A stretch of 39,302 bases of DNA. It comes from a virus. The position numbers and the translations under genes were made by a program. Shown piece after piece: positions 1 to 39,302 of the stretch. The stretch is taken from IMG/VR virus record IMGVR_UViG_3300033149_002038, positions 1-39,302 of that record, one strand, 5' to 3'. Below the pieces are notes generated by a model. The model was not told the DNA's origin. It did no database searches and saw nothing but the letters and a program-made list of their open reading frames with translations. The first letter of the stretch is position 1; every line of letters begins with the position of its first letter.

Positions 1-1
1 C

Positions 2-403
2 ATCGGCTCGCCAACCTACAGCAGCATTCAGGATTGGCTCAACACCACCCAATCGGCGGGCAAACTAATTGGCGGAGACATCTCAGACAACGGTGACGGA
101 ACCGTTACAGTTGCCGCTGGTACGGGATTCATAAAAACAACGGATAGCGATGTCGGCGTTACGAAATTCTTCGACTGGGCTGAGGACTCAAGCGTTTCAC
201 TGACAGATGACAGCATCAACTACATCTACGTTGAATACAACGCTGGCAGCCCGCAGATCGTTGCCGATACGAGCAGGCCAGCGGACCGGAACACCAACGT
301 CCTGCTGGGGCAGGTCTACCGCGACGGGACGGACCTGCACATCACGACCGCCGGGCAGGTTGTCAGCAACTACGCCAGCAAGACGTTCTGGAAGGACATT
401 TGA
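2..403 (+). CDS. tail fibre / minor tail protein, upstream part (5' end outside window)
   Basis: An open frame runs from the window edge to a TGA at 401-403 (133 residues visible, no start). The composition is typical of phage receptor-binding or appendage proteins: short beta-strand-forming stretches rich in G, T, S, N and D, for example DNGDGTVTVAAGTGF near the start and NYIYVEYNAGSPQ in the middle. The reading continues in the +1 frame immediately after the TGA with sequence of the same character, so this and the next entry are very probably one gene. The N-terminal part is missing from this end of the window. The gene cut at 38979-39302 is a good candidate for it if the molecule is circular. 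It is expected to be a virion surface protein acting in host attachment. Confidence 0.75.
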   Translation: MGSPTYSSIQDWLNTTQSAGKLIGGDISDNGDGTVTVAAGTGFIKTTDSDVGVTKFFDWAEDSSVSLTDDSINYIYVEYNAGSPQIVADTSRPADRNTNVLLGQVYRDGTDLHITTAGQVVSNYASKTFWKDI

Positions 404-404
404 C
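390..404 (+). other. frame junction with prfB-like +1 recoding context
   Basis: The upstream frame reads ATT (398-400) then TGA (401-403) followed by C. Skipping one base puts the ribosome on GAC at 402-404 in the frame that stays open to 2720. The arrangement (NNT TGA C after a purine-rich Shine-Dalgarno-like GGAAGGA at 390-396) resembles the known autoregulatory +1 frameshift site of prfB (CTT TGA C after AGGGGG). A plain indel, an internal deletion or an assembly error would look the same. That the two frames belong together is clear; the mechanism is inference. Confidence 0.45.
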
Positions 405-2720
405 TCGTCTGGCGGAGACACTTTCACGTATGTCTATCAAGACGGCGCTGGCGGCTGGACATTTGTTACAGGCCAGACACAGATTGACAACCTGCATTAT
501 GACGACGGTTCTGGCACACTGGCCGAGCTTTCGGATCCGCAAGGCTGGTGGTCGTATTTTGGCGTCCATTGGATCTACGAGGACGCAGACGGCCATGTCT
601 ATGCGGTCTACGGGCGGGGTGACTACCGCCTAGACGATGCGATTAACGCTCAGCCGCCGTCGTCGCTGCCAGATCTGTTAGTCGAGATTGGGCTGCTGGT
701 TGGAAAGATCGTCATCGAGAAGAACGCAACTTCATTTGAGACCGTCGAGAGCCCGTTTGATATAGCGTTCGTCCCCAGTGTCATCGCCTACCACAACGAA
801 CTCGCTGGATTGCAGGGCGGTACGGCGGATGAGTACTATCATCTTGTGCAATCCGACTATGCCGCGCTGACGGATGCCAACGCGCAACTAGCAGAACTCC
901 AGACCGATGGGAGCCCGACGTTTGCGGGATTGGACATTACCGGAGCTCTCGACGTAGACGGTGCAGCCACGTTTGGTGATGACCTGACCGTTGGCTCAAA
1001 TATCCTGTTCGTAGACTACAGCCAGCAGAACGTTGGCATCAACTGTGCACCTGATCCGCAGTTCGACCTGGATGTCGGCGGTAACCTGCGAGCACAGGGT
1101 TATATCATCGGCAAACACGCCATTCAACTCCCAGATGCTCTGATGATCTGCCACTTTGATGGTCCCGAGCCGTATGAAATCAACTTCACAGGGGAAGCAA
1201 CCGGCCACATGGGGCAGGTGCCGACAGTCTCTGGTGGGGTCATTTTCAGGCCGGGGAAGTTCCTGAAGGCGGTGCAGATTGCGGAAGCGACGACGAATCT
1301 GGTAATTAATCCCGTTTTCGAGAATAACGTCACAGATGGCTGGACATTTTCCCAGGGTGGTACTGGAGGTTCGGCAAATCACGATACGAGCATATCATGG
1401 ATTGGATCTGCAAGTTTGCGCATTGATCTAGGAACCAGTTGGACAATGGTTCAATCAGATCGAGTCACGATAGCTCCTAGTGAAAATGTATCAATTCAGG
1501 GTCGCGTTAGGACAGATGGAGGCGGGGAAGCCTATATCATCTTGCGTGATGTTACAAATAATTTAGACCGCGTTAGCGGTTCCACAAGTTCGACTGATTG
1601 GGTAACTGTGTTTGGCACGTGGACAAATGACACTGGGGCAAACGTAGAGGTTAGATTGCGCTTAATCATTGGTGCTGGTGCAGCTAATCAGGCCTGGTTC
1701 GACGGCTGCCAAATGGAGAAAAAGCCGTATCCTACGCCGCTATGCTATGGCGACATGCCAGGCCATTCATGGTCAGGAACGGCTCATGCGAGCACCAGCA
1801 GCAGAACAGCCACCGTGCTCTACTACGACAACCCAGCGAGTGATGATTCTGGAACCATCGCGCTCTGGTGGCAACCCGCCGCCGATTACGACGATCAGCC
1901 AACATCATATCTTTGGGATGAGGGCTCGCTGGCCGTCTATTACAACAGCGCTGATTACAAATTCTACTTCACCGACGGCACAAACACAATATCGAGCGCG
2001 GCGCAATCGTTCAGCGCAGGCGACGACATTTATGTTGCTGCCGCATGGAGCAGCAATGGCTTGGCGCTCTACATCAACGGTTCGCTGGCGGCGTCCGGGG
2101 GCACGTATACCGCTCCGACTCCAGGGGCCAGTCTCTATGTTGGTTCTGACACCGCAGGGGCCAACCAAGCAAATGGCAACATTGATGACCTCGCAATAGT
2201 TGGCCGCGTCCTCTCCGCCGACAAAATTCGCTCTATCTACGAATCTCAAGCCCCCGTCTTTGCCGAGACTTCTGTGTGGTCGTGGCGCAGCGCCAATAAT
2301 CTCGCCTGGATGGATAGTGAGGGTGTCTGGGCGAGAGACGCAGACGGTAACGAGGCCCTCGGTGTGGTTGGCGTCGATTCTAAGTCCTGGGGCGGCTTCA
2401 CTCTGGATGCAGGTGACATCCTCATTGGGCGCGATGATTCGGCAGCGCTCCTCTGGGACGCGGACCTCGGCGAGCTTGCCCTCATTCAGGGCTCGGCCAC
2501 TGGCGCGCGGCCTGTGATCAAGCTGGAGCAGACGGATGTGAGCGAGGAATTCATCCGCTTCATCGGTACGGCTGCCAGCGGGAACCTCACGCAATCCATT
2601 GTGGCCGCCGGTGACGTGACCACAGCAACGATTGCCGGATACCTGCGCATGTACGTGCAGGATGACGGGAATCAGATTACGGATCAGGCGTATTATGTGC
2701 CGGTCTACACATTAAGCTGA
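402..2720 (+). CDS. tail fibre / receptor-binding protein with CBM-like and LamG-like domains (downstream part)
   Basis: This is the +1-frame continuation of the preceding entry, about 772 residues. Counting from 402, the first 100 residues are appendage-like (GDTFTYVYQDGAGGW). About residues 175-260 contain the motif set FAGLDITGALDVDGAATFG and FDLDVGGNLRAQGYI, typical of phage fibres with head-group repeats. A carbohydrate-binding-module-like jelly roll spans about 300-440 (NPVFENNVTDGWTF onward). A concanavalin A/LamG-like domain spans about 480-615 (GTIALWW, VYYNSADYKFYF, GLALYINGSLAASG, NGNIDDLAIVGRVLS). The C-terminus looks like a trimerisation or tip segment. The likely role is host-surface glycan binding. 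No convincing independent start codon with a ribosome binding site is seen near 402, supporting one interrupted or recoded gene. Confidence 0.8.
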   Translation, partial: DSSGGDTFTYVYQDGAGGWTFVTGQTQIDNLHYDDGSGTLAELSDPQGWWSYFGVHWIYEDADGHVYAVYGRGDYRLDDAINAQPPSSLPDLLVEIGLLVGKIVIEKNATSFETVESPFDIAFVPSVIAYHNELAGLQGGTADEYYHLVQSDYAALTDANAQLAELQTDGSPTFAGLDITGALDVDGAATFGDDLTVGSNILFVDYSQQNVGINCAPDPQFDLDVGGNLRAQGYIIGKHAIQLPDALMICHFDGPEPYEINFTGEATGHMGQVPTVSGGVIFRPGKFLKAVQIAEATTNLVINPVFENNVTDGWTFSQGGTGGSANHDTSISWIGSASLRIDLGTSWTMVQSDRVTIAPSENVSIQGRVRTDGGGEAYIILRDVTNNLDRVSGSTSSTDWVTVFGTWTNDTGANVEVRLRLIIGAGAANQAWFDGCQMEKKPYPTPLCYGDMPGHSWSGTAHASTSSRTATVLYYDNPASDDSGTIALWWQPAADYDDQPTSYLWDEGSLAVYYNSADYKFYFTDGTNTISSAAQSFSAGDDIYVAAAWSSNGLALYINGSLAASGGTYTAPTPGASLYVGSDTAGANQANGNIDDLAIVGRVLSADKIRSIYESQAPVFAETSVWSWRSANNLAWMDSEGVWARDADGNEALGVVGVDSKSWGGFTLDAGDILIGRDDSAALLWDADLGELALIQGSATGARPVIKLEQTDVSEEFIRFIGTAASGNLTQSIVAAGDVTTATIAGYLRMYVQDDGNQITDQAYYVPVYTLS

Positions 2721-2730
2721 AGGAGATAGA

Positions 2731-2973
2731 ATGATCGAGCGCAAATTGTCAAAGGCCCAGACCCGCGTTTTCCTGGCTCTTGCTCAGCAGCGCCAGGAGT
2801 TGCAGAACCTGCTCAACGAGATCGTGGGCGCAGAGCGCGAGCAGATCGAGCTATTGCGCCAGCACTACGGTCTGCCAGAGGGGCAATATCGCCTGCGGCA
2901 GGAGCAGAACGGTGATGTCGTCATGTATCGCGTGCAGGAGCCCGGGGCAGAACCAGAGGCGGAGGAAGGATGA
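2731..2973 (+). CDS. small coiled-coil protein of unknown function
   Basis: This 80-residue protein starts 10 bp after the tail-fibre stop, preceded by AAGGAG at 2720-2725. Residues 5-50 are strongly helical and charged (EREQIELLRQHYGLPEGQY), and a short acidic tail follows. Its stop overlaps the next start as ATGA (2970-2973), so it is translationally coupled to the glycoside-hydrolase-like gene. No family assignment. Its position between fibre and lysin genes suggests a small structural accessory or chaperone of the fibre, but that is only context. Confidence 0.7.
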   Translation: MIERKLSKAQTRVFLALAQQRQELQNLLNEIVGAEREQIELLRQHYGLPEGQYRLRQEQNGDVVMYRVQEPGAEPEAEEG

Positions 2974-4814
2974 TGCTAAAGAACGGATCGTTCGAGGATG
3001 GCTGGATTGATGTGCCAGCGGGCTCTACCATCAACCAGGAGCCAAAATATTGGCGGCTATCCTGGAAGGCTGTCGGCGCGCCGCTGACCAGCATCGAACC
3101 AGATCTGCCAGGGGATACAGAGAGCGTCGTTCAGACCGTGCCTGAGTGCGTGCACAAGCTGGCAATCCAGCTTCCGCCCAACGAGCGCCCAACTGGCGCC
3201 GATCCGCTGATCATCGACGGTCGCACGGTCTATAAGGTGTTTGCCGCCTACGGCGCATTCGCGGCCAGGCTGGAGGCCACGATCGTGGCCGAGCCCGGGG
3301 CTGTCGTCTCGGTGACTGTGCCCGTTCGTGTCCATCAGCACGGCAACGGCGACTACGGCGCGGCATACTGGCGAGCGGCATTGGGAGCGACCGTCGGTGA
3401 CTGGCTCACGTTCAAGCGGGATTTCGACGACCGCACCTGGACCAGGTGCAGTCTAAAGGCCCGTGTGCCGGAGAGCGGGCTAATGACGCTGTCAATCGAG
3501 TTCGAGAGCCATACCATTGCAGGCATTGATTTCTTCATTGACGATGTGCGGGCCGAGGTCGTTGACGAACCGCAACCAGAACCGAATCCGCGCCGTGGCG
3601 CCCCGCGCGAGCAATACCACCGCGTCTACTGGTTCATCCCACAGCACGCCACGCTGGACCAAATGAGGCAAGCCTGCGAGCTGGCGTATCCGACGCGCGG
3701 GACGGTCGGATTCTCTGCCGATGACGCGGGGATCGGGGACCTGGACGAGCGCGATGTGCATGTGCTGTGGTTTTCGGATGGCGATTGGGATCGGGATGCG
3801 CTCGACGATTTCTTCGCCCGTTACTACCCCGGAGTTAGCGTCACGCATGAAGCGCTGTTCGATCCCACGGAGCCAGAAAAGCCTCCCCCTGAACAGTCGT
3901 TCTATAGCAGCAACGGTATTGGGCTTCATCTCGTCTTTGCCAAGGAGGGCTGGCTGGAATACCTGCGGCGCGGGCGGCCTCGCCTGGTCAAAGTGTTTTC
4001 CGCCGGGGACGCCTACAGGGCGAAAAGGGCCAATCCTGACTGCATCGTCATCTGGAGGCGCTACGTCCCGAACGACGGGGAGTGGATCAACGGCGCACAC
4101 GGGCCAATCCCAGACGCCGCCAGGAAATTCCTCGGCTTGTATTTCTCGGAGGCGCAGGCCGCCGCACAGGCATTCGGGATTTCAGAGGCTGACCTGTGGT
4201 GTCACATTGATGTGATCGAGAGTATCAACGAGGTCATTGGAACATTCGACCCAGAGACCCCGCGAGCTGTTGATTTCGATGTGGAGTTTGCGGACCTCGT
4301 CTACCTGTACATGGACAAGACGCGGGCTGGCATCCTGACGATCCCCGTCGGCAACCCGCACGAGAGCGAGGTTGAGGAGCTGCTACCAGCCGCAGAGATT
4401 GCCCACGAGCAAGGCCATTACCTGGCCCCTCACGCTTACTGGACCGCCAACCCGTCGCATTGCTGGCTTGAGGATAAATGGGAATGGCACGCTGGGCGGT
4501 TCGCGCAGTGGGATAAAGTGTTTGTAGGACATAGGTTCTATCCGCGCTACTATTTCGGGGAGATCGGCGCCGTCTACTCAGAGACTGGCGACGATATGCA
4601 CTCCGGGAAGGGGTGGAGATCAGCATACGGAGACTTCGATCTCTACATTGAGCGCCTGGCCCGCTACAATGAACTACTTGCAAAGTGGAACGCGGCACAC
4701 GGCAACCGCGCCCTGGGTGGGACCGTCTTTACCTACTCTGGCTGGGGCTGGGACGATTTCGCGTGGTCGCCTGATGAGCAGGAACGATTGACGCGCTGGG
4801 CGGAGGGCGTATGA
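2973..4814 (+). CDS. CBM plus clan-A-like glycoside hydrolase fold protein
   Basis: 613 residues. I chose the second of two adjacent ATGs because it sits 7 nt from GGAGG; 2970 is the alternative. Residues 1-195 form a carbohydrate-binding-module-like beta sandwich (LKNGSFEDGW at the start, FFIDDVRAEV at the end). A linker and small alpha/beta region follow (about 215-300). Then comes a (beta/alpha)8-like domain from about 310 (GIGLHLVFAKEGWLEYL). The pair SINE (Glu at about 420) and YFGEIGA (Glu at about 530) match the spacing of the acid/base and nucleophile of clan GH-A barrels. The role may be cleavage of host wall or capsule polysaccharide, either virion-associated or in lysis. It overlaps the next gene as ATGA. 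The exact GH family cannot be told by eye. Confidence 0.6.
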   Translation: MLKNGSFEDGWIDVPAGSTINQEPKYWRLSWKAVGAPLTSIEPDLPGDTESVVQTVPECVHKLAIQLPPNERPTGADPLIIDGRTVYKVFAAYGAFAARLEATIVAEPGAVVSVTVPVRVHQHGNGDYGAAYWRAALGATVGDWLTFKRDFDDRTWTRCSLKARVPESGLMTLSIEFESHTIAGIDFFIDDVRAEVVDEPQPEPNPRRGAPREQYHRVYWFIPQHATLDQMRQACELAYPTRGTVGFSADDAGIGDLDERDVHVLWFSDGDWDRDALDDFFARYYPGVSVTHEALFDPTEPEKPPPEQSFYSSNGIGLHLVFAKEGWLEYLRRGRPRLVKVFSAGDAYRAKRANPDCIVIWRRYVPNDGEWINGAHGPIPDAARKFLGLYFSEAQAAAQAFGISEADLWCHIDVIESINEVIGTFDPETPRAVDFDVEFADLVYLYMDKTRAGILTIPVGNPHESEVEELLPAAEIAHEQGHYLAPHAYWTANPSHCWLEDKWEWHAGRFAQWDKVFVGHRFYPRYYFGEIGAVYSETGDDMHSGKGWRSAYGDFDLYIERLARYNELLAKWNAAHGNRALGGTVFTYSGWGWDDFAWSPDEQERLTRWAEGV

Positions 4815-5440
4815 GGCTACCGGACGCGCTAGAGATCAAGACGCTAGGCGGGACATGGACCCGCTATTACGCCGAGGAGCCCGCGCCGACTGAGCGAGCC
4901 CTCATCACAGCATGGTCCCAGAACGACCCGCGCTGGCGCGACCAGGTGTATGCCGACAAACTCACGTTTGGCCGCGCCGGGTGCCTGGTTTGCTGCGTTG
5001 CCATGATCGCCTCAATGGTGGCAGATCCGCCGCCTGAACCGCCGGAGGTGGCGGCGAAGCTGAGGGCGGCTGGCGCATTCGCCGGGGATTTGCTCAGCCA
5101 TCCGTCGCGCATCCCCGTGGCATTCCCGCGATTGTCCTGGGGTGGCGTGATTCATTGGCGCGACCGCCTGGCCGATCTGGACATCATCGACGACGAGGCG
5201 AGGCGCTATGGAGCCACGATCGTGGAGGTCAAATGGAACCCGACTGGGCCGGCGCCCCAGCTGGGCAACCAGCACTTCCTGGTTGTCGAGCGGGTTGACG
5301 TGGCGGCGGATGACCTGGCCGTGATCGATCCGTGGGACGGGGCCAGGAAGATGCTGCGAGGCTCGCGCTACTCGCTGGTTGGGCGCGGTGCGAGGAGAAT
5401 GGTGACTGGGATCAGACTCATCAGAGCGGCGTGGAGGTGA
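4811..5440 (+). CDS. C39-like (papain-fold) cysteine peptidase, probable endolysin
   Basis: 209 residues, start overlapping the previous stop (ATGA at 4811). The catalytic order of C39-type peptidases is visible: GRAGCLVCCVAM with Cys58 as likely nucleophile, GNQHFLVVERV with His155, and VIDPWDG with Asp173. The motif SQNDPRW near residue 36 is the usual substrate-side opening of the fold. No signal peptide is evident, so export would rely on the holin. Its place just before the holin-like genes, after a wall-glycan hydrolase, fits a lysin acting on peptidoglycan peptides. A maturation protease role is possible but less likely from context. Confidence 0.7.
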   Translation: MRLPDALEIKTLGGTWTRYYAEEPAPTERALITAWSQNDPRWRDQVYADKLTFGRAGCLVCCVAMIASMVADPPPEPPEVAAKLRAAGAFAGDLLSHPSRIPVAFPRLSWGGVIHWRDRLADLDIIDDEARRYGATIVEVKWNPTGPAPQLGNQHFLVVERVDVAADDLAVIDPWDGARKMLRGSRYSLVGRGARRMVTGIRLIRAAWR

Positions 5441-5441
5441 C

Positions 5442-5501
5442 ATGGACGCTATCGCGGTTGAGGGCATTCGTTTCTGCGCGCACATTGACAGGTTGCCATG
5501 A
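5442..5501 (+). CDS. 19-residue mini-ORF coupled to metallophosphoesterase
   Basis: ATG at 5442 lies 5 nt after a strong GGAGG (5433-5437) inside the end of the peptidase gene. It encodes MDAIAVEGIRFCAHIDRLP and its TGA (5499-5501) overlaps the ATG of the next gene as ATGA. The downstream gene has only a weak ribosome binding site of its own, so this mini-ORF may serve mainly to carry ribosomes to it. Coding for a functional peptide is unproven. Confidence 0.4.
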   Translation: MDAIAVEGIRFCAHIDRLP

Positions 5502-6313
5502 AGGCGGTAGAGATAGCCGTCGACGAGTGGGGCGGGCCCGTTGTCCTCGTCCTGCTCGGCGATCTGCATTTGGGCAACGCGAGCGTGAATGAGAATTTGA
5601 TTGAGACAGTCGCAAAGCGACTGGAAGGAGATAACGTCTACTGGGTGGACCTTGGTGATGCGATAGACGCGATTAATATGCGGGATCCGCGATTCGATCC
5701 GAGCTCATTGCCGGATTGGATCGGGCTTGCAGACCTGATCGACTTACCGAAGGCGCAGGTGGCGCGCTATCGACATTACTTCGGTCGGCTCGGCAGCACC
5801 TGCCTGGCGCGGCTCTACGGCAATCACGAGTTCTCGCTGCAAAAGCACACCGAGCGCGACATCTACGCCGAGCTCAATCGGGCCATCGATCTGCCGCCAG
5901 AGCGGGCGTTGGGCTACAGCGGTTTTGTGCGGCTGCGATTCAGGCGCAGGATAGCGTCGAGCGGCAAGATCGCCGACACATGGACGCAGACGATGTTCAT
6001 TCATCACGGGCACGGCGGCGGCAGGCTGGCGGGTGCAAAGGCGCTGAAATTGGAGCGCATGGTGCTGCTGGCAGATGCCGACATCTACGCGATGGGCCAC
6101 ACGCACACCAAATTGGTGCTGCAGCGGCGCAGGCATTGCCTGTCGGCGCGGGGAACGGTGATAGAATCGCAACACCAGATCATGATCAATGTCGGAGCCT
6201 TCATGGATGGCACCGACGGTTATGTTGAGCGTGGGATGTACTACCCGCAGGAGGTTGGACCAGTAGAACTTTGGTTCTATCCTAGCGAGAAGGAGATCAA
6301 GATCGTGCAGTAG
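5498..6313 (+). CDS. calcineurin-like metallophosphoesterase
   Basis: 271 residues with the full metal-site motif series of the calcineurin-like phosphoesterase superfamily: GDLHLG (21-26), DLGDAIDAIN (51-60), YGNHEFS (107-113), HHGHGGG (169-175) and GHTHTK (200-205). These coordinate a di-metal centre for phosphomonoester or phosphodiester hydrolysis. The substrate cannot be deduced. It sits between the lysin and the XhlA/holin genes, an unusual place for a DNA-metabolism enzyme, and is probably late-expressed. The start is chosen by ATGA overlap with the mini-ORF. Soluble, no membrane segment. Confidence 0.9.
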   Translation: MKAVEIAVDEWGGPVVLVLLGDLHLGNASVNENLIETVAKRLEGDNVYWVDLGDAIDAINMRDPRFDPSSLPDWIGLADLIDLPKAQVARYRHYFGRLGSTCLARLYGNHEFSLQKHTERDIYAELNRAIDLPPERALGYSGFVRLRFRRRIASSGKIADTWTQTMFIHHGHGGGRLAGAKALKLERMVLLADADIYAMGHTHTKLVLQRRRHCLSARGTVIESQHQIMINVGAFMDGTDGYVERGMYYPQEVGPVELWFYPSEKEIKIVQ

Positions 6314-6329
6314 CAGGCGGAGGATGACA

Positions 6330-6578
6330 ATGGAGAACAACGGCAACGGGCGGGTAACGATGGCAGTGTTGGCGACGAAGCTGGACGCGCTGACCGACGA
6401 GGTGCGCGGCTATCATGAGATGCTGTGCGAGCGCGTGGACGACCACGAGCAGCGCATCCGCGTCACTGAGGTGGAGATCGCCCAGATCGGCGAGCGCCAG
6501 CGCATCTCCACGGGTATCCTCGCCACGCTGCAGGTCATCGTCGGAGCCGTTGCCACCTGGCTTGGCGTCAGGAATTGA
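6330..6578 (+). CDS. XhlA/haemolysin-like coiled-coil membrane protein (lysis)
   Basis: 82 residues. The ATG at 6330 is preferred because GGAGG ends right against the earlier ATG at 6324. A charged heptad region (about residues 8-55, LDALTDEVRGYHEMLCERV onward) is followed by one C-terminal hydrophobic helix (about 58-78, LATLQVIVGAVATWLG). This is the layout of XhlA-type proteins, which sit at the membrane beside a holin in several phages and prophages. The next gene is holin-like, supporting a lysis cassette. Confidence 0.7.
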   Translation: MENNGNGRVTMAVLATKLDALTDEVRGYHEMLCERVDDHEQRIRVTEVEIAQIGERQRISTGILATLQVIVGAVATWLGVRN

Positions 6579-6620
6579 GTATAATTATGGTGACTTCTGG
6601 ATAAAAAGGAGGGGAGATCT

Positions 6621-6914
6621 ATGCTAGATCAGAGCATTTTGTCCATCGCGTTCCTGCTGGCCGTGGCGAACAACGCCATCATCGACTACATTGCCGATCC
6701 TGTCAGGAAGCACTACCCGAACATCGACCTGTGGTTCCTGCCCTACATCGCGCTGGCAACCGGTTTCGTTATAGGCTACCTTGCCGACATAAACCTATTC
6801 ACCATTGCGCCAGGGTTGACCGGGAGCGCAGGTCGCGTGCTGACTGCAGCTGTCATTGGCGGCGGGTCAAAGCTGCTGCACGACATCACCGATCATCCGG
6901 ATGTTGCACAGTAG
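6621..6914 (+). CDS. holin-like small membrane protein
   Basis: 97 residues after a very strong ribosome binding site (AAGGAGGGG, 6607-6615). There are three hydrophobic stretches: about 5-22 (LSIAFLLAVANNAI), 37-56 (LWFLPYIALATGFVIGYL) and 66-86 (GSAGRVLTAAVIGGG). A short polar tail follows. Size and topology fit a phage holin, and it closes the lysis cassette and the rightward operon. No sequence family is assigned. Confidence 0.7.
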   Translation: MLDQSILSIAFLLAVANNAIIDYIADPVRKHYPNIDLWFLPYIALATGFVIGYLADINLFTIAPGLTGSAGRVLTAAVIGGGSKLLHDITDHPDVAQ

Positions 6915-6929
6915 GGCCCAGATACAGCA

Positions 6930-6960
6930 AAGCACGAGGGCAATACCATCCCGCGTGCTT
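6930..6960. terminator. bidirectional hairpin terminator between convergent genes
   Basis: AAGCACG (6930-6936) pairs with CGTGCTT (6954-6960). After one mismatch, GGG (6938-6940) pairs with CCC (6950-6952), leaving a 9-nt loop. It lies in the 59-bp gap between the rightward holin gene and the leftward 3D-domain gene, so it probably ends both transcripts. U-tracts are short on both sides. Confidence 0.65.
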
Positions 6961-6973
6961 GCGTTGTACGACC

Positions 6974-7426
6974 TCATCTCAGAAACAGCGTCGCTTCCAC
7001 GACCTGCCCATGCGGATAGCGCCCCTCGGGCACCAGGAAGTCCACCCACGGGACGCCGTCCACATACTTGATCGCCCCGCCGCGATCCACACAAACCCAC
7101 GTCCTGCCATCCACCACCAGCCGTGTATAGAAGGGCCATTCTCGCGGGCAGGCAATCCCGCGCCCAACCCATTCCTCCCACGGCTGCCCGGAGGCCGTTG
7201 CAGACACGCATTGCCCACCCGCGAACTTGGAGCAGTTAGTCCCGCCGAGTGGGGGCCAGTAGTGTGAATACCGGATCTTGATCTGCGCAGCCCTGCTCGG
7301 CGCCTCAGCCTCAGGCGGCGGCGTCTCCATCGCAGCCGTTGGCGTCGATGAGGGCTCGGCCGCGCTCTCCATCGTTGCCGTTGGCGTCGGTGGAGTGGCG
7401 GTTTTGATGGGCGGGACAACCGTCAC
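6974..7426 (-). CDS. Pro/Thr-rich linker plus 3D-like wall domain (frame B of a split gene)
   Basis: 150 residues if initiated at the GTG at 7424-7426, which overlaps the stop of the upstream gene. Residues 1-50 are Pro/Thr/Ala-rich (PPIKTATPPTPTATME), typical of a wall-spanning stalk. Residues 55-150 (IRYSHYWPPLGGTNC, RGIACPREWPFYTR, WVCVDRGGAI, VPWVDF) match the general look of 3D/double-psi-barrel domains of wall-active enzymes, with conserved Asp and Cys positions. Alone it has no export signal. The frame is open upstream to 7660 and could be joined to the upstream membrane-anchored gene by a -1 shift (see 7447-7453). Confidence 0.6.
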   Translation of the reverse strand: MTVVPPIKTATPPTPTATMESAAEPSSTPTAAMETPPPEAEAPSRAAQIKIRYSHYWPPLGGTNCSKFAGGQCVSATASGQPWEEWVGRGIACPREWPFYTRLVVDGRTWVCVDRGGAIKYVDGVPWVDFLVPEGRYPHGQVVEATLFLR

Positions 7427-7671
7427 TGTTGCGGCTGCCCCGCATCCAAAGGGACCACGCCCCACGATGTCCCGTCGTCGCATGCCGCCCACATGCCCTG
7501 CTGCTCCACGGGCGGATTCACGAACTGGCAATGGCGGTCGGTGACATAGGCGCGGATTGGCTCCGATGCGCTCCTCCGCTCCACGGCGCCCCTGGTAAAA
7601 AACACAGCGGCCAGCAGCAATAGGCCAACGGCGATAGCACCGATGGCGACCCTCATCCATTTTTCGTCCAT
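7423..7671 (-). CDS. single-pass membrane-anchored protein (frame A of the split 3D-domain gene)
   Basis: 82 residues from the ATG at 7671, 6 nt after AAGGGGG; an ATG 18 nt upstream is also possible. An N-terminal signal-anchor (residues 6-24, VAIGAIAVGLLLLAAVFF) is followed by an extracytoplasmic domain with two Cys (HCQFVNPPVEQQG, AACDDGTSWGVV). The TGA stop overlaps a GTG start of the Pro-rich/3D frame. As separate products, one is an anchor without catalytic domain and the other an enzyme without export signal. Joined, they make a plausible anchored wall protein of about 225 residues. Confidence 0.65.
   Translation of the reverse strand: MDEKWMRVAIGAIAVGLLLLAAVFFTRGAVERRSASEPIRAYVTDRHCQFVNPPVEQQGMWAACDDGTSWGVVPLDAGQPQQ
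7447..7453 (-). other. candidate -1 frameshift heptamer CCCTTTG
   Basis: On the - strand the membrane-anchor gene reads GTC CCT TTG GAT. C CCT TTG fits the X XXY YYZ rule. A -1 slip enters precisely the frame that encodes the Pro-rich/3D domain. A 5-bp stem (TGCGG/CCGCA, 5-nt loop) follows two bases later. The alternative is simple stop-start coupling through the GTGA overlap at 7423-7426. Confidence 0.4.
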
Positions 7672-7672
7672 C

Positions 7673-7897
7673 TCATACCCCCTTGTCATAATCGTTCATT
7701 GGCACGCGCAGCGCATAAACATCCCCCACCGTCAGTCCTGCGCGCATCATGGCCCGCATGGCGCGCATACAGGCGCTTGGTGATACTGTACCCGCAAACA
7801 CCCTCCGGATCTCACTCTTGGTCAGGACTATGATCCCTTCCTCCCTGGCTTTTGCGAGAACCTCGGCGCGCGCCCGATATATGTCGTTCCTGAGCAT
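7673..7897 (-). CDS. small helical protein of unknown function
   Basis: 74 residues. The ribosome binding site GAGGG lies inside the preceding stop region. Sequence is largely helical and basic (YRARAEVLAKAREEG, SACMRAMRAMMRAG), with a helix-turn-helix-like feel around TKSEIRRVFAGTVSPSACMR. It could be a small DNA-binding regulator, but no family is recognised. It sits in a run of tightly packed early genes and ends two bases beyond the start of the membrane-anchor gene. Confidence 0.6.
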   Translation of the reverse strand: MLRNDIYRARAEVLAKAREEGIIVLTKSEIRRVFAGTVSPSACMRAMRAMMRAGLTVGDVYALRVPMNDYDKGV

Positions 7898-7900
7898 ATG

Positions 7901-8182
7901 TCACCCTCGCGCAATCACGCAATGGCTGAACGGCTGGCGGATGTTTGTGTCGGCCAGCCATGTGCCGAGCTCATAATCAAAGCGAGCCCGCAGCAGGCAG
8001 ATCTCCCCGCCGCGCCGATAGACGATATAGCGACGTGGGCCATGCGCCAGCACAGTCCCGCATTTCAGCGTGCCGCCGCGCATGGCATCCGCGAGGTCGT
8101 CGTCGCTCTCGAACACGGCCGCCGCTCCATTGCTGCCTACGCATTCCGGAACATGCACCACCTCCCATTTACGCTTGCTCAT
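7901..8182 (-). CDS. conserved-looking small hypothetical protein
   Basis: 93 residues from the ATG at 8182, preceded by GGAGGTCG. Its ATG overlaps the stop of the gene before it as TGATG. Mixed alpha/beta character with an N-terminal beta strand (KRKWEVVHVPECVG) and a hydrophobic core segment (YIVYRRGGEICLLRARF). No signal or membrane segment. Function unknown; a soluble early-region accessory protein. Confidence 0.65.
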   Translation of the reverse strand: MSKRKWEVVHVPECVGSNGAAAVFESDDDLADAMRGGTLKCGTVLAHGPRRYIVYRRGGEICLLRARFDYELGTWLADTNIRQPFSHCVIARG

Positions 8183-8385
8183 CACGACCTCCACTTTCGA
8201 ACGCACGACACTGGGAATGACATCGCCACGCGCTGTCCGCGATAATCATCCGGCATATATGGTGACCCGACGTCGGTTGTATCGTCTGCATCACCGACGA
8301 CTATTTTCTTGCCATCGACCTCAATGATCCTGCAATTCGACAGCCATAGGGATCCAAATAATGGGTGAGTAATCAATGCGTCCAT
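8182..8385 (-). CDS. small hypothetical protein
   Basis: 67 residues, ATG at 8385 after GGAGG. It begins with a hydrophobic segment (LITHPLFGSLWLSNC) and continues into an acidic middle (VDGKKIVVGDADDTTDVG). Both its start and its stop form TGATG overlaps with neighbours, and the same ribosome-binding string GGAGGTCGTGATG recurs at its start and at the start of the next gene, perhaps from local duplication of the junction. Function not recognised. Confidence 0.6.
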   Translation of the reverse strand: MDALITHPLFGSLWLSNCRIIEVDGKKIVVGDADDTTDVGSPYMPDDYRGQRVAMSFPVSCVRKWRS

Positions 8386-8516
8386 CACGACCTCCGTGCT
8401 TTCTCCACTCCGAATTCATCCTCATCCTGCTGATCGAGCTCCGCACTCAGTGCGCAGAGCGCCCAGACGAGGACCAACGCCGACATCACAAACAACGCCA
8501 GGCACCACCAGAACAT
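8385..8516 (-). CDS. 43-residue single-pass membrane protein
   Basis: ATG at 8516 follows TAGGAGGTGGGTC. Residues 2-23 are one hydrophobic helix (FWWCLALFVMSALVLVWALC), and the rest is an acidic cytoplasmic-type tail (DQQDEDEFGVEK). TGATG overlap with the next gene. It is the first of three consecutive tiny membrane proteins in the early region. No homologue recognised. Confidence 0.6.
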   Translation of the reverse strand: MFWWCLALFVMSALVLVWALCALSAELDQQDEDEFGVEKARRS

Positions 8517-8526
8517 GACCCACCTC

Positions 8527-8691
8527 CTAGAAGCTCTCCTCGTCGCGCAGAATGTATGCGATTCCGAGGTACAGCGCGGCGTATACGAAACCGACGAAAA
8601 CAGCCAGCGGCGGCCGCACTCCAATCGTGATATGAATTGCCGCACTCGCGGGCCATACAATCATCAACGCAATCAGCACATGCTCTAACAC
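8527..8691 (-). CDS. 54-residue membrane protein
   Basis: GTG start at 8691 with GAGAGG just upstream; ends TAG at 8527-8529, 10 bp before the next start. Two hydrophobic segments (about 4-20 HVLIALMIVWPASAAIH and 28-47 PLAVFVGFVYAALYLGIAYI) are joined by a short IGVRPP turn, with tail RDEESF. It is framed on both sides by genes of the same type with good ribosome binding sites, which supports real coding. Function unknown. Confidence 0.55.
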   Translation of the reverse strand: MLEHVLIALMIVWPASAAIHITIGVRPPLAVFVGFVYAALYLGIAYILRDEESF

Positions 8692-8694
8692 CTC

Positions 8695-8871
8695 TCACCT
8701 CCGCCCCATCTTTGGATACGACACGGCATCCTCCGCGCCCCAGCACATGATCACCGCATACGCCACCAGGCCCGCCACGATCGCGGCAATGGCCTGAAAG
8801 CGCGGATCAGCCTCGGGCCAGAGGACAAACGGCGCACAGAATGCGGCAATCAGAAGAATCATCCTCCACAT
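8695..8871 (-). CDS. 58-residue membrane protein
   Basis: ATG at 8871 after AAGGAGGTGTGAT. Two hydrophobic segments (3-19, RMILLIAAFCAPFVLWP; 26-44, QAIAAIVAGLVAYAVIMCW) are separated by a short acidic turn EADPRF. The tail is AEDAVSYPKMGRR. Stop TGA at 8695-8697 lies just before the GTG of the next gene. Function unknown; the three adjacent mini-membrane proteins could act together at the host envelope, for example in superinfection exclusion, but nothing in the sequence proves this. Confidence 0.6.
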   Translation of the reverse strand: MWRMILLIAAFCAPFVLWPEADPRFQAIAAIVAGLVAYAVIMCWGAEDAVSYPKMGRR

Positions 8872-8886
8872 ATCACACCTCCTTGG

Positions 8887-9165
8887 TCAAATACCCTTTG
8901 ACTTACTGCACACATCCACAACGCCATCGCGCACACACAGGCCGAGATCGGCCAGCACTGCGTCATACCTCCCGTCATCCCTCACGAATCTGGCGGCCTG
9001 GCCGCGCGCATACGTCCATCCGAGAAAGTGGCTGCTCCCGCGCGTTCGCTCATCCGAGCAGATGTGCCGCGCAATCTCCCGCGTCGTCCTCCACAGCACG
9101 CGGAGCGGCTGACCGAATCCGTAGGCGTCGCTGCGGTTGTAGATCACGATGTATGCCTCATCCAT
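8887..9165 (-). CDS. hypothetical protein
   Basis: 92 residues from the ATG at 9165 (AGGAGG 5-10 nt upstream). It opens with a beta strand (MDEAYIVIYNRSDAYGFG), then a helical Arg-rich segment (VLWRTTREIARHICSDERT) and WTYARGQAARFVRDD. Alpha/beta, soluble, no recognised family. Overlaps the end of the endonuclease gene by 8 bp. Confidence 0.65.
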   Translation of the reverse strand: MDEAYIVIYNRSDAYGFGQPLRVLWRTTREIARHICSDERTRGSSHFLGWTYARGQAARFVRDDGRYDAVLADLGLCVRDGVVDVCSKSKGI

Positions 9166-9616
9166 GTTGTGCCTCCTCGCCGGTCCTGTTGCGCAGCCTC
9201 TTCCACCACCCACCCTGTCGTTCATTCAACAATGCCGCGATCTGCCCCATAAACTCCGCTGGCCGCTCTCTCAGCATATCACCGGTGCAACGCAGCACAC
9301 GCCACCCAAAGACCGTCGCCGCATTGTACTTATCGCAGTCACCCGCGAACCCGCCAGGACGATTGTGCCTCCCGCGCTTCCATGTCCCGCCCTCGACCTC
9401 CACGGCCACGCGCCGCTCAGGCCAGGCGAAATCGAAGCGCCAGTCGTGCAGCCCCGCAGCTCACAACCGCTCGCGCAGCCCGGGCCTCGCCGGTGGGTGC
9501 GGGTTGTCGCCGATGATCTCGCGAGCGAAGCAATATTCGCGCTCGGGCTCCGGAAGCCCTGGATGCAGCCGCCGCCAGAGCGCCAGGAAGAGATCCTCAA
9601 GTTCGCTCTTGCTCAT
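9158..9616 (-). pseudogene. Vsr/DUF559-like endonuclease interrupted by an in-frame TGA
   Basis: Reading from the ATG at 9616 (GGAGG 7 nt upstream) gives 51 residues (SELEDLFLALWRRL, PEREYCFAREIIG), then TGA at 9461-9463, then 100 residues in the same frame. The second part carries the endonuclease core GLHDWRFDFAWPERRVAVEVEG, GRHNRPGGFAGDCDKYNAA and GWRVLRCTGDM. That core fits PD-(D/E)xK or very-short-patch-repair-like nucleases (D of RFDFA, E-x-E of VEVEG, later K). The stop falls just before the catalytic strand, so only readthrough or reinitiation would give the enzyme. Genuine stops elsewhere in the window use TGA, so codon reassignment is unlikely. Confidence 0.75.
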
Positions 9617-9863
9617 TCAGTAGCCTCCGCCCAGTCTCAATCTCGACAATGTCGGCCGGCCATGCGTCGCGCGGCACCGGGCGCCACTGCGGAGCGAACC
9701 ACCCGCGCCCATCCACCAGCGCCTGGAGCTCACCGTCGCGCTCGCGCAGATCGTGGCAGAGATAAGCATTCTGAGAAATTAGCCAGCGCAGGAAGCGCCC
9801 CGTCTCGCGCCATACATAATGCGGGCGCGGAGACCCAAACATATCACGTATTCTCGCGTTCAT
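9597..9863 (-). CDS. hypothetical protein
   Basis: 88 residues from the ATG at 9863 (GGGAGG upstream). Trp/Arg-rich: PHYVWRETGRFLRWL, HDLRERDGELQALVDGRGW, FAPQWRPVPRDAWPADIVEI. The C-terminal part resembles a short beta domain often seen in small phage early proteins, but I assign no family. Overlaps the endonuclease start by 20 bp and the upstream gene's end by 20 bp, so it is tightly coupled. Confidence 0.6.
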   Translation of the reverse strand: MNARIRDMFGSPRPHYVWRETGRFLRWLISQNAYLCHDLRERDGELQALVDGRGWFAPQWRPVPRDAWPADIVEIETGRRLLNEQERT

Positions 9864-10176
9864 CCAACACCTCCCAATCCCCCTCTTCATCGGCAACCTC
9901 GACGGGCTTGAGGATTGGCATCAGCCAATCGTGATACACCTCATGCCTCGTGCGATCGTCGCCTGCTGGATCATAAACGCGGATAGTGTACCTGGCGACT
10001 CCAACCACGTCCGGCGGTGCGCCCCTCCGGACATAGTCCTTGTAATCAATGTATCGCTTCTCGATGTCGAACTCAAGATGCAGTTCCGCAAGCGCCCTGA
10101 CGACGCGGTGGACCTCGTGTTGATTGATCGTCCGTTCCACAATCACTCTTCGTCCCTCGCCCTGTTTCTCATTCAT
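9844..10176 (-). CDS. hypothetical protein
   Basis: 110 residues from the ATG at 10176, which lies within the last codons of the upstream gene. Alpha/beta pattern: GRRVIVERTINQHEVHRVV, LAELHLEFDIEKRY, ARYTIRVYDPAGD, RHEVYHDWLM. Two amphipathic strands and a helix suggest a small ferredoxin-like or RNA/DNA-binding fold, but this is only a secondary-structure impression. Function unknown. Confidence 0.6.
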   Translation of the reverse strand: MNEKQGEGRRVIVERTINQHEVHRVVRALAELHLEFDIEKRYIDYKDYVRRGAPPDVVGVARYTIRVYDPAGDDRTRHEVYHDWLMPILKPVEVADEEGDWEVLDERENT

Positions 10177-10750
10177 CGCCCTTCTCCAACACCTCCCTGA
10201 TCTCCACCTCCACCTCTCGCGGTTCTTCACCACTCGGCGCCCAGTCGCGTGGGCGCAACACCACGGCATCAGGCCGCCACTCCTGCACCTCGGCCCGGGC
10301 CCGCAAGAGCGGGGCGCGGCTCACGCGCCTGCCCTTGCGGATGTCGGCAGCATCCCGCAGCTGCCGCGCCGACCAGCCCTCCTTGATCGCCCGTCGCAGC
10401 CAGGCCTCCGGATCATCCGTCTCAATCGCCGCCCGATACAGGCTCATCGGCACCGTTGGATCAATCAGCTCGTCCGGCAGTTGGGCAATTGCCGCCAGAG
10501 TACGCACTGAATAGGTTGAGCAGCCCCAGGTCTCGGCCAGTACACGCTCAGCCGCCTGATCCACCATCTCCCATGCCAGCCGCGCCTTGCTGCGCAGGAG
10601 CTCGGTCTCAAGCTCACGCAGCTCGACGGCATAGCCTACAGCATCCTCCAGGCTGCCAAACTCGCCTTTGCCGCTATCCCAGTGCATGTCTGCCGTTGAC
10701 TGCGCCGCGCCGAGATAGTAGCGCAAAAATTTTGGATCGATCTCAGTCAT
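10169..10750 (-). CDS. helix-turn-helix protein, possibly ParB/replication-accessory-like
   Basis: 193 residues from the ATG at 10750. The N-terminal 90 residues are helical (ELRELETELLRSKARLAWEMVDQAAERVL). The middle (TYSVRTLAAIAQLPDELIDP, SLYRAAIETDDPEAWLRRAIKEG, WSARQLRDAADI) reads like the central helix-turn-helix of ParB/KorB-type DNA-binding proteins. The C-terminal third is Arg/Glu-rich and probably disordered. A DNA-binding early regulator or partition-type accessory is plausible. It overlaps both neighbours by 8 bp. Confidence 0.6.
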   Translation of the reverse strand: MTEIDPKFLRYYLGAAQSTADMHWDSGKGEFGSLEDAVGYAVELRELETELLRSKARLAWEMVDQAAERVLAETWGCSTYSVRTLAAIAQLPDELIDPTVPMSLYRAAIETDDPEAWLRRAIKEGWSARQLRDAADIRKGRRVSRAPLLRARAEVQEWRPDAVVLRPRDWAPSGEEPREVEVEIREVLEKGDE

Positions 10751-11273
10751 TGTTGGCCCCCCACTGCTCGGCAAGTTCTCGCAGCTCCGCTATTGTTTCC
10801 GCGTTATGCTCAAACACGAATGCGCGGGCGCGATTGCGCCAGAAGCTCTTTTCATCACATGACGCAGAACCGTACCTTCGACAAACGCTCTCCAGGTACG
10901 CCAACTCACGAAATGCGGCATCTTTCGCCCTGTTGAAGTCTCCATCCACGAATGCCGCGACATAATCCCCGTACGGCGTCTCGCGACACAGGAAATGGCC
11001 GTCGTATGCAATTGGGCAACCATAGCACGGATTGCCAGCATCGCAATACTTCATGCACAGCCCGCACGTTAACGGTCCGCCATCGCTCAAAACGGTGCGG
11101 CTTTCACCGCTGTAATACACGCAGACGGCATACCATTTCTCGATGCTCAGCCCTAGCGCATCGCAGAGAGATTCTGGTTCGCTACCGACAAACACGAGCT
11201 GCGGCATGTATCCGCCCTTGATTGCGAAATGTTCCGTGACAAATTCTGGCCCAATCATCACACACCTCTTCAT
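10743..11273 (-). CDS. cysteine-cluster hypothetical protein
   Basis: 176 residues from the ATG at 11273, 6 nt after GGAGG. The middle holds a dense cluster, C70-x2-C73-x3-C77-x5-C83-x2-C86 with C96 nearby (LTCGLCMKYCDAGNPCYGCPI). This fits a structural zinc knuckle or an Fe-S site. Flanking sequence is alpha/beta with a helical C-terminus (ETIAELRELAEQWG). No enzymatic family recognised. It sits next to a deoxyribosyltransferase-like gene, and the two overlap by 4 bp. Confidence 0.6.
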   Translation of the reverse strand: MKRCVMIGPEFVTEHFAIKGGYMPQLVFVGSEPESLCDALGLSIEKWYAVCVYYSGESRTVLSDGGPLTCGLCMKYCDAGNPCYGCPIAYDGHFLCRETPYGDYVAAFVDGDFNRAKDAAFRELAYLESVCRRYGSASCDEKSFWRNRARAFVFEHNAETIAELRELAEQWGANND

Positions 11274-11620
11274 AACCCATCCTCCCACTGGAAAACCATA
11301 TTTTGGAATGATTTACTTATAGACATGCGTGGCATATATCCTGTCACCGTCCGCACTGGTTTCCCGAGAGCGAATGCCATCCCCAGATCAAACAACACCC
11401 CCTGCGATTTGCCGTCCCAGATCACATAGACGACGTCCGCACCCTTAATCGCCTCTAGATTATCTGAGCATATATCAATCTCGCGTTGTGATTGGTGCGT
11501 GTCTCTGTGCGGCCAATATACTGAATGTCCATCATCTTCTAGCCGTTTAACCTGTCGCTCTATACCATCACGATAGCTATCACTAATGCCACGAACCGGG
11601 CAAACCAGAAATATTTTCAT
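11270..11620 (-). CDS. nucleoside 2-deoxyribosyltransferase-like (DUF4406-type) protein
   Basis: 116 residues from the ATG at 11620 (GGAGG upstream). A Rossmann-like start MKIFLVCPVRG is followed by HSVYWPHRDTHQ, then the family-typical segment CSDNLEAIKGADVVYVIWDG, and GVLFDLGMAFALGKPV, where the glutamate expected in true deoxyribosyltransferases appears as Asp or is absent. The fold is used to handle nucleotides and nucleosides. In phages this family is common near replication genes, suggesting nucleotide salvage or modified-base metabolism. The substrate is undetermined. Confidence 0.7.
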   Translation of the reverse strand: MKIFLVCPVRGISDSYRDGIERQVKRLEDDGHSVYWPHRDTHQSQREIDICSDNLEAIKGADVVYVIWDGKSQGVLFDLGMAFALGKPVRTVTGYMPRMSISKSFQNMVFQWEDGL

Positions 11621-11673
11621 CACACGCCTCCGTTGCTGTATATTGCCAATTCTGCCCAATTCCTACCACGAAA

Positions 11674-13002
11674 TCATCTCGCCAAATCCGCCAGCGCCCC
11701 CGTCGGCGCGAAATAGAGCGGGATCCGCAGGCCAGGCTGCGTGCCAGCGAGCCGATCCTTGAACACAATGACCTCCATCACGTTGGGCTGCACAGGGTCC
11801 CTGGCATCGTGCGCCTCGGGGTGCAGGTCGGAGCGATACAGCCCCAGGAGCACGTCGGCGTCCTGGGAGATCCCGCCGCTGGCGTAGGCGTCGGCCTTGC
11901 GCGGGCGCTTGTCCCTGCGCTGCTCGATCGCCTTGTCGCTGATCTGGTGGGCTGTGAGTAGCGGGATCTGCAGCTGATGGCTCAGGGCCTTGAGCGCCCG
12001 GGTTAGGTTGATGATCTCCCAGTTGGCGCTCTCTGCATGGTAGCTGGTGCGGATCAGGCCCAGGTAATCGACGACGATCAGCGCCGGTGGTTCATCGCTC
12101 ATGGCCTCGCGGTAGATCGTGGCCGTGATCCCGGCGACCGTGTCAATCGTGTCGGCTATGTCCATGTTCCATTCGGAGATCCTGGCTGCCATGTCTGTGA
12201 AAGCCTCCACCTGCTCCCGCGTCATGTGGCCCAGGTCGTAGTCCCGCCGGGACACCCGCGCTCGAGCCAGACACAATCGCCGCACCAGGGACGAGGCGCC
12301 CATCTCCAGGGAGAATAGCAGCACCCGCCGCCCGCTCTCCGCCACGCGCGCTGCGGCCCAAAGCAGGAACCACGACTTACCCACGTGCGGTTCGCCCAGG
12401 ACGACGTAGAAGCCAGGGCGCCATCCGCCCAGTGCGCCGTCCAGGTCGCGCCATCCGGTGGAGAGCCCGCGCACCTGGCCGGGTTTGAGTGGTTCCTTGG
12501 TGTAGGCGGCCATCTCGTCGGCGATATCGTTAGCAATGGCCGCCGCGCTCTGTAGTTCTCCGCCAACCATGTGATCGCGCATCCGCTCCATGGCCCAGGC
12601 CGCGACGCCGTCCGTGTCGGCGCTCATGTCGTGGGCCTTGCGCACCAGGTCGGCCGCCACGGCGATCATGCCGCGACGACGGGCTAACTCCTGGATGCGT
12701 TGGGCATATTCCAGCGCATGGACGCTCGTCGGCGTTTCGTTGATCAGTCCGGCGATGGCCGCTGGCCCGCCGACGGATTTCAGGCGCTTGCTGTCGTGGA
12801 GCCTAGCGGAGATCGTCAAAACGTCGATCTGCGCATGCTCGTCCGTGAGGGCGCAGATCGCGTCGTAGACGGCGCGGTTGTTGGCATCCGTGAAGGCCGA
12901 CGGTTCCACGACCGCCCTGACAGCGTGGATGCAGAGCGGGTCGATCAGCATGGAGCCGATCAGCGCCCGCTCTGCGGATGTGTCGGAGAGGATTTGCGTC
13001 AT
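11674..13002 (-). CDS. dnaB: DnaB-like replicative DNA helicase
   Basis: 442 residues. The N-terminal domain (1-110) has the DnaB-N signature SAERALIGSMLIDP and INETPTSVHALEYAQ. The RecA-like core has Walker A GEPHVGKS (203-210), SLEM (231-234), Walker B ALIVVDYLGLI (307-317), and the sensor-type AHQISDKAIEQRRDKRP (351-367), DADVLLGLYR. It unwinds DNA at the phage fork, loaded by the initiator encoded at 14272-15198. No primase or polymerase is seen, so the host enzymes are probably recruited. Its start overlaps the upstream stop as ATGA. Confidence 0.93.
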   Translation of the reverse strand: MTQILSDTSAERALIGSMLIDPLCIHAVRAVVEPSAFTDANNRAVYDAICALTDEHAQIDVLTISARLHDSKRLKSVGGPAAIAGLINETPTSVHALEYAQRIQELARRRGMIAVAADLVRKAHDMSADTDGVAAWAMERMRDHMVGGELQSAAAIANDIADEMAAYTKEPLKPGQVRGLSTGWRDLDGALGGWRPGFYVVLGEPHVGKSWFLLWAAARVAESGRRVLLFSLEMGASSLVRRLCLARARVSRRDYDLGHMTREQVEAFTDMAARISEWNMDIADTIDTVAGITATIYREAMSDEPPALIVVDYLGLIRTSYHAESANWEIINLTRALKALSHQLQIPLLTAHQISDKAIEQRRDKRPRKADAYASGGISQDADVLLGLYRSDLHPEAHDARDPVQPNVMEVIVFKDRLAGTQPGLRIPLYFAPTGALADLAR

Positions 13003-13205
13003 GCCTCACCCATTAGTTCTGCTAGATACCGGACCAGCAAACGACGGTCGTCCTCATCGTAGTCGCCGGGTTCGATGCCCCAGCATTGCTGGGCGTCCTG
13101 GTCGGTCATCAGCCACTCGATGACCCCCTCTGCCGTGGTGCCGTCCAGCGTGAAGTTGGAGTAGATCTCCTGTGCAATCTCGCGCAACTCATCGAACCGC
13201 GTCAT
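12999..13205 (-). CDS. small acidic hypothetical protein
   Basis: 68 residues from the ATG at 13205 (GGGAGG upstream), coupled to dnaB by an ATGA overlap. Acidic and helical (FDELREIAQEIYSNFTLDG, GIEPGDYDEDDRRLLVRYLAEL). Residues 1-30 could be a small helical domain. Unknown function; a helicase-associated accessory or loader fragment is conceivable only from position. Confidence 0.6.
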   Translation of the reverse strand: MTRFDELREIAQEIYSNFTLDGTTAEGVIEWLMTDQDAQQCWGIEPGDYDEDDRRLLVRYLAELMGEA

Positions 13206-13629
13206 CTCGCGCCTCCCTAACAATCACTGCGCCGTGTCCGCGCAGCCAATAGATCTCGGCGCCAGCGTCAAATTCCTCGCCTGTGATCGCATCCTTGCCG
13301 GGGTAGCGGCTCTCCATGCGTTTTCCCTGCGTGCGGATCATGTTGTCGAGCCACGCGATCCTAGCGATGTCCCTCGCGGCGTCCTTGGTGTTGCTGATGA
13401 ACCCGCTCAATTTCTGCCTGGCCTCCCAGACCTGGCGTCCGCGATTGATGCTGATCTCTGCTGGGATCTCCTGATCGGTCAGCGGCGCATCCATCCCGAC
13501 GAACTCAAACTCAAACTCCGGGACCTGGTCTCCCGGGTTAATGCGGATAACGTCCTCGCGGGCCATTTTGACGCTGCTGACTGATTTGATCCTGTTCCCT
13601 CGCACTCTCGCCAAAACCCTGATCGCCAT
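13189..13629 (-). CDS. hypothetical protein, first gene of the dnaB transcription block
   Basis: 146 residues, ATG at 13629 after GGGAGGTGTGAG. Residues 1-60 look like a beta-rich domain (MAIRVLARVRGNRIKSVSSVK). Residues 70-105 form a helical region (VWEARQKLSGFISNTKDAARDIARIAWLDNM). Residues 108-140 resemble the short SRYPGKDAITGEEFDAGAEIYW module seen at the end of many phage proteins, usually with Cys pairs that are absent here. Directly downstream of the 13658-13686 promoter. No function assigned. Confidence 0.65.
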   Translation of the reverse strand: MAIRVLARVRGNRIKSVSSVKMAREDVIRINPGDQVPEFEFEFVGMDAPLTDQEIPAEISINRGRQVWEARQKLSGFISNTKDAARDIARIAWLDNMIRTQGKRMESRYPGKDAITGEEFDAGAEIYWLRGHGAVIVREARDDAVR

Positions 13630-13657
13630 CTCACACCTCCCTGTCTGATCTACCTAC

Positions 13658-13686
13658 AGTATAAGGGATTCCACACCGAATTTCAA
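13658..13686 (-). promoter_or_regulatory. sigma-70-type promoter (leftward, dnaB block)
   Basis: On the - strand, -35 TTGAAA (13681-13686), 17-bp spacer, -10 TATACT (13658-13663), then a leader of about 29 nt to the ATG at 13629. The -10 to ATG segment is almost identical to that of the promoter at 17519-17547 (shared TATACTGTAG, ATCAGA and GGAGGTGTGAG blocks). Confidence 0.8.
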
Positions 13687-13696
13687 TACTTTCCAC

Positions 13697-13718
13697 GAAA
13701 ACCGAACAGAATCGAACA
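13697..13718 (-). promoter_or_regulatory. 22-bp upstream element, copy 1
   Basis: Read on the + strand the block is GAAAACCG-NN-CA-N-AATCG-NN-CA. It starts exactly 10 bp beyond the -35 of the adjacent leftward promoter. A second copy sits at the same distance from the promoter at 17519-17547. Between the two copies the N positions differ and the rest is identical, as expected for a regulator-binding site. Confidence 0.6.
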
Positions 13719-13750
13719 GCAGGCGTGACATTCGTCATGGGACAGATGTT

Positions 13751-14269
13751 CTACTCAGCCCCGTTGTCCAGATCGAACGCCAGCTGCTGCGTAATCAGCT
13801 CGGCAATCTTGTCATGCGGCACGCGGCCCGTCGCCGCTCGCCAGAAGTCGTGCGGGTCCATGTATATGCCGATGGCGCGCCGATCCTCCTCATTCAGCAC
13901 CTCGTCGATGAACAATTGCTCCTTCGTGCGCTTATCTGTCGAGCCGATCTCCAGCAGCCTCCACCTCGGCGACGCATTGATCCGCCTGGCGAGCGTGATC
14001 AGGCGATGGAGCTTCTTCGGGAGGAACCGCTTAAGCTCGTCGCGGGCTGCTTTCGCCTGGGCCGCCTTGCTCTTCAAAGAAAACGACCAGACAAGCACAA
14101 AGTACGGATCAGTCGGGCATCCAGGCCACTCCTCAACGATCCCGACGAATTCGCCGAGCTTCTTCTCGCCCCACGGGATATGGGCAAACAGGTCGCGCGC
14201 AGGCCCAATGATGTACGACTCTGTGCGCCCGCCTCGCCCGGGCGGATGTCTGAAAACAGCGACCGCCAT
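13751..14269 (-). CDS. hypothetical protein
   Basis: 172 residues, ATG at 14269 after GGAGGATTAGC, 2 bp from the initiator's stop. It opens with an apparent beta strand (AVAVFRHPPGRG), then a long basic helix (KSKAAQAKAARDELKRFLPKKLHRLITLARRI) and an acidic helix (DKRTKEQLFIDEVLNEEDRRAI). Last gene of the replication-initiator block. The 121-bp gap after it holds the next promoter. A DNA-binding replication accessory role is possible from context but unproven. Confidence 0.65.
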   Translation of the reverse strand: MAVAVFRHPPGRGGRTESYIIGPARDLFAHIPWGEKKLGEFVGIVEEWPGCPTDPYFVLVWSFSLKSKAAQAKAARDELKRFLPKKLHRLITLARRINASPRWRLLEIGSTDKRTKEQLFIDEVLNEEDRRAIGIYMDPHDFWRAATGRVPHDKIAELITQQLAFDLDNGAE

Positions 14270-14271
14270 CG

Positions 14272-15198
14272 CTAATCCTCCGCGTCCGCCAGCGTGAACA
14301 CAGGCCCCAGCCGCTTCGTCTCATCCCGTCGCCGTCTCCCGGGTTTTGGTATCTCGTTGCGCATGTAGTACTCCAGCATCCCGCCAACGTCCATCTTGTT
14401 CCAGCCCACGATCACCCAGGCATGGACGACCTGCTTCCATCGTTCCACGTCCTCGCGTTTGCTGCCAACGGCCTTCACGATGTCGGGCCAGACGGCACGC
14501 GGCGGATACCGGTAGCTGGCGCTCCGAAATGCGGCCACGGCAGGCGGGATGTTTGACGGCGGCTTTCTCCTACGCTTGCGCGGTCTCGTGGGCTTTTTCT
14601 CGGAACCCCCCGGGGAGCCGTCAGGCTGCGCAGCCGGTAGGCTGCGGGACGGCTCGGGATGAGCGGGTGGTTCGGTTGCGGGTTTTGATTCTGAAGCGTC
14701 GCGGCATCCTTCGGATGCACAACTATCTTCAATTAAAGTCAATGTGGCTCTCTCTTCTGGTATACTAGTATCTGGTATACTAATACGTTCAGTTGGCTTA
14801 ACACCAAGTTTAGCTAGCTTAACACCTTGTTCAGCTAGCTTAACGCCCTGATTGCTGGCATTGTAAAAGCGCACGTTGGCCGCCTTCTGTGTGACATGAA
14901 CGTAGAGACGTTGATTTCTCCTGATCGTCTCCACTAGCCCTAATCCGCGTAGCTTCGATATGCGCTGTGATAGCGCAGACTTGCTGATAGCCAGGGCTGG
15001 CATTTCGCTTAGCAGATGATCGTATGAGCACCATACAAATCGCTTACCGGACTCGTCCTGGATGACATCGGCCCCCTCAACCTCTCGCCAGTCGAAAAGA
15101 TAGTCGAGTATTGCCCAGTCATAAAGATCGGTCTTCCCTTTGCCGAACAGCCCGGCCTGTGCGATACCGACCTGATTGATCACAACGGTATATTTCAT
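14272..15198 (-). CDS. winged-helix replication initiator (lambda O / DnaD-like organisation)
   Basis: 308 residues. The N-terminal domain contains a winged helix (about 58-105: SYDHLLSEMPALAISKSALSQRISKLRG then GLVETIRRNQRLYVHV). The middle (about 113-150) has heptad repeats NQGVKLAEQGVKLAKLGVK encoded by tandem DNA repeats. Residues 150-220 are low-complexity Pro/Ser/Lys/Arg. The C-terminal domain (about 225-300, VWPDIVKAVGSKREDVERWKQVV, YYMRNEIP) probably binds the helicase. Domain order and internal iterons resemble lambda O, in which the origin lies inside the initiator gene. It lies in an operon with the upstream wHTH gene and is followed by a hypothetical. Confidence 0.75.
   Translation of the reverse strand: MKYTVVINQVGIAQAGLFGKGKTDLYDWAILDYLFDWREVEGADVIQDESGKRFVWCSYDHLLSEMPALAISKSALSQRISKLRGLGLVETIRRNQRLYVHVTQKAANVRFYNASNQGVKLAEQGVKLAKLGVKPTERISIPDTSIPEERATLTLIEDSCASEGCRDASESKPATEPPAHPEPSRSLPAAQPDGSPGGSEKKPTRPRKRRRKPPSNIPPAVAAFRSASYRYPPRAVWPDIVKAVGSKREDVERWKQVVHAWVIVGWNKMDVGGMLEYYMRNEIPKPGRRRRDETKRLGPVFTLADAED
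14756..14785. repeat. two tandem 15-bp repeats in an AT-rich stretch
   Basis: TCTGGTATACTAGTA (14756-14770) is followed directly by TCTGGTATACTAATA (14771-14785), one mismatch. It sits in the initiator gene beside the three 21-bp iterons. The neighbouring 14720-14790 segment is visibly AT-rich in an otherwise GC-rich genome, as expected of a DNA-unwinding element. Confidence 0.7.
14797..14859. repeat. three 21-bp iterons, candidate replication origin
   Basis: Units at 14797-14817, 14818-14838 and 14839-14859 all begin CTTAAC[A/G]CC and end in a GCTAG or GCTGG block; the first two differ at only three positions. They lie inside the initiator coding region next to an AT-rich segment with further 15-bp repeats. 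This is the layout of lambda-type phage origins (iterons bound by the initiator plus an unwinding element). Confidence 0.65.
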
Positions 15199-15200
15199 GG

Positions 15201-15593
15201 CTATTCCTCCATCTCGAAACGATATAGAGCATCCGCGTCCTCTAGTAGCTCATACAGCTTGTCTGGTATGATGCGGTAATGCCGCGTTGGGGCGCCGTTG
15301 TAGGCGTTTGGCTTGACCACAGTCTCGATGATACCGAGGTCGTCTTCAAGCAGCTTCCTGGCCCTGCGTATCCTGTGCACCGTTGTGCACAATTCGTCTG
15401 CGAGCTCCATGTCTGAACGCGGTATCCATTCCACCTCCGGGAAGGCGAGCGATAGGGCGCCCGCTATGTACATCAGGATAAGCGCCGCGTCTCGATCGCC
15501 TGTGATGTTGTATAGCTCCCACAGCATCGGCAGAAAGCCATCAAGGCAGACAACTGTTCCCCATTTCCTCAGCCATCTCGTCATTTCATCCAT
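15201..15593 (-). CDS. winged-helix-type early protein
   Basis: 130 residues, ATG at 15593 with AAGGAG upstream, immediately after a structured leader. Helical N-terminus (WLRKWGTVVCLDGFLPMLWEL), then a helix-turn-helix with wing (DMELADELCTTVHRIRRARKLLEDDLGIIETVV, TRHYRIIPDKLYELL). Similar in layout to the N-terminal wHTH of the next gene, so it may act in replication initiation or its control. It is followed 2 bp later by the initiator start. Confidence 0.65.
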   Translation of the reverse strand: MDEMTRWLRKWGTVVCLDGFLPMLWELYNITGDRDAALILMYIAGALSLAFPEVEWIPRSDMELADELCTTVHRIRRARKLLEDDLGIIETVVKPNAYNGAPTRHYRIIPDKLYELLEDADALYRFEMEE

Positions 15594-15800
15594 CGCATTC
15601 TCCTTGTCTCCGTCCTTACCCGCCAGGTAAGGGCGCTAACACAAAATCGCCGCCTTGTCGCGGTAGCACGGGGCGTAAAGGGCATTCCCGCTGGCTAAGC
15701 GGGTTTGTGGTCCGTGCCACCGCCACAAAGCGGCGATCTGTTGGAATGTGCGCGACCCTTTACGCCGTGCCTGTTAATCCGACCGGTAGCCATCCGATCT
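15594..15800 (-). ncRNA. structured leader RNA / non-coding region upstream of the replication operon
   Basis: About 207 nt between the predicted start (near 15800) and the ATG at 15593, with no convincing coding. + strand coordinates: arm A 15646-15664 is complementary to A' 15719-15737 (17 of 19). Arm B 15666-15682 is complementary to B' 15756-15770 (one 2-nt bulge). The order A-B-A'-B' makes the pairings cross, which is pseudoknot topology. Local hairpins also form: CCCGCT/AGCGGG (15687-15703) and a perfect 7-bp stem CCTTACC/GGTAAGG (15614-15632) just before the ribosome binding site. It could be a riboswitch-like attenuator, a regulatory RNA or an origin-related structure. Confidence 0.5.
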
Positions 15801-15806
15801 ACTCTC

Positions 15807-15835
15807 ATTATAGCACGGAACGCAGGACATGGCAA
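15807..15835 (-). promoter_or_regulatory. strong sigma-70-type promoter (leftward, replication-initiator block)
   Basis: On the - strand, -35 TTGCCA (15830-15835), 17-bp spacer, perfect -10 TATAAT (15807-15812). It drives the structured leader and the genes at 15201-15593, 14272-15198 and 13751-14269. The 22-bp element seen at the other two leftward promoters is not present here. Confidence 0.8.
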
Positions 15836-15856
15836 GGGGAATCGTGCGGTTGGCCC

Positions 15857-15884
15857 TTGCACAATTGCGGGGATGTGGTACAAT
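15857..15884 (+). promoter_or_regulatory. possible rightward promoter with no gene downstream
   Basis: On the + strand, TTGCAC (15857-15862), 16-bp spacer, TACAAT (15879-15884). The segment GGATGTGGTACAATA resembles GGATGTGGTATAATG of the rightward late promoter at 17598-17626. It points into the leftward zinc-ribbon gene, so a transcript would be antisense or end at the hairpin 15905-15940. Confidence 0.45.
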
Positions 15885-15904
15885 AATAGCACACCTCCTA
15901 GGTT

Positions 15905-15940
15905 GGCGGGGCGTTGGGCCCGGCGGCTCTTCGCCCCGCC
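15905..15940. terminator. GC-rich hairpin at the end of the recombination block
   Basis: GGCGGGGCG (15905-15913) pairs perfectly with CGCCCCGCC (15932-15940). It lies just downstream of the stop of the leftward gene ending at 15947. There is no U-tract on either strand, so termination strength is uncertain. It could also stop the rightward promoter at 15857-15884. Confidence 0.4.
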
Positions 15941-15946
15941 GCCACG

Positions 15947-16372
15947 TCAGGCCTCGATCTCGGACAGATACTGCTCAGCCTCAGCGGCCAGGTCATCCGG
16001 CAGACCGTCGATGCGCACGCCGAGCCGCCACAGATCCGCCACAAGGTAGACAGGTTTGGTGGCGGCCTCCTCATCCCTCAGCCACCAGCGGGTGATGATC
16101 TCGCCCGTGAGGTCGTCGATGAGCTCAAGATAGTCATCGCGCACGCGCCCGAAGGCATGCTGGAGGCGGCCTGCGCATTCGTTGCAGATTCCGCCGCCAT
16201 AGGTGTTGTGACCGCACACCGGGCAGGCGTGGCTGGCCGAGTCAATCAGAAAGGCCACTGGTGCCCCGTGAGTCCTCATGATCGTCTCAAGGAGGGAAGG
16301 CGTGATCCGCCTTCCCTTCCGGATGCCATAATGAAGCATGGCGTCTATGAATTTGTTTTCTCCCATCATCAT
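15947..16372 (-). CDS. zinc-ribbon hypothetical protein
   Basis: 141 residues, first of three ATGs at 16372, 6 nt after GAGGAGG, overlapping region of the ERF gene's stop. Residues 1-45 form a helical domain (RITPSLLETIMRTHG). A zinc ribbon follows with C50-x2-C53-x9-C63-x2-C66 (CPVCGHNTYGGGICNEC). The C-terminus is acidic and helical (DDYLELIDDLTGEIITRWWL). It shares an operon with the ERF recombinase; an accessory of annealing or replication is possible. Last gene of its block. Confidence 0.65.
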   Translation of the reverse strand: MMMGENKFIDAMLHYGIRKGRRITPSLLETIMRTHGAPVAFLIDSASHACPVCGHNTYGGGICNECAGRLQHAFGRVRDDYLELIDDLTGEIITRWWLRDEEAATKPVYLVADLWRLGVRIDGLPDDLAAEAEQYLSEIEA

Positions 16373-16373
16373 G

Positions 16374-17318
16374 TCATGCCTCCTCTAGTCCTGGGATTTG
16401 TGGGTTCAGCTCGCGCATGACGGCCGCGAGCTCCAGAGCTGTGGCTGCATCGAAGCTCCAGGAACCGTCATTCTCTTGGCGGAATGACAGCCAGCGCCGC
16501 AACGTCTCCAGCGTTGCATCATCCCACTGCGTCGCGGACGCTGGGATACCGAGCCAGGACGCGAACTCGTGATGGTCGGCGATCTTGTCAATGGCCGCCA
16601 CGATTGCGCCACGCAGATTGTCGGCGCGATGGGGGTCCAGGGTGAAGCCAGCCGTCAGCTTGGCGTCGATGGCGCGGATGAGCATTGTCCTCAGGGTCGC
16701 TGGGTCATAAGGGCGCTCCGCTGGCTTGCGCTCCTGCTCCTGCTGCTGTGCCGCTCGCTCCTCCTCGTCCCAGAGATCACGGGGCTCGGCCGGCGGGACT
16801 GGTTCGGCCTTGTTCTGCTGCTTGTGATCCTGTCCCCAGACACCGCCTGGCTTGGGCGGCCGGGGGCGGCCAGGCGATTTGCTCGGTTCGCCGTCGGTGT
16901 CGTCCTCGGCGGCGATGCCGAACAGCGCCGAGAGGCTGTAGCGGCGCGCGTAGGTGATGGCTGCGCCGAGAGATTGGGCCTCGTTTTTGCCAGCGACAGC
17001 AGGGAGCGGCATCGAGGTCTCGAACTTCTCTCCGCTCTCTGGATCCACAATGATCGTGTTCAGGAAGAGCTGCTCGCTAGCAGAGTTTGTCGCAGCCGGG
17101 TTAGCTATTTTGGACAACGGGCTAGAGCCCGCGCGCCCGCCGGGCGTCACGACTGTCTGGATTAGCACCAGCCCCGCGTCATTCAGCGCGGGCTTGAGCG
17201 CGCCGAGCAGATCGTCGAGGGTCACATAGTCGCTCTTGGTGAACGGGTTGCGCCCCCGGCGCGGGACTGCACCGAGGGCCTTCTGGACGGACAGCAGTTT
17301 GCCATAGACCGATTTCAT
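16374..17318 (-). CDS. erf: ERF-family single-strand DNA annealing protein
   Basis: 314 residues. The N-terminal 140 residues match the ERF pattern: NPFTKSDYVTLDDLLGALKPALNDAGLVLIQ and AGKNEAQSLGAAITYARRYSLS then ALFGIAAEDDTDG. ERF proteins anneal single strands and recircularise or recombine phage DNA, which suits terminally redundant genomes packaged from concatemers. A Ser/Ala/Asn insertion (about 57-82) sits between core strands. The C-terminal half is a Pro/Gln-rich linker then a helical domain (about 220-300). Start overlaps the upstream stop as ATGA. First major gene downstream of the promoter at 17519-17547. Confidence 0.88.
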   Translation of the reverse strand: MKSVYGKLLSVQKALGAVPRRGRNPFTKSDYVTLDDLLGALKPALNDAGLVLIQTVVTPGGRAGSSPLSKIANPAATNSASEQLFLNTIIVDPESGEKFETSMPLPAVAGKNEAQSLGAAITYARRYSLSALFGIAAEDDTDGEPSKSPGRPRPPKPGGVWGQDHKQQNKAEPVPPAEPRDLWDEEERAAQQQEQERKPAERPYDPATLRTMLIRAIDAKLTAGFTLDPHRADNLRGAIVAAIDKIADHHEFASWLGIPASATQWDDATLETLRRWLSFRQENDGSWSFDAATALELAAVMRELNPQIPGLEEA

Positions 17319-17491
17319 TCTTGCACCTCCTCCAGCCTCAGTAGTAGCTCGTGTAGCTCTGCGAGCTCTGATACTGTCTCTGTCAAGTCCGCCGCACTGT
17401 CATCAAAGAGTTCTGCGGCCAACTCACGCACGCGCTTCCTGATCATCCAGACGAGCATCAACCTCTGTGTGTTTGTGACTTCAATCTTCAT
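17315..17491 (-). CDS. 58-residue helical early protein
   Basis: ATG at 17491 preceded by AGGAGGTGTGAG, the same leader as the gene at 13629. Mostly one or two amphipathic helices (TQRLMLVWMIRKRVRELAAELF, LTETVSELAELHELLLRLEEV). The frame is open further upstream but that part overlaps the promoter and is not coding. Possible small regulator or accessory of the adjacent ERF gene, to which it is coupled by ATGA. Unknown function. Confidence 0.7.
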   Translation of the reverse strand: MKIEVTNTQRLMLVWMIRKRVRELAAELFDDSAADLTETVSELAELHELLLRLEEVQE

Positions 17492-17518
17492 CTCACACCT
17501 CCTATCTGATTTATCTAC

Positions 17519-17547
17519 AGTATAGCGCGGATCGACCTCAAAATCAA
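17519..17547 (-). promoter_or_regulatory. sigma-70-type promoter (leftward, ERF block)
   Basis: On the - strand, -35 TTGATT (17542-17547), 17-bp spacer, -10 TATACT (17519-17524), then a leader nearly identical to that at 13630-13657. Back to back with the rightward late promoter at 17598-17626. Confidence 0.75.
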
Positions 17548-17557
17548 TATTTGGGCA

Positions 17558-17579
17558 GAAAACCGTGCAAAATCGCACA
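17558..17579 (-). promoter_or_regulatory. 22-bp upstream element, copy 2
   Basis: Same fixed bases as copy 1 (GAAAACCG, CA, AATCG, CA at identical spacing) and the same 10-bp gap to the -35. In this copy GTGC and GCAC flank the centre as an inverted repeat (17566-17569 with 17575-17578). It lies between the divergent promoters, so a protein bound here could influence both. Confidence 0.6.
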
Positions 17580-17597
17580 ACTAACCGTGGGTTTGGC

Positions 17598-17626
17598 TTG
17601 TGCGAGCCGATTGGATGTGGTATAAT
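17598..17626 (+). promoter_or_regulatory. sigma-70-type promoter of the rightward late operon
   Basis: On the + strand, TTGTGC (17598-17603), 17-bp spacer, perfect TATAAT (17621-17626). The first start codons lie 20-60 bp downstream. It is the only rightward promoter seen before the long late gene run. Confidence 0.75.
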
Positions 17627-17644
17627 GAGAGAAGGGGAAGAGCG

Positions 17645-17683
17645 GTGAGTGGCGCGGGATTGAAATTGAATTTCGGGGGCTGA
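17645..17683 (+). CDS. 12-residue leader mini-ORF before the ParB-like gene
   Basis: GTG at 17645, after AAGGGGAAGAG, encodes MSGAGLKLNFGG. Its TGA (17681-17683) abuts the ATG of the ParB-like gene. It could be a leader peptide or couple translation. A chance ORF of this size is possible, and the next gene has its own GGGGG ribosome binding site. Confidence 0.25.
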   Translation: MSGAGLKLNFGG

Positions 17684-18328
17684 ATGGCCGACAATGAGCT
17701 GCGGCTGGAGTGGCTGGATCCTGGAGAGCTGGCGGAGAACCCGCTCAACTGGCGTCGCCACACGCGAGAGCAGCGGGCCGCGCTGGAGGATGTCATCGAC
17801 GAGGTTGGCTGGGCCGGGGTGCTGCTCTACAATGAAGCGACAGGCCGCCTGATTGACGGCCACCTGCGCCGGGATGTGGCGGAGAAGCGCGGGGAGCCTG
17901 TGCCTGTGCTGGTTGGTTCCTGGAGCGAGGAGCAGGAGCGGCTCATCCTGGCGACGCTGGATCCGATCGCCGCAATGGCGGAGGCCAACGCCGAGGCGCT
18001 GGACGAGTTACTGCAATCGCTAACGACGGACAGCGACGCCGTGGCGGAGTTGCTGGCGGAGCTGGCGCTGGAGGCGGAGGAGCCCTACGGAGATACATCA
18101 ACTGACCGCGACGGACAGGGTGTTTCGAGCACGTGGGATCAGGTGAAGGGCGCGCAGCACATCGCGGTGATTTTGGGCGACGTGGAGACGCACCTACCAG
18201 GAGAGGTGATTGAGATGCTCGTGGCTGTGCTGGACAAGGAGTTCCAGGAGCACGGCGCGCCGATATACGAGACGCTTGAGCAGATCGTTGTGATGGGGGT
18301 GCGGGCCTTTGAGAATCGCAATCATTGA
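17684..18328 (+). CDS. ParB/Srx-fold domain protein
   Basis: 214 residues. Residues 1-95 carry the ParB-like nuclease/Srx signature: LDPGELAENPLNWRRHTREQ, GWAGVLLYNEATGRLIDGHLRRDVA (the DGHLR phosphate-binding motif) and ILATLDPIAAMAEANAEAL. The remainder (100-214) is acidic with an alpha/beta end (HIAVILGDVETHLPGEVIEML) and is not the methyltransferase often fused to this domain in phages. ParB/Srx folds bind and process nucleotides or DNA. The rSAM gene starts 20 bp before its stop, so the two are coupled. First gene of the late operon. Confidence 0.8.
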   Translation: MADNELRLEWLDPGELAENPLNWRRHTREQRAALEDVIDEVGWAGVLLYNEATGRLIDGHLRRDVAEKRGEPVPVLVGSWSEEQERLILATLDPIAAMAEANAEALDELLQSLTTDSDAVAELLAELALEAEEPYGDTSTDRDGQGVSSTWDQVKGAQHIAVILGDVETHLPGEVIEMLVAVLDKEFQEHGAPIYETLEQIVVMGVRAFENRNH

Positions 18329-19565
18329 CGCCAACTATCACAGGCGAGCGCACCGTGGGTTGGCGGCTAGCTGGCTCCAGTGGGAGTTGGAGCGGGCTGG
18401 GATTGCGGAGAGCGCCCCGTCATTAGCCGATATTCTGTTGGTGACGGTTTCGAGCCAGCAGGGCGTGGCGGATGTAAAGCGGGCGTTACGGGCCACTGGC
18501 AACCATCACGCCGTTGTGGTGTTGGGTGGCGGCGGGTGTTATGCGCCGGCCGTGTTTGATGACCTGGCCGACCTGATCTGCGTCGGCGAGGGCGCGCGGT
18601 TCATCCGCACGCTGTTACGAGATGGGCTGGATGCAGCCGCCGCCCTTCCCGAGGCGTGGGTGCCGGGAGAATCGCGCGAGGTGGTACCAAACGAGGATTT
18701 TCCGTGGGAGGTGCCGCCGCTCAGACATCCCGATGGGACGGTGCGTGTTTTCGGTGCGCGCGGCTGCCGCTACAAGTGCCTGTTCTGCCAGACCGGATGG
18801 GAATCATCCTATCGGCCGAATCCGGCTCCAGACCGGCTTAGCGCGCAGATACGAAAACTTGAGCGTGACGGCCACCGGGTTGCGATTGTGACAAATGACG
18901 CAGCAGAGGAGCGCGTGATCTGGCCGGGCCAACAGGAGTTCCTGTCGGTCCGGATGCAGAACCTGAAAAAGCTCATGCCGCTGACCAGGAAACAGGTCAA
19001 ATCCGTGAGGATTGGTGTGGAGGGTATTTCGGAGCGATTGCGCGTTGCCGTTGGAAAACCGGTTCATAACGAGGACCTGCTGAATGTTTCGTTTAGCCTT
19101 TTGGCTAACGGGGTTGGGGTGCGTTGGTTTTTCATTCCCGGGCTTCCGGGCGAAACCGACGACGATTATGATGAACTGCGCTGGCTCGTGAGGGAGCTAC
19201 ACAAGTTACCAAAAGGCGTGGTGATGATGAACTTCCATGCATTCATACCGCAACCAGCCGCCCCGCTTGGCGTCCTGCCGTTGCAGGACGATTACTGGGA
19301 GCGTTTTGACGAGTTCCGGCGCTGGTTCTTTCACGGGTTGGGGTTTACGCGGCACGTGCAGATTATCGCCCCGGCGCGCTATCCTGGGCGCCTGAAACGC
19401 GCCCAACAGAGCATGGCGGCGACTGCGAGCGAATTACGCGCGGGATGGTTTGAGCGGCCGAATCCGAACTGGCGCGTACGGTACCCGGATACCGTTGAGG
19501 TGCGTCGCCGGGTTGCGAGGAAGTACGCCGAGAAGGTGGGATTTAGGATAGCGAAGGCGGGATAG
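18309..19565 (+). CDS. radical SAM enzyme with B12-binding-like N-terminal domain
   Basis: 418 residues from a TTG start (18309) with GGGGGTG upstream, inside the ParB-like gene's end. Residues 1-120 have the Rossmann-like layout of cobalamin-binding domains (MRIAIIDANYHRRAHRGLAA, VVVLGGGGCYAPAV, DLICVGEGARFIRTLLRDG). The radical SAM core carries GCRYKCLFCQTGW with C153-x3-C157-x2-C160 for the 4Fe-4S cluster. Later come GVEGISERLR and FIPGLPGETDDDYDELRWLV (the GxPGET element of MiaB-like/class B enzymes), and MNFHAFIPQPAAPLG. It generates a 5'-deoxyadenosyl radical; the substrate is unknown. Its place among ParB, HNH and terminase suggests a nucleic acid or virion target. Confidence 0.85.
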   Translation: MRIAIIDANYHRRAHRGLAASWLQWELERAGIAESAPSLADILLVTVSSQQGVADVKRALRATGNHHAVVVLGGGGCYAPAVFDDLADLICVGEGARFIRTLLRDGLDAAAALPEAWVPGESREVVPNEDFPWEVPPLRHPDGTVRVFGARGCRYKCLFCQTGWESSYRPNPAPDRLSAQIRKLERDGHRVAIVTNDAAEERVIWPGQQEFLSVRMQNLKKLMPLTRKQVKSVRIGVEGISERLRVAVGKPVHNEDLLNVSFSLLANGVGVRWFFIPGLPGETDDDYDELRWLVRELHKLPKGVVMMNFHAFIPQPAAPLGVLPLQDDYWERFDEFRRWFFHGLGFTRHVQIIAPARYPGRLKRAQQSMAATASELRAGWFERPNPNWRVRYPDTVEVRRRVARKYAEKVGFRIAKAG

Positions 19566-19568
19566 ACT

Positions 19569-19931
19569 ATGCCATACCGAGCGGCCAGGCCGTGCGCGTT
19601 CCCGGGATGCCCGAACTTGGTGCGTGATCCAAACCGGCGCTATTGCCATGAGCACCAATCGTTCGAGTGGAGGCGTCAGAACGCGCGGCGTGGATCATCG
19701 ACGCAGCAGGGCTATGGCGCGGGGTGGCGGAAGATCCGCGATGAATATCTGGCGGAGCACCCGGTCTGCGAGCGATGCGGCAGGGCGAAGGCCACCATCG
19801 TGCACCATATCGTGCCGAAGAGTGAGGGCGGTTCGGACGATCCGATCAACCTGATGGCGGTGTGCAGGCTGTGCCATGCGCAGATCCACGCGCGGCTGGG
19901 GAGCCTGTTCGGGGGAAATGCGAAGGGATAG
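19569..19931 (+). CDS. HNH endonuclease
   Basis: 120 residues. An N-terminal Cys-rich knuckle (C9, C14, C26, H28) is followed by the HNH/zinc core: C67-x2-C70, IVHHIVPKSEGG (H79-H80), NLMAVCRLCHAQIH (N94, C99, C102, H103, H107). HNH proteins next to terminase are common in HK97-type phages, where the nuclease aids terminase cleavage. The position, one gene before the small terminase subunit, fits this exactly. Confidence 0.9.
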   Translation: MPYRAARPCAFPGCPNLVRDPNRRYCHEHQSFEWRRQNARRGSSTQQGYGAGWRKIRDEYLAEHPVCERCGRAKATIVHHIVPKSEGGSDDPINLMAVCRLCHAQIHARLGSLFGGNAKG

Positions 19932-20018
19932 GGAGTTCCAATCGCGCGGGGCGTGCCTCGGCGGGAGCGCGCGGGCAGTCTTGCGCATGTGGCCGCGAAT
20001 TGAATATGGGGGTAGGGC

Positions 20019-20519
20019 ATGAGGCCCGGACGGACACCAAAGCCGACGGCGGTTAAGATTCTGGAGGGAAATCCCGGCAAGCGTCCACTGAATGACGCCG
20101 AGCCGCGTTTTCGCATACCTCGCAGGATGCCACCGGCGCCAGACCACCTCGACGACGAGGGTAAGAAAATCTGGCGGCGCCTGGGGCCAAAGCTCCTGAG
20201 GGCCGGCCTTCTCACGGACGTTGATCTCTACGTGCTGGGCATGTTCTGCACGGCCGCCAGCCGCTGGATTGAGGCCGAGCGCATGGTGAAGCGGTTGGGG
20301 CCGATCCTTGTTTCAAAAGATTCCGGCAACTTCTACCAGAATCCATACCTGCACGTGGCAAATCGCGCATGGGAGCAGATGCGAAAACTGCTGCCGGAGC
20401 TCGGCCTGTCGCCCGCCGAGCGGTCGCGCCTGCAATCCATGCTGGCCGAGGACGAGGAGAAATCCCTGGCAGAGTTGCTCTTTGAGAGCGTCGATATACC
20501 CGGGCAGGATGATGGCTGA
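20019..20519 (+). CDS. terS: terminase small subunit (P27-like)
   Basis: 166 residues. The opening RPGRTPKPTAVKILEGNPGKRPLN is a typical P27-family start. It is followed by PPAPDHLDDEGKKIWRRLGPKL, a DNA-recognition helical region, and SNPxxY-like FYQNPYLHVANRAWEQMRKLLPELGLSPAERSRL at the end. It recognises the packaging site and loads the large subunit. GGGGG lies upstream of the ATG. The TerL start lies within its last codons. Confidence 0.88.
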   Translation: MRPGRTPKPTAVKILEGNPGKRPLNDAEPRFRIPRRMPPAPDHLDDEGKKIWRRLGPKLLRAGLLTDVDLYVLGMFCTAASRWIEAERMVKRLGPILVSKDSGNFYQNPYLHVANRAWEQMRKLLPELGLSPAERSRLQSMLAEDEEKSLAELLFESVDIPGQDDG

Positions 20520-22065
20520 TGACTATTGGTTCGATGGGCGGGCGGCCCGCGCGGCCCAGGCGTTCTTTGGGCTGTTGCGCCACGTCAAGGGCGAGTGGGC
20601 GGGACAGAAGTTCACGCTATTACCGTGGGAGCGGCAGATCATCCGCGATGTCTTCGGCTGGAAGCGGGCGGACGGGACGCGGCGATACCGCACCGTCTAC
20701 ATCGAGGTCCCGAGGAAGAACGGCAAGAGCTCGCTTGTGGCTGGAGTCGCGCTCTATCTGCTGTTCGCGGACGGTGAGCCTGGCGCGGAGATCTACTCGG
20801 CGGCGGCGGACCGCGACCAGGCGGCCATTGTATTCGAGGCGGCGAAGCAGATGGTGGAGAGCTCTCCACCTCTCGCAAGGCTGGCGAACATTTACAAGCG
20901 CAGCATCGTTGTTCCGAGTACGCGATCTGTGTACCGTGTCCTCTCGGCGGACGCCCCGACGAAGCACGGCTTGAACGCGCATGGCGTGATCTTTGACGAG
21001 CTGCACGCCCAACCGAACCGGGACCTGTGGGACGTGCTGACCACGGCGACGGGCGCGAGGAGGCAGCCGCTGATCGTCGCGATCACGACGGCGGGCTACG
21101 ACCGCCAGAGCATCTGCTGGGAGCAGCACGAGTACGCGCGGCAGGTGCGGGACGGCATCATAGAGGATGACTCCTTCTATCCCGTGATCTACGCGGCGGG
21201 CGAGGACGACGACTGGCTCGATCCGGCGACCTGGGAGAGGGCCAACCCGAGCCTGGGCCATACGATCAAGCGCGACTACCTGGAAGGGGAGGCCAGACGG
21301 GCCCGGCTGGTGCCGGCGTACCAGAACACGTTTCGGCGGCTACACCTCAATCAATGGACGCAGCAGGAGAGCAGATGGCTGCCGATGGAGGCCTGGGATG
21401 CATGCCCACAATTTGACGAAAAGCTGCTGGAGGGCGCGGAATGCTATGGCGGCCTGGACCTGGCGAGCAATAGCGACCTGGCGGCATTTGTGCTATGCTT
21501 CCCGAGCGAACCGGGGGAGGACGAGCGCTACGCCTGGCTACCCTTCTTCTGGATTCCGCGAGAGAACATGATCGAGCGGGCGCGGAAGGACCGGGTTCCA
21601 TACGACGCCTGGGTCCGGCAGGGGCTGATCGAGGCGACGCCGGGGAATGTGATCGACTACCAGCGTATCGTTGCGGACATCGTGACGCTGGGCGAGCGCT
21701 ACAACATCCGCGAGATCGCATTCGACCGGTGGGGGGCCTTCCAGGTCAGCCAGCAGCTTGAGGGGGCGGGATTCACGATGGTCGGGTTCGGGCAGGGATT
21801 TGTGAGTATGTCGGCGCCGACTAAGGAGCTCCTGCGATTGGTGCTCGATCGCAAGCTGATCCATTTCGGCAATCCTGTGTTGCGCTGGATGGCCGACAAT
21901 CTCATTGTGAGCCAGGACGCAGCAGGCAACATGAAACCCAATAAGGCGAAATCGCGGGAGAAGATCGACGGCATTGTAGCCGGGATCATGGCGCTTGATC
22001 GGGCGATGAGGCACGAGTCGCAGCGGCGCAGCGTCTATGAAGAGCGCGGATTGGAGATCGTATGA
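20512..22065 (+). CDS. terL: terminase large subunit
   Basis: 517 residues from the second of two ATGs at 20509/20512. ATPase: Walker A VPRKNGKSS (66-74), adenine/coupling region SAAADRDQAAIVFEAAKQM, Walker B VIFDELH (159-165), followed by TTATGARRQPL. Nuclease: GGLDLASNSDLAAF (Asp316), EIAFDRWGAFQ and the closing KSREKIDGIVAGIMALDRAM. It translocates DNA into the prohead and cuts it at headful or site. Same arrangement as HK97-like Terminase_1 proteins. ATGA overlap with the next gene. Confidence 0.95.
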   Translation: MADDYWFDGRAARAAQAFFGLLRHVKGEWAGQKFTLLPWERQIIRDVFGWKRADGTRRYRTVYIEVPRKNGKSSLVAGVALYLLFADGEPGAEIYSAAADRDQAAIVFEAAKQMVESSPPLARLANIYKRSIVVPSTRSVYRVLSADAPTKHGLNAHGVIFDELHAQPNRDLWDVLTTATGARRQPLIVAITTAGYDRQSICWEQHEYARQVRDGIIEDDSFYPVIYAAGEDDDWLDPATWERANPSLGHTIKRDYLEGEARRARLVPAYQNTFRRLHLNQWTQQESRWLPMEAWDACPQFDEKLLEGAECYGGLDLASNSDLAAFVLCFPSEPGEDERYAWLPFFWIPRENMIERARKDRVPYDAWVRQGLIEATPGNVIDYQRIVADIVTLGERYNIREIAFDRWGAFQVSQQLEGAGFTMVGFGQGFVSMSAPTKELLRLVLDRKLIHFGNPVLRWMADNLIVSQDAAGNMKPNKAKSREKIDGIVAGIMALDRAMRHESQRRSVYEERGLEIV

Positions 22066-22271
22066 AACTATTCGACCGGTATCCGGAGCGGCGCACGGTC
22101 ATCGTCAATACCAAGACGAAGTTGGCCTTTCGGGGGGTGTTATGGGAGCGCCGCCGGGGGTTCCTGGTGCTGCGCAATGCGGAGATGCTGAAGCCGCGCG
22201 GGGAGACCGTCATCATGGACGGTGAGGTGGTGATTATGCAACCAAATATCGATTTCATCCAGGTGGTATGA
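22062..22271 (+). CDS. small beta-rich hypothetical protein between terminase and portal
   Basis: 69 residues overlapping terL by ATGA. Almost wholly beta strands: RRTVIVNTKTKLAFRGVLWE, RGFLVLRNAEML, GETVIMDGEVVIMQPNIDFI. It looks like a small SH3/Sm-like barrel, a kind often found at this position in HK97-type phages. Function unknown; a packaging or portal accessory by position. Confidence 0.7.
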   Translation: MKLFDRYPERRTVIVNTKTKLAFRGVLWERRRGFLVLRNAEMLKPRGETVIMDGEVVIMQPNIDFIQVV

Positions 22272-22272
22272 G

Positions 22273-24210
22273 ATGACGATCGTGCAGAGCGTCGGTGCGC
22301 TGGCGGCCGTTGAAGTGACGAATTGGTATCCGTCGCATCTCCGCAGATCCGTGAGGCTCTATGACCAGTACTACTACGACTATGCCACGCTCTATCGCAC
22401 CCAGCCAAACGTGCGGGTATGCGTTGATTTCCTGGCTCGCAACATTGCGCAGCTAGGATTGCACGTGTTCCGGCGTGTGAGCGAGACCGATCGCCAGCGC
22501 CTCCGAGATCACCCGCTGGCGCGCCTGATCGAGCAGCCGTTGCCTCCGCAGTTCAAGATGACGCGCTATCGTCTCATCGAGAGCCTCATGAGCGACCTGG
22601 GCATTTACCACAATGCCTTCTGGCTCAAAGTGCGCGTGGACGGGCAAACCCAGGGGCTCTTGCGGGTGCCGCCGACTCTGGTGCGCGTCTATGGCAGCCT
22701 GGTGCCGACGCGATATGAGATCGACATTGGAGATCGGCCGCGCTCGTTCCGGCCAGAGGACATTGTGCACTTCCGGGGCTACAACCCGGAAGACCCCACG
22801 ACGGGACTGAGCCCGCTCGAGACGCTGCGGCGGATCCTGGCCGAGGAGCATGCGGCTGGCGATTATCGGGAAAACTTCTGGCGCAACGCGGCGCGCATGC
22901 ATGGCATTATCGAGCGGCCGGCCGACGCGCCGGAATGGAGCAAGGCGGCCCGCGAGCGCTTCAAGGCCGAGTTCGAGGCGCTGTATAGCGGAGGTGAGAA
23001 CAGCGGCAAGACAGCTGTCCTAGAGGAAGGGATGACGTGGAGGACGGTGGAGTTCAACGCCCAGGAGAGCGAGTATCTGGCGGGGCGCAAGCTCACGCGG
23101 GAGGAGTGCGCCAGGGCTTACCACATCCCGCTGCCGATGGTGGGGATCCTCGACCACGCGACGTTCAGCAACATCAAAGAGCAGCACAAGCAGCTCTACC
23201 AGGATAGCCTTGGCCCGTGGCTGGCGACCATTGAGCAGGACATCCAGCTGCAGCTGCTGCCGGATTTCGAGGATAGCGACGGCGTCTACGTGGAGTTCAA
23301 CATCCAGGAGAAGCTCCAGGGCTCATTCGAGGAGCAGATCCAGGCGCTGCAGAGCGCCGTGGGGCGCCCATGGATGACTGCGGACGAGGCGCGGGCCAGG
23401 ATGAACCTGCCCAGCATGGGCGGGGATGCGGCGGTTCTGGTCACACCACTCAATGTGATGGTGGGTGGGCTAGCCTCACCAAGGGACACGGCGCCCAAGT
23501 CGCTGGCGCCATTGGAGGCTAAGGCGCAGGGGGAGATCGATCCCACACAACCGAAGCTGCGGGAGCGCTATACCGAGCAATGGACACGGCTGCTTGTGCG
23601 GACATTCGAGCGGCAGCGGGCCGCGCTGATGAGCAAATTGAAGGCACGGCGGGGCGCGGAGGCAAAGGAGGCCCCGGAACTGGACGTGCTATGGGATGAG
23701 GAGCGATGGAACCGCGAGCTAGCCGACGATTTCTACCGCATGGGGGTAGAGACTGCAAAAGCGTGGGCTGAATATGTTGCAGGCGAGCTGGGTTCCGATC
23801 TGCAGATGGACGAGATGCTGCCGTGGCTCAAAGAGAACGCCAGGGTGACGGCGGAGTACACGAATGCCACCACGCGCCGGCAGATTGAGGCGGCGCTGCG
23901 CGAGGACGATCCAGCGGAGGCGGTCAAGCACGTATTCGAGCTGGCGGTTGGGGTCAGGGCGGCGCAGTTCGCCCGCGCGAAGGTCAACAGCCTGGCAAAC
24001 TTCGGGGCGCTAAATGCCGCGCGACAGGGAGGGCTACGGAGCAAGACCTGGCACGCGGGACCCAACCCGCGCCCCAGCCATGCGGCGCAGGATGGCGTGA
24101 CGGTTGGCATCCACGACGTATTTCCAAACGGCCTGCGTTGGCCTGGCGATCCGCGAGGGGACGCGGACGAAAATGCAAATTGCAATTGCACGCTGACCTA
24201 TGGGCGATAA
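22273..24210 (+). CDS. portal protein fused to MuF-like minor head domain
   Basis: 645 residues. The N-terminal two thirds have HK97-type portal hallmarks: QPNVRVCVDFLARNIAQLGLHVFRR, SLMSDLGIYHNAFWLKVRV, EDIVHFRGYNPEDPTTGLSPLE, GRKLTREECARAYHIP and SNIKEQHKQLYQDSLGPWLA. After a linker (about 410-430), the C-terminal 210 residues are MuF/gp7-like: RQIEAALREDDPAEAV, SLANFGALNAARQGG, PRPSHAAQDGVTVGIHDVFP, GDADENANCNCTLTY (the NCxCxL end). The portal forms the dodecameric DNA gate; MuF proteins are internal head proteins. A single polypeptide is seen, without a frame break. Confidence 0.85.
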   Translation: MTIVQSVGALAAVEVTNWYPSHLRRSVRLYDQYYYDYATLYRTQPNVRVCVDFLARNIAQLGLHVFRRVSETDRQRLRDHPLARLIEQPLPPQFKMTRYRLIESLMSDLGIYHNAFWLKVRVDGQTQGLLRVPPTLVRVYGSLVPTRYEIDIGDRPRSFRPEDIVHFRGYNPEDPTTGLSPLETLRRILAEEHAAGDYRENFWRNAARMHGIIERPADAPEWSKAARERFKAEFEALYSGGENSGKTAVLEEGMTWRTVEFNAQESEYLAGRKLTREECARAYHIPLPMVGILDHATFSNIKEQHKQLYQDSLGPWLATIEQDIQLQLLPDFEDSDGVYVEFNIQEKLQGSFEEQIQALQSAVGRPWMTADEARARMNLPSMGGDAAVLVTPLNVMVGGLASPRDTAPKSLAPLEAKAQGEIDPTQPKLRERYTEQWTRLLVRTFERQRAALMSKLKARRGAEAKEAPELDVLWDEERWNRELADDFYRMGVETAKAWAEYVAGELGSDLQMDEMLPWLKENARVTAEYTNATTRRQIEAALREDDPAEAVKHVFELAVGVRAAQFARAKVNSLANFGALNAARQGGLRSKTWHAGPNPRPSHAAQDGVTVGIHDVFPNGLRWPGDPRGDADENANCNCTLTYGR

Positions 24211-24219
24211 GGAGGGATG

Positions 24220-25164
24220 ATGGAGAGAAAGGTATACCGAGCGCCGATTGCGCTCAAGGCGAACAGCGACGAGACCGGCGAGTTCCGGGCGGAGTTCGCC
24301 ACGCTGAATGTCGTGGACCACGACGGCGATGTAACTGTGCCCGGCGCATTTCGGGTGGGCCAGGAGGCTATTATCGAGGCATGGAATCACGGTTACGACA
24401 AGCTGCCGGTTGGCATGGGGGTGATCAGGGAGGAGGGTGATAAAGCGGTGGTGGATGGGAGATTCTTCCTGGATACGTCCTCGGGGTTGGAGCACTACAA
24501 GGTAGTCAAGGCGTTGGGGCCGCTGGCTGAGTGGTCTTACACGTTCAACATCCTGGATTCGAAGCTGGGGACGTTCGAGCAGGACAGCGAGAAGCGGCGG
24601 GTGCGCTTCCTGCGCAAGCTCGATGTCTGGGGCGTAGCGCCGGTGCAGCGAGGCGCGGGGATCGACACGGGCACAGTGTATGTGAAAGGCGCAAAGGGCG
24701 CGCTCGCCAGCCACTCAACGCCAACCACTGATGCCGCATGGGATGGGCCAGCCAACGAGGCGCGGGCGCGCTCCGGTGAGAACGAGGCCTATTACCGGCG
24801 CATCTATGCCTGGCGAGACCCAGACGGTGATCCATCCGTCAAGTCCAGCTACAAGTTCCCGCACCACATGGTCGACGGGAGCGGCAACCCAGGGGCCGCC
24901 AACATCCGGGCGTGCCAATCCGGAATCGGGGTGCTGAATGGGGGGCGAGGAGGAACCACCATCCCGAGCGCCGATCGGCAGGGAGTTTACAACCATCTGG
25001 CGCGGCATCTGCGCGATGCGGATGTTGAGCCGCCAGAGCTGAAGTCTCTTAGTGAGATTGCGGAGAAGGGCGAAGGCCAGACCGCAGATAGCGGTGAGCC
25101 GAGCGGACCGACGCCGCAGGTGGTATTGGCAGAGATCGAGATCGAAATGCTAGAGGGGGAATGA
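24220..25164 (+). CDS. HK97-type prohead protease with C-terminal extra domain
   Basis: 314 residues from the second ATG (24220), better spaced from AAGGAGG. The N-terminal 150 residues follow the S78-like fold (FRAEFATLNVVDHDGDVTVPGAF, IIEAWNHGYDKLPVGMG with catalytic-type His in WNHG, LGPLAEWSYTFNIL, VWGVAPVQRGAG). The C-terminal part (about 165-275, RSGENEAYYRRIYAWRDPDG, YKFPHHMVDG, NLRACQ-like NIRACQSGIGVLNGGRGGT, YNHLARHLRDADVEPPEL) is a conserved-looking domain often attached to such proteases. It processes the capsid before maturation. Immediately upstream of the capsid gene. Confidence 0.85.
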   Translation: MERKVYRAPIALKANSDETGEFRAEFATLNVVDHDGDVTVPGAFRVGQEAIIEAWNHGYDKLPVGMGVIREEGDKAVVDGRFFLDTSSGLEHYKVVKALGPLAEWSYTFNILDSKLGTFEQDSEKRRVRFLRKLDVWGVAPVQRGAGIDTGTVYVKGAKGALASHSTPTTDAAWDGPANEARARSGENEAYYRRIYAWRDPDGDPSVKSSYKFPHHMVDGSGNPGAANIRACQSGIGVLNGGRGGTTIPSADRQGVYNHLARHLRDADVEPPELKSLSEIAEKGEGQTADSGEPSGPTPQVVLAEIEIEMLEGE

Positions 25165-25165
25165 G

Positions 25166-26440
25166 ATGACTGACAAGCGAGAGGCAATGAGGAAGGCGTT
25201 GATGGACGCCCGCGCCATCTGCCAGAAGGCGGAAGAGGAGAAGCGGGATTTCAGCGCCGATGAGCGGCAGAAGGTGGCCAACCTGCTGGCCGAGGCAAAA
25301 AAGCTCAAGGACGAGCTGAAGCAGGCGCAGGATGACGCCAAGCTGAGGGAAGCGGTGATGGGGTTCGAGATCGAGGCTGGGGAAGCGCCACCGGCTGGCA
25401 GCGCCGCACCCAAGGGGACGTTGGGGCAGCGGTTCGTGGAGAGCCCGGCCTTCAAGGCGTGGCTGAAGCAGATCGCGCCGAGCGGCCATATCCCCGATTC
25501 GATGCGCGGGCTGATGTCCCCGCCGGTGGAGTTCAGGTCGCTGTTCGGGCGCAAGGACGTGGTGACTGGGGGCGACGACACCTCCGCGGGCGCATTCGTG
25601 CAGACCGACTACACCGGGATCTATGAACCGTTGGGACGCTATCCGTTGAATATCCTGGGGCTGATCAACCGCCGGACCACCACGAGTGACCTGGTGGAGT
25701 TCGTGCGGCAGACCACGCAGGTATCGCAGGCCGCGCCGGTCGCTGAGGCCAACGTGGCGACCTACTCTGGCGCCAGCGGCGAGGTCAAGGGCGAGAAGCC
25801 AGAAGCTACCCTCGGGTTTGAGAAGGTGCAGGCAGCCGTCAAGACCATCGCGGTGTGGATACCGGCCACTAAGCGCGCGCTGAGCGATGCCGCGCAGATC
25901 CGCGGGATCATCGACCAGGAACTGCGGGACGACCTGAATGAGGAGCTGGAGGACCAGATCATCAATGGCGATGGCACCGGCGAGAACTTCACCGGTCTGG
26001 TCAATACCGCCGGCATCCTTGTCCAGGCGTATGACACCGACATCCTGACGACTACCCGCAAGGCGGTCACCGCGGTACAGGTGACGGGGAAGGCTCAGCC
26101 AACGGGCTGGGTGTTCCACCCCAACGACTGGGAGACCATCGAGCTGCTGAAGGATAGCAACAATCGCTACTACTGGGGCGGGCCCATGGTGCAGGGACGC
26201 CGACAGCTCTGGGGCTACCCGGTGGTCACGAGCCAGACGGTGACCGAGGGCTATGCCCTGCTGGGCGACTGGCGCAAGGCGATCCTATGGGACCGCGAAC
26301 GGGCCAGCATCCAGGTCAGCGACAGCCATAGCGACTTCTTCATCCGCAACCTGGTGGCGATCCTGGCTGAGATGCGCGCCGCGTTCGGTGTGATCCGGCC
26401 TGCTGCATTCTGCCAGGTCGATCTAACCAGCGGCAGCTAG
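25166..26440 (+). CDS. HK97-fold major capsid protein
   Basis: 424 residues. An N-terminal helical delta/scaffold-like domain (1-65, KREAMRKALMDARAICQKAEEEKRDF) is followed by a linker with APPAG-SAAPK, then the mature shell domain: AGAFVQTDYTGIYEPLGRYPL, NILGLINRRTTTSDLVEFVRQ, KGEKPEATLGFEKVQAAVKT, IAVWIPATKRALSDA, ELEDQIINGDGTGENFTGLVN, GWVFHPNDWETIELLKDSNN, LWGYPVVTSQTV and a C-terminal FFIRNLVAILAEMRAAFGV. Likely cleaved by the preceding protease after the delta domain. Main shell protein. Confidence 0.95.
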   Translation: MTDKREAMRKALMDARAICQKAEEEKRDFSADERQKVANLLAEAKKLKDELKQAQDDAKLREAVMGFEIEAGEAPPAGSAAPKGTLGQRFVESPAFKAWLKQIAPSGHIPDSMRGLMSPPVEFRSLFGRKDVVTGGDDTSAGAFVQTDYTGIYEPLGRYPLNILGLINRRTTTSDLVEFVRQTTQVSQAAPVAEANVATYSGASGEVKGEKPEATLGFEKVQAAVKTIAVWIPATKRALSDAAQIRGIIDQELRDDLNEELEDQIINGDGTGENFTGLVNTAGILVQAYDTDILTTTRKAVTAVQVTGKAQPTGWVFHPNDWETIELLKDSNNRYYWGGPMVQGRRQLWGYPVVTSQTVTEGYALLGDWRKAILWDRERASIQVSDSHSDFFIRNLVAILAEMRAAFGVIRPAAFCQVDLTSGS

Positions 26441-26445
26441 GAGTG

Positions 26446-28182
26446 ATGATGGCGCTGCGTGTGAACGTCATCTGTCGCAACCCGAGCGACGATCGGGTGA
26501 TCCCGAGGTTCGCAAGGTACCTGCGGGATCGATTGGGATGGACACTCACCGCAGCGCCACGACCGGGCTACGATGCCTATTACCTGAGCGCCTACTTTGA
26601 GGTTCAGGTGTGCCGCAAATGGCCCGATGCACCCGTGGCAGCCTACTTCACGCATCGCGAGGAGCAACCGCCGGGCAATGCCAAGGCCAAGCTCTTTGAC
26701 AGGACAGCCAAACGGGTGGACCTGCGCATGGCAACAGCACGTATGTATGCAGAGTACCTGGAGCAATTCGGGCCGACGGTACAGGTCCACCCGCCCGTGG
26801 AGCGAGAACGGTTCGTCCCCCCGCCTCGGCCCTCCCCTCAAAGGGGGAAAGGGCATTTGGTGGCAGGATTCAGCGGTTATATCTACCGCAACAAGCGCAA
26901 GGGGGAGGATCTGGCGCGTGTGCTGCTGAAAATGCCAATCGCCCAGACACTGGAATGGCGTGCATCGGGACGGGGCTGGCCGATTCACGCCGAGCGCTTC
27001 TCCTGGCGACAGATGCCGGAGTTTTACCAGAGCCTCGACGTCCTGATCTGCACGAGCCGCGTCGAGGGCGTTCCAATGCCGCCATTGGAGGCCCTGAGCT
27101 GCGGCGTCAGCGTTGTGGTTCCGCGAGGTGTTGGGTTGCTGGACGAACTGCCCGATGTGCTGGGGATCCATCGCTACAAACGAGGTGATGTGGCCGATCT
27201 GATGAGAGCTGTGTCGGAAGCCGCAGAGTTACGCAGCGATGTGGACCGCGAGGCGCTGCGCGCAACCACCGAGCCATACAGCGTCGAGAATTGGTGCGCC
27301 GAACACGCCGCAGCGTTCGAGGCGCTGGTGGGGCGCGGGGCCATTAACGGCGGGCTGGCAGATGAGGGGCCGGCGGATGCAGTGCATCTGATAGAACCGA
27401 AAGCCGAGGGGCGAATGAAACCAAAAGAGCGCGGCACGGGCAGCAAGCGGGGTATCTACTGTGTGGCATTTGGGGATCCCGCGCGCAGGTGCGCCAGGCG
27501 GATGATGGAAACCGCCAAGCGCCACATGCCGGATATCCCAATCGCGCTGTGTAGCGATAGGGAGATCGGGCCGGAGGATGTGCTGATCGTCCAGCCCGAC
27601 AGCGATATCGGAGGGCGGCGGGCCAAGTTGCGCGCCTATGAGCTGGCCCCAGCGGAATGGCAGGCCGTGCTGTATCTGGACGCCGACACTGAGGTTGTGG
27701 CGCCGATTTATCGATTTTTCGAATGGATCGAGGACGGCTGGGAGTTCGTCATCTGCAAGGACCCCCATCTGATGGATACGATGCACGCTTTCCGCAGGCC
27801 GGGTAATCGTGTCGAGTTAAACGATACAGAGCGCACAATCTACACACTCCATACGCTGCAGCTCAACGGCGGCGTCTGGGCATTTGCACGCAATGACCGC
27901 GTCCAGCGGTTCTTCTCCAGGTGGCTGGCCGAGTGGGAGCGCTATGCGCAGCGCGACCAGGGGGCGCTGATCCGCGCGCTCTATGCCGAACCGCTGCGGA
28001 TTCTGGTGTTGGGCAACGAGTGGAACACATTTCCCAAATATACCAAAGGGATCAAGACCGCCGGGCTGATGCATTACCCGGGTCGCGCCAGGCGATGGAA
28101 AGGATTGATCCGTGGGCGCATCGACAGTCCGGCAGCGTGGGAGGCCGTCAAGCGATTCGAGCGGACGCATGGACATGGATAG
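26446..28182 (+). CDS. two-domain glycosyltransferase (GT-B plus GT-A)
   Basis: 578 residues from the second ATG. The first half (to about 300) is GT-B/GT4-like: FSGYIYRNKRKGEDLARVL, then the retaining-type site SRVEGVPMPPLEALSCGVSVV with the E-x7-E (E206, E214). The second half (from about 335) is GT-A/GT8-like: GIYCVAFGDPARRCARRM, AVLYLDADTEVVAPIYRF with a DxD (Asp411-Asp413) and LNGGVWAFARN. Two sugar-transfer activities in one chain just after the capsid gene suggest decoration of the virion. A Pro/Lys-rich linker encoded by a hairpin-forming stretch (26829-26854) lies near residue 128. Confidence 0.8.
   Translation: MMALRVNVICRNPSDDRVIPRFARYLRDRLGWTLTAAPRPGYDAYYLSAYFEVQVCRKWPDAPVAAYFTHREEQPPGNAKAKLFDRTAKRVDLRMATARMYAEYLEQFGPTVQVHPPVERERFVPPPRPSPQRGKGHLVAGFSGYIYRNKRKGEDLARVLLKMPIAQTLEWRASGRGWPIHAERFSWRQMPEFYQSLDVLICTSRVEGVPMPPLEALSCGVSVVVPRGVGLLDELPDVLGIHRYKRGDVADLMRAVSEAAELRSDVDREALRATTEPYSVENWCAEHAAAFEALVGRGAINGGLADEGPADAVHLIEPKAEGRMKPKERGTGSKRGIYCVAFGDPARRCARRMMETAKRHMPDIPIALCSDREIGPEDVLIVQPDSDIGGRRAKLRAYELAPAEWQAVLYLDADTEVVAPIYRFFEWIEDGWEFVICKDPHLMDTMHAFRRPGNRVELNDTERTIYTLHTLQLNGGVWAFARNDRVQRFFSRWLAEWERYAQRDQGALIRALYAEPLRILVLGNEWNTFPKYTKGIKTAGLMHYPGRARRWKGLIRGRIDSPAAWEAVKRFERTHGHG
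26829..26854. repeat. hairpin-forming C/G-run inverted repeat within the glycosyltransferase gene
   Basis: CCCCT (26834-26838), loop CAA, AGGGG (26842-26846) is extended by GCCC (26829-26832) with GGGC (26851-26854). It encodes the PSPQRGKG linker. It resembles palindromic repeat units that can insert in coding linkers; chance is possible. Confidence 0.35.
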
Positions 28183-28690
28183 GCGAGCGTTCATCATCGT
28201 TGGGCCAGAATCCTCCGGCACCAAGTTTCTCACGAGCCTGTTCATCAAGGCTGGCTGTTACGGGGATGCCTGGCACGAGCAGAGGCTTGATACTGAGGAG
28301 CCCTCGGCGCCGCTTGTCGTTTTCCGCCGCAGCTACCCGCACGGCGGAGAATGGCCGGATTTGCCAGCTATCGTTGACCGGTTCTGGCGGGCGGGATACC
28401 GCGTGCGGCTCATCGTGATCATCCGGTCGATGCAGTTTACCGTTGCGTCGCGTGGGCTCCACAGTAAGGGCGACCTGTATGGGCGGGCAGTGCGGGCTCT
28501 GCAGATGATCGGCAGCCAATGGGCCGAAGCAGGCGCGGACGGCGTATGGATCACCTATGAGGCGCTGGTGCATTACCCGGAGACGATCAGTTGGCTGTTC
28601 TCGTGGTGCGGGCTTGACCCGCCCGAGGGGATAAAGATCAGGGATGGCAACAAAAAGTACCTCAAACGCTGGCGTCGTGCTGATCGGTGA
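28169..28690 (+). CDS. sulfotransferase-like P-loop protein
   Basis: 173 residues from the ATG at 28169 (28175 is an alternative), overlapping the glycosyltransferase end. N-terminal FIIVGPESSGTKFLTSLFI has the 5'-PSB-type loop of sulfotransferases. It is followed by VVFRRSYPHGG, VRLIVIIRSMQFTVASRG (the 3'-phosphate-binding strand-loop-helix with R-S) and the closing WITYEALVHYPETISWLF. It probably transfers sulfate from PAPS to a carbohydrate or protein. Context with the glycosyltransferase points to glycan sulfation; a kinase-like P-loop role is less likely. Confidence 0.65.
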   Translation: MDMDRRAFIIVGPESSGTKFLTSLFIKAGCYGDAWHEQRLDTEEPSAPLVVFRRSYPHGGEWPDLPAIVDRFWRAGYRVRLIVIIRSMQFTVASRGLHSKGDLYGRAVRALQMIGSQWAEAGADGVWITYEALVHYPETISWLFSWCGLDPPEGIKIRDGNKKYLKRWRRADR

Positions 28691-29285
28691 CGATCGAGTC
28701 ATCGAGACCAGGGCCCGCAGATCTGGCCTGCGTCTTGTGCATGGCAACTATGGCCCCCCGCCATTCGGCCGGACGCTATTCGTACAGGCGGGCACACTGG
28801 TCCCGTGGGACCTACTGCCGGCCGCCTGGCATTTCCTGGAGCGATGGGACGCGGCGGTGCCGCTGTGGCGCTACGGCGTGACGGCCGAGGACGTGGGCAG
28901 CACGGCTGAGCGCAAGCGCACCCGGGCCATCACGCTGGATCTGCGCGTGTTGCTCTATGCCCACGAGCTGCTGTTCGTTCGTGACAATGAAAGCGGGCGA
29001 GCCCTCATTCAGACATTTGCTGATGAGCTGGAGGACGGCGACGAGCCGCGACTGGCGTTTCTGCGCGCCGTCTATCGCGTGAAGCCGAGGCTGTGCGTGT
29101 TGCCGAGAACGTGGCTGGCCGACGTGCGAGAGTACTCAGAGATGGCGGGGAGGCGCGGGCGCGGCAGGCCACGCGGAGAGCCGCTGGTGCGGGTTGAGAT
29201 TGCGCCGGGGCGGTTTGTGCAGTGCCACAAAGGTGATGAGCAGAAGGTGTTAGATATGTTCGCGCGGAGAGGCAGGAGAGGGTGA
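28644..29285 (+). CDS. hypothetical protein in the glycosylation insertion
   Basis: 213 residues starting 47 bp before the sulfotransferase stop. N-terminal AGVVLIGDDRVIETRARRSGLRL resembles a short nucleotide-binding strand/loop. Then FVQAGTLVPWDLLPAAWHFLERWDAAVPLWRYG, a helical middle (LDLRVLLYAHELLFVRDNE) and a basic C-terminus (MAGRRGRGRPRGEPL). No family recognised. Position suggests a third component of the modification cassette or a small head protein. Confidence 0.6.
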   Translation: MATKSTSNAGVVLIGDDRVIETRARRSGLRLVHGNYGPPPFGRTLFVQAGTLVPWDLLPAAWHFLERWDAAVPLWRYGVTAEDVGSTAERKRTRAITLDLRVLLYAHELLFVRDNESGRALIQTFADELEDGDEPRLAFLRAVYRVKPRLCVLPRTWLADVREYSEMAGRRGRGRPRGEPLVRVEIAPGRFVQCHKGDEQKVLDMFARRGRRG

Positions 29286-29286
29286 G

Positions 29287-29520
29287 ATGGCAGTCATCAA
29301 GAGCAGATCGGATTGGCCGGTGGTGAGGGCGGGCGGGCCCGACCTGGTGACGGTGATGATCAGGCCGGGCGTGTACCAGAAGATGCATCTGGAGGATGCG
29401 CTGCGGTTTGGACTTATCGAACCGCCGGAGCCGGAGCCTGCGCCAGAACCAGAGAAGCCAAAACGACGACGCCGATCATCGAATAAGAGGCGGATCGCAG
29501 AGGAAAACAAGGAGGCGTGA
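29287..29520 (+). CDS. small basic hypothetical protein
   Basis: 77 residues, 2 bp after the preceding stop. Short beta domain (VVRAGGPDLVTVMIRPGVYQ) then a Pro/Glu-rich stalk (EPPEPEPAPEPEKP) and a strongly basic C-terminus (KRRRRSSNKRR). Coupled to the connector gene by overlapping TGATG (29518-29522). Possibly a head decoration or DNA-associated protein; not recognised. Confidence 0.65.
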   Translation: MAVIKSRSDWPVVRAGGPDLVTVMIRPGVYQKMHLEDALRFGLIEPPEPEPAPEPEKPKRRRRSSNKRRIAEENKEA

Positions 29521-30128
29521 TGGCCGATTTCTGCACTGTCGATGATCTGATAGAGCTACTGCAGATCGACATCTCCGATGCGGACGCCGTCGCATCTGCA
29601 GAGCGCGCCATCACCGAGGCCACGGCGGCAATCAAGAACTACTGCCACCAGGAGATCGCGCTGGTGGAGGACGATGAGATTACGCTCGATGTGTGGGCCA
29701 GAACGCACAAGCTCGTGTTGCCGCAAATGCCCGTCATATCGGTTGCCAGCGTAGTCGAGGACGGCGAAACGCTGACCGAGGGCGATGACGAGGACTATGT
29801 GCTGGTTGAGCACGGCATCCTCTACAGGGTCGGCCAGTTCTGGGCCGTGGGGCCGCAGATCGTCACTGTGACATATACGCATGGCTACTCGGAGATCCCG
29901 CAGAATATCGTGGACATTTGCGCCCGGGCCGCCGCCAGGGTCTATCAGGCTGGGCTGATGTCGGCGGCCACAGACGGCGTGCCTGGCATCTCGGCAACCT
30001 CGCTGGGTGATTATTCCGTATCCTACAACCTCGGGCAGAGTGGGCTGGGATTGTTGGGGGTCAGTGGCGCGCGGTTGCTGCTGAAGAGCGAGAAAGAGAT
30101 CCTGGATCTCTACAGGTATAAGCCATGA
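29520..30128 (+). CDS. head-tail connector (gp6/Ad1-like)
   Basis: 202 residues from the ATG at 29520 (an earlier GTG at 29517 is possible). Helical N-terminus FCTVDDLIELLQIDISDADA, AERAITEATAAIKNYC, then a beta-rich middle (KLVLPQMPVISVASVVEDGE, IVTVTYTHGYSEIPQNIVDICARAAARVYQ). It closes with SGARLLLKSEKEILDLYRY. This is the usual pattern of the adaptor that docks on the portal. First of a standard run of connector genes. Confidence 0.82.
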   Translation: MADFCTVDDLIELLQIDISDADAVASAERAITEATAAIKNYCHQEIALVEDDEITLDVWARTHKLVLPQMPVISVASVVEDGETLTEGDDEDYVLVEHGILYRVGQFWAVGPQIVTVTYTHGYSEIPQNIVDICARAAARVYQAGLMSAATDGVPGISATSLGDYSVSYNLGQSGLGLLGVSGARLLLKSEKEILDLYRYKP

Positions 30129-30472
30129 GCTTCGCATCATTGCTGAACAACATGTTCACGGTGTCACGGCGCTATCGGGCCAGCGACGGCCAGGGTGGGT
30201 GGACGATCACCTGGGTGGATGTGGGGACGATCTCGGGCCGGCTGCGGCCGACTAACAGCAACGAGCGGATGGTGGCCGATGCGGAGCAACAGCAGATCAC
30301 CCACGTGCTCTATACCGAGTACGGGGTGGACATCGAGCGCGGCGATCTGGTACGCTGCGGAGATGTGGTGGTGGAGGTGCTGGGAATCCGAGAGCCCAGC
30401 TTGGCCGGGCATCACTGGGAGATCGACTGCCTGGAACGCCAGGAGGAAGTGAGCGAGGAGCTAGGATCGTGA
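30125..30472 (+). CDS. head closure / head-tail joining protein
   Basis: 115 residues. FTVSRRYRASDGQGGWTITWVDVGTISGRLRP is the standard beginning of SPP1 gp16-like/HK97 head-tail adaptors. It is followed by THVLYTEYGVDIERGDLVR and VVVEVLGIREPSLAGHHWEIDCLE. All-beta barrel. It overlaps both the previous stop (ATGA) and the next start. Confidence 0.88.
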   Translation: MSFASLLNNMFTVSRRYRASDGQGGWTITWVDVGTISGRLRPTNSNERMVADAEQQQITHVLYTEYGVDIERGDLVRCGDVVVEVLGIREPSLAGHHWEIDCLERQEEVSEELGS

Positions 30473-30840
30473 GCAGAAGCGGCATTGCGAAATGGAACCA
30501 GCGCGAGGTGGTGAATGCAATTGCCGGCCACATCCAGGAGAATATGGAAGAGGCGGCGAAGCTGGTAGAGACCGATGCGCGGCACAGGCTGCTGCGAATC
30601 CGCGAACCGGAGTTCGGGTTGAAATACAGGAAACTGCTAGCGCTCTATCGCCTGACGAGCTTTGTGAGGCGCGATGGGAACGCGATCGAGGCAGCCATTG
30701 GCATCCCCAAGGGGAAGAAAGGCGGCGATTACGGTTTCTGGATCGAGGTCGGCAGCAAGACCGCGCCCGCGCATCCATGGCTGCGGCCGGCGCTGATGAC
30801 GAATCTGAGGGATGTGATGCGGATCATCTGCGGAGGCTGA
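30469..30840 (+). CDS. HK97 gp10-like tail-terminator/joining protein
   Basis: 123 residues from GTG 30469. Helical N-terminal region (EEAAKLVETDARHRLLRI) and a beta part (YGFWIEVGSKTAPAHPWLRPALM), with the PAHPWLRPA sequence characteristic of the gp10-like family at this place. Part of the connector run. Confidence 0.8.
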   Translation: MSRSGIAKWNQREVVNAIAGHIQENMEEAAKLVETDARHRLLRIREPEFGLKYRKLLALYRLTSFVRRDGNAIEAAIGIPKGKKGGDYGFWIEVGSKTAPAHPWLRPALMTNLRDVMRIICGG

Positions 30841-30841
30841 T

Positions 30842-31249
30842 GTGCTGACCCAGGCAATCTATGACAGGTTGGCGGGTGACGCGACGTTGACGGGCATGCT
30901 GGCCACCTACAAAGGTGAGCCCGCGATCTTCACAACTGAACCAGCGCCTGGCGACGCCAGTCTACCGTATATCATCACGGCGGGAGATGTGGCGGCAGCG
31001 CCTTTCGACACAAAAACGACGCGCGGGCGGACCATCGTTCGGGACGTGCGTTGCTATGCGGCAGCGAGCGGGAGCGCCGCAACGGTGGAGGCGATTGCCG
31101 AACGGGTGCGGACCCTGCTGCATCGGCAGACGCTGGAGATTCCTGGATTTGTGTGGATTTGGGCGGAGTGCTCAGGGCCAATTGCGGCCGACGAGCAGGA
31201 TGCCTATGGCAGGATCGTCACCGTGCGGATGACGATTGAGGAACTATGA
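30842..31249 (+). CDS. tail completion protein (DUF3168-like)
   Basis: 135 residues, GTG start. IYDRLAGDATLTGML then FTTEPAPGDASLPYIITAGDVA, TIVRDVRCYAAASGSAATVEAIAERVRTLL and RIVTVRMTIEEL follow the DUF3168 layout of proteins capping the tail tube. It lies immediately before the tail tube gene, as usual. Confidence 0.82.
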   Translation: MLTQAIYDRLAGDATLTGMLATYKGEPAIFTTEPAPGDASLPYIITAGDVAAAPFDTKTTRGRTIVRDVRCYAAASGSAATVEAIAERVRTLLHRQTLEIPGFVWIWAECSGPIAADEQDAYGRIVTVRMTIEEL

Positions 31250-31265
31250 GCCGGAGGGATGAGAG

Positions 31266-31673
31266 ATGGCGATGAATGGATCGGATGTACTGCTGCTGGT
31301 CAATATCGGCACCCCAAGCGTGCCGGTCTATCAGGCGGTGGGAAGCCAGCGTGATGTCACGTTCGAGGAGGCGACGGAAGAGATCGACGTCAGTTCCAAG
31401 GACAGCCGAGCAAAGCGCGTGTTGCCCGGGCGTTACAGCGCGACGATCTCGCTGGATGCGCTCTATGTTCCGACGCGCGATGACTATGACGCGCTGAAAA
31501 ACGCAATGCGGGACGGCGAGCTGGTCCTGGTCGCGCGCCAGGAGGAAGGCGCTACGACAGAGACCGCCAACGCGCTCGTGACCTCAATGAGTGAGGCATT
31601 CCCCGATCAGGGCGAGGCCACGATCAGCGTGAGCCTCACCATCGACGGCGAGTGGACGGAGGTCGGAAGCTAA
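31266..31673 (+). CDS. major tail tube protein
   Basis: 135 residues. DVLLLVNIGTPSVPVYQAVGSQRDVTFEEATEEIDVSSKDSR is a hallmark of siphovirus tail tube proteins. Also YSATISLDALYVPTRDDYDALK and EGATTETANALVTSMSEAFPDQGEATISVSLTIDGEW. It forms the hexameric tail tube. Preceded by GGAGGGATGAG; its stop TAA overlaps the chaperone start. Confidence 0.9.
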   Translation: MAMNGSDVLLLVNIGTPSVPVYQAVGSQRDVTFEEATEEIDVSSKDSRAKRVLPGRYSATISLDALYVPTRDDYDALKNAMRDGELVLVARQEEGATTETANALVTSMSEAFPDQGEATISVSLTIDGEWTEVGS

Positions 31674-32026
31674 TGCCTGGCGCACGCGGTGAGGGAGTGA
31701 TCCGCCTGGCAGACCGTGACGTGTATGTCCTCTACACCAATCGCGCGCTGATGGATGCTGAGCGGCAGATCGGCAAGAGCATCCTGGACGTGCTGGACGG
31801 CTTTACGAAGAACACGAGCGGCATCACTGAGCTGGCGCACCTGCTGCTGGCTGGAATGCAGGCGGCGCGACGTGACATGCGCACTGGCGGGCCTGCCCCG
31901 CGCCTGCAAGATGCGCTGGCTGTGATGGACGAGGCGGGCTTCGCGGCTGTGGCGACGGTGGTAATGGAGGCCGTGGCGGCGGTTCTGAGCTATGGCAGCG
32001 AGCAGGAGGAGAACCCAAATCCCTGA
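31673..32026 (+). CDS. tail assembly chaperone, short product (G-like)
   Basis: 117 residues. The ATG overlaps the tail tube stop (TAATG). GVIRLADRDVYVLYTNRALMDAERQIG and LAHLLLAGMQAARRDM, then DEAGFAAVATVVMEAVAAVL fit the helical G-type chaperones that coat the tape measure protein during assembly. It ends in EENPNP-stop, right after the slip site. Product ratio to the frameshifted form sets tail length assembly in lambda-like systems. Confidence 0.85.
   Translation: MPGARGEGVIRLADRDVYVLYTNRALMDAERQIGKSILDVLDGFTKNTSGITELAHLLLAGMQAARRDMRTGGPAPRLQDALAVMDEAGFAAVATVVMEAVAAVLSYGSEQEENPNP
32014..32020 (+). other. -1 programmed frameshift heptamer CCCAAAT
   Basis: Zero frame reads AAC CCA AAT CCC TGA; C CCA AAT is a canonical X XXY YYZ site two codons before the stop. 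Slipping back one base gives CCC AAA TCC CTG and opens the T frame to 32367. Its place between tail tube and tape measure is exactly where siphoviruses carry such a site. Confidence 0.88.
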
Positions 32027-32367
32027 GCCAGGAGCCGTTCGACTTCGAGCGGTTCCTGGAGGATGCGCTGCGCTGCGGGATCAACCAGGCGGAATTCTGG
32101 GATATGACGCCGCGAGAGACGCTCCGGGCCATGGACGCAGAGATATGGCGGGCAGAGCGCGAGGCAAGGCGCGACATAATGCTTGCGTGGCACATCGCCG
32201 CATTGGTGCGGACGCGGCGGATGCCAAGCCTGCGGCAACTGCTCCATAAGGGCGAGACCAAGACGCTGACAGGCGAGGAGCGGGAACGGCGGCGACGGGA
32301 GCATGAGCAGATGATGGCATCTATCAGGACGAGCGGGCTGGACGTGAGGGGGCGGAATGGCCGTTGA
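32020..32367 (+). CDS. tail assembly chaperone T domain (made only by -1 frameshift)
   Basis: 115 residues added to the G product after the slip. QEPFDFERFLEDALRCGINQAEFWDMT, then PRETLRAMDAEIWRAERE and LHKGETKTLTGEERERRRREHEQM. The WDMTPRE segment is typical of GT-type extensions. No independent start with a ribosome binding site is seen at its beginning; an internal ATG at 32104 exists. The GT form recruits tail tube subunits to the tape measure. Confidence 0.85.
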   Translation, partial: SLSQEPFDFERFLEDALRCGINQAEFWDMTPRETLRAMDAEIWRAEREARRDIMLAWHIAALVRTRRMPSLRQLLHKGETKTLTGEERERRRREHEQMMASIRTSGLDVRGRNGR

Positions 32368-34369
32368 CGCGCAACTGGGACGGGCTACCGTAGCGATTCG
32401 CGCCACCATGGACAAGCTCGACGCGGACCTGGCCAAGGCGCGCGGCCAGGTAGATAGCGCCGTGGGGCGGATCGCACGCAGCGCAGGCGAGAAACTACAG
32501 ACCATTGGCAAGCTGGCGCTGGGCGGGATCGGCGTTGCCACGGGCGCGGTCGCTGGGCTTGGGGCCGCGCTGGGCAAGCTGGCCATCGACGCAGCGCCGG
32601 TGGAGGGGTTGAGCCAGGCATTTGAGGGCCTGGCTGAGAGCGCTGGCATTGGGGCTGATGAGATGATGGCGGCGCTCAGGCGCGGTTCTGCCGGCATGGT
32701 CAGCCAGCGCGACCTGATGATGAGCTTCAACCAGGCGGCGCAGCTCGTCAGCACCGACTTTGCAGTCCAGCTGCCAGACGCTATGCAGTATCTCTCCAAA
32801 GTCTCGGCCTCCACGGGCCAGGACATGGGCTTCATGCTCGACAGCCTGGTCAAAGGCGTGGGGCGCCTCAGCCCGATGATCCTCGACAACCTCGGCATCC
32901 AGGTCAATCTCTCCCAGGCTACCGAGCGTGCAGCGGAGATGTTCGGCGTGCAGGCGGACGAGCTGAGCAAGAGTCAGGTCCAGGCCGGTATGATGAATGT
33001 CGTCCTGGAGAAGCTGGCGGAGAACACGGCCGCCATGCCGGATGTGACGGAGAGCGCATCCGCCAGGTTGGCGCAATTCAAGGCCGGCATCCAGGATGCC
33101 AAGGATAGAATTGGGATGGCGATGCTGCCGGCGCTTTCCAGCCTGATTGGAACATTTACTGAACTTGGCGAGCGCGTGCTACCTCCAGTGATGGGCTTCA
33201 TCGAGGGCACAGTGGCGCCGATCTTCGAGAAGGCGGCCACGGTGGTGGGCGATTTCTTCTGGATGCTGGATGCGGGCATTGAACCGGTCAACGCCTTCAA
33301 GATCGCGCTGGCGGAGATGTTTGGCCCTGAGGTTGCCGATACCGTGATGAATATCGTCGAGCAGGTGCGGCAGTTCATCGCCACGGCGCAGGAGGCGCTG
33401 GCCCCAGTCATGGAATGGATCAGCCAAAACACGCAGCTGTCCGACGTGCTTATCGCCCTCGGGGCAGCTATTGCATCTGTGATCGTTCCTGCACTAATAA
33501 GCATTGTCTCGGCGGCAGCGCCGGTCATCGGCGTGTTCATCGCCGTGGTCGCCATCGTCGCCGCGCTGCGCGCCGCATGGGAGAGCAACTTCCTGGGAAT
33601 CCGTGACATCGCCGCGAATGTCTGGGGCTGGCTGAAGGAGTTCATCCCCCAGGCAATACAAACGATCAGCGACATCGTGCAGACGGTGGTCCAGGCAATC
33701 ACAGATTTCTGGGCGCAACACGGAGAGAGCATCATGACCAAGGCGCAAGAGATCTGGGACACCGTCCTGAGCATCTTCGAGTTCTTCAAGGGGCAATTCA
33801 CAACCCTGTTCGAGGCATTCAGCCTCGCGTTCCAGGGCGACTGGCGCGGATTCGGTGAGAAGTTGCGCGAGTTCTGGGACACTGGATGGGAGAAGATCAA
33901 GGAGATTGGTAGCAAGGCCTGGGAAGCCATCAAGAGTTTCTTTACCAACACAGACTGGGGGGCCGTTGGGCGGGCTATTCTGGACGGAATTGCGAACGGG
34001 ATCAAGGCAGGGGCTGCTGCCGTTGCAGATGCAGCGAAAGCTGCGGCCAGAGCAGCGCTGGATGCCGCCAAGGGATTCCTGGGGATCCACTCCCCGTCCA
34101 GCCTGGCGGCCAGCGTAGTCGGGGAGCCGTTCGCGGAGGGCATTGGCGCTGGCATACTCGGTTCAATGCCCGACCTCCGCAGGGCGGCCCAGCGGCTCAG
34201 CAGCGAGCTTCTGCGGGTGAGTGAGTTATCGATGACGATGAATCTGGGCGGGATAGAGCGAGAGGCGGCATTCTCCGGAGGCCGGCAGCAGATCATCATC
34301 TACGGGCTGACCCTCCAGGGCGTGCAGGATAAAGCCGGACTGCTGGCAGAATTGCAGGCGCTGACATGA
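32357..34369 (+). CDS. tape measure protein
   Basis: 670 residues starting inside the T-domain end (GGCGGAATGG). A long helical chain with the standard start AVDAQLGRATVAIRATMDKLDADLAKAR, alanine/glycine-rich segments, and KVSASTGQDMGFMLDSLVKGVGRL then SPMILDNLGIQVN in the N-terminal third. A hydrophobic stretch follows (about 370-405, IASVIVPALISIVSAAAPVIGVFI then AVVAIVAA). Repeated Trp motifs come late. A C-terminal HSPSSLAASVVGEPFAEGIGAGI completes it. It determines tail length; at the usual 1.5 angstrom per residue the tail would be about 100 nm. Confidence 0.9.
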   Translation: MAVDAQLGRATVAIRATMDKLDADLAKARGQVDSAVGRIARSAGEKLQTIGKLALGGIGVATGAVAGLGAALGKLAIDAAPVEGLSQAFEGLAESAGIGADEMMAALRRGSAGMVSQRDLMMSFNQAAQLVSTDFAVQLPDAMQYLSKVSASTGQDMGFMLDSLVKGVGRLSPMILDNLGIQVNLSQATERAAEMFGVQADELSKSQVQAGMMNVVLEKLAENTAAMPDVTESASARLAQFKAGIQDAKDRIGMAMLPALSSLIGTFTELGERVLPPVMGFIEGTVAPIFEKAATVVGDFFWMLDAGIEPVNAFKIALAEMFGPEVADTVMNIVEQVRQFIATAQEALAPVMEWISQNTQLSDVLIALGAAIASVIVPALISIVSAAAPVIGVFIAVVAIVAALRAAWESNFLGIRDIAANVWGWLKEFIPQAIQTISDIVQTVVQAITDFWAQHGESIMTKAQEIWDTVLSIFEFFKGQFTTLFEAFSLAFQGDWRGFGEKLREFWDTGWEKIKEIGSKAWEAIKSFFTNTDWGAVGRAILDGIANGIKAGAAAVADAAKAAARAALDAAKGFLGIHSPSSLAASVVGEPFAEGIGAGILGSMPDLRRAAQRLSSELLRVSELSMTMNLGGIEREAAFSGGRQQIIIYGLTLQGVQDKAGLLAELQALT

Positions 34370-36234
34370 TTACGGAGATAATCAGTTACGATAGCCATAC
34401 ATTCGCGCCCGATTATGAGGTCGGGTTCGTGACAGCCTCGGAGCCCAGGCTGGCACCCTCCTCCGTGCAATTGCTGGAGCGGATCGGTGCCTGGCCGGTG
34501 ATCGTGGCGCTGCAGCGGAAGCCACAGCGGATAGCGCTCATCATCAGGATCGTGGGTGCAAACCGCGATGCGCTGCGGAGCCAACTGTTCCGCTGGTTTG
34601 ACCCCGAGGATGAGACGCCAAAGGTTCTCGTTGCTGAGAACCACGACGGCGTGCAGATGTACGTCAACGCGCTATGCGAGGAGTTGCACGTCTATGGAGA
34701 TCAGCAGCACGACACGGCATTCGTGGCCACGCTTGTGGTGGATGGCGATGTGCGCTGGCGCTCGGTATCGGAGAACAGCGAAACATGGAGCATCACGGCC
34801 AGCGGGCAGACACACGTCTTCACCAACGACGGCGAGGATGAAGCGTACCCCGTGATCAAGGTCAAGCCCACCAGCAACAGGACCGGCGGCTATGCCTACC
34901 GGCGCTGGGTCCCGGTGGTGTGGCGGTCATCCAATGCAGGCGCACAGTATCCCGTGCGAGCCGAATTGGACACCGCTACGCTCGTCTCCGGCGGAAAGAT
35001 GCAGGCAGACGGTGATGACCTGCGGATTAGCGTGGACGGCGCAGAGGTTTACCGCTGGCTCGATGATATGAACAGCGGGGCCACTGGCATCTGGTTCAAC
35101 ATGGATTTCAGCTCGGCACCATCGCTGACGCTGAAGACAGCGATACCGGGCAGCGGAGATATCGCCTCGATCGAGTTCAACGAGAGCGATGAGCTGGACA
35201 AGCTACCCGAGAGCGGCATCCTGCTCATCGGCAACGAGGCATTTGTCTACACCGCCAAAGACACCACGTCGGTGGCCGTGACCGGCATCACGCGCGCGGC
35301 CAAGGGCACAAGCGCGGCGGCGCACAATGCGGGTGACGCGGTATATTGGATCCAGCACGATGTGTGGATTCTGTATGGCAACGCCGGCGCCTCTGCCCCA
35401 ACGGTAGACGATGATTACAAACCGGCGTTCGAGTTGGATCAATCCACAAACACACTCTGGCATTATGAGATATTCGGTGATAGCAGCAACAAGCGCGCCG
35501 CACGGTGGCAGGGCTGGGGCTCGATCACGACGACGGGGGCTGGCGGGCGCTATACTGGAACGCAATTAACGCTGGACGATCCATATAGCGTCGCGGGCGC
35601 GTGGCTTTCAAGTTCACAACCTAATGCCTTCGGCTGGTATCTGGAGAACCCGTGTGGAATCGTCAACGCGGCGTGGTCCAACGGGCAGAAATATGCCATT
35701 AGCGAGACGAGCAATCTGGCATGCCTCCTGAGGTACTGGGTGCGCGGCGCTTCCTGGTGGAGCTCGCAGGCGACGCTGTCCGCGCCGTCTGCGGCCGACA
35801 CCTGGGAAGCGTGGTCTGAATCCGCCGCCGCGAGCGATTGGGATGCGGCGGACACGCTGGCGATTGTGCTCTATTTCAAGCCGAGCCGCGTCGAGGTCGG
35901 GACCGTCGAGGTGCATCTCAACGCCTCCGAGGTGCCAACCGTCAGCGTCGGTGGTGAGCAAGGCAATTACAGCCTGGGATGCACAATCACTAACGAGACC
36001 ACTGGCGATGCCATTACATTGGATTTCGTGATAGATCTCGATAGCGAACTGGAGATAGATACGGACCAGCGAACCGTTACTTGGCTGGCGGATGATTCCG
36101 GACAGTTCCAGGCGTTGTCGCTCTCTTCAGCACGACGCCATTGGCTGCGGCTGCTTCCGGGGAGCAACACACTGCGCTTTGATGACACCGGCACTGTCAC
36201 TGTGACACTGAGCTGGGAGGAGCGGTACTACTGA
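34366..36234 (+). CDS. distal tail protein (Dit-like) with large C-terminal extension
   Basis: 622 residues. N-terminal Dit core: ITEIISYDSHTFAPDYEVGFVTA, PVIVALQRKPQRIALIIRIVG, LRSQLFRWFDPEDETPKVLVA. It is much longer than ordinary Dit proteins (about 250 residues). The middle holds a GITRAAKGTSAAAHNAGDAVYW-type segment (about residues 302-325) and a carbohydrate-binding-like beta sandwich (about 390-500, GRYTGTQLTLDDPYSV onward). It ends in HWLRLLPGSNTLRFDDTGTVTV, the usual Dit closing strand pair. It forms the baseplate hub ring. Confidence 0.75.
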   Translation: MITEIISYDSHTFAPDYEVGFVTASEPRLAPSSVQLLERIGAWPVIVALQRKPQRIALIIRIVGANRDALRSQLFRWFDPEDETPKVLVAENHDGVQMYVNALCEELHVYGDQQHDTAFVATLVVDGDVRWRSVSENSETWSITASGQTHVFTNDGEDEAYPVIKVKPTSNRTGGYAYRRWVPVVWRSSNAGAQYPVRAELDTATLVSGGKMQADGDDLRISVDGAEVYRWLDDMNSGATGIWFNMDFSSAPSLTLKTAIPGSGDIASIEFNESDELDKLPESGILLIGNEAFVYTAKDTTSVAVTGITRAAKGTSAAAHNAGDAVYWIQHDVWILYGNAGASAPTVDDDYKPAFELDQSTNTLWHYEIFGDSSNKRAARWQGWGSITTTGAGGRYTGTQLTLDDPYSVAGAWLSSSQPNAFGWYLENPCGIVNAAWSNGQKYAISETSNLACLLRYWVRGASWWSSQATLSAPSAADTWEAWSESAAASDWDAADTLAIVLYFKPSRVEVGTVEVHLNASEVPTVSVGGEQGNYSLGCTITNETTGDAITLDFVIDLDSELEIDTDQRTVTWLADDSGQFQALSLSSARRHWLRLLPGSNTLRFDDTGTVTVTLSWEERYY

Positions 36235-37298
36235 TGCGGATCCTGGTGGGGGATAGATTCGGGAAAATTCTCACGGAGTTGGTGGCTGACGTTGGGCCGG
36301 TGTCGTGGATCCTCAATGGCATCGGAAAGACCACGATCACGCTCTCCACATCCGACGCCAAGGCTACTGAGACCAATCTGCAGGTCGGTAACCGCGTCTA
36401 TGCAGAGTTCGACAATGGCCTGCCGCCGTGGGGTGGCGTGATCGATCTGCCGCGCACCTGGGCCGGTGGGACCGTGAGCGTTACCTGCTACGAGATTGCG
36501 CACCTGCTGAAATATCGGTGCACCGGGAAGAACGACAGCTTCTACGAGCGACCAGCTGGCGCGATATTCCGAGAGCTGTTGCAGCGAGAAGAGGATCAGG
36601 ATCCGCTGGGCATCGTGATCGGCTCGATCTGGACCGGCGGACGGCCGCACTGGCCGCGCTACCACTACAAGAGCCTGTGGTACGTGCTGGACTACAGCCT
36701 CCGGAGGATGGAGCCCTGCGACGTTACCTTCACACCCTACATCACAGATGGCTATATCCGATTCCGGGCCGACTTCTACCAGGAGGCGGGCACAGATAAG
36801 AGCGCCGCAGTTGCGCTGGTGGAAGGCCGCAACATCACGGCGGGGCTCCGCCTGGAGGAGCAGGGGCCAATCATCAATGCTCATTACGCCGTGGCTGAGG
36901 GTTCTGCCTGGGGCAGCGACAGAATCGTCGTTGCGGCGCGCGACGCTGAGAGCGTGGCAAAATACGGACTGCGTGAGACTGGCACCATCTACAGCGGGAC
37001 GAGCGTCCAGGGAACGCTTGAGCAGCACGCGCGGGAGGTGCTGGCTACAAACAGCGAACCACGGCGGCTGTTCTCGCTGGAGGTAGCCGATGAGGTCCCG
37101 GCACGATTCAGTGACTACGACCTGGGGGACACCGTGCGTTGTATGCTGCCGAGCTTTGGGTTCGGCGGCTACGATGGTTCGGTGCGGATCCTGGCGCGCG
37201 AGTTCAATCCAGCATCGGGGACCTGCAAGCTGGTGGTTGAGGAGCCGCGCGCTGCGTCGGTGTGGATCTACCAGGAGGACGCCGAGGAGGAGACATGA
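36234..37298 (+). CDS. tail hub / tail-associated protein (gp37/Tal-like N-terminal domain)
   Basis: 354 residues, start overlapping the Dit stop (TGATG). RILVGDRFGKILTELVADVGPVSWILN, GIGKTTITLSTSDAKATETN and RVYAEFDNGLPPWGGVIDLPRTWAGGTVSVTCYE are hub-domain motifs. A central region (TSVQGTLEQHAREVLATNSEP) and FSLEVADEVPARFSDYDLGDTV, the closing beta domain, follow. No peptidase domain is attached; the lysin-like enzymes are encoded elsewhere. It sits below Dit at the tail tip. Confidence 0.75.
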   Translation: MRILVGDRFGKILTELVADVGPVSWILNGIGKTTITLSTSDAKATETNLQVGNRVYAEFDNGLPPWGGVIDLPRTWAGGTVSVTCYEIAHLLKYRCTGKNDSFYERPAGAIFRELLQREEDQDPLGIVIGSIWTGGRPHWPRYHYKSLWYVLDYSLRRMEPCDVTFTPYITDGYIRFRADFYQEAGTDKSAAVALVEGRNITAGLRLEEQGPIINAHYAVAEGSAWGSDRIVVAARDAESVAKYGLRETGTIYSGTSVQGTLEQHAREVLATNSEPRRLFSLEVADEVPARFSDYDLGDTVRCMLPSFGFGGYDGSVRILAREFNPASGTCKLVVEEPRAASVWIYQEDAEEET

Positions 37299-37972
37299 GT
37301 CTGCTTGATCGCGTTGCCATCCCCAATAACGTGCTGGACCGCATTGAGGAGCTTGAGCGGCGGCTCGCAGACCTGGAGAGCTACGCCGCGATGGCAACAG
37401 TGGACGGCGAGACCGAAGGCGGCACGACTTACTATCAGATCACACAGGAGGTCGACATCGGTGAGGGCGCGGGGATCGACATCACCGGCAGCCCGCCAGA
37501 GCAAACCGTCGGCCTGGGCCTCGACCTGCCGCTGGTGATCCATAATGACGGATCACCAGCCAGCGAGTATGCCACGCTGGCAGCGGCCCTATCCGCTGCG
37601 ACCAGTGGTGATGTAATCCTGCTGCCGCCTGGCACATACTCCGGGGACATCACGGTCCCGGCGGGCGCCAGCGTGGTGGGGGTGAACCGCGAGGATTGCG
37701 TCATCGACGGGCAGGTGACGTTGAGCAACGGCTCCGTGCTGGCGAATCTGAGCATCATCAGAAGCGAGAACAGCGCCAGCGATGTCTATGGCGTGCTGGC
37801 CCCAGCGAGCGGCGGGACGGGATGGATCTATGGCTGCACGATCAGCGTGGAGAACGCTGGAGCGGGCGGCGCATACGGCATCCTGGCATTTGCCAGAGGA
37901 TTCATCGGCTCGGAGGACGAGCCGGGATTGGTCGGCTGCCATGTTTACGGCGGCACAGCAGATGTGATATAG
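37295..37972 (+). CDS. beta-helix appendage protein, possibly truncated
   Basis: 225 residues from the ATG at 37295 (AGGAGG upstream, ATGA overlap). A short coiled coil (NVLDRIEELERRLADLESYA) is followed by a beta domain and, from about 95, a right-handed beta-helix of the pectate-lyase type: ATLAAALSAATSGDVILLPPGTYSG, then ITVPAGASVVGVN, GSVLANLSII, GGAYGILAFARG, LVGCHVYGGTADVI. It ends after only three or four rungs, whereas such helices normally run longer, so the C-terminus may be cut by recombination. Receptor-binding appendage. Confidence 0.7.
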   Translation: MSLLDRVAIPNNVLDRIEELERRLADLESYAAMATVDGETEGGTTYYQITQEVDIGEGAGIDITGSPPEQTVGLGLDLPLVIHNDGSPASEYATLAAALSAATSGDVILLPPGTYSGDITVPAGASVVGVNREDCVIDGQVTLSNGSVLANLSIIRSENSASDVYGVLAPASGGTGWIYGCTISVENAGAGGAYGILAFARGFIGSEDEPGLVGCHVYGGTADVI

Positions 37973-37981
37973 GAGGACCAA

Positions 37982-38977
37982 ATGGCAACGATTTTGAAGG
38001 CGTATGGGTGGGAGTGCGGGAACGCGATGCTAACAAGCGTCGATACATCGAATACCGGATATATGCAGGCTATCTCCGGGGGCGCAAAGACGGGCAGCTA
38101 TAAGCTCTTCGTTGGTGGTGATTGGCACCATTGGGCGCGGTGGAGCATTCCTGGAATTCCAGCCAATCCATCTGTCAGCGTCTGGATTAATCCGGACGAT
38201 TGTTATGATGACTACGAAATGTATTTGCGCTTCCTGCTTGATACTGGAGAATATATCGATCTCCGGTGGAACACGGGCACTCACACCTTCGATGCCTACG
38301 TCGACGGCTCGCTTGTTGCCGGCGGGTCGGTCGAGGTCTCGAACAACGACTGGTTCCATGTGCAGTTCTACCTCGTCGTTGCAGATAGCGGATCTATCCA
38401 GGTAAAGATCGACGGCCACGAGAGCATCAATTACTCCGGAGACACAAAACCGCAGGCGGGCACGACAGGCGCAACATACTTCTATGCCTATGGGGGCGGT
38501 GGCGGGACCAAAAACTTCTTCATTGATGATCTTGTCATCGGTACCGGCGGCTTTCTCGGAGACCTGCGCTGCTACGATCTGCGCCCCAGCGCCGACACAG
38601 CACAGGCCGACTGGACTCCGAGCACCGGGAGCGACCATTACGCATTGCTAGACGAGACGCCGGAGGATGACGCGGACTACGTTTCCACGGCCACAAATGG
38701 CCATGCGGACGAACTGGAGCTTGAGGATTTCGACGCGAGCGACAAGACACCGGTGGCGGTCGTGGCGTGGGTGAGGGCCAAAGCGGATGATGCAGTCGGG
38801 GCACAATTGAAAGTCGGCGTCGATTCAGGCGGGACGGACGATGTAGAAACCGTGGATTTGAGCACGGCGTGGGAGTACTACTTCCACACAATGGATGACA
38901 ATCCTGCGGACTCCGCCGAATGGGAGGACGCAGACATCGACGCGCTCAAACTCAGATACGAGGCGGTGATTTCGTAG
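37982..38977 (+). CDS. lectin-like minor tail protein
   Basis: 331 residues after AGGAGGACCAA. Residues 1-200 form a concanavalin-like jelly roll (SYKLFVGGDWHHWARWSIPG, PSVSVWINPDDCYDDYEMYLRF, TFDAYVDGSLVAGG, WFHVQFYLVVADSGSIQVKIDGHESI, KNFFIDDLVIGTGG). Residues 210-331 are a second beta domain (HYALLDETPEDDADYVS, VVAWVRAKADDAVGAQLKVGVD, LSTAWEYYFHTMDDNP). Predicted glycan-binding virion protein. Followed 1 bp later by the tail-fibre gene. Confidence 0.75.
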   Translation: MATILKAYGWECGNAMLTSVDTSNTGYMQAISGGAKTGSYKLFVGGDWHHWARWSIPGIPANPSVSVWINPDDCYDDYEMYLRFLLDTGEYIDLRWNTGTHTFDAYVDGSLVAGGSVEVSNNDWFHVQFYLVVADSGSIQVKIDGHESINYSGDTKPQAGTTGATYFYAYGGGGGTKNFFIDDLVIGTGGFLGDLRCYDLRPSADTAQADWTPSTGSDHYALLDETPEDDADYVSTATNGHADELELEDFDASDKTPVAVVAWVRAKADDAVGAQLKVGVDSGGTDDVETVDLSTAWEYYFHTMDDNPADSAEWEDADIDALKLRYEAVIS

Positions 38978-38978
38978 T

Positions 38979-39302
38979 ATGCCTACCGAGTATATTTCCC
39001 AGGGTGGCGTGACTGTTGCCGCAAAGGACGGCAGCCCAGAGACGTTGGTCTCTCAGGCTGGAGTAACTGTTGCTGCCGAGGACAGCAGCCCCGAGGCGCT
39101 GATCAGCCAAGCGGGTGTGACGATCGTCGCAAGCCCGGGCCAGGTCTACGCCCACGCCTCGGCGTTTGGCAACGGCGGTGAGGCGAATGTGACGCCAGCG
39201 CGCGGGGATCGGGCGGCGTGGGACGATCTGGACTATCCCGAACGCCACGCACGGGACCTGGATGCCGGAATGCCGATCCATCATCTGCCGGATGGGGCAG
39301 CA
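38979..39302 (+). CDS. tail fibre / appendage protein, N-terminal part (cut by window end)
   Basis: 108 codons visible from the ATG at 38979. The N-terminal 50 residues are an 18-residue tandem repeat (SQAGVTVAAEDSSPEAL type), usual in virion-attachment segments. This is followed by RDLDAGMPIHHLPDGAA, a typical N-terminal anchor of LamG-type fibres. The gene is open at the edge. The sequence at 2-403 looks like the downstream part of such a protein, but end and start do not join in frame without some missing bases. Confidence 0.75.
   Translation, partial: MPTEYISQGGVTVAAKDGSPETLVSQAGVTVAAEDSSPEALISQAGVTIVASPGQVYAHASAFGNGGEANVTPARGDRAAWDDLDYPERHARDLDAGMPIHHLPDGAA
38994..39131 (+). repeat. 54-bp tandem coding repeats (2.6 copies)
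   Basis: Units begin at 38994, 39048 and 39102, each encoding [I/V]SQ-[A/G]-GVT-[V/I]. The DNA has diverged but the protein register is kept, so selection acts on the peptide. Probably short beta segments linking the fibre to the tail. Confidence 0.7.

Follow-up and report, generated by a model that had tools for sequence, protein, structure and literature searches.

A candidate attenuator with two competing folds in the replication-operon leader of an environmental phage

The replication operon of an environmental phage was found to be preceded by a structured non-coding leader, in which two extended helices compete for the same nucleotides and the longer one carries a U-rich tract at its base. 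We propose, tentatively and at somewhat below even probability, that this leader is a terminator/antiterminator-like attenuator of the replication operon acting through the two competing folds; it is regarded as a well-defined but unproven attenuator candidate. The window analyzed was a virus record of 39,302 bases, and this single sequence stands behind all conclusions on the leader. Most known examples of a folding leader that controls replication genes come from plasmids and the satellite phage P4. If the proposal is true, the lambda-like RepO operon studied here would add an independent example and suggest a repeated origin of the same solution. The replication module of this environmental phage had no close relatives in the collections searched, and the leader would offer a compact RNA with two directly testable folds.

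Results and Discussion

Genetic context, promoter and non-coding leader

The window contained genes of the head, tail, recombination and replication classes. The leader was located on the minus strand within a gene block running from approximately 17.9 kb down to approximately 11.3 kb, in a 353-bp gap between a gene for a small protein (15947-16372, minus strand) and p130 (15201-15593, minus strand), the first gene of the replication operon. An Erf-like annealing protein was encoded on the same strand at 16374-17318. The product of p130 was initiator- or helicase-loader-like according to weak profile matches (phrog_428, replication initiation, E 4e-4; phrog_6493, DnaD-like helicase loader, E 2e-3), and its structure model was unusable (pLDDT 49). 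The next gene, p308 (14272-15198, minus strand), encoded a RepO-like replication initiator, with residues 1-105 matching RepO of Campylobacter phage PC22 (31% identical, E 6e-5) and the C-terminal part showing similarity to the RepO-like initiator of the phage contig L071. Two unknown proteins lay between p308 and the gene for a DnaB-like replicative helicase (11674-13002, minus strand).

A sigma-70-like promoter (TTGCCA-17-TATAAT), whose -10 box is preceded by TGn, was present at 15807-15835 on the minus strand. It agreed with 11/12 of the consensus and was the top-scoring promoter-like site in the 14.5 kb scanned, bearing out the perfect TATAAT promoter of the original prediction. Judging from the position of the -10 box, the start of minus-strand transcription is expected near 15800, which would give a 5' leader of approximately 207 nt (15594-15800). 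When compared with shuffled sequences, this leader showed a folding z of -4.95 on the minus strand (0/200 as good) and -3.57 on the plus strand, in line with the earlier claim of a structured leader ahead of replication genes. The G+C content by codon position was flat in all three frames, indicating the absence of a coding pattern, and a 32-codon reading frame from 15793 was rejected as it had no coding signature. The search of Rfam gave no match to the leader at gathering thresholds and just unrelated weak matches at E up to 5, consistent with the earlier remark that it could be matched to no known riboswitch.

Besides the two long helices described below, three further hairpins had been predicted, and all of them were found by folding: the 5' hairpin P0 (GAUCGG / CCGGUC, 15781-15799), a small hairpin inside the loop of stem A (CCCGCU / AGCGGG, 15687-15703) and hairpin S4 (15611-15635). 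S4 ended 5 nt before the Shine-Dalgarno sequence AAGGAG (15600-15605), as read from the sequence, and the ATG of p130 followed 6 nt further. An antisense promoter was not found within the leader. Just one other promoter-like site was detected, at 15858-15887 on the plus strand; it was directed away from the leader, weak (9/12), and antisense to the upstream genes. An inverted repeat, GCAAGGG-N15-CCCTTGC (15832-15860), overlapped the -35 box of the leader promoter and could be an operator. The stop codon of the small-protein gene (15947-16372) was closely followed by a G+C-rich hairpin lacking a U tract (15905-15940), which may end the upstream transcript. The 31-nt similarity between the promoter region and L112 was ascribed to promoter resemblance, and homology was rejected.

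The long hairpin, stem A

The 5' arm A' (15712-15739) and the 3' arm A (15644-15671) formed a long hairpin on the minus-strand RNA, designated stem A. The arms of 26 nt (15646-15671 / 15712-15737) were 88% complementary and enclosed a loop of 40 nt, and the stem grew to 28 nt per arm (15644-15671 / 15712-15739) when G-U pairs were allowed. Pairing was possible at 25 of the 26 positions, including two G.U pairs, with a single G.G mismatch, and the energy of the hairpin was -59.2 kcal/mol. Complementary arms A and A' had been predicted at this place; they were indeed present, with a length of 26-28 nt rather than 19 nt. Stem A outscored every other inverted repeat in the window; it reached 64, whereas 30 random windows with matching dinucleotide composition did not exceed 54. 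The wobble pairs of the stem, G.U when read from the minus strand, would turn into A.C in an RNA of the plus strand, which favors an RNA of the minus strand.

A crossing helix competing with stem A

The segment B' (15755-15771), lying upstream of stem A on the minus strand, was complementary to the segment B with its extension (15665-15683). The core of the B'.B helix, connecting the loop of A with the upstream leader, was a perfect helix of 11 bp (15672-15682 / 15756-15766), and the extended helix consisted of 17 bp with a 2-nt bulge (15755-15771 / 15665-15683). At least 11 Watson-Crick pairs between the upstream leader and the loop occurred in 8 of 20,000 dinucleotide shuffles of the upstream part. 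The 6-nt extension was ordinary, with 443 of 4096 random extensions being equally stable, and the energy of the gapped duplex between upstream leader and loop was likewise ordinary (matched in 209/2000). The statistically firm elements were stem A, the 11-bp B'.B core, the promoter and the U tract.

The nucleotides 15665-15671 form the top of stem A and were also claimed by B'.B in its extended form, making the two extended helices mutually exclusive, while the B'.B core and lower stem A crossed without overlap and were the only parts that could coexist. The B arm had been predicted to start at 15666; its core pairs with B' as proposed, whereas 15666-15671 belong to the top of stem A as well. 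The interleaving of the arms held for the cores, which cannot be nested. As the extended helices share 15665-15671, two competing folds provide a better reading than one static pseudoknot.

A true H-type pseudoknot with both cores coexisting, which would make the leader a ligand- or polymerase-binding RNA of riboswitch-like or HK022 put-like type, appears quite improbable. The two cores do not overlap and each is individually far above chance, but the extended helices do overlap, and Rfam gave no match. Moreover, the linker from B' to A' is 15 nt and would bridge abutting helices of 12 bp and 27-28 bp, so that the presence of both full helices together looks strained on geometric grounds. The put RNA of HK022, approximately 70 nt with two stem-loops, suppresses termination (PMC9378689). 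Both put, which affects transcript elongation, and the present leader are structured RNAs that closely follow an early phage promoter; the leader differs in its 26-28-bp stem, its loop of 40 nt and its U tract.

No place in the related phage and prophage loci scanned, 1.85 Mb in total, combined a hairpin with a crossing helix of comparable size. The look-alikes of the topology were all rejected: L168 was low-complexity G+C-rich sequence, L071 represented iterons inside an initiator gene, and L155 was an unrelated stretch. The last, on an unrelated phage contig (L155:489-679), had a long hairpin with a 9-bp crossing match upstream. The score of stem A, the B'.B shuffles and the lack of a comparable case in the 1.85 Mb indicated that the observation is real and unlikely to have arisen by chance. 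Functionless chance inverted repeats in a G+C-rich gap thus have hardly any probability as an explanation, even though conservation was seen in none of the collections searched.

Folding of the growing transcript

The order of folding, B'.B followed by A, was predicted by nested folding of growing transcripts. The probability of B'.B was 1.00 for 3' ends from 15672 to 15656, its displacement by stem A was predicted once the 3' end reached about 15654-15650, and stem A was ahead of B'.B by approximately 14 kcal/mol at a 3' end of 15640, in nested models that leave out pseudoknots, the polymerase footprint and pausing. Since stem A clearly wins at equilibrium, B'.B would matter only kinetically.

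The folding series also suggested hairpin S4 as a third competing element, but its pairing was not above chance, being equalled in 177 of 1000 shuffles for B' and in 580 of 1000 for B. Exclusive folds controlling the stem near the ribosome-binding site, as suggested in the original prediction, were thus not supported, and S4 ends before the Shine-Dalgarno sequence. These results bear on a translational or autogenous control, in which the leader would be bound by p130 or the RepO-like p308, or its fold would open or close the ribosome site of the first gene. The minimum-energy fold does pair the linker 15740-15755 with the Shine-Dalgarno region, but 96-213 of 1000 shuffles were as good, and masking of the Shine-Dalgarno sequence by the linker was rejected as not above chance. 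As S4 does not cover that sequence and no RNA-binding domain was recognized in either p130 or p308, control at this level is considered distinctly unlikely.

Terminator-like base of stem A

Intrinsic terminators usually have small loops. The base of stem A carried the U-rich tract UUUUGUGUU, as intrinsic terminators do; the first base of the tract UUUUGUGUUA (15637-15646, minus strand) is also the final one of the 26-bp stem. T-rich decamers of this type occurred nine times on the minus strand of the 39 kb window, and one of them was placed exactly at the base of stem A. The terminator score d, calculated by a formula taken from general knowledge, was positive (14.5), while the 40-nt loop breaks the loop-size rule, which accounts for the absence of stem A from the standard terminator scan.

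RNase III-type stems in early phage leaders, such as those of lambda N and T7, are well known. Stem A, nearly perfect over 26-28 bp, is long enough for double cleavage, and the 26-bp stem could be cut by host RNase III, trimming the leader, changing p130 translation or setting mRNA half-life, with B'.B being secondary or incidental. Processing of this kind would, however, leave unexplained both the 11-bp B'.B core (8/20,000) and the U tract located exactly at the stem base, and we consider it unlikely.

The leader possesses features of an attenuator, namely a promoter followed by a non-coding leader ahead of a gene, and an alternative 17-bp B'.B helix sharing 15665-15671 with the terminator-like stem. 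The U tract at the base of stem A together with the competing upstream helix led us to prefer transcription attenuation. According to this proposal, RNA polymerase would initiate near 15800 on the minus strand, and B' would pair first with B and the top of the 3' arm of A (17 bp), delaying stem A. As the rest of the 3' arm emerges, A' would invade to form the 26-28-bp hairpin, whose base would meet the U-rich tract, where the polymerase may stop. If stem A forms in time, the transcript would end approximately 45 nt short of the first gene; if B'.B persists, read-through would proceed into p130, RepO and DnaB and across the origin within the RepO gene. We infer such termination in the leader, as well as a signal biasing the choice of fold, for which a protein, a ribosome or the terminated RNA itself, with its exposed B pairing with B' of new transcripts, would be candidates.

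The last of these candidates can be formulated as a model in which the terminated leader RNA is its own regulator: B displayed in the loop would pair in trans with B' of new transcripts, block B'.B and thereby promote termination. This extension is very unlikely in our estimation; if true, it would represent a self-reinforcing brake that consists of RNA alone, acts on a replicon of the lambda O type and is independent in sequence of that of P4.

Comparison with known replication leaders

In the replication leaders of the plasmids pT181 and pIP501, an upstream pre-emptor competes with a terminator hairpin (PMC5703833). The attenuator proposed here would resemble those of pT181 repC and pIP501 repR, as a leader with a terminator-like hairpin stands before an initiator gene and an upstream sequence pairs with a hairpin arm, preventing the hairpin. 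The switch in these plasmids is set by an antisense RNA, whereas the present leader contains no antisense promoter, and membership in the pT181/pIP501 group fails for this reason. The same result spoke against the plasmid-like copy-control RNA that had been raised as a possibility. In addition, the pre-emptor of pT181 contests the 5' arm, whereas the upstream sequence here contests the loop and the 3' arm, and the replicon is lambda-O-like, unlike those of the plasmids.

In P4 immunity, the leader gives rise to an RNA that acts as the antisense factor and makes transcription of the replication operon stop prematurely (PMC4825925). The present leader is similar to the P4 system (CI RNA, seqA/seqC) in that complementary leader segments are located ahead of a phage replication operon, where they control premature termination in P4. 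The upstream target B' was present, but no downstream seqC-like target was above chance (580/1000 shuffles), so that membership in the P4 type fails for lack of a second target segment above chance. No Rfam family was matched, neither an integrase nor a repressor was recognized among the ORFs scanned, and the trans-acting RNA is, unlike that of P4, only hypothetical here.

Replication origin inside p308

Two 15-bp repeats, TCTGGTATACTA(G/A)TA (14756-14785), and three 21-bp repeats (14787-14849) were found by repeat search inside p308. The latter were the only tandem array in the window, with near-palindromic units of GTTnAGCTAGCTTAAC. The region 14756-14849 on the minus strand is thus the probable replication origin, and the phage origin is probably inside the RepO-like gene, as in the lambda O arrangement. 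The contig L071, whose terminase is 56% identical, also has a RepO-like gene with iterons in the middle of the gene, at a position corresponding to that in p308. In L071:3054-3235, many AAAGGTGACA repeats in both orientations were seen within the RepO-like gene, a second example of an origin in an initiator gene.

The repeats lie approximately 0.8 kb from the leader, and the leader itself contained neither iterons nor an AT-rich stretch typical of an origin. This placement did not support the earlier suggestion of an origin-associated structure. A DNA-level element, being a replication origin, operator or other palindromic site rather than an RNA, is an extremely improbable explanation of the leader. 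A broad minimum of G+C skew, lowest at 16527 and flat over about 15.6-17.6 kb, does include it, but the iterons and short AT-richer repeats were inside the RepO-like gene, as were the iterons of L071, and the G.U wobbles of stem A favor a minus-strand RNA. The RNA-based prophage origins of mycobacteriophages (PMC7157519) were also considered, and were set aside because an initiator gene with iterons is present.

The replication operon thus resembles the lambda O module in having an initiator gene with iterons and being read from an upstream promoter. To our knowledge, lambda has no comparable hairpin leader beside O, unlike the 207-nt leader directly upstream of the operon here. The lambda origin has four iterons and needs transcription across it, known as transcriptional activation (PMC3985674). 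By analogy, termination in the leader would affect both the supply of the initiator and the activation of the origin.

Search for relatives

No relatives of the leader or p130, and no close relatives of p308 or DnaB, were present among the matches listed from the IMG/VR, phage, plasmid and genome collections. IMG/VR was searched with p130, p308 and DnaB. Patterns of the arm DNA gave no relative, and no relative of the leader was found in phages and plasmids searched by DNA and protein, or in genome contigs searched with DnaB and the terminase. Queries with the DnaB alignment and with a DnaB fragment, from which a stretch was missing, returned matches of 24-46% identity that shared no module. 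The DnaB matches in 396 genomes of the class to which the best-matching Anaerolineales genome belongs were just 30-35% identical. The relatives identified through the terminase had head genes in common with the phage, but not the leader.

The genome is a mosaic with an orphan replication module, as far as these sequence comparisons reach. The terminase was at most 73% identical to those of IMG/VR contigs and 65% identical to that of an Anaerolineales genome fragment (L166), and the replication module was common to none of them. The gene at 18309-19565, adjoining the packaging genes, encoded a radical SAM protein weakly similar to B12-binding families, which is an unusual cargo for a phage.
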